From positions 1 through 20,534 of IMG/VR virus record IMGVR_UViG_3300020141_000156: a stretch of 20,534 bases of DNA. One strand, given 5' to 3'. Shown piece by piece: positions 1-20,534 of the stretch. This stretch comes from a virus. The notes below the pieces were generated by a model, which saw only the letters and a program-made list of their open reading frames with translations, was not told where the DNA came from and did no database searches. The number at the start of each line of letters is the position of its first letter. Position 1 is the first letter of the stretch. A program made the position numbers and the translations under genes.

Positions 1-227
1 GATGAGGAGAGCTCGTAAGTAATTTCGTGAGAAGCAGAGACGGCGTATGAAGCGGTTAGTGCTGTTAAGGCGTGAGATGCAGTAACTGCAGTAGCTACGT
101 TGAGAATGCTGCCGGTTAGATTTGCGAAAGTAATTTTAAAAGTAGTGCCGTCCTGTACGATCGGTAGTACGGCTGATCCGCTTGCAAGAACTACTGCTGT
201 TAATTCGGATATTTTTTTTTGTGCCAT
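1..227 (-). CDS. Probable fibre/appendage structural protein, N-terminal part (runs off left edge)
   Basis: Only the first 75 codons are in the window; the gene continues past base 1. The ATG (227-225) overlaps the TAA of the upstream 87-codon gene by one base (TAATG), so translation is probably coupled. The product begins MAQKKISELTAVVLASGSA, then has a stretch like VLPIVQDGTTFKITFANL. In phage virion proteins such a start often leads a fibre or head/tail appendage. After residue 45 it becomes Ala/Ser/Thr-rich with a short degenerate repeat around TASHALTALTASYAVSASH. Such repeats are common in long beta-structured phage fibres, but this is recognition by style, not by a domain. No signal peptide or membrane segment is seen. 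The function is inferred and the C-terminal part is needed to settle it. Confidence 0.6.
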   Translation of the reverse strand, partial: MAQKKISELTAVVLASGSAVLPIVQDGTTFKITFANLTGSILNVATAVTASHALTALTASYAVSASHEITYELSS

Positions 228-490
228 TAGAATATGAGGTTGTCGTTATTTTCGGCAAGTAAGAACTCCCCACTCTCAGTTGTAATTCCAGGTACAGAGA
301 CAGTTGAGCCGACGGGCGTCGGGGTTTGAGGTCTAATGAAATTAGACGGCGGGAAGGGTGAATACCTTGTAATAGGTCTAGGTTGAAAGACGCTTGTGGT
401 AGAGCCTGCTGCTCTTATGGCAGGGGTTGTATCTCTAGCTGTAGAAGTACCTTTTCTAAGAAGGCGTTCAAGCAGCTTATCTTTCTCCAT
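227..490 (-). CDS. Small hypothetical protein, 87 aa
   Basis: I do not recognise this protein. It starts with a charged helix-like segment (MEKDKLLERLLRKG), followed by a Pro/Thr/Ser-rich, probably disordered stretch (residues 14-70) and a short acidic C-terminus. The low-complexity middle and lack of cysteines or hydrophobic segments suggest a flexible linker or minor virion protein rather than an enzyme, but that is a guess. It starts one base after the stop of the upstream 115-codon gene, and its stop overlaps the next start, so it sits in a tight co-transcribed string. The compact junctions on both sides are the main support for its being a real gene. Confidence 0.6.
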   Translation of the reverse strand: MEKDKLLERLLRKGTSTARDTTPAIRAAGSTTSVFQPRPITRYSPFPPSNFIRPQTPTPVGSTVSVPGITTESGEFLLAENNDNLIF

Positions 491-491
491 A

Positions 492-839
492 TTAGTCTAG
501 TGATCCTCCTAGGTCTCCTCTAACGTCTGCTGCTGTTAAACCTTTTGGTTCCATTCCTGGTTTGAAATTAATCTTGAATACTGCTGCTTTTGGGCCGGCC
601 TGTGTTGTTCCTGCTTCAATGCTTTCGATTCGATCTCCGTATCTTTCAACCGCTATATCGTAATCTCTTAAGAAGTGCCTAAATAGGATTCCGTCGATAG
701 CAGAGACATCTGGTGCTCCCGTGCCGTCGTCCAGACCGGCGTATAGTCCGATCTCTTTAGCTAGCTTTACAAGCTCCTTGGAGACGGCGCCTCTGTCTTG
801 CTTAATTTCTCTTTCGAGAATAATATCGCTTAATTTCAT
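492..839 (-). CDS. Small hypothetical protein, 115 aa
   Basis: Unrecognised soluble protein beginning MKLSDIILEREI. The reading frame stays open two codons further upstream to a TTG at 845, but the ATG at 839-837 is the more likely start and leaves a leader containing a TATTTATA box. Residues 1-35 look helical and charged; the middle is Gly/Asp-rich (LYAGLDDGTGAPD); the C-terminus is rich in Gly, Ala and Asp. There are no cysteines, signal peptide or transmembrane segments. It is the first gene after nrdA, separated by about 24 bases, and is followed one base later by the 87-codon gene. Its role could be virion-related (neighbouring the putative fibre) or regulatory; nothing in the sequence decides this. 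Confidence 0.65.
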   Translation of the reverse strand: MKLSDIILEREIKQDRGAVSKELVKLAKEIGLYAGLDDGTGAPDVSAIDGILFRHFLRDYDIAVERYGDRIESIEAGTTQAGPKAAVFKINFKPGMEPKGLTAADVRGDLGGSLD

Positions 840-853
840 ATGCAAAGATTTAA

Positions 854-861
854 TATAAATA
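854..861 (-). promoter_or_regulatory. TATTTATA box in gap after nrdA
   Basis: On the coding strand the sequence reads TATTTATA, two bases after the nrdA stop and 14 bases before the ATG at 839. The same octamer recurs in other gaps of this window (4152, 8983, 19225, 19802). It could be a phage promoter element or an AU-rich mRNA processing site; the sequence alone does not distinguish them. Confidence 0.35.
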
Positions 862-863
862 GT

Positions 864-2579
864 CTATCCGTCGCAAGATAAGCAATCCTCAGCAGTCCTT
901 GATCCTATATCTCCTCTAATGACTGAATCAGTTCGTAGGTAGTACAGAGTTTTAATGCCTAGCTTCCAGGCCGTCTGGTGTACCAGGTTGATAAACTTAG
1001 GGGAGTCGGTAGGATCAAATGATAGATTTAGTGACTGGGTTTGGTCGATATACTTCTGACGGACTGCAGCCTGTTCTACTAACGCTAGCTGGTTGATCTC
1101 AGTAAAGGTATAGAAAACCTCCTTGTCATAAGCCGGCATAATGTCTTCCGGCAGACCGGTTACCGAACCTCTATCCTTCATAATCTGGTCCCATACCTCT
1201 TCGGTGTTGTGACCTTTCTTTTCTAGATACTCCTCAAGCACGGGATTTTTTCTAATGAACGTTCCTTTGCCGGAGTTAAAAGTATAGATGTTAGCGGGGA
1301 TCGGTTCAATGCCGGCTGATACTCCTCCGGAGATAGTGCTGTTAGAGACAGTAGGAGCAATTGCAATAAGGTGAGTATTCCTCATCCCGGTACCCTTACA
1401 CCATTCCGGCTCTCCGTACTCTTGGGCTAGCTTCCGGGAAGCTGCTTCGGCTTGAGTTTTGATCTGAGCAAAGATAGTATTGGTCCATGCTGTAGAAGCG
1501 ATGGAGTTAAACGGCAAGCCCTTACCCTGTAGGAAAGAATGCCATCCTAGCACCCCTAACCCGATTGCACGGCCCTTCCTAGCCGAGCGGTTGGACCTAG
1601 CAAGAGAGTCCTTACCGTCACTCTTATATAAAAACTCCTCCATTACTCCGTCCAAGAAGTAAATCGAAGTCTCAATAAGATCGGTATCTTTCCATTCCTC
1701 GTACTTGGTTAAGTTAACTGAGCTTAAGCAGCAGATAAACGAATGCTCTTCGTCCGTATGCAAGGTGATCTCGGTACAGATATTGGTCATCGATACATCG
1801 AGGTTGTTCTTGATGTAGGCAGTTGGATTATCGTTGTTGACGTTGTCCTTAAACATGAGATAAGGTTCTCCCGTCTCTACTCTTGACTTGAGGATTTCAA
1901 CCCAGAGTTCGACTGCTTCTTGGTCCCGTCTTTCAAGCCTGCGCATAAACTCGTCATCGACAACCACGCACTGATGTAGGTTGAGACATTGACGGTTGGG
2001 ATCTCCTTTAGGTCTCCTAATTTGAAGGAATTCTTTGATATCTCCATGATTAATGTCCAGGTTAACTGAAGCGGCTCCTCTGCGAACGGCTCCTTGGTTT
2101 GTTGCAATAATAGTAGAGTCGTAGATCTTAGCCCACGGTACTACACCTTCAGAGTTTCCGTTACCGGTGATAGGGGTGCCTCTTTCTCTAACACGGGATA
2201 ATCCTACTCCTACACCCCCACCTAGAGACGAGAGACGCATTAGCTCTGCATTTGTCAGCCCTATGCCCCTAATGCTATCGGGTGTATCGATGCCAAAGCA
2301 TGAGATGGGCAAACCTCTTTCAGTGCCCGTATTCGAAAGCACGGGAGAAGCTAGATTCAACCAACCCTTCCACATATACTTGTAGAACTTAGGAGCAAGG
2401 TCCGGTCTTTTCAACCTTCCTGCTACAGCAGTAGAAACTCTTTGGTAAGCTTTCTTAGGAGTCTCACCCGGTAACAAGTACCCCTTCGAGATAGTTGCTA
2501 GAGACATCTCGTTCATCCATTCTGGAAAATCCTTCCCCACCTCCCAGGTACTGGGATCAACAAATATACTATTGTTCAT
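864..2579 (-). CDS. nrdA: Class I ribonucleoside-diphosphate reductase, alpha (large) subunit
   Basis: Catalytic subunit reducing ribonucleotides to deoxyribonucleotides, working with the NrdB encoded just upstream. All active-site elements of the family are visible: first redox Cys C94 in LPISCFGI; the N-x-C-x-E centre N266, C268 and E270 in TNICTEI; second redox Cys C283 in the CCLSSVNL stretch; the radical-relay tyrosine pair Y546-Y547 in LYYLRT; and a C-terminal CLSC pair (C566, C569) for re-reduction by thioredoxin or glutaredoxin. At 571 residues it is much shorter than E. coli or T4 NrdA (about 755-760). It begins almost directly with the catalytic barrel, so there is no N-terminal ATP-cone. 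It starts one base after the 172-codon gene behind an A-rich leader without a clear SD. Function is confident; allosteric behaviour is unknown. Confidence 0.95.
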   Translation of the reverse strand: MNNSIFVDPSTWEVGKDFPEWMNEMSLATISKGYLLPGETPKKAYQRVSTAVAGRLKRPDLAPKFYKYMWKGWLNLASPVLSNTGTERGLPISCFGIDTPDSIRGIGLTNAELMRLSSLGGGVGVGLSRVRERGTPITGNGNSEGVVPWAKIYDSTIIATNQGAVRRGAASVNLDINHGDIKEFLQIRRPKGDPNRQCLNLHQCVVVDDEFMRRLERRDQEAVELWVEILKSRVETGEPYLMFKDNVNNDNPTAYIKNNLDVSMTNICTEITLHTDEEHSFICCLSSVNLTKYEEWKDTDLIETSIYFLDGVMEEFLYKSDGKDSLARSNRSARKGRAIGLGVLGWHSFLQGKGLPFNSIASTAWTNTIFAQIKTQAEAASRKLAQEYGEPEWCKGTGMRNTHLIAIAPTVSNSTISGGVSAGIEPIPANIYTFNSGKGTFIRKNPVLEEYLEKKGHNTEEVWDQIMKDRGSVTGLPEDIMPAYDKEVFYTFTEINQLALVEQAAVRQKYIDQTQSLNLSFDPTDSPKFINLVHQTAWKLGIKTLYYLRTDSVIRGDIGSRTAEDCLSCDG

Positions 2580-2580
2580 T

Positions 2581-3099
2581 TTATTTTTTTATTAATATAA
2601 AACCTTCTCTGTAAGTATCAAACCCGTAATCCGGAATTCCCTCTAATCCTTTCTTAATAAAGGCTTTGTAAAGGTTTGACTTCTGAGAGATGTCTTTACT
2701 TCCTACATCTTTAGGACTGCCTTTTATATACAGTGCATCAACGTCGGTACTTGTTAGGAAATCTTTTATGGTAGCTACTACCGTTGAGTTGATAGTAAGT
2801 AGAGTCTTAACGTCAGTTTTAGCAGCTTGAGTTTCAGAATCTGATACGACGAACCCTACGTTGTAAACCTTTTTAAGGTTCCTATACTTTTGGGGTAAGT
2901 AGTACTGCCGATGCTCAGTTTCAGTAAATTCTTCAAAATCTACCGTCACTACTTCTGTAAAATCGTTGATGTCTACTAAGAATTTGTATTGATTAGCAGA
3001 AACTCTTTTCCAGTTTAACGGAGTAAGACTTGCGTCACCAATTTCTTTAAAAAGTACTTCCTTAATAAGAGGTACTAAAAGAGTACTAAAAGAAGCCAT
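2581..3099 (-). CDS. Hypothetical protein between nrdB and nrdA, 172 aa
   Basis: I do not recognise this protein. It lies between the two ribonucleotide reductase subunit genes, one base after the nrdB stop and one base before the nrdA start, so all three must be co-translated. The sequence looks like a soluble alpha/beta protein: an amphipathic N-terminal helix (SFSTLLVPLIKEVLFKE), a beta-rich segment with many Val, Thr and Phe (residues 35-60), and a Lys/Tyr-rich C-terminus ending in FILIKK. It has no cysteines, so it is not a glutaredoxin or thioredoxin, and it lacks the flavodoxin-like look of NrdI. Placement suggests either a reductase-associated factor or simply an inserted small phage gene; position alone does not prove a link. 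Confidence 0.7.
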   Translation of the reverse strand: MASFSTLLVPLIKEVLFKEIGDASLTPLNWKRVSANQYKFLVDINDFTEVVTVDFEEFTETEHRQYYLPQKYRNLKKVYNVGFVVSDSETQAAKTDVKTLLTINSTVVATIKDFLTSTDVDALYIKGSPKDVGSKDISQKSNLYKAFIKKGLEGIPDYGFDTYREGFILIKK

Positions 3100-3100
3100 C

Positions 3101-4084
3101 TTAGAAGATAGAAGCAGAGTCCCACTCCATATGACCTTTTGAGTAATTTGTTACTCTGCTGGCGAAGAAATCAGTGTGTTGCTTGCCGGCGATAACCATA
3201 TCAAACCACTTCATAGTCTTCAAAGCTCCTTTGTCAATCTCCGATGAAGGAATCAAAGGTTTAAGACCTAGGTCCCCCATCTTAGTATTTACACGGTGCT
3301 TGATAAAGTTCTTAAGCTCGTCCTTGCTTAGATTCTCTAGATCACCCATCTCAAAGATCTTATCAATAAACTTAAACTCTAGATCCAAGGCCATCGAAGC
3401 AGCTTTTTCAATTTCGCTAACAAGCTCCGGAGTCTTAAGCTCGGGATGCTCTTTCATTAGCTGACGGAATAACCAGCAGCCGGCTTCCGAATGAAGAGAT
3501 TCATCACGTACTGACCATTCAACAATCTGTCCAACACCCTTTAGTTTATTTCTCATCTTAAAAGATAGCAGTACGGCAAAAGAGCTGAATAGATTTACTC
3601 CTTCGGTAAACGCTGAGAAGATAGCTAGGGATCTTGCAACTTCGGTGTAATCGATAGCTCCGTTGTGACCATCCCGGACAGTCATCAGCGATTCGATCTT
3701 ATTCTTAGTAGCTTCATCCTCCATAAATTCAGCAAAGTTATCTAAACCTAACTCCTCGTTTAGCAGAGAGTAAGCCTCGGCATGGATAGTCTCGAATGAT
3801 CCGAACGTAGTTGCCATCATAATGATCTCGGGCTTGCGGAACCATTTAGTAACAAGTCCGGTCCAGTAATCGTTTACCACAGTCTCGGTCTGGGCGAAAC
3901 CTTTTAGGATTCCTCCTATTACATTCTTCTCGTGGTCCTTTAAGTTTGACTTCCAGTCAGTGATATCGTTGGCAATTGGTACTTCGGTGTGCAGCCAGTG
4001 GGCTTGTTGTTGCTTTAGCCAGTACTCATAGGCCTGGGGATATTCGAAGGGTTTGTAGACGATACGCTCTGTAAGGATGCTCAT
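3101..4084 (-). CDS. nrdB: Class I ribonucleoside-diphosphate reductase, beta (small, radical-generating) subunit
   Basis: Dimetal ferritin-like subunit that generates the radical for NrdA. With the start used here (MSILTERIVYKPF, 327 aa), the metal and radical residues are E67, E98, H101, Y105 (motif ETIHAEAY), E161, E195 and H198 (motif RDESLH). W30 and D194 match the radical-transfer pair and Y331 of the longer frame (Y314 here) is a candidate C-terminal relay tyrosine. The first ligand is Glu, where E. coli NrdB and Salmonella NrdF have Asp; the radical tyrosine is retained. The frame is open to an ATG at 4135, but those 17 extra codons would run through an intrinsic terminator (4114-4144), so the ATG at 4084 is preferred. 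The hydrophobic C-terminal end (SASIF) would dock to NrdA. Confidence 0.94.
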   Translation of the reverse strand: MSILTERIVYKPFEYPQAYEYWLKQQQAHWLHTEVPIANDITDWKSNLKDHEKNVIGGILKGFAQTETVVNDYWTGLVTKWFRKPEIIMMATTFGSFETIHAEAYSLLNEELGLDNFAEFMEDEATKNKIESLMTVRDGHNGAIDYTEVARSLAIFSAFTEGVNLFSSFAVLLSFKMRNKLKGVGQIVEWSVRDESLHSEAGCWLFRQLMKEHPELKTPELVSEIEKAASMALDLEFKFIDKIFEMGDLENLSKDELKNFIKHRVNTKMGDLGLKPLIPSSEIDKGALKTMKWFDMVIAGKQHTDFFASRVTNYSKGHMEWDSASIF

Positions 4085-4113
4085 ATCTTTATATATTTGA
4101 TAGATAGTTAGAT

Positions 4114-4144
4114 AAAAAAAGCCTTTGGGAATCATCCCTCAGGC
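4114..4144 (-). terminator. Intrinsic terminator between helicase gene and nrdB
   Basis: On the minus strand, arm GCCT-GA-GGGA pairs with TCCC-AA-AGGC around a 4-base loop: a 4-bp stem, a symmetric 2x2 internal loop and a second 4-bp stem. Seven T follow directly (4120-4114). This is a standard rho-independent design, placed 25 bases after the helicase stop. It would separate the replication operon from the ribonucleotide reductase operon or attenuate read-through. A second 5-bp hairpin (4143-4163) overlaps its base. Confidence 0.75.
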
Positions 4145-4151
4145 CGTGTGA

Positions 4152-4159
4152 TATAAATA
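4152..4159 (-). promoter_or_regulatory. TATTTATA box after helicase gene
   Basis: Coding-strand TATTTATA, nine bases after the helicase stop and just ahead of the terminator. It lies in the loop of a small hairpin (GCCGT / ACGGC arms, 4143-4163). As a promoter it would immediately feed into the terminator, so here an RNA-processing or structural role is at least as likely. Confidence 0.3.
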
Positions 4160-4168
4160 CGGCTAGAG

Positions 4169-5533
4169 CTAGATTCTAGACTGCAATTCGAAAAATTTAT
4201 TTGCTAAAAGTTTTCGATCTAGAGTATCAACACCTGCTACCGAGGTGGGTGCGGCAGTCGGCATTTCTTCCAGATGTATGTCTTCTGAGATGTCGATGTG
4301 TCCGTTATTGGTGTTGACTAAAGCACCGTAAGTCATACCGTCCATCCCGTAGCGGTTTTTCATGATATGGATCCGGCCGGTGCCGTTGACCTTATCTTCT
4401 TTTTTACGGGAGAGGGAGATAGCGATGTCAGCAACCATCATCTTATCGTAAGATCCGGCTGCCTTGTCTCCTTCGATGACGTCGTCTTTAGCACCCATTC
4501 TATTGACCTGGGACGGAGTAAGGATAGGAATCTTTAACTCTTTAGCTAGTCCTTTTACGGCAACGAAGACATCATCGATCTCATCCTTGCGTTCGGCGTA
4601 CTTCCGGGAAGGGGCTCGGAGGTAGTCCACGTAGTCGATTATCACTAGGTCAGGCTTGTGACCCATATCAGTACATTTCTGGAGATGGGACTTGATAGTG
4701 GTAACGGTAGCGGCTTTAGGGGCATACTCTTTTACTATAAGCTTTCCTTTCAGGTCATTAACAATCTTCTCTACTTCGGGTCTATGCTTATTGACTTCGT
4801 CGATGCTGTAGCCGGTGAAGTAGCAGTCAAATCGCTTGCCTACATAATCTTCTCCTAGCTCGAGGGTATAGTAGACGACGTTGAAGCCTTGCTGGACTGC
4901 ATGAGCACCGGCAGCAACCATCATCCAAGATTTACCACCACCCGGATTACCGAAGATGATGGCGAGGTCTCCAGGTCCCCACCCCCCTTGTATGGCCTGG
5001 TTGATGGTAGCCCAGGGGGTGGAGACAGTCGGTCGGTAGTCTTCTCGGTATCGGCTCTCGATATCCTTGAGGTATTCATGACCGATATTTTTATCCATAC
5101 CTGCTTTCAAAGCAGCCTCAATCATTCCTCGGATAGAGTCGTAGTCACCTGCATTCAGCAGGTCGGCGCTATCCATAAGTGCCTGCTTAAGCTTCTGATT
5201 TTTGCAGAAGGTATTAAATTCTTCCTGGACGTACTTTAGGTCCTCTTGAGAGGCTTGGTAAGAGTTTCGAAGCTCTTCCTTGATAGCAGTCTTAAGGACA
5301 TCGTTTTCAACTTTCTGAAGTTCGATCCTTAGAACATCCAGGGAGATGGTGGTGTGGTACTTATCAAAATATGATAAGGTATTCTTGATGATCCATTTAT
5401 GGGAATCAGCATCAAAGTATTCTTCGATAATAGTATCCCTAACATTAAGTAGGAATGTTTTATCAGTAAGTAGCGAACCCAGTACTTTAATCTGAAAACC
5501 TTTACCGTATTGACTGAGCTTTTGTAGTGTCAC
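4169..5533 (-). CDS. DnaB-type replicative DNA helicase (gp41-like)
   Basis: RecA-fold hexameric helicase expected to unwind DNA ahead of the phage replisome. Visible motifs: Walker A GNPGGGKS at 195-202; Walker B LVIIDYVDYL around 296-305 with D300; a polar H3/H4 region ILTPSQVNRMG (337-347); and a basic finger region KNRYG near 392-396. The N-terminal ~150 residues are helical, as in the DnaB/gp41 N-terminal domain. The length, 454 aa, fits DnaB and T4 gp41 (about 470). The start is a GTG (5533-5531) whose last bases overlap the TGA of the 5' nuclease gene (GTGA), implying translational coupling. No primase domain is fused and none is in the window. A KaiC/RadA-like reading is less likely given the full DnaB order of motifs. 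Confidence 0.93.
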   Translation of the reverse strand: MTLQKLSQYGKGFQIKVLGSLLTDKTFLLNVRDTIIEEYFDADSHKWIIKNTLSYFDKYHTTISLDVLRIELQKVENDVLKTAIKEELRNSYQASQEDLKYVQEEFNTFCKNQKLKQALMDSADLLNAGDYDSIRGMIEAALKAGMDKNIGHEYLKDIESRYREDYRPTVSTPWATINQAIQGGWGPGDLAIIFGNPGGGKSWMMVAAGAHAVQQGFNVVYYTLELGEDYVGKRFDCYFTGYSIDEVNKHRPEVEKIVNDLKGKLIVKEYAPKAATVTTIKSHLQKCTDMGHKPDLVIIDYVDYLRAPSRKYAERKDEIDDVFVAVKGLAKELKIPILTPSQVNRMGAKDDVIEGDKAAGSYDKMMVADIAISLSRKKEDKVNGTGRIHIMKNRYGMDGMTYGALVNTNNGHIDISEDIHLEEMPTAAPTSVAGVDTLDRKLLANKFFELQSRI

Positions 5534-6549
5534 TTTTTAACTGTTAAAATGTATCTGAAGGTTTCTAACCAACTTTCTGTGTTTTTCGTAATCCCGTGTT
5601 GGATGTTGTCTTGCTGGAGCATTAACATAAATGCTGTTGCATTTAACTGCTGGCAGGGCGATCCTAGGACATCTAATATAATACTAATCTGGGTGTCAGA
5701 CAACTGTGGCTTCATAAGATTCATCAGTCCGTAGTTTTGATCTACGACGTGCTTACGTTCTAGGATCTTTGCAAGAATCTTAGTCTTCTGCACACCCTCC
5801 TCACACACCTCGTAAACGTAGTCTAGGTCGGTGTTAGGGATAGTGGCGAGGTTCGGGAAATGTTTGAGGACACCCTTTATTCCTAGCCCCTTAACACCTT
5901 GTAGGTTATCGGAATTATCTCCTAGCAATGATTTTACAATCAAGTAATTGCTTGGGAGAACACCCTGCTCTTCTAGCACCTCCGCAGGTCCATAGTTTTT
6001 CTTCTTTATAGGAGAGTGAACCTGTACGTTATCGTTAACAACCTGCATGAAGTCCTTATCCGAAGACACGATCGTAACTTTACTATCGCTAAATTCCTTA
6101 GCTATAAAAGCAATCACGTCATCGGCCTCTACCTTATTGATTGCAAGCAGGTCTACCGGTAACATATGCAGGTATTCAACCAGCCTCTCGATCTGTGCGG
6201 ACATAGAAGCGTACTCCTGGTCCTTGTTGTCGTACATCTCCCAGTTAGTAATCCGGCTAAGATTCCGATTGGCCTTGTAGTCTGAGTTGACTATCTTCCG
6301 GGAGGCCGAAGAACCGGGTCCATCAAAGACAATTATAATCCTGGTAGGATCGAAAGTCCTGACTAGGAATCCTAAGCTCTTAAGGAACCCAACAAGACCC
6401 CCGACATGGGAGCCTTGCGGATTCATAAGATTGATCATCGTGAAATTCCTTATAAAGGTATTCATCGCGTCGATAACTAGGATGTTATCGTTGAGTCTTC
6501 TGGGTTCCGATACCTGGATCTTAGCCAGTATATCGTCGTACTTACCCAT
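5530..6549 (-). CDS. FEN/T4 RNase H-type 5'-3' exonuclease (flap endonuclease family)
   Basis: Structure-specific 5' nuclease expected to remove RNA primers and flaps during lagging-strand synthesis. All acidic metal-binding motifs of the family are present: D27 in VIDAMN, D76 in VFDG, E141-A-D143-D144 in EADDVIAF, D164 and D166 in SSDKDF, and D211 and D214 in GDNSDN. A helix-hairpin-helix-like segment, QGVKGLGIKG, follows (217-226), as does basic helical-arch region KANR near 92-95. The 339-residue length matches T4 RNase H (305) and PolA 5' nuclease domains. Because the phage polymerase in this window lacks a 5' nuclease domain, this free-standing enzyme likely supplies the activity. It overlaps its upstream (TAATG) and downstream (GTGA) neighbours. 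Confidence 0.93.
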   Translation of the reverse strand: MGKYDDILAKIQVSEPRRLNDNILVIDAMNTFIRNFTMINLMNPQGSHVGGLVGFLKSLGFLVRTFDPTRIIIVFDGPGSSASRKIVNSDYKANRNLSRITNWEMYDNKDQEYASMSAQIERLVEYLHMLPVDLLAINKVEADDVIAFIAKEFSDSKVTIVSSDKDFMQVVNDNVQVHSPIKKKNYGPAEVLEEQGVLPSNYLIVKSLLGDNSDNLQGVKGLGIKGVLKHFPNLATIPNTDLDYVYEVCEEGVQKTKILAKILERKHVVDQNYGLMNLMKPQLSDTQISIILDVLGSPCQQLNATAFMLMLQQDNIQHGITKNTESWLETFRYILTVKK

Positions 6550-7637
6550 TACACTTCCATGTTAAGGTCGAACTCTATTCCGATGTCTCGGATGTCCTCT
6601 TCCATACTACCTTCCTCCACCAGCACAAAGTCGGTTGAACCGAGGGTCGTGAGCCAGTAATCGGAATGTTGCTTTTTATAGTTATCGATTGCTTTCTTAT
6701 CGTCTTCCAGGAAGCCGTGAGTAGTCATGACGATCGCACCTCGGGTAGTAATACCGTTGATGTGGTTCTTGTCTACCTGGATCTTGGTACGCTTGGCAAA
6801 TTCTACCTGCTTGCCTCCTTTGATAGCCTTGATCTTGCTAGTACCGGAGTTAGTGATGTTACCAAAAGTAATTACCAGGGTAGCATCATACCACATCGCC
6901 ATACCGCCTTTGTTCTGAAGCTTGGGCTGTTCCATCGGCATGCCGGGTTTCATAGTCCAGACCTTGTTGATAGCAACTAGAGTGTTGGTGTAAGGCTGAC
7001 CTTCCTTCCTAGATAGGAGGATTTTCTGGTTAACGTTATTACCGAACTGGGTGCTCATAGCGCCGGCATTCCACTCGTTGTTGTTCTTGTTAGAACGGAC
7101 TGAAAGCTCACATGGTACCGAACCGATTGAATCCCATAGGAATAAAAGGTTGTGGGGTAGGTCGCCTTTCTTCTGCTCATCAATTAGATCGAGAATAAAC
7201 GTTGATACGTCTTCGATGGTATTGATATTGCCCCGGTCAACGTACAGGAAGAAACCTTCGAAGTCAGTGATCTCTCCGGTGTCTTTGTCAGCAACCTCTT
7301 GGAATTGCAGACCCATCTCCCGGGCATGCTCCCAGCTCCACTTCATCTCCGTAATAATGAATACCGGAAGTACTCCCATCTTCTGGGCTGCTACTGCAGC
7401 CTCTAGTAAGGCGGTAGTCTTTCCGGTATCACTATGACCTCGCAAAAGCGTGATGTGACCTTGAGGGATGCCAGGAATCGATGTGATGTCCTGGAAAGCT
7501 TTCGATAGAGGGATCCATTTCTGCTCTTTGAACTTAACGCTAGCAGATGCCAGTCCCTTGTTCTTCTTAAACTTCCCGAGATCGAAGTTATTCTTGATCG
7601 CTGCTTGAGCGACTTCAGAAATGCCTTTTTTAGCCAT
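6549..7637 (-). CDS. uvsX: UvsX/RecA-type recombinase
   Basis: ATP-dependent strand-exchange protein that would drive recombination-dependent replication and repair. Walker A is GHSDTGKT at 67-74; Walker B is LLFLWDS at 164-170; E97 in FIITEMKW lies where RecA family members carry the catalytic Glu; a segment NNEWNAGAMSTQFGNNVNQ (around 186-204) matches the DNA-binding loop region, and a KNKGG-like conserved stretch follows near 242. The C-terminus is acidic (EEDIRDIGIEFD), as is common in RecA/UvsX and thought to regulate DNA access. The length of 362 aa is close to T4 UvsX (about 390). It starts two bases after the ssDNA-binding protein stop (with a short AAGG just before ATG), matching the functional partnership of these proteins. 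Host RecA is a less likely reading given the operon. Confidence 0.92.
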   Translation of the reverse strand: MAKKGISEVAQAAIKNNFDLGKFKKNKGLASASVKFKEQKWIPLSKAFQDITSIPGIPQGHITLLRGHSDTGKTTALLEAAVAAQKMGVLPVFIITEMKWSWEHAREMGLQFQEVADKDTGEITDFEGFFLYVDRGNINTIEDVSTFILDLIDEQKKGDLPHNLLFLWDSIGSVPCELSVRSNKNNNEWNAGAMSTQFGNNVNQKILLSRKEGQPYTNTLVAINKVWTMKPGMPMEQPKLQNKGGMAMWYDATLVITFGNITNSGTSKIKAIKGGKQVEFAKRTKIQVDKNHINGITTRGAIVMTTHGFLEDDKKAIDNYKKQHSDYWLTTLGSTDFVLVEEGSMEEDIRDIGIEFDLNMEV

Positions 7638-7639
7638 CC

Positions 7640-8461
7640 TTAGAAAGGTAGGTCGTCAGTATCCTTGAACAGATCGTCGAACTGACTTACTGCGTCTTTC
7701 TTCTCTGCGACTACACTCTCAAGAGTAAACGACTGCTTAGGTGCCTGGACGGCAGCAGGAGCTGATTGGATAGGAGCCGGTGCTGATTCTTCAGCAGTCT
7801 CTTCCCCGCCTGATAAGTAGCTTTCTAGCTGCTTTTTAATAAAGTTGAAATCGTACTTAGAGAAAGAATCAACAGCTACAGGCTGATTTTTGATCCACGA
7901 CTCTACTTTTGAGTTATCATCAGACAAAGGAGTCTGCTTAGGACGAATACGTACTGATGTTGATGGGTAAGGGTTACCTTGGGTTAGTTCCAAAGTCATA
8001 TCCCATCCGTTGACAACGTCGGTGTAGTCACCGATCTCCTCGTCTTCTGCAAGCTGCAAGAGAGTCTTGTAGACCTCTTTACCGAAGCTCCATAGACGAA
8101 CTCCTTTGTCTTCTTCACCTCGTACTACTACTGGTGCGAAAACTCGCATCTTAGGAGAGATCTTTCCTGACAGAGACCAGTTGTCTTTGTCGGAAGTCTT
8201 ACGAAGTTCGTTTACAAAATTAACGATTGGGTCTTGCTCCCCGAAGTTGGTTAGAGCAATCATTGGGTACTTTCCAATACCGTAGTGGAAATACAGCTCC
8301 TTAAAAGGGTAGGCTGGATTGTCGAAAGCTGGTACGATTCGGATCTGGTGCTTGCCGAAAGCCGGCTTCCAGAAGATCTTTTCGTAGTCTACTTTTTCGC
8401 GTTCTTGACGACCACCACTCTGCATGGCGGACATCTTTTGTTTAATGAGGGATAAATCCAT
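7640..8461 (-). CDS. Single-stranded DNA-binding protein (gp32-like)
   Basis: Probable phage ssDNA-binding protein coordinating polymerase, helicase and recombinase. The core (about 27-190) is rich in beta segments and aromatic residues (IFWKPAFGKHQIRIVP, WSFGKEVYKTLL), as expected for an OB fold. A Pro/Ala/Gln-rich linker (220-250) follows, and the protein ends in an acidic tail DDLFKDTDDLPF, the same kind of tip as cellular SSB and in the role of the gp32 acidic tail. It contains no cysteine, so it lacks the zinc site of T4 gp32. The basic N-terminal arm LIKQKMSAMQSGGRQEREK resembles the cooperativity arm of gp32. Its location, directly before uvsX and after the polymerase region, supports the assignment. 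Gp2.5-like ancestry is an alternative. Confidence 0.88.
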   Translation of the reverse strand: MDLSLIKQKMSAMQSGGRQEREKVDYEKIFWKPAFGKHQIRIVPAFDNPAYPFKELYFHYGIGKYPMIALTNFGEQDPIVNFVNELRKTSDKDNWSLSGKISPKMRVFAPVVVRGEEDKGVRLWSFGKEVYKTLLQLAEDEEIGDYTDVVNGWDMTLELTQGNPYPSTSVRIRPKQTPLSDDNSKVESWIKNQPVAVDSFSKYDFNFIKKQLESYLSGGEETAEESAPAPIQSAPAAVQAPKQSFTLESVVAEKKDAVSQFDDLFKDTDDLPF

Positions 8462-8526
8462 AATAATAAAAACTGATTAATAACTGTTATATAACTAATT
8501 TAAGAAAAAAACCTTTACGATCCAAC
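8462..8526 (-). promoter_or_regulatory. A/T-rich leader upstream of the ssDNA-binding protein gene
   Basis: This 65-base gap is one of the longer ones in the window. In coding direction it has a T7 run, a TTATATAA palindromic stretch near 8486-8493 and an A/T-rich leader with no SD. No hairpin of terminator quality is seen before the T run. Since gp32-type proteins are needed in large amounts, a promoter here is plausible, but I cannot identify a clear consensus. Confidence 0.25.
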
Positions 8527-8982
8527 TCAGAGCTCAACTATTTTGTGGAGCCGGGTGTTGATTCGTTTCAGTTCATTACCGCGGGTGAGCAAGATGCAGT
8601 TGCGGTAGTCGTTCCAATCTACTCTGTAGTTGGGATCAAGGTACCCGTCATTCAGCTCTTTGATGAGCGTATTAAGGGCGTTGATAGTGTAAAGGGTGTT
8701 AGATTCTTTTTTCCGATGAACCAAAATCGTGTTATCTAAAAAGTTAGCAACGTTGTTAAAGTCAACATTATAAGTACAAATAAACTCATCGTTGCTTTTT
8801 GCATGAAGTACAAAAATCTTACTGTACAGAATAGTATACCTCTTACTGATCGTAGAGACTAGTTCTTCAAGATGTTCTTCAGTAGTGAAGGTACAGAACA
8901 ATTTATTACTCATGTCGTCGTTCCAGGTTAGGGTTTCGTTGACGAAGTCATAACCGGGTATAGGTGGGAATTCAACTTCCAT
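8527..8982 (-). CDS. Hypothetical protein between polymerase and ssDNA-binding protein, 151 aa
   Basis: Unrecognised protein in the replication block, transcribed after the polymerase and before the ssDNA-binding protein. It looks like a small alpha/beta soluble protein: an N-terminal Pro/aromatic segment, then a compact domain from about residue 24 (MSNKLFCTFTTEEHLEEL) with alternating hydrophobic strands and a basic C-terminal region (ELKRINTRLHKI). It has three cysteines with no metal-site spacing. The first ATG (8982) directly abuts a TATTTATA box (8983-8990); if that box is a promoter, transcripts would begin inside this reading frame and M24 (ATG 8913-8911) would be the start. It is not a convincing RegA, clamp or clamp-loader protein. 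Placement suggests a replication accessory or regulator, unproven. Confidence 0.7.
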   Translation of the reverse strand: MEVEFPPIPGYDFVNETLTWNDDMSNKLFCTFTTEEHLEELVSTISKRYTILYSKIFVLHAKSNDEFICTYNVDFNNVANFLDNTILVHRKKESNTLYTINALNTLIKELNDGYLDPNYRVDWNDYRNCILLTRGNELKRINTRLHKIVEL

Positions 8983-8990
8983 TATAAATA
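8983..8990 (-). promoter_or_regulatory. TATTTATA box abutting the 151-codon gene start
   Basis: Coding-strand TATTTATA seven bases after the polymerase stop and immediately before the ATG at 8982. Same octamer as in four other gaps. A promoter at this spacing would yield an mRNA starting within the gene, which favours the downstream Met or a different role for the box. Confidence 0.35.
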
Positions 8991-8997
8991 TAATTTA

Positions 8998-10338
8998 CTA
9001 GTCTAAAACTAGATTATTGCCAAATTTAAACTTAACAGGGTATTTTCCTCCCTGTTCTAGGATTTTCTTTAGATTCTCTAACGTCTCTTTACCGTCCTCA
9101 AGGAAGAAGTCAAACAAGATAGCATCATAAGTATATAACGTAACCTTTGTTTTTTTGGCTTGGAGGTATTTTAGCACCTCTTTTAATATAAGAACGTTCC
9201 GGCTAGTTTCCAAGCTCTGGATGACGTAATTAAAAAGTTTCTGAGGATTCATATCCTTTAGGGTGCTGTAGAAGGGTTTAGAGGAGATAGGAGCATAGAC
9301 GACTCCGTTCTCAAGGAACTCCTTCCAGAGCTGGGTTGTGTACATAGATACTTTATCAAAGAATTCGATATGACGCCATTTATCCGGCACCCCTCCGTAC
9401 ATGATCTGGAAGGTGTTGGTCTTGGACTGCTGGTACTCCTCCGGGGTAAGTTCCTGCTTATTGAAGTAGAGCCTGCCTAGCTGTAAGTGCACGCTCTCGG
9501 GAGTAAACTCGTACCCTAGCTGATCGGCGATAAGCCGGATGTGGTACCCATCAAAGTCAAACTCTACAAATCGTCCACTACGCGGGATAAAGCATTTTCG
9601 GTACTCGTCTTTTTTGGGGATCGCGGCGAAGTTAACACTATTAAAGGCAGAAGTAGGACGGCTAGTGGGATTATACAGATTGTAGCTAGTAAAGCAAATG
9701 TTATCTGAAATGCTAAATTTTGGATTCGCAGGAGTAAACTTGTCAATAAATTTGTCATAAATAATTCTAATTCCAGATTGTTCAGCTAAGTAAAAAACTC
9801 CGGTAGTTAACCGGTTATAGAACTCCCAGGCCGGTAGCTCCAGTATATAACTATACTCGGTAATGACTTCCTCCAGGGATCTATAATTCCTTTCACACCT
9901 CTCAAATAATTTAGAGATAGGGATGATAGAGTTTAGGTCGGGTTTATCCCTGTAGTGATTATAGTACCAGCTTATGACCTGAGGAGGGTTCGGGAGCTCC
10001 AGACTCTCGTACTCCGCCATACAGTACATCAGGTTTATATCATTGCAGTTACCGTGAGAGAAATGATATAAGAAGCTTTTTTTGCTGTACGTAAAAAGGG
10101 TAGTGTACTGGTCTAGGACCTTCTGTACGTCGGTCTTTGAGACGTTAAGACCTTCGGAGTGGTTTATTGGAATAATGTAGCCTGGGTGGTCACCCAGAGG
10201 CCGTACATACACAGCCACGCTGCTACCAAGTATATTATGATAGTAGTCATTCCCTGTAATAACCTCAACATACCCCCCTTGTCGACCCAGGGCCGAAAGG
10301 TGACTAAGCTGTTCTTGACTCTCGACGATATAAAACAT
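8998..10338 (-). CDS. Compact family A DNA polymerase
   Basis: Likely the phage replicative polymerase. The palm/fingers motifs of PolA are recognisable: a TSRPTSAFNSVNFAAIP stretch (R227) equal to the T-x-R-x-S region before motif A; motif A FDFDGYHIRL with metal ligand D261; motif B KTNTFQIMYG with K306, F310 and Y314; motif C LYTYDAILFD with D405. Changes from textbook PolA: the motif A Glu (steric gate) position is H266, and motif C reads YDA in place of HDE. The N-terminal ~190 residues resemble a shrunken 3'-5' exonuclease domain, but I cannot find its acidic DxE or the later Asp residues, so proofreading is probably absent. There is no 5' nuclease domain. At 446 aa it is shorter than Klenow (about 605). 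I recall similar motifs in uncultured aquatic T4-like phages. Confidence 0.88.
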   Translation of the reverse strand: MFYIVESQEQLSHLSALGRQGGYVEVITGNDYYHNILGSSVAVYVRPLGDHPGYIIPINHSEGLNVSKTDVQKVLDQYTTLFTYSKKSFLYHFSHGNCNDINLMYCMAEYESLELPNPPQVISWYYNHYRDKPDLNSIIPISKLFERCERNYRSLEEVITEYSYILELPAWEFYNRLTTGVFYLAEQSGIRIIYDKFIDKFTPANPKFSISDNICFTSYNLYNPTSRPTSAFNSVNFAAIPKKDEYRKCFIPRSGRFVEFDFDGYHIRLIADQLGYEFTPESVHLQLGRLYFNKQELTPEEYQQSKTNTFQIMYGGVPDKWRHIEFFDKVSMYTTQLWKEFLENGVVYAPISSKPFYSTLKDMNPQKLFNYVIQSLETSRNVLILKEVLKYLQAKKTKVTLYTYDAILFDFFLEDGKETLENLKKILEQGGKYPVKFKFGNNLVLD

Positions 10339-10378
10339 AACCCATTTCCATAACTTTCTCTAATATACGAAAGAAGTT

Positions 10379-10990
10379 TCATATTACAAACTGTAAGGGA
10401 TCTCTTAAGTACTGAGTGAGACCCGGGATTACTTTCTCTCCGGATTTTATACTTTCAAGATTTTTTGTACGTACTCCTGGTATTTTATAAGGTCCGTTTT
10501 GAGTATCTTCAAGTTCTCCAGATAGGAACCAGTTTATCCGAACTACATTATAATTCTTATAAAAGTATCTGACTGATCTACTTTCGAGCTCGTTGTAAAC
10601 TTGTTTGTTTATCTCTAGAATTTGCTTTGTTAATTTATTCTGAGCAAAGTATCTAATAGTAAAGCCGTTAATAGTATCCCCTACTGTTACGACTGGTGTA
10701 TGTTGTGGTACTTGTTCGGTAGTTTTTAACTTAAATTCGTGGGGATTATTAAAGATATCATCGTATATTGTTACATCTAGAGTTTCTAGAGTTCCAGTTT
10801 CTTGTTCTTCTTTTTCTAGTGGAATAAGTTCTGAGTTGTTGCCTCTAAGGCTAGGTTCTGCACCTGTATAGAGTTCTCCCTTATATGTTCTAAAGTAGAA
10901 TCCTTTATAATTTTCACCTGTTGCTTTTACAGCAAATTCTCCACCGATAGTGAACAGTCCTCCCTGGTATTTAAATTTAGGTAAGTACAT
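10379..10990 (-). CDS. Hypothetical protein at tail/replication boundary, 203 aa
   Basis: Last gene of the tail block, one base after the stop of the hub-peptidase gene and 40 bases before the polymerase gene. The N-terminal region is aromatic and Gly-rich (MYLPKFKYQGGLFTIGGEFAV, then GFYFRTYKGELYTGAEP), a style I associate with uncharacterised virion-associated proteins in aquatic phages. The middle is acidic; the C-terminal half has Tyr/Asn-rich strands with VRINWFLSGELED. No cysteines, signal peptide or membrane segment. Tight spacing to the hub gene suggests a baseplate or tail role, but the function is not known and the family resemblance is from memory only. Confidence 0.7.
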   Translation of the reverse strand: MYLPKFKYQGGLFTIGGEFAVKATGENYKGFYFRTYKGELYTGAEPSLRGNNSELIPLEKEEQETGTLETLDVTIYDDIFNNPHEFKLKTTEQVPQHTPVVTVGDTINGFTIRYFAQNKLTKQILEINKQVYNELESRSVRYFYKNYNVVRINWFLSGELEDTQNGPYKIPGVRTKNLESIKSGEKVIPGLTQYLRDPLQFVI

Positions 10991-10991
10991 A

Positions 10992-13121
10992 TTATCTTGT
11001 CCAGTCTTTTAGCTTAGTTGCATCTGTAGTCCAGGTAAAATGCCAATTTTCATTAACTGCTTTACCTTCGTACCAGGACCAGTTATACTTGTAGCCGTTC
11101 TTTTTGATCCAATCTTGAACTGCTTTACCGGTAACGTCTATAGCTTTGCCTTCTCCGTGATTGGAAGTACCCGGGAAGGCTGCTGCTACTGTTCCCCCGC
11201 TCCCTCTTTTTGTCCTTCTAGCTCCCGAAGTTACTGAAGTGTCAGTCCTAGAACCTCCTGTTTGAACGTATAAGTCCCAGTCAAAAATATCAGTCTGAAC
11301 TTGGAAAGTCCTATAAGAATCTGATATCGCTATTTCAACACCTTCTTTCTTTGCAGCTTCATACATAAGCTTAAAATCAGAAGCTGGGCTTCCTTTTAGT
11401 AGTTTATGTTGACCTATCCCGATTAACTCTAACTCATCTTCTGTGTGTCTACCATTTTTACCGGTAGCTCCAGCAGTTCTTCCGCTGGTACGACGTTTTT
11501 GCGAATCGCTTCTTTCTTTTAGGATGTTTGCTGTACTGTCTCCGGCCACAGTTCCTGAGGGAAGTAGGTACATCTGACCTTTCACAATAGTGTCCCAGCC
11601 GGCTTTAGATACTTTTTGTTCTAAAACTGTTATAATAAATGCTACTCGCTGTGCAGTTTTATCTAAGTACATCTTAGGAAGTACTTGAGGATTAATCTTA
11701 AAACTTTCCATAATACGAAATCCACTAATTCCTTCGAGTACCATAGTAAGCTCAAAAGGGAGTATAAAGTTATACTCCGGCCTATCCTCTTGCCCTAAAA
11801 TTTCTCTACTATAAGTAATATAATCTAGTATAATATTTTCTACATCATCAGGAACGTATAATTTGTCTTGATAGAGCCTGGTTAGATATTCGTTTAGTCT
11901 TGCTAGTAGGAGTTGGTTTCGGTCGTTACGTTCTGCTTCAGCATCATCTTTAGATAAATCCCCAACTGCTCTGGTTTTAACTACAGAATCTCGTAATCCT
12001 TCGTTAAGCTTCCTAAAAGCTGTAGCTTCTAATCCTAAATCAGTTCCCGATACTTGAGCCCCTATAGCAACCATTTTGGAAATTTGCGGGGAAAGTAAAC
12101 TCGTGAGGTTAAAACTTTTTACTACCGACCCAACTCCTATCACATTTATCTGTGGTATGTTTGCAGAAGATATTCTCTGCATGTACTTTCTATCGACTAT
12201 GGAAAAGCTATAGCTCTCTTCGTGATACTGTATTTGGTATTCATTAAAGTTCCCTGTTACTCTTTCAATATTTGCTAGAATAGCTTCTAGGTAGGTTACT
12301 AGATCAGTTTCTGGGTTATTTAGTGTTAAGGTATCTAAAGTGCGTACTAGAAAATCAATATTTAGGTAAATATCGTAAATTCTGTTACCGGTTTCATCAC
12401 CTCCAAAGTGGTTATTACGTGGAAGCAGACATACCGCCGGATCAACTGATACATGATCTTTATGAGTAGCAAACCTATTACCTTTGTAGAATTCTACATC
12501 AAATGTTGTACTATCTCCTGCAGTATTAAAGCTAAAAATAGGTGTAGTACGATCGCGTAATACAACATTGTTTAAAATTTCAACAAATAATCCCAGTTTA
12601 ATGTAAGCAAAAAATGTTTCCGAAGGACCTTCACCTACACCATCCCCGTTCTTTATTACTCCTTCTTCATCACGAGAAGTAACGCCTAATTGGTACAAGT
12701 AACACGTGTTGAAAGATTCCGGTATTGCTGATGTTTTTACATACTTCTTAAGCCCTGTAATTACGAGAGATTGATTTTGAATAGCTGTCTGTGCTTGTTC
12801 AGTTGCTTCTTCGTTTATTACTTTAATAAGAATGTAATGAAGTAGGGACCTAAACATTCTCCTATCTCCTTTGATAACTACGTTAAAAAGACTAGGAGTG
12901 GATGTTATCTGTCCTCTACTTAATAGGCTTGCATTAGCTTGATCCTGAGCCGATATAGGTTTAGAAGTGTTACGAGGACCTTCTCCGACTGGTGTAGGTA
13001 GTTGAAGGGATTCTAAGGTACCGGTTAAAGTCACCCCACTAGGGCGAGTATTATTTGCAGCTTCTATTCTTTGAATATCGGCAGGAGTTATTCCTCCAAA
13101 GTTTACTCCGTCTATTGGCAT
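10992..13121 (-). CDS. Baseplate hub-type protein with C-terminal M15 (VanX/VanY-like) peptidase domain
   Basis: Two-part protein of 709 aa. Residues 1 to about 520 form a large domain I do not recognise by motif, with beta-rich segments and a helical insertion (360-440); its position among tail genes suggests a baseplate hub or spike component. A charged, Ser/Gly-rich linker (525-560) follows. The C-terminal domain (about 565-709) carries the zinc peptidase signature of family M15: SYR at 602-604, S-x-H-x(6)-D as SNHGEGKAID with H655 and D662, and E-x-x-H as ENWH with E691 and H694. These match the zinc ligands and catalytic Glu of VanX (H116, D123, E181, H184). It likely cuts peptide bonds in peptidoglycan during infection, as gp5 lysozyme does in T4 by another chemistry. 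The peptidase call is firm; the hub call is contextual. Confidence 0.85.
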   Translation of the reverse strand: MPIDGVNFGGITPADIQRIEAANNTRPSGVTLTGTLESLQLPTPVGEGPRNTSKPISAQDQANASLLSRGQITSTPSLFNVVIKGDRRMFRSLLHYILIKVINEEATEQAQTAIQNQSLVITGLKKYVKTSAIPESFNTCYLYQLGVTSRDEEGVIKNGDGVGEGPSETFFAYIKLGLFVEILNNVVLRDRTTPIFSFNTAGDSTTFDVEFYKGNRFATHKDHVSVDPAVCLLPRNNHFGGDETGNRIYDIYLNIDFLVRTLDTLTLNNPETDLVTYLEAILANIERVTGNFNEYQIQYHEESYSFSIVDRKYMQRISSANIPQINVIGVGSVVKSFNLTSLLSPQISKMVAIGAQVSGTDLGLEATAFRKLNEGLRDSVVKTRAVGDLSKDDAEAERNDRNQLLLARLNEYLTRLYQDKLYVPDDVENIILDYITYSREILGQEDRPEYNFILPFELTMVLEGISGFRIMESFKINPQVLPKMYLDKTAQRVAFIITVLEQKVSKAGWDTIVKGQMYLLPSGTVAGDSTANILKERSDSQKRRTSGRTAGATGKNGRHTEDELELIGIGQHKLLKGSPASDFKLMYEAAKKEGVEIAISDSYRTFQVQTDIFDWDLYVQTGGSRTDTSVTSGARRTKRGSGGTVAAAFPGTSNHGEGKAIDVTGKAVQDWIKKNGYKYNWSWYEGKAVNENWHFTWTTDATKLKDWTR

Positions 13122-13124
13122 TTT

Positions 13125-14231
13125 CTAGAAGTGATTTTCTATGGTTTGCAAGTTCCCGTTAGCGTCTCTAAAACTATAAGTGCCTTTTTTCCCTAATCGA
13201 ATATCATTAACATTAGTTTTCAAGTTAACATCTCTAGAAACCGGTATTCCTGGGGTGGTTGATTCATCTCCGATTGCAGTAGGTAGGTTGGTAGGTAGAG
13301 GTACATTGGTAGTACCTTCTCGCTGGGATCGGCGAAGAGCGTCGAGTTCTGCTTGTGATGTGCCTTGTACACGAATATCTGTGTTGTCTTGTCCTACAAA
13401 TCGCTCACGAGCTTCTTCAAACTCCTGCTGGGCAAACTCCTTATCTGCTTCTTCCTGTACTTCTTTCGTTGCTATCGGTACAATCACCGGTACTGATTCT
13501 GCTAGTTCTCCTAAGCCCACTAATTGTGTTCTGCAGTCATACCCGCCGTCTATGCGAAGACTCCAGTTAAAGTTTTTTACAAACCCAAAAAATCCATCAT
13601 AATTTCCATTATAAATTCTACGTAGGGTATTGATTCTAGCTACAATTTCATGTTTGGTTAAAGTTCCACCAAAAAATTGCTGCTCTAAGCTTGAAATTAC
13701 ATTACGTACACCTGATATATCTGAGTAGTATGTTGAGTGGCCCCATTCTACGAGTAGTGTATACCCCGGTCTCATATATAGTAGCTCCAGTACATCTAAC
13801 TGAGTGGCATCCCAGCACACAAAATCTACAGACATTGTACGTAGGCTTCCAAATCTATTATGAGATACTATGTTCATACCAGTAACTCCGGGTTGAGGTC
13901 TTATTCCGTAACTATTACTAACTTCATATCCAAAAGGAATATCCCCGGAGTTCGTTCCTATAATGGAATTAAGTACGTTTTGTTTTGCTAGTTCTCTTGT
14001 ATACCCGTCTGGAGGGGATGTTATTCCAAATTCCCGAGCACGAGTTGAAGAAATCTCTACCGAAGACATAAGTTTAATCCAGGGGGCTCGGGCTGTGTGA
14101 TTGAGCAGTACATCCGAAGTTTCGTAACCTTTCAACCTTCCTTCCAGAATGTTTTGCCTACGATCTAACTCCCCTTTTACATAGGAGTTAAAAACCGGAG
14201 TTCCAGGAAGTACTAAATTTGGAGCTGCCAT
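13125..14231 (-). CDS. Baseplate hub-type structural protein, 368 aa
   Basis: Tail structural protein placed between the LysM-like baseplate protein and the peptidase-bearing hub protein. The central region (about 100-165) includes FGYEVSNSYGIRPQPG and then RTMSVDFVCWDATQ and LYMRPGYTLLVEWG (131-164), a stretch I recall from conserved structural proteins of aquatic T4-like phages that sit in the hub position. The C-terminal third (255-340) is acidic and low in complexity (EEADKEFAQQEFEEARERF), probably flexible or coiled. There is no enzymatic motif. It starts three bases after the LysM gene stop and ends three bases before the next ATG, so the three products are made together. A gp27-like hub role is inferred from order and style, not from a defined domain. 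Confidence 0.7.
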   Translation of the reverse strand: MAAPNLVLPGTPVFNSYVKGELDRRQNILEGRLKGYETSDVLLNHTARAPWIKLMSSVEISSTRAREFGITSPPDGYTRELAKQNVLNSIIGTNSGDIPFGYEVSNSYGIRPQPGVTGMNIVSHNRFGSLRTMSVDFVCWDATQLDVLELLYMRPGYTLLVEWGHSTYYSDISGVRNVISSLEQQFFGGTLTKHEIVARINTLRRIYNGNYDGFFGFVKNFNWSLRIDGGYDCRTQLVGLGELAESVPVIVPIATKEVQEEADKEFAQQEFEEARERFVGQDNTDIRVQGTSQAELDALRRSQREGTTNVPLPTNLPTAIGDESTTPGIPVSRDVNLKTNVNDIRLGKKGTYSFRDANGNLQTIENHF

Positions 14232-14234
14232 CGA

Positions 14235-14531
14235 TTACCTATTTTCGTCTTGGTATGCTGTAAGGTATGCATTCAGGTTAGCTGGAATGCGTATCTGATC
14301 TCCTGGTGTTAGGTATAAAGCGTCTCTTCTGATAAATGGATTTGCGGCAGCAATTACCCACCAGTGTTCGGTGGTACCGTAGAATTGTGCGGATAGTATA
14401 TCTAATCTATCTCCAGTAGCTGTAATTACGTAATAGTCTTCTGCGGTAGCTTCAAGATAGGGATATTTAACAGTTTGTAGCCTTGCTTTTTCCTGATCTT
14501 GCTGTATATTAACTTCTCTATATCTTTCCAT
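14235..14531 (-). CDS. LysM-like baseplate protein (gp53 / P2 gpX-like)
   Basis: Small 98-aa tail protein built around a LysM-like fold: YYVITATGDRLDILSAQFYG, then TEHWWVIAAANP and a closing LTPGDQIRIP (about residues 33-84). In contractile phages such small LysM proteins (T4 gp53, P2 gpX and relatives) tie the hub or wedges to the tail tube. The N-terminal 30 residues are charged and helical (QQDQEKARLQ), suiting a docking helix. It lies downstream of the tape measure and the 422-codon gene and just before the hub genes, the usual place. No signal peptide, so it is a virion part rather than a secreted cell-wall binder. Assignment to gp53 specifically is uncertain. Confidence 0.8.
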   Translation of the reverse strand: MERYREVNIQQDQEKARLQTVKYPYLEATAEDYYVITATGDRLDILSAQFYGTTEHWWVIAAANPFIRRDALYLTPGDQIRIPANLNAYLTAYQDENR

Positions 14532-14533
14532 GA

Positions 14534-15802
14534 TTAGTAATTAATATACTTATTAATGTTACCGTCCTGAGTAGTAGCGCCTGGACTGACAACTGTTTGA
14601 GGGGTGAAGCTATGAAGTACGGTGGCTTGTACGCTAACTGTTAACACAGTTGGGAGTATTGTACCGTCCTCTGTATCCCAGGGTACATCTGTTTCAACAT
14701 TTACATTCACACTATTCATAATAACAGGAGTATCTACAAGATAGTTACCAAATGTTAATTTCACAACTGTTCCTCTCATTAACCCTGCTGAGCTGTAGCT
14801 TGGGGCTGTGGTTGAGATAAGCAGATTAGCTTTTTCGTAGATTGGAGTAAGCTCTTTTTTACTAAATGCTGCGAGCCTGAAAGAGAATCCTAAACTTCTG
14901 CTATGATTTTGAAATACATAAAAGTTTTCTCCTCTTCCAACATAAGATGTTCCGTTCCAAGTTCCTGTATTATTATCTGAGAATGAGGTAATAAACGGTC
15001 TAACTTTTATCACCGATACATCTTCTAATGCACCTTGTGATGATATTTTTAAGATTTTAAAAGTAAATGGTACTAAATCTTTCGCAGTATCGGCATCTGC
15101 TTGTGCTTGAGAAGTAAATATCTCGGTAGCGTTAATTAGATCTATAGTACCTACCTGTCCAAAGCCGTACCCGGTTTCTAAACTCTCTCTGTTGTTAAAT
15201 TTTCTTATTTGAATAGGTGCGTTCTTTTCGCCTTTAGCTTTTCTTGAATTGCCTTTAACTATCTCCGAGGCTGGGGTAGAACCGGTGTCTTCTTTGTTAA
15301 GCTGTAACGTGATATCGGTTGCTTCTCCTACGATGGGCCCGTTCGCATTATCTGTAATAGTACCTAGTTGGCTTGCTCTGCTAAGCAGCCTGGTCGGGAT
15401 ATTAAAAGCACGACCTGTTCTTGATGTACCTCCAACTATACCGCTGTATAGTGCGTTTGATGCTGCATTATCAACCCCGGTATAAAAATGCCCTCTGCCT
15501 GAAGGTAAGAAATGTGTTCCAGTTCCGTTGACTGGTACTTGAGCTATAATATTTGCTAGTATCCTGGCTGTTTGAGGGATTGCGTTAAACCCTTCTTTTC
15601 CTGCCAGCAACAATGCCTGCTTAGCAGCAAAGGTAGGTCCTTTATCGAGCAACATTCGAGTAATACGTAGGGTATCATCGATCCGGGCTTGTATCTGTCC
15701 GGATGCCGGACGGCCAGGATTATCTACATCCTTTTGAACATACGGGCCGTTGCCTCCATAGGTAAGGGCTTTTAGGTTGGTCTGCAGATCAATTAACGGC
15801 AT
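14534..15802 (-). CDS. Conserved tail/baseplate structural protein (possible tube-baseplate junction), 422 aa
   Basis: Gene between the tape measure and the LysM-like protein. The first ~220 residues are variable in look, with Gly/Asn/Thr-rich stretches. Residues about 244-376 form a conserved-looking beta-rich domain with VIKVRPFITSFSDN (265-277), YVGRGENFYVFQN (287-299), an FRLAAFSKKEL segment and a TAPSYSSAGLMRGTVVKLT segment. I recall this block as a common structural protein in aquatic T4-like phages. A link to the tube-baseplate junction or to the tail tip is inferred from position: it follows the tape measure and precedes the hub. No enzymatic residues, cysteines or membrane segments are evident. 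It begins two bases after the tape measure stop. Confidence 0.72.
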   Translation of the reverse strand: MPLIDLQTNLKALTYGGNGPYVQKDVDNPGRPASGQIQARIDDTLRITRMLLDKGPTFAAKQALLLAGKEGFNAIPQTARILANIIAQVPVNGTGTHFLPSGRGHFYTGVDNAASNALYSGIVGGTSRTGRAFNIPTRLLSRASQLGTITDNANGPIVGEATDITLQLNKEDTGSTPASEIVKGNSRKAKGEKNAPIQIRKFNNRESLETGYGFGQVGTIDLINATEIFTSQAQADADTAKDLVPFTFKILKISSQGALEDVSVIKVRPFITSFSDNNTGTWNGTSYVGRGENFYVFQNHSRSLGFSFRLAAFSKKELTPIYEKANLLISTTAPSYSSAGLMRGTVVKLTFGNYLVDTPVIMNSVNVNVETDVPWDTEDGTILPTVLTVSVQATVLHSFTPQTVVSPGATTQDGNINKYINY

Positions 15803-15803
15803 G

Positions 15804-18173
15804 TTATATTCTGTAAGTGTTTCTGGTTAATGCTGCGCCTCCGGCCATAACCGTACCAACTTCGTGATACCCTAAGTATACATTTGCAGGTTTATTTTCT
15901 CCTAACTTATCAAGCTTACTCATAAGCTGATTCAAAGGAATAACTGCTTCTGCTTGTCCGCCTTCTCCTACGTGTGCTAGAGTTGGTTTAGTCACAATTC
16001 CTCCTGATGCTAGCTTTGGTGCATCACTGGTAAGTAGTCCGTAAACTCCTCCTAAACCTAATCCTATCAGTGCTCCTGGTACTCCTCCAACCATCGCACC
16101 CATGCTTGCTCCTGTTAGGGCTGTAGATCCTATTCCGGCCCAATGGGCTCCGGTTTCGTTACCTGATTCTGCTAGATTAGATTGTAGTGCGTTTAATCCA
16201 TATGCTCCGATTCCTAACCCTAAGCCTCCGGCAATACGTCCCATTCCCGGCATACGCATGCCTCCGGCAGCAGGTACCGCAGCACCGGCGCCTCTTTGGG
16301 CTTGGTACATCGCAGACATTTGAGAAGAATTAAGTCCCTGGCCTGCCATTGACTTTTGAAAAGCGTTCCAACCCATTCCGGAAGAACCGGCAGCTAGTGT
16401 ACTCATACCGGCAGCTGCGCTGGCAGCTCCTCCGGAAAGTTTACCCATGATTCCGGTCATGTTAAGTAATTGATTACCTAATCCTGTAAATCTTAGTGCT
16501 GCAATTCCTCCTAATACGATTGCTAACATCTTAGCTCCACCGACTACGTTCTCCATCAATTCAGCAAGCTTCTCTACTGCAATAGCAATACGCTCCTGAA
16601 TTGACATGTTTTCCATTTGATCGGCCAATTCGCCTTCTCCTAATCTTCTTCTGGCTTCTTCTACCCCGTATGTCTTAACGTCCTGTAGGTAGCGCTGCTT
16701 AGCTTGATCTATTCCTTGAATGTCTTCGTAACCGGCTTGTTTTTTAAGCTTTACTAAGGTTTCTTGATCTAGCAACATCTTACCCATATCCTGACGGGTC
16801 AATCCTAAAGATTTGGCAAGTGCTTCTTGAGCAATTACGTTCATCCTTCCAAATTCAGCTGCAGAACCTACATTTTTAGCGATTTCATCCGCTAGAATAT
16901 CTTGACGGCCCATTAGGGCTGCGGCTCTAGCTCTTTCTAAATTAAGCTCTCTACCGGTTAGTAGTTCGGCTTCTAATTCGCTAGCTATAGAACTTTCAAA
17001 ATCAAGTAAACTACTTGCAGATGATTCGATCATCTGTAGGTTTAGTCCGTACTGTCGGGCTTTGTATGCAGCTGCTGCTAGGTTTACTCCTTGCTGCTGT
17101 AGAGTGAGTACGGTAGCTGCTGATAGTCCTGATATATCTTGTAGGATTGCTTTTTCGTCGATAGCAAGTCCGGTTGCTATATTCCTAGCACGGACCTCTC
17201 CTACTATATTAGATAAATAATCTTTAGCATTGCCGCCAATCTGTGCCTGTATTTTTGACATAGTAGCAGCTTGGTCGGCTGATAATCCTAGGCGGGTGGA
17301 CATTATAGAGAAAGACTCAGCAACGTCTCCGGAATACATCACGGCTGTTCCCAGAGCCTTATTTAGATCAGTGTTAGCTTGTACAAGTTTCTTACCAGTC
17401 TGAAATGCGTAGTCACTCTCTCTGGCGATCTTATTAAACTCCATACTAACCTTGCTAGCTTCATCGTAACTAAGGTTTAACTGGTTAGCAATATTACCGG
17501 TCTTTTGATCAACAGATGCAAAGAGAGTTGCAAGTAACGGCAGTACAGAGCTCCTACCAATCTCTAAAATACCAGCCGCCATCGGATTTATACCTTTGTT
17601 TGCGGCATCTTTAGCAGCGGCGGCGGCTCGATCGAAAGCACCGCCAAGAGCATTACCTGCAACCGGTATTCCTCTAAGGAAGTCTCCTATTTTACTAAAT
17701 TTTTCTGCAGAGATAGCAACCTTCTTTGCCTGGTCTGCAACTTGAGCCATTCCAGCAGCCTGTGCTTTGATTGTTTCAACGCCGTCGTATAGAGCTTCTA
17801 AGGTTCTCTTTATACCTACTAGCTCTTGTGCAGAAGCAGTTTTTGCTTTCTCTAGGAGAACTACACGATCGATCTCTAGTGAGACCATCGCTCTTTTAAT
17901 CTTCTGAGTTTCTTTAAGGATAGCTTCTTCGCTACGTTGCTGACTGACTACCTCAGATAGTTCGGAGGCCAGGTTTTCGTAGCTACTAGCTGTTTCGCGT
18001 AAAGTACGGTTAATACTTATACTCAATCCATCCGTAGCTTGAGCCATGCCCACGATCTCCCTAGCAATACTTCTTAAGGTACCGGCAGTTTCTTTAAACT
18101 GGGTAGCTGATACTAGCGGGTCAACATTACCGAATGGTGCTGGTTGTGGGTTGTTTGGATCGTTAACTGCCAT
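15804..18173 (-). CDS. Tail tape measure protein
   Basis: Sets tail length and is ejected through the tube at infection. Typical features: long helical, coiled-coil-prone N-terminal half (residues 25-170, rich in Ala, Glu, Lys); Ala/Leu-rich repeats of helices to about 540; a hydrophobic segment at 542-562 (MLAIVLGGIAALRF within it); a Gly/Ala/Met-rich low-complexity region (575-720); and the common tape-measure C-terminal motif ASGGIVTKPTLAHVGEGG with AEAVIPL (722-747). At 789 aa, the usual 0.15 nm per residue rule suggests a tail tube near 120 nm; this is an estimate. It lies directly downstream of the two putative chaperone genes and upstream of baseplate genes, the canonical order. TCCTCC, not an SD, precedes the ATG. 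Confidence 0.93.
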   Translation of the reverse strand: MAVNDPNNPQPAPFGNVDPLVSATQFKETAGTLRSIAREIVGMAQATDGLSISINRTLRETASSYENLASELSEVVSQQRSEEAILKETQKIKRAMVSLEIDRVVLLEKAKTASAQELVGIKRTLEALYDGVETIKAQAAGMAQVADQAKKVAISAEKFSKIGDFLRGIPVAGNALGGAFDRAAAAAKDAANKGINPMAAGILEIGRSSVLPLLATLFASVDQKTGNIANQLNLSYDEASKVSMEFNKIARESDYAFQTGKKLVQANTDLNKALGTAVMYSGDVAESFSIMSTRLGLSADQAATMSKIQAQIGGNAKDYLSNIVGEVRARNIATGLAIDEKAILQDISGLSAATVLTLQQQGVNLAAAAYKARQYGLNLQMIESSASSLLDFESSIASELEAELLTGRELNLERARAAALMGRQDILADEIAKNVGSAAEFGRMNVIAQEALAKSLGLTRQDMGKMLLDQETLVKLKKQAGYEDIQGIDQAKQRYLQDVKTYGVEEARRRLGEGELADQMENMSIQERIAIAVEKLAELMENVVGGAKMLAIVLGGIAALRFTGLGNQLLNMTGIMGKLSGGAASAAAGMSTLAAGSSGMGWNAFQKSMAGQGLNSSQMSAMYQAQRGAGAAVPAAGGMRMPGMGRIAGGLGLGIGAYGLNALQSNLAESGNETGAHWAGIGSTALTGASMGAMVGGVPGALIGLGLGGVYGLLTSDAPKLASGGIVTKPTLAHVGEGGQAEAVIPLNQLMSKLDKLGENKPANVYLGYHEVGTVMAGGAALTRNTYRI

Positions 18174-18189
18174 GGAGGACTCTATATGT

Positions 18190-18197
18190 AATAAATA
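18190..18197 (-). promoter_or_regulatory. Near-match TATTTATT box before tape measure gene
   Basis: Coding-strand TATTTATT, one base off the recurring TATTTATA octamer, eight bases after the stop of the preceding gene and 16 bases before the tape measure ATG. Position matches the exact copies, so it is listed as a probable variant. Confidence 0.25.
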
Positions 18198-18205
18198 GAA
18201 CTGTG

Positions 18206-18451
18206 CTATTTTTTAGCAACCTTTGTTACATAACTAGGTACCTGCACCATTTTACCGCTATTTTCAGCGGTAGCTTCCTGTACTCCTGATATTTTCTTCT
18301 GTTGCTGTTCTAGCTCTCGGTTCTGCTTATCGTAGTACTCCTTAATTTTTTCATACGTAAAATTACGTAACCAGATAGGCATACTGTAGATAGTGTCCCA
18401 ACTGTATCCTCCATTTCCATGAAAAACTATTTCATGGATTTGACTAAACAT
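18206..18451 (-). CDS. Second tail-assembly chaperone-like protein (possibly expressed by frameshift)
   Basis: With the ATG at 18451 (MFSQIHEIVFHGNGGYSW) the product is 81 aa and starts seven bases after the stop of the upstream 248-codon gene. The body (MPIWLRNFTYEKIKEYYDKQ) is aromatic and charged, resembling small proteins I recall beside gp26-like proteins in T4-like phages; the C-terminal 30 residues look disordered. The frame stays open upstream, inside the 248-codon gene, back to a TTG at 18544, and the residues just before the ATG (GLTLSYRAA) look coding. A run of seven T (18479-18485) in the overlap would allow a slip that joins both frames into one protein of about 332 residues, as tail chaperones G/GT do. 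Separate initiation is the conservative reading. The gene lies directly before the tape measure. Confidence 0.7.
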   Translation of the reverse strand: MFSQIHEIVFHGNGGYSWDTIYSMPIWLRNFTYEKIKEYYDKQNRELEQQQKKISGVQEATAENSGKMVQVPSYVTKVAKK

Positions 18452-18458
18452 TGCTGCT

Positions 18459-19205
18459 CTATAGCTTAACGTCAGGCCAAAAAAAGGTAATCCCGATTGG
18501 TAGGGCAGCCTCCTTCTCTGCTCCGTTTTCGTCTTCGTATTCAAATAGTAGGTTTACATCTGGTGCAACTTTACTGTACTCCTCTCTTAGAGCTCTAGCA
18601 TCTTTTGCTAGTAAGTATCCATCTACAAACTCTCTGATATCTTTTTGGTCTCTTAATCCATTAACTGAAGTAATAAGGTATTTTAACCGGGTAGTGACTT
18701 CTGATAGATTATCTTTGTTAATTTTTTGAAGTCCTTTAATTTCCTGGTCGATCTTCTTTTCGTCTCCGTGAGTAAGAAGTTTAAACGTTAACACATCTCC
18801 GGTTGAAGGCAAGTTAAAGTCAAATTCATTGTGACCTCTTTTAATATTGCTTTCGGATTCAAATCGAGTATTTAGTAGTGAGAGGTCAACCGAAGTGGGT
18901 TTTCCATTGAAATCAAATTCATAGTCCTTACCGTAGGAAAGAATACGGGCAGCTATCATAATAGCATTTTTATCCCCGATAATCAAATCGTCATAATTAA
19001 ACTCCGTTACTAGCATTGACTTCAACAACCTGTCAATAACAGTACCGTTCTTAATGTAGTTTTGGTTGGTAAGAATGTCTTCTTCTTTTGCTGTCATGTA
19101 CTTCATTTCGATAGTACCGCCGGATAGAGGATGCTCTTCTGGATATAGTAAGCCTTTTGACGGAAGTTCTACTGTTTCAGTAGGTAACTTAAATTTTGAT
19201 TCCAT
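18459..19205 (-). CDS. gp26-like baseplate/tail assembly protein, probable tail-assembly chaperone
   Basis: Protein of 248 aa with the conserved start ELPSKGLLYP (13-22), then a GGTIEMKYMTAKEEDILTN block (29-47) and an IIGDKNAIMIAARILSYG stretch (near 76-93). I associate this pattern with the T4 gp26-type baseplate hub assembly family. T4 gp26 carries cysteines after the last block; here none are present (FDFNG instead). The position between tail tube and tape measure is that of the tail-assembly chaperone in most tailed phages, and an overlapping second frame follows, as in G/GT systems. A terminator and an A/T-rich palindrome lie upstream, so this may be the first gene of its own transcript. 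It ends WPDVKL after the T7 run at 18479-18485. Confidence 0.78.
   Translation of the reverse strand: MESKFKLPTETVELPSKGLLYPEEHPLSGGTIEMKYMTAKEEDILTNQNYIKNGTVIDRLLKSMLVTEFNYDDLIIGDKNAIMIAARILSYGKDYEFDFNGKPTSVDLSLLNTRFESESNIKRGHNEFDFNLPSTGDVLTFKLLTHGDEKKIDQEIKGLQKINKDNLSEVTTRLKYLITSVNGLRDQKDIREFVDGYLLAKDARALREEYSKVAPDVNLLFEYEDENGAEKEAALPIGITFFWPDVKL
18479..18485 (-). other. T7 homopolymer, candidate slippery site
   Basis: Coding strand ACC TTT TTT TGG in the frame of the 248-codon gene, six codons before its stop. The downstream frame is +1 (equivalently -2), and both kinds of slip can re-pair perfectly on the T run. An SD-like AGAAGGAGG lies 23 bases upstream (18509-18517), farther than usual stimulators. 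A one-base homopolymer error would also explain the split. Confidence 0.4.
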
Positions 19206-19217
19206 ATAACTGTATTA

Positions 19218-19231
19218 ATTTATATATAAAT
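19218..19231 (-). promoter_or_regulatory. A/T palindrome with TATTTATA box before gp26-like gene
   Basis: ATTTATATATAAAT is a perfect 14-base palindrome, 12 bases upstream of the ATG at 19205 and a few bases after the terminator T tract. It overlaps a coding-strand TATTTATA (19232-19225) and, on the same strand, TATAAATT (19224-19217), one mismatch from the T4 late promoter TATAAATA. Placement right after a terminator makes a promoter likely; a symmetric operator is possible. Confidence 0.45.
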
Positions 19232-19235
19232 ATAT

Positions 19236-19266
19236 GAAAATAAAAAACCCGGCCATATAGACCGGG
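19236..19266 (-). terminator. Intrinsic terminator after tail tube gene
   Basis: On the coding strand, CCCGGTC and GGCCGGG pair over seven base pairs (one G-U) around a TATAT loop (plus-strand arms 19260-19266 and 19248-19254), followed at once by TTTTTTATTTTC. It lies about 28 bases after the tube stop. It would let sheath and tube, needed in many copies, be transcribed separately from the chaperone and tape measure. Confidence 0.88.
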
Positions 19267-19293
19267 CTTATATTTTTTAAAAAGACTAAGTCT

Positions 19294-19779
19294 TTAGAAG
19301 TTCAGTACGCAATAATCCATTGCAAGCTGCAGTTCAACGTTGATGGCATCTTCTGTAGACCAGTTATACTGACCGAAGTTAGAAGAGACTACAAATGAAC
19401 CTTTGATGATCCACTCACCGACTATATCACCTACTGGTCCTAGAGCATTCAAGGTAACGTCCTTCTTGTAGAAGTCCGAGTACCCGGCCCGGCCCGTAAC
19501 TGACTCGTATCCAAGTCTAGCCCACTCCATGACCGCCTGTGCACCTGAAGGTGTGATGGGGTCGTAAAGGCTGAGGGTCATGTTCTGCCACTCTCTCTTA
19601 CCTCTAATCTTCCTGTAAGTGTTGATGTGATCAAGCTTGATGACACCGTCTGTGAAGGAAGGTGAAGAGACGCTCTTAACCATGTAAGATGGAATCCCAT
19701 CGATGTACATAATAAATCTGTTAGCTACCTTCGGCTCGAAGGCTGTAAACATAATTTCGTTTGGATCTAGTACTGGCAT
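19294..19779 (-). CDS. Tail tube protein (gp19-like)
   Basis: Major inner-tube protein of the contractile tail, stacking as rings through which DNA passes. The 161-residue length matches T4 gp19 (163). The beta-rich sequence has the family look: an N-terminal FTAFEPKVANRFIMYIDGIPSYMVKSV, then a DHINTYRKIRGKREWQNMTLSLYDPI block and AVMEWARLGYESVTGRAGYS with a C-terminal GEWIIKGSF and NWSTEDAINVELQLAMDYC end. It follows the sheath gene by 32 bases, the standard gp18-gp19 order, and is itself followed by a strong terminator, consistent with high-level expression. The leader AGACCAGCAAA before the ATG has no evident SD. Confidence is high from composition, length and order together. Confidence 0.93.
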   Translation of the reverse strand: MPVLDPNEIMFTAFEPKVANRFIMYIDGIPSYMVKSVSSPSFTDGVIKLDHINTYRKIRGKREWQNMTLSLYDPITPSGAQAVMEWARLGYESVTGRAGYSDFYKKDVTLNALGPVGDIVGEWIIKGSFVVSSNFGQYNWSTEDAINVELQLAMDYCVLNF

Positions 19780-19801
19780 TTTGCTGGTCTGATTATTTAA
19801 T

Positions 19802-19809
19802 TATAAATA
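19802..19809 (-). promoter_or_regulatory. TATTTATA box between sheath and tube genes
   Basis: Coding-strand TATTTATA two bases after the sheath stop and 22 bases before the tube ATG. If it is a late promoter element, it would give the tube gene an independent start; if an AU-rich processing site, it would separate sheath and tube mRNAs. Confidence 0.38.
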
Positions 19810-19811
19810 GC

Positions 19812-20534
19812 TTATACGTTAAACGTTGCTCCCGTAGGCTGGACTACAAAGTCTAGTACGATGAATTCTGCTGTCTTGGTAGGCTGGATAAAGATCTGAC
19901 CTACTAGCTGGTTGCGGTCAATGACGTCAGCAGTGTTGTTGGTGTCATCCATTAATACTCTGTAAGCGTATAGGCCTTGTCTCTGTACTACCGTCTCAAG
20001 GTAAGGATTAACATTAGCAAGGAATCTGTTACGGGTAGCGATTGTGTTCTGCTCAAATACCAAAGTGTTGGCTTGATCTCCGATGAAGTTCTTAAGGTTG
20101 ATAAGAAGTCTGCGGACGTTGACCCGGTCTAAAGCCGAAGCCTTAGTCTGCAAGGTCTTCTGACCGTAAGCAACTACGCCTGAACCTGGGAATGTAGCGA
20201 GCGGGTTTATTTTGGCGAGGTACAACGTATCTCTGTCTGATTGAGAAAGCTTTCTCTGTGCCATTGTAACACCGGGAATACCGCCTCTTAGTAGGCCTGC
20301 TGGTGCGAACCATTCTGCTCCTACTCTGTCGTTGAAAGCTAGTACTCCTCCCATCACTGTTGAGGCTGGAGACCAGATGTCTCTGCCCAGTTCCTGGCTT
20401 CTTACTTTAACCCATGGCCAGTACGTGGCTGCGAAGGAGCTGTTCAGTGAAGCGGCTTCTGTGGCTGCTGTACCGATCACCCCGCTATAAGGTACCGTAT
20501 CTAGAATGTAGATAAGATCTCCTCTTTCTTCTGC
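19812..20534 (-). CDS. Contractile tail sheath protein, C-terminal part (runs off right edge)
   Basis: The frame is open to the window edge, so this is the last 240 residues of a larger protein; the GTG at 20480 is an internal Val, and in-frame residues upstream of it (RGDLIYILDTVPYSG) are typical sheath sequence. Family landmarks follow: SSFAATYWPWVKVRSQELGR, a WSPASTVMGGVLAFNDRVGAEWFAPAG stretch (the conserved proline/aromatic region preceding the handshake domain), INPLATFPGSGVVAYGQKTL, and VNVRRLLINLKNFI with a C-terminal ADVIDRNQLVGQIFIQPTKTAEFIVLDF. The sheath surrounds the tube and contracts on infection. Order sheath then tube is as in T4 gp18-gp19. Confidence 0.95.
   Translation of the reverse strand, partial: AEERGDLIYILDTVPYSGVIGTAATEAASLNSSFAATYWPWVKVRSQELGRDIWSPASTVMGGVLAFNDRVGAEWFAPAGLLRGGIPGVTMAQRKLSQSDRDTLYLAKINPLATFPGSGVVAYGQKTLQTKASALDRVNVRRLLINLKNFIGDQANTLVFEQNTIATRNRFLANVNPYLETVVQRQGLYAYRVLMDDTNNTADVIDRNQLVGQIFIQPTKTAEFIVLDFVVQPTGATFNV

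What the first reader, a model, noticed from the sequence alone, without database searches (positions are those of the whole stretch)
18449..18544. Possible programmed +1/-2 frameshift (or homopolymer error) joining two tail-assembly chaperone-like genes
Seen: the 248-codon gene has a T7 run (18479-18485) six codons before its stop. The next frame overlaps it, opens only with a TTG at 18544, and already looks protein-like before its first ATG (LTLSYRAA before MFSQIHE). Slipping +1 on TTT, or -2, would give a fusion of about 332-333 residues. Known: tail chaperones upstream of the tape measure are often made by frameshifting; -1 is usual and Mu uses -2. Inferred: this T4-like pair is such a system. 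Counter-readings: separate initiation at ATG 18451, or a real T6 (which would fuse the frames outright).
Basis: partly seen in the sequence, partly recalled or inferred. Interest (0 to 1): 0.6.

Follow-up and report, generated by a model that had tools for sequence, protein, structure and literature searches.

The report
Phage tail gene with +1 frameshift
In a large group of environmental T4-related phages, ribosomes almost certainly skip one base at a conserved run of T's to make a long version of a tail-building helper protein as well as a short one, a job that phage T4 gives to two separate genes.

Summary
The window's T4 gp26-like gene (PF12322; between tail tube and tape measure) carries T7 six codons before its stop, and the next frame overlaps it in the +1 phase. 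It is neither chance nor a sequencing error. 260 of 263 relatives (IMG/VR contigs plus named phages) keep the +1 overlap. T7 is intact in most but interrupted at least 7 independent times (TTTCTTT, TTTCTAT, TTCTTTT, CTTTTTT) with the phase kept; this excludes T6 error, homopolymer transcriptional slippage and -2 shifting as the shared mechanism. Codons TTT TTT|GGC CTG are near-invariant although GGC and CTG are rare. All 226 distinct relatives keep a 0-frame stop within 6 codons (64% expected). 69 of 200 have no start codon for the second frame. Two relatives that split the genes have lost the site. Best reading: programmed +1 ribosomal frameshift making a short (248 aa) and long (332 aa) tail assembly chaperone, the lambda G/GT logic in T4-like phages, where T4 uses paralogous genes 26 and 51. 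Chaperone frameshifting, and T4-like chaperones, are already published; I found no report of this +1 version, but the key paper could not be read. An upstream GGAGG is conserved in part of the family, role unknown. No expression data.

The parts
18459..19205 (-). 0-frame ORF, T4 gp26-like baseplate hub / tail assembly chaperone, short form (248 aa)
   Evidence: PF12322 T4_baseplate 28.6 bits (cut-off 24.5); phrog_150 baseplate hub 5e-13; AF2 model pLDDT 89.6 matches SP-15 baseplate hub (TM 0.81) and other T4-like hub proteins
18479..18485 (-). slippery run T7, in frame ACC TTT TTT TGG; +1 slip UUU to UUY in the P site
   Evidence: T7 in most relatives; variants TTTCTTT, TTTCTAT, TTCTTTT, CTTTTTT keep the +1 phase; at least 7 independent losses of T7 on the tree
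18471..18486 (-). 16-nt conserved shift-site block CTTTTTTTGGCCTGAC, read as FFWPD in frame 0 and FFGLT in frame +1
   Evidence: nucleotide conservation near 2 bits per position in 70 relatives; both frames' residues conserved at the junction
18459..18461 (-). 0-frame stop TAG that ends the short form, within the +1-frame codons TAT AGA
   Evidence: 226/226 relatives stop within 6 codons after the site, 64% expected under synonymous recoding
18206..18478 (-). +1-frame extension (90 aa after the shift) carrying the conserved GLTxxYR..FxQIHEIVFHGxGGYxWxTVYxMPIWLR domain; long form = 332 aa
   Evidence: fused translation P0001; alignments A2 and A3; AF2 model: three helices, pLDDT about 90 in the core
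18509..18513 (-). Shine-Dalgarno-like GGAGG about 24-28 nt upstream of the T run; role unknown
   Evidence: GGAGG within -45..-15 in 63/70 close relatives versus 0.5% background; weaker in the Immutovirus-like (60/100) and Microcystis-phage-like (10/53) groups
19294..19779 (-). tail tube protein gp19-like, upstream neighbour
   Evidence: phrog_4542 tail tube 2e-17
15804..18173 (-). tape measure protein, downstream neighbour
   Evidence: phrog_34082 tail length tape measure protein 6e-6

Best explanation
One gene makes two tail assembly chaperones. Most ribosomes read it in frame 0 and stop at TAG, giving a 248-residue gp26-like short form. A fraction shift +1 at TTT TTT T (the Phe-tRNA in the P site re-pairs from UUU to the overlapping UUU or UUC, one base is skipped) and continue in frame +1, giving a 332-residue form with an extra helical C-terminal domain. 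By analogy with lambda gpG/gpGT, the short form coats the tape measure protein encoded just downstream, and the long form's extra domain recruits the tail tube protein. Shown here by comparative sequence evidence: the phase, the shift site, protein-level conservation of both frames, selection to keep both products, and PF12322 membership. Inferred: that the shift is ribosomal, which of the two codons slips, the efficiency, and the chaperone roles.
For: Phase conserved in 260/263 readable relatives. Near-invariant TTT TTT|GGC CTG against codon usage. Frame-0 residues are conserved up to the site and frame +1 residues from it. A short-form stop is retained in 226/226 (64% expected). No start codon for the second frame in 69/200. 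Site variants exclude -2 and homopolymer slippage. L196, which has split the genes, keeps the residues FLWPD but with changed codons (TTC CTT TGG CCA GAT), and its C-domain has its own ATG; L191 likewise. T4 has two PF12322 genes (26 and 51) while the frameshift-type phage records searched show at most one. Neighbours are tail tube and tape measure, as for lambda G/GT.
Against: No experimental data; no raw reads or peptides. No conserved stimulatory RNA structure. The slipping codon is not unique: TTTCTA fits the first codon, TTCTTT the second. The C-terminal domain matches T4 gp51's tail only weakly (hhalign P 0.026). Relatives share ancestry, so counts are not independent events. In the window ATG 18451 could allow re-initiation.
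Confidence: 0.9

Rival explanations
1. The C-terminal ORF is a separate protein, started at its own codon (ATG 18451 in the window) by coupling to the ORF1 stop.
For: The window has an ATG 7 nt after the stop. L191 and L196 do carry the domain as a separate ATG-started gene. LR756511 has a TAATG overlap.
Against: 121/200 relatives have no ATG and 69 no ATG/GTG/TTG before the conserved block. Conservation of frame +1 starts exactly at the T run, upstream of any such start. The slip site is lost only where genes are separate.
Confidence: 0.05
2. Transcriptional slippage at T7 produces T6 mRNA that fuses the frames without a ribosomal shift.
For: T7 is a homopolymer at the right place in most members.
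Against: Members with TTTCTTT, TTTCTAT or TTCTTTT keep the same phase and overlap; T7 was broken at least 7 times independently.
Confidence: 0.04
3. A -2 shift, as in phage Mu, gives the same phase.
For: For T7 alone -2 is equivalent in phase and gives a product one residue longer (sequence).
Against: TTT CTT, TTT CTA and TTC TTT offer no -2 re-pairing for the P-site tRNA.
Confidence: 0.02
4. Sequencing or assembly error (real T6, one fused gene).
For: Homopolymer in a metagenomic contig.
Against: More than 160 distinct T7 sequences and dozens of non-homopolymer ones share the phase; a 0-frame stop is actively kept.
Confidence: 0.01

Closest known systems
Lambda gpG/gpGT tail assembly chaperone frameshift
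   Same: One gene upstream of the tape measure yields short and long forms through a shift near the 3' end
   Different: Lambda shifts -1 (PMC5009743) on a different slippery heptamer (own knowledge); here +1 on UUU-UUU; no sequence similarity to the lambda proteins was seen in the family searches
T4 gp26 / gp51 (T4-like tail assembly chaperones; Vladimirov et al. 2022, PMID 34826709, not readable here, known through PMC10885494 and PMC12846349)
   Same: PF12322 family; a short member and a longer member with a C-terminal extension
   Different: T4 uses two separate paralogous genes; here one gene plus a +1 frameshift. PMC12846349 cites polyT signals in T4-like chaperone genes as -1
prfB (RF2) +1 frameshift
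   Same: +1 P-site slip of a pyrimidine-rich codon onto an overlapping codon; some relatives here have CTT T
   Different: No stop codon in the A site at the shift; the SD-like GGAGG is about 25-30 nt upstream rather than adjacent
Vandenendeviridae/Andersonviridae chaperone frameshift (phage Adele, PMC12846349)
   Same: polyT-containing shift site in a tail chaperone gene of a myovirus
   Different: -1 phase, GTTTTT motif, different phage families
HSTV-2 +1 tail chaperone frameshift (called very likely in PMC5009743)
   Same: +1 direction in a myovirus tail chaperone
   Different: Archaeal virus; site not compared here

Membership tests
T4 gp26/gp51 family (PF12322 T4_baseplate) | Match to the family profile over the curated cut-off | tested here: met
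   28.6 bits versus 24.5, residues 26-230; T4 gp26 and gp51 both match
T4 gp26/gp51 family (PF12322 T4_baseplate) | Same fold as other T4-like hub/chaperone proteins | tested here: met
   BFVD matches to SP-15 hub and T4-like hub assembly proteins, E down to 2.6e-18
T4 gp26/gp51 family (PF12322 T4_baseplate) | Long member carries a homologous C-terminal extension (gp51 tail) | tested here: inconclusive
   hhalign P 0.026 over 43 columns, aligned to the gp51 tail
Frameshifted tail assembly chaperone (G/GT type) | Gene between major tail protein and tape measure | tested here: met
   tail tube at 19294-19779, tape measure at 15804-18173
Frameshifted tail assembly chaperone (G/GT type) | Conserved phase and slippery site joining two overlapping frames | tested here: met
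   260/263 relatives; near-invariant site
Frameshifted tail assembly chaperone (G/GT type) | Both short and long products made, with function in tail assembly | not testable with these tools
   Selection for both products inferred from the kept 0-frame stop and conserved +1 frame; no expression data
Canonical -1 frameshift (X XXY YYZ) | Downstream frame in the -1 phase | tested here: not met
   Downstream frame is +1 (-2) in the window and 260/263 relatives
Phage Mu-type -2 frameshift | tRNA re-pairing two bases upstream possible in members | tested here: not met
   TTTCTT, TTTCTA and TTCTTT members give mismatches on -2
prfB-type +1 frameshift | Stop codon in the A site and SD spaced a few nt upstream | tested here: not met
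   A site is TTT, CTN or TGG; GGAGG lies about 25-30 nt upstream of the T run

The most novel reading that the evidence does not exclude
A new +1 shift architecture: Phe-tRNA slipping UUU to UUY, stimulated not by a stop codon or 3' structure but by a distant SD-like GGAGG about 25-30 nt upstream (or by the nascent peptide IPIGxxFF). It would be widespread in T4-superfamily environmental phages, as the alternative to T4's gene 26/51 pair and to the split genes seen in L191/L196.
Probability: 0.25. Interest if true: 0.6.

Novelty: new variant of a known kind. Interest (0 to 1): 0.45.

Why it matters
T4 has been called the exception to the conserved tail chaperone frameshift (PMC5009743). Here a large group of T4-related phages does appear to shift, in the +1 direction, and the same protein family shows three ways to supply a short and a long or C-terminal product: frameshift, paralogous genes (T4), and split genes (L191, L196). 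It also means the second product is mis-annotated in sequenced isolates: Flavobacterium phage immuto lists a 36-aa fragment downstream and Microcystis phage Mel-JY01 an ORF overlapping its gp26-like gene.

Tried and rejected
Search for relatives with ORF2 alone found none in IMG/VR, so ORF1 was used. A conserved RNA structure near the site: none. Rfam and tRNA scans of the window: nothing. Solved-structure searches of ORF1: no match by sequence or fold. hhalign of the ORF1 alignment with the gp51 alignment was not significant, although PF12322 joins them. LR756511 was first taken as a -1 case; its second ORF may simply start at a TAATG, so I do not claim -1 there. The key paper on T4-like chaperones (PMID 34826709) is not held.

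Full report
Setting. The window is a 20.5-kb virus record. On the minus strand its tail genes run sheath, tube (19294-19779), the 248-codon gene (18459-19205), the overlapping ORF (18206-18544) and the tape measure gene (15804-18173). The 248-codon gene is a T4 gp26-type protein (PF12322, 28.6 bits against a 24.5 cut-off; phrog_150). Its AF2 model (pLDDT 89.6) matches predicted baseplate hub proteins of T4-like and jumbo phages, and no solved structure.

Observation. T7 at 18485-18479 is read ACC TTT TTT TGG CCT GAC GTT AAG CTA TAG in frame 0. The +1 frame reads TTT GGC CTG ACG TTA AGC TAT AGA and continues for 90 codons after the shift. A +1 shift gives a 332-residue protein.

Relatives. 80 IMG/VR relatives at 59-76% identity all show the same phase and nearly the same site. 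Further groups were drawn with the Flavobacterium phage immuto, Microcystis phage Mel-JY01 and LR756508 proteins. Of 263 loci whose gene end is readable, 260 have the +1 overlap (5 of them cut by the contig end), including very distant members: Rhodothermus phage RM378, Streptococcus phage SagM-GXN1 and Listeria phage LIS04.

Direction and mechanism. Sites are TTTTTTTGG (194 loci), TTTCTTTGG (38), TTTCTATGG (4), CTTTTTTGG (3), a few ending TAC or TTC, and TTCTTTTGG in a 12-member group. A tree shows that T7 was broken at least 7 times with the phase unchanged. A -2 slip gives no pairing at TTTCTT, TTTCTA or TTCTTT, and homopolymer slippage has no long homopolymer there, so +1 is the only mechanism that serves the whole family. 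Nearly all variants offer a UUU (or CUU) followed by a pyrimidine, so a Phe-tRNA moving from UUU to UUY is the simplest picture. TTTCTA points to the first codon, TTCTTT to the second, so the exact codon is open.

Both frames look translated. Frame-0 residues are conserved up to FFWP, frame +1 residues from FFGL on. GGC and CTG are rare (8% and 1.8% of their codons) but invariant in 70 non-redundant relatives, as expected if WPD in frame 0 and GLT in frame +1 are both constrained. Every one of 226 distinct relatives has a 0-frame stop within 6 codons of the site; recoding frame +1 with synonymous codons would leave one in 64%. So the short form appears to be kept by selection. Of 200 relatives with a recognisable C-terminal block, 121 have no ATG and 69 no ATG, GTG or TTG for an independent start.

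A natural control. L191 and L196 are the only relatives of this group without the overlap. Each has the C-terminal domain as a separate gene with its own ATG, 2-5 nt behind the ORF1 stop, and each has lost the shift site. L196 keeps the residues FLWPD but writes them TTC CTT TGG CCA GAT.

Function. T4 carries two PF12322 genes, 26 and 51, while frameshift-type phage records show at most one by the Pfam profile, and one each in the nine contigs searched with a closer protein query. Papers citing Vladimirov et al. 2022 state that some T4-like phages carry a short and a fused long chaperone gene instead of shifting (PMC10885494), and PMC5009743 describes the lambda G/GT shift as conserved in long-tailed phages except T4. 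The ORF2 domain aligns weakly with the tail of gp51 (P 0.026) and is predicted as three helices; among its weak fold matches are proteins from phages LE4 and ctgXL3, which also hold gp26-like matches, and one annotated tape measure chaperone (Citrobacter phage Moogle, E 2.3). The chaperone role is therefore inferred, well supported for the short form and analogical for the extension.

Stimulators. RNAalifold finds no conserved structure. GGAGG occurs 15-45 nt upstream of the site in 63/70 close relatives against 0.5% background, mostly at -31, with glutamate codons GAG there although GAA is preferred. It is weaker in other groups. At that distance it does not fit the known spacing of SD stimulators (own knowledge) and is left unexplained.

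Limits. All evidence is comparative. Relatives are not independent, and the main prior paper could not be read, so part of this may already be known; the +1 phase and this site were not found in the papers searched.

Noticed in passing
window 18509-18513 and relatives: GGAGG conserved about 25-31 nt upstream of the shift site, with GAG codons used where GAA is normal; role unknown.
   Followed up: partly
L191:3223-3543 and L196:3223-3513: Two relatives with the C-terminal chaperone domain split off as its own ATG-started gene and the slip site lost.
   Followed up: yes
L082:3854-3964 (NC_055915.1) and L083:3746-3982 (PP395634.1): Isolate genomes annotate the +1-frame product as a short hypothetical protein; the fusion is missed.
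   Followed up: partly
A3 members (ORF2 domain): Two members match DUF6760 (PF20546, best E 0.0013), a family of unknown function; possible link between the chaperone extension and DUF6760 proteins.
   Followed up: no
L088 (LR756511.1) around 3690-3850: A 595-kb phage genome has the second ORF in the -1 phase, with T TTT TTC upstream but also a TAATG stop-start overlap.
   Followed up: partly
window 10992-13121: Predicted tail/hub protein whose C-terminal part looks like a VanY-type D-Ala-D-Ala peptidase (by eye only).
   Followed up: no
window 864-4135: Two ORFs that look like ribonucleotide reductase large and small subunits, next to replication genes (by eye only).
   Followed up: no
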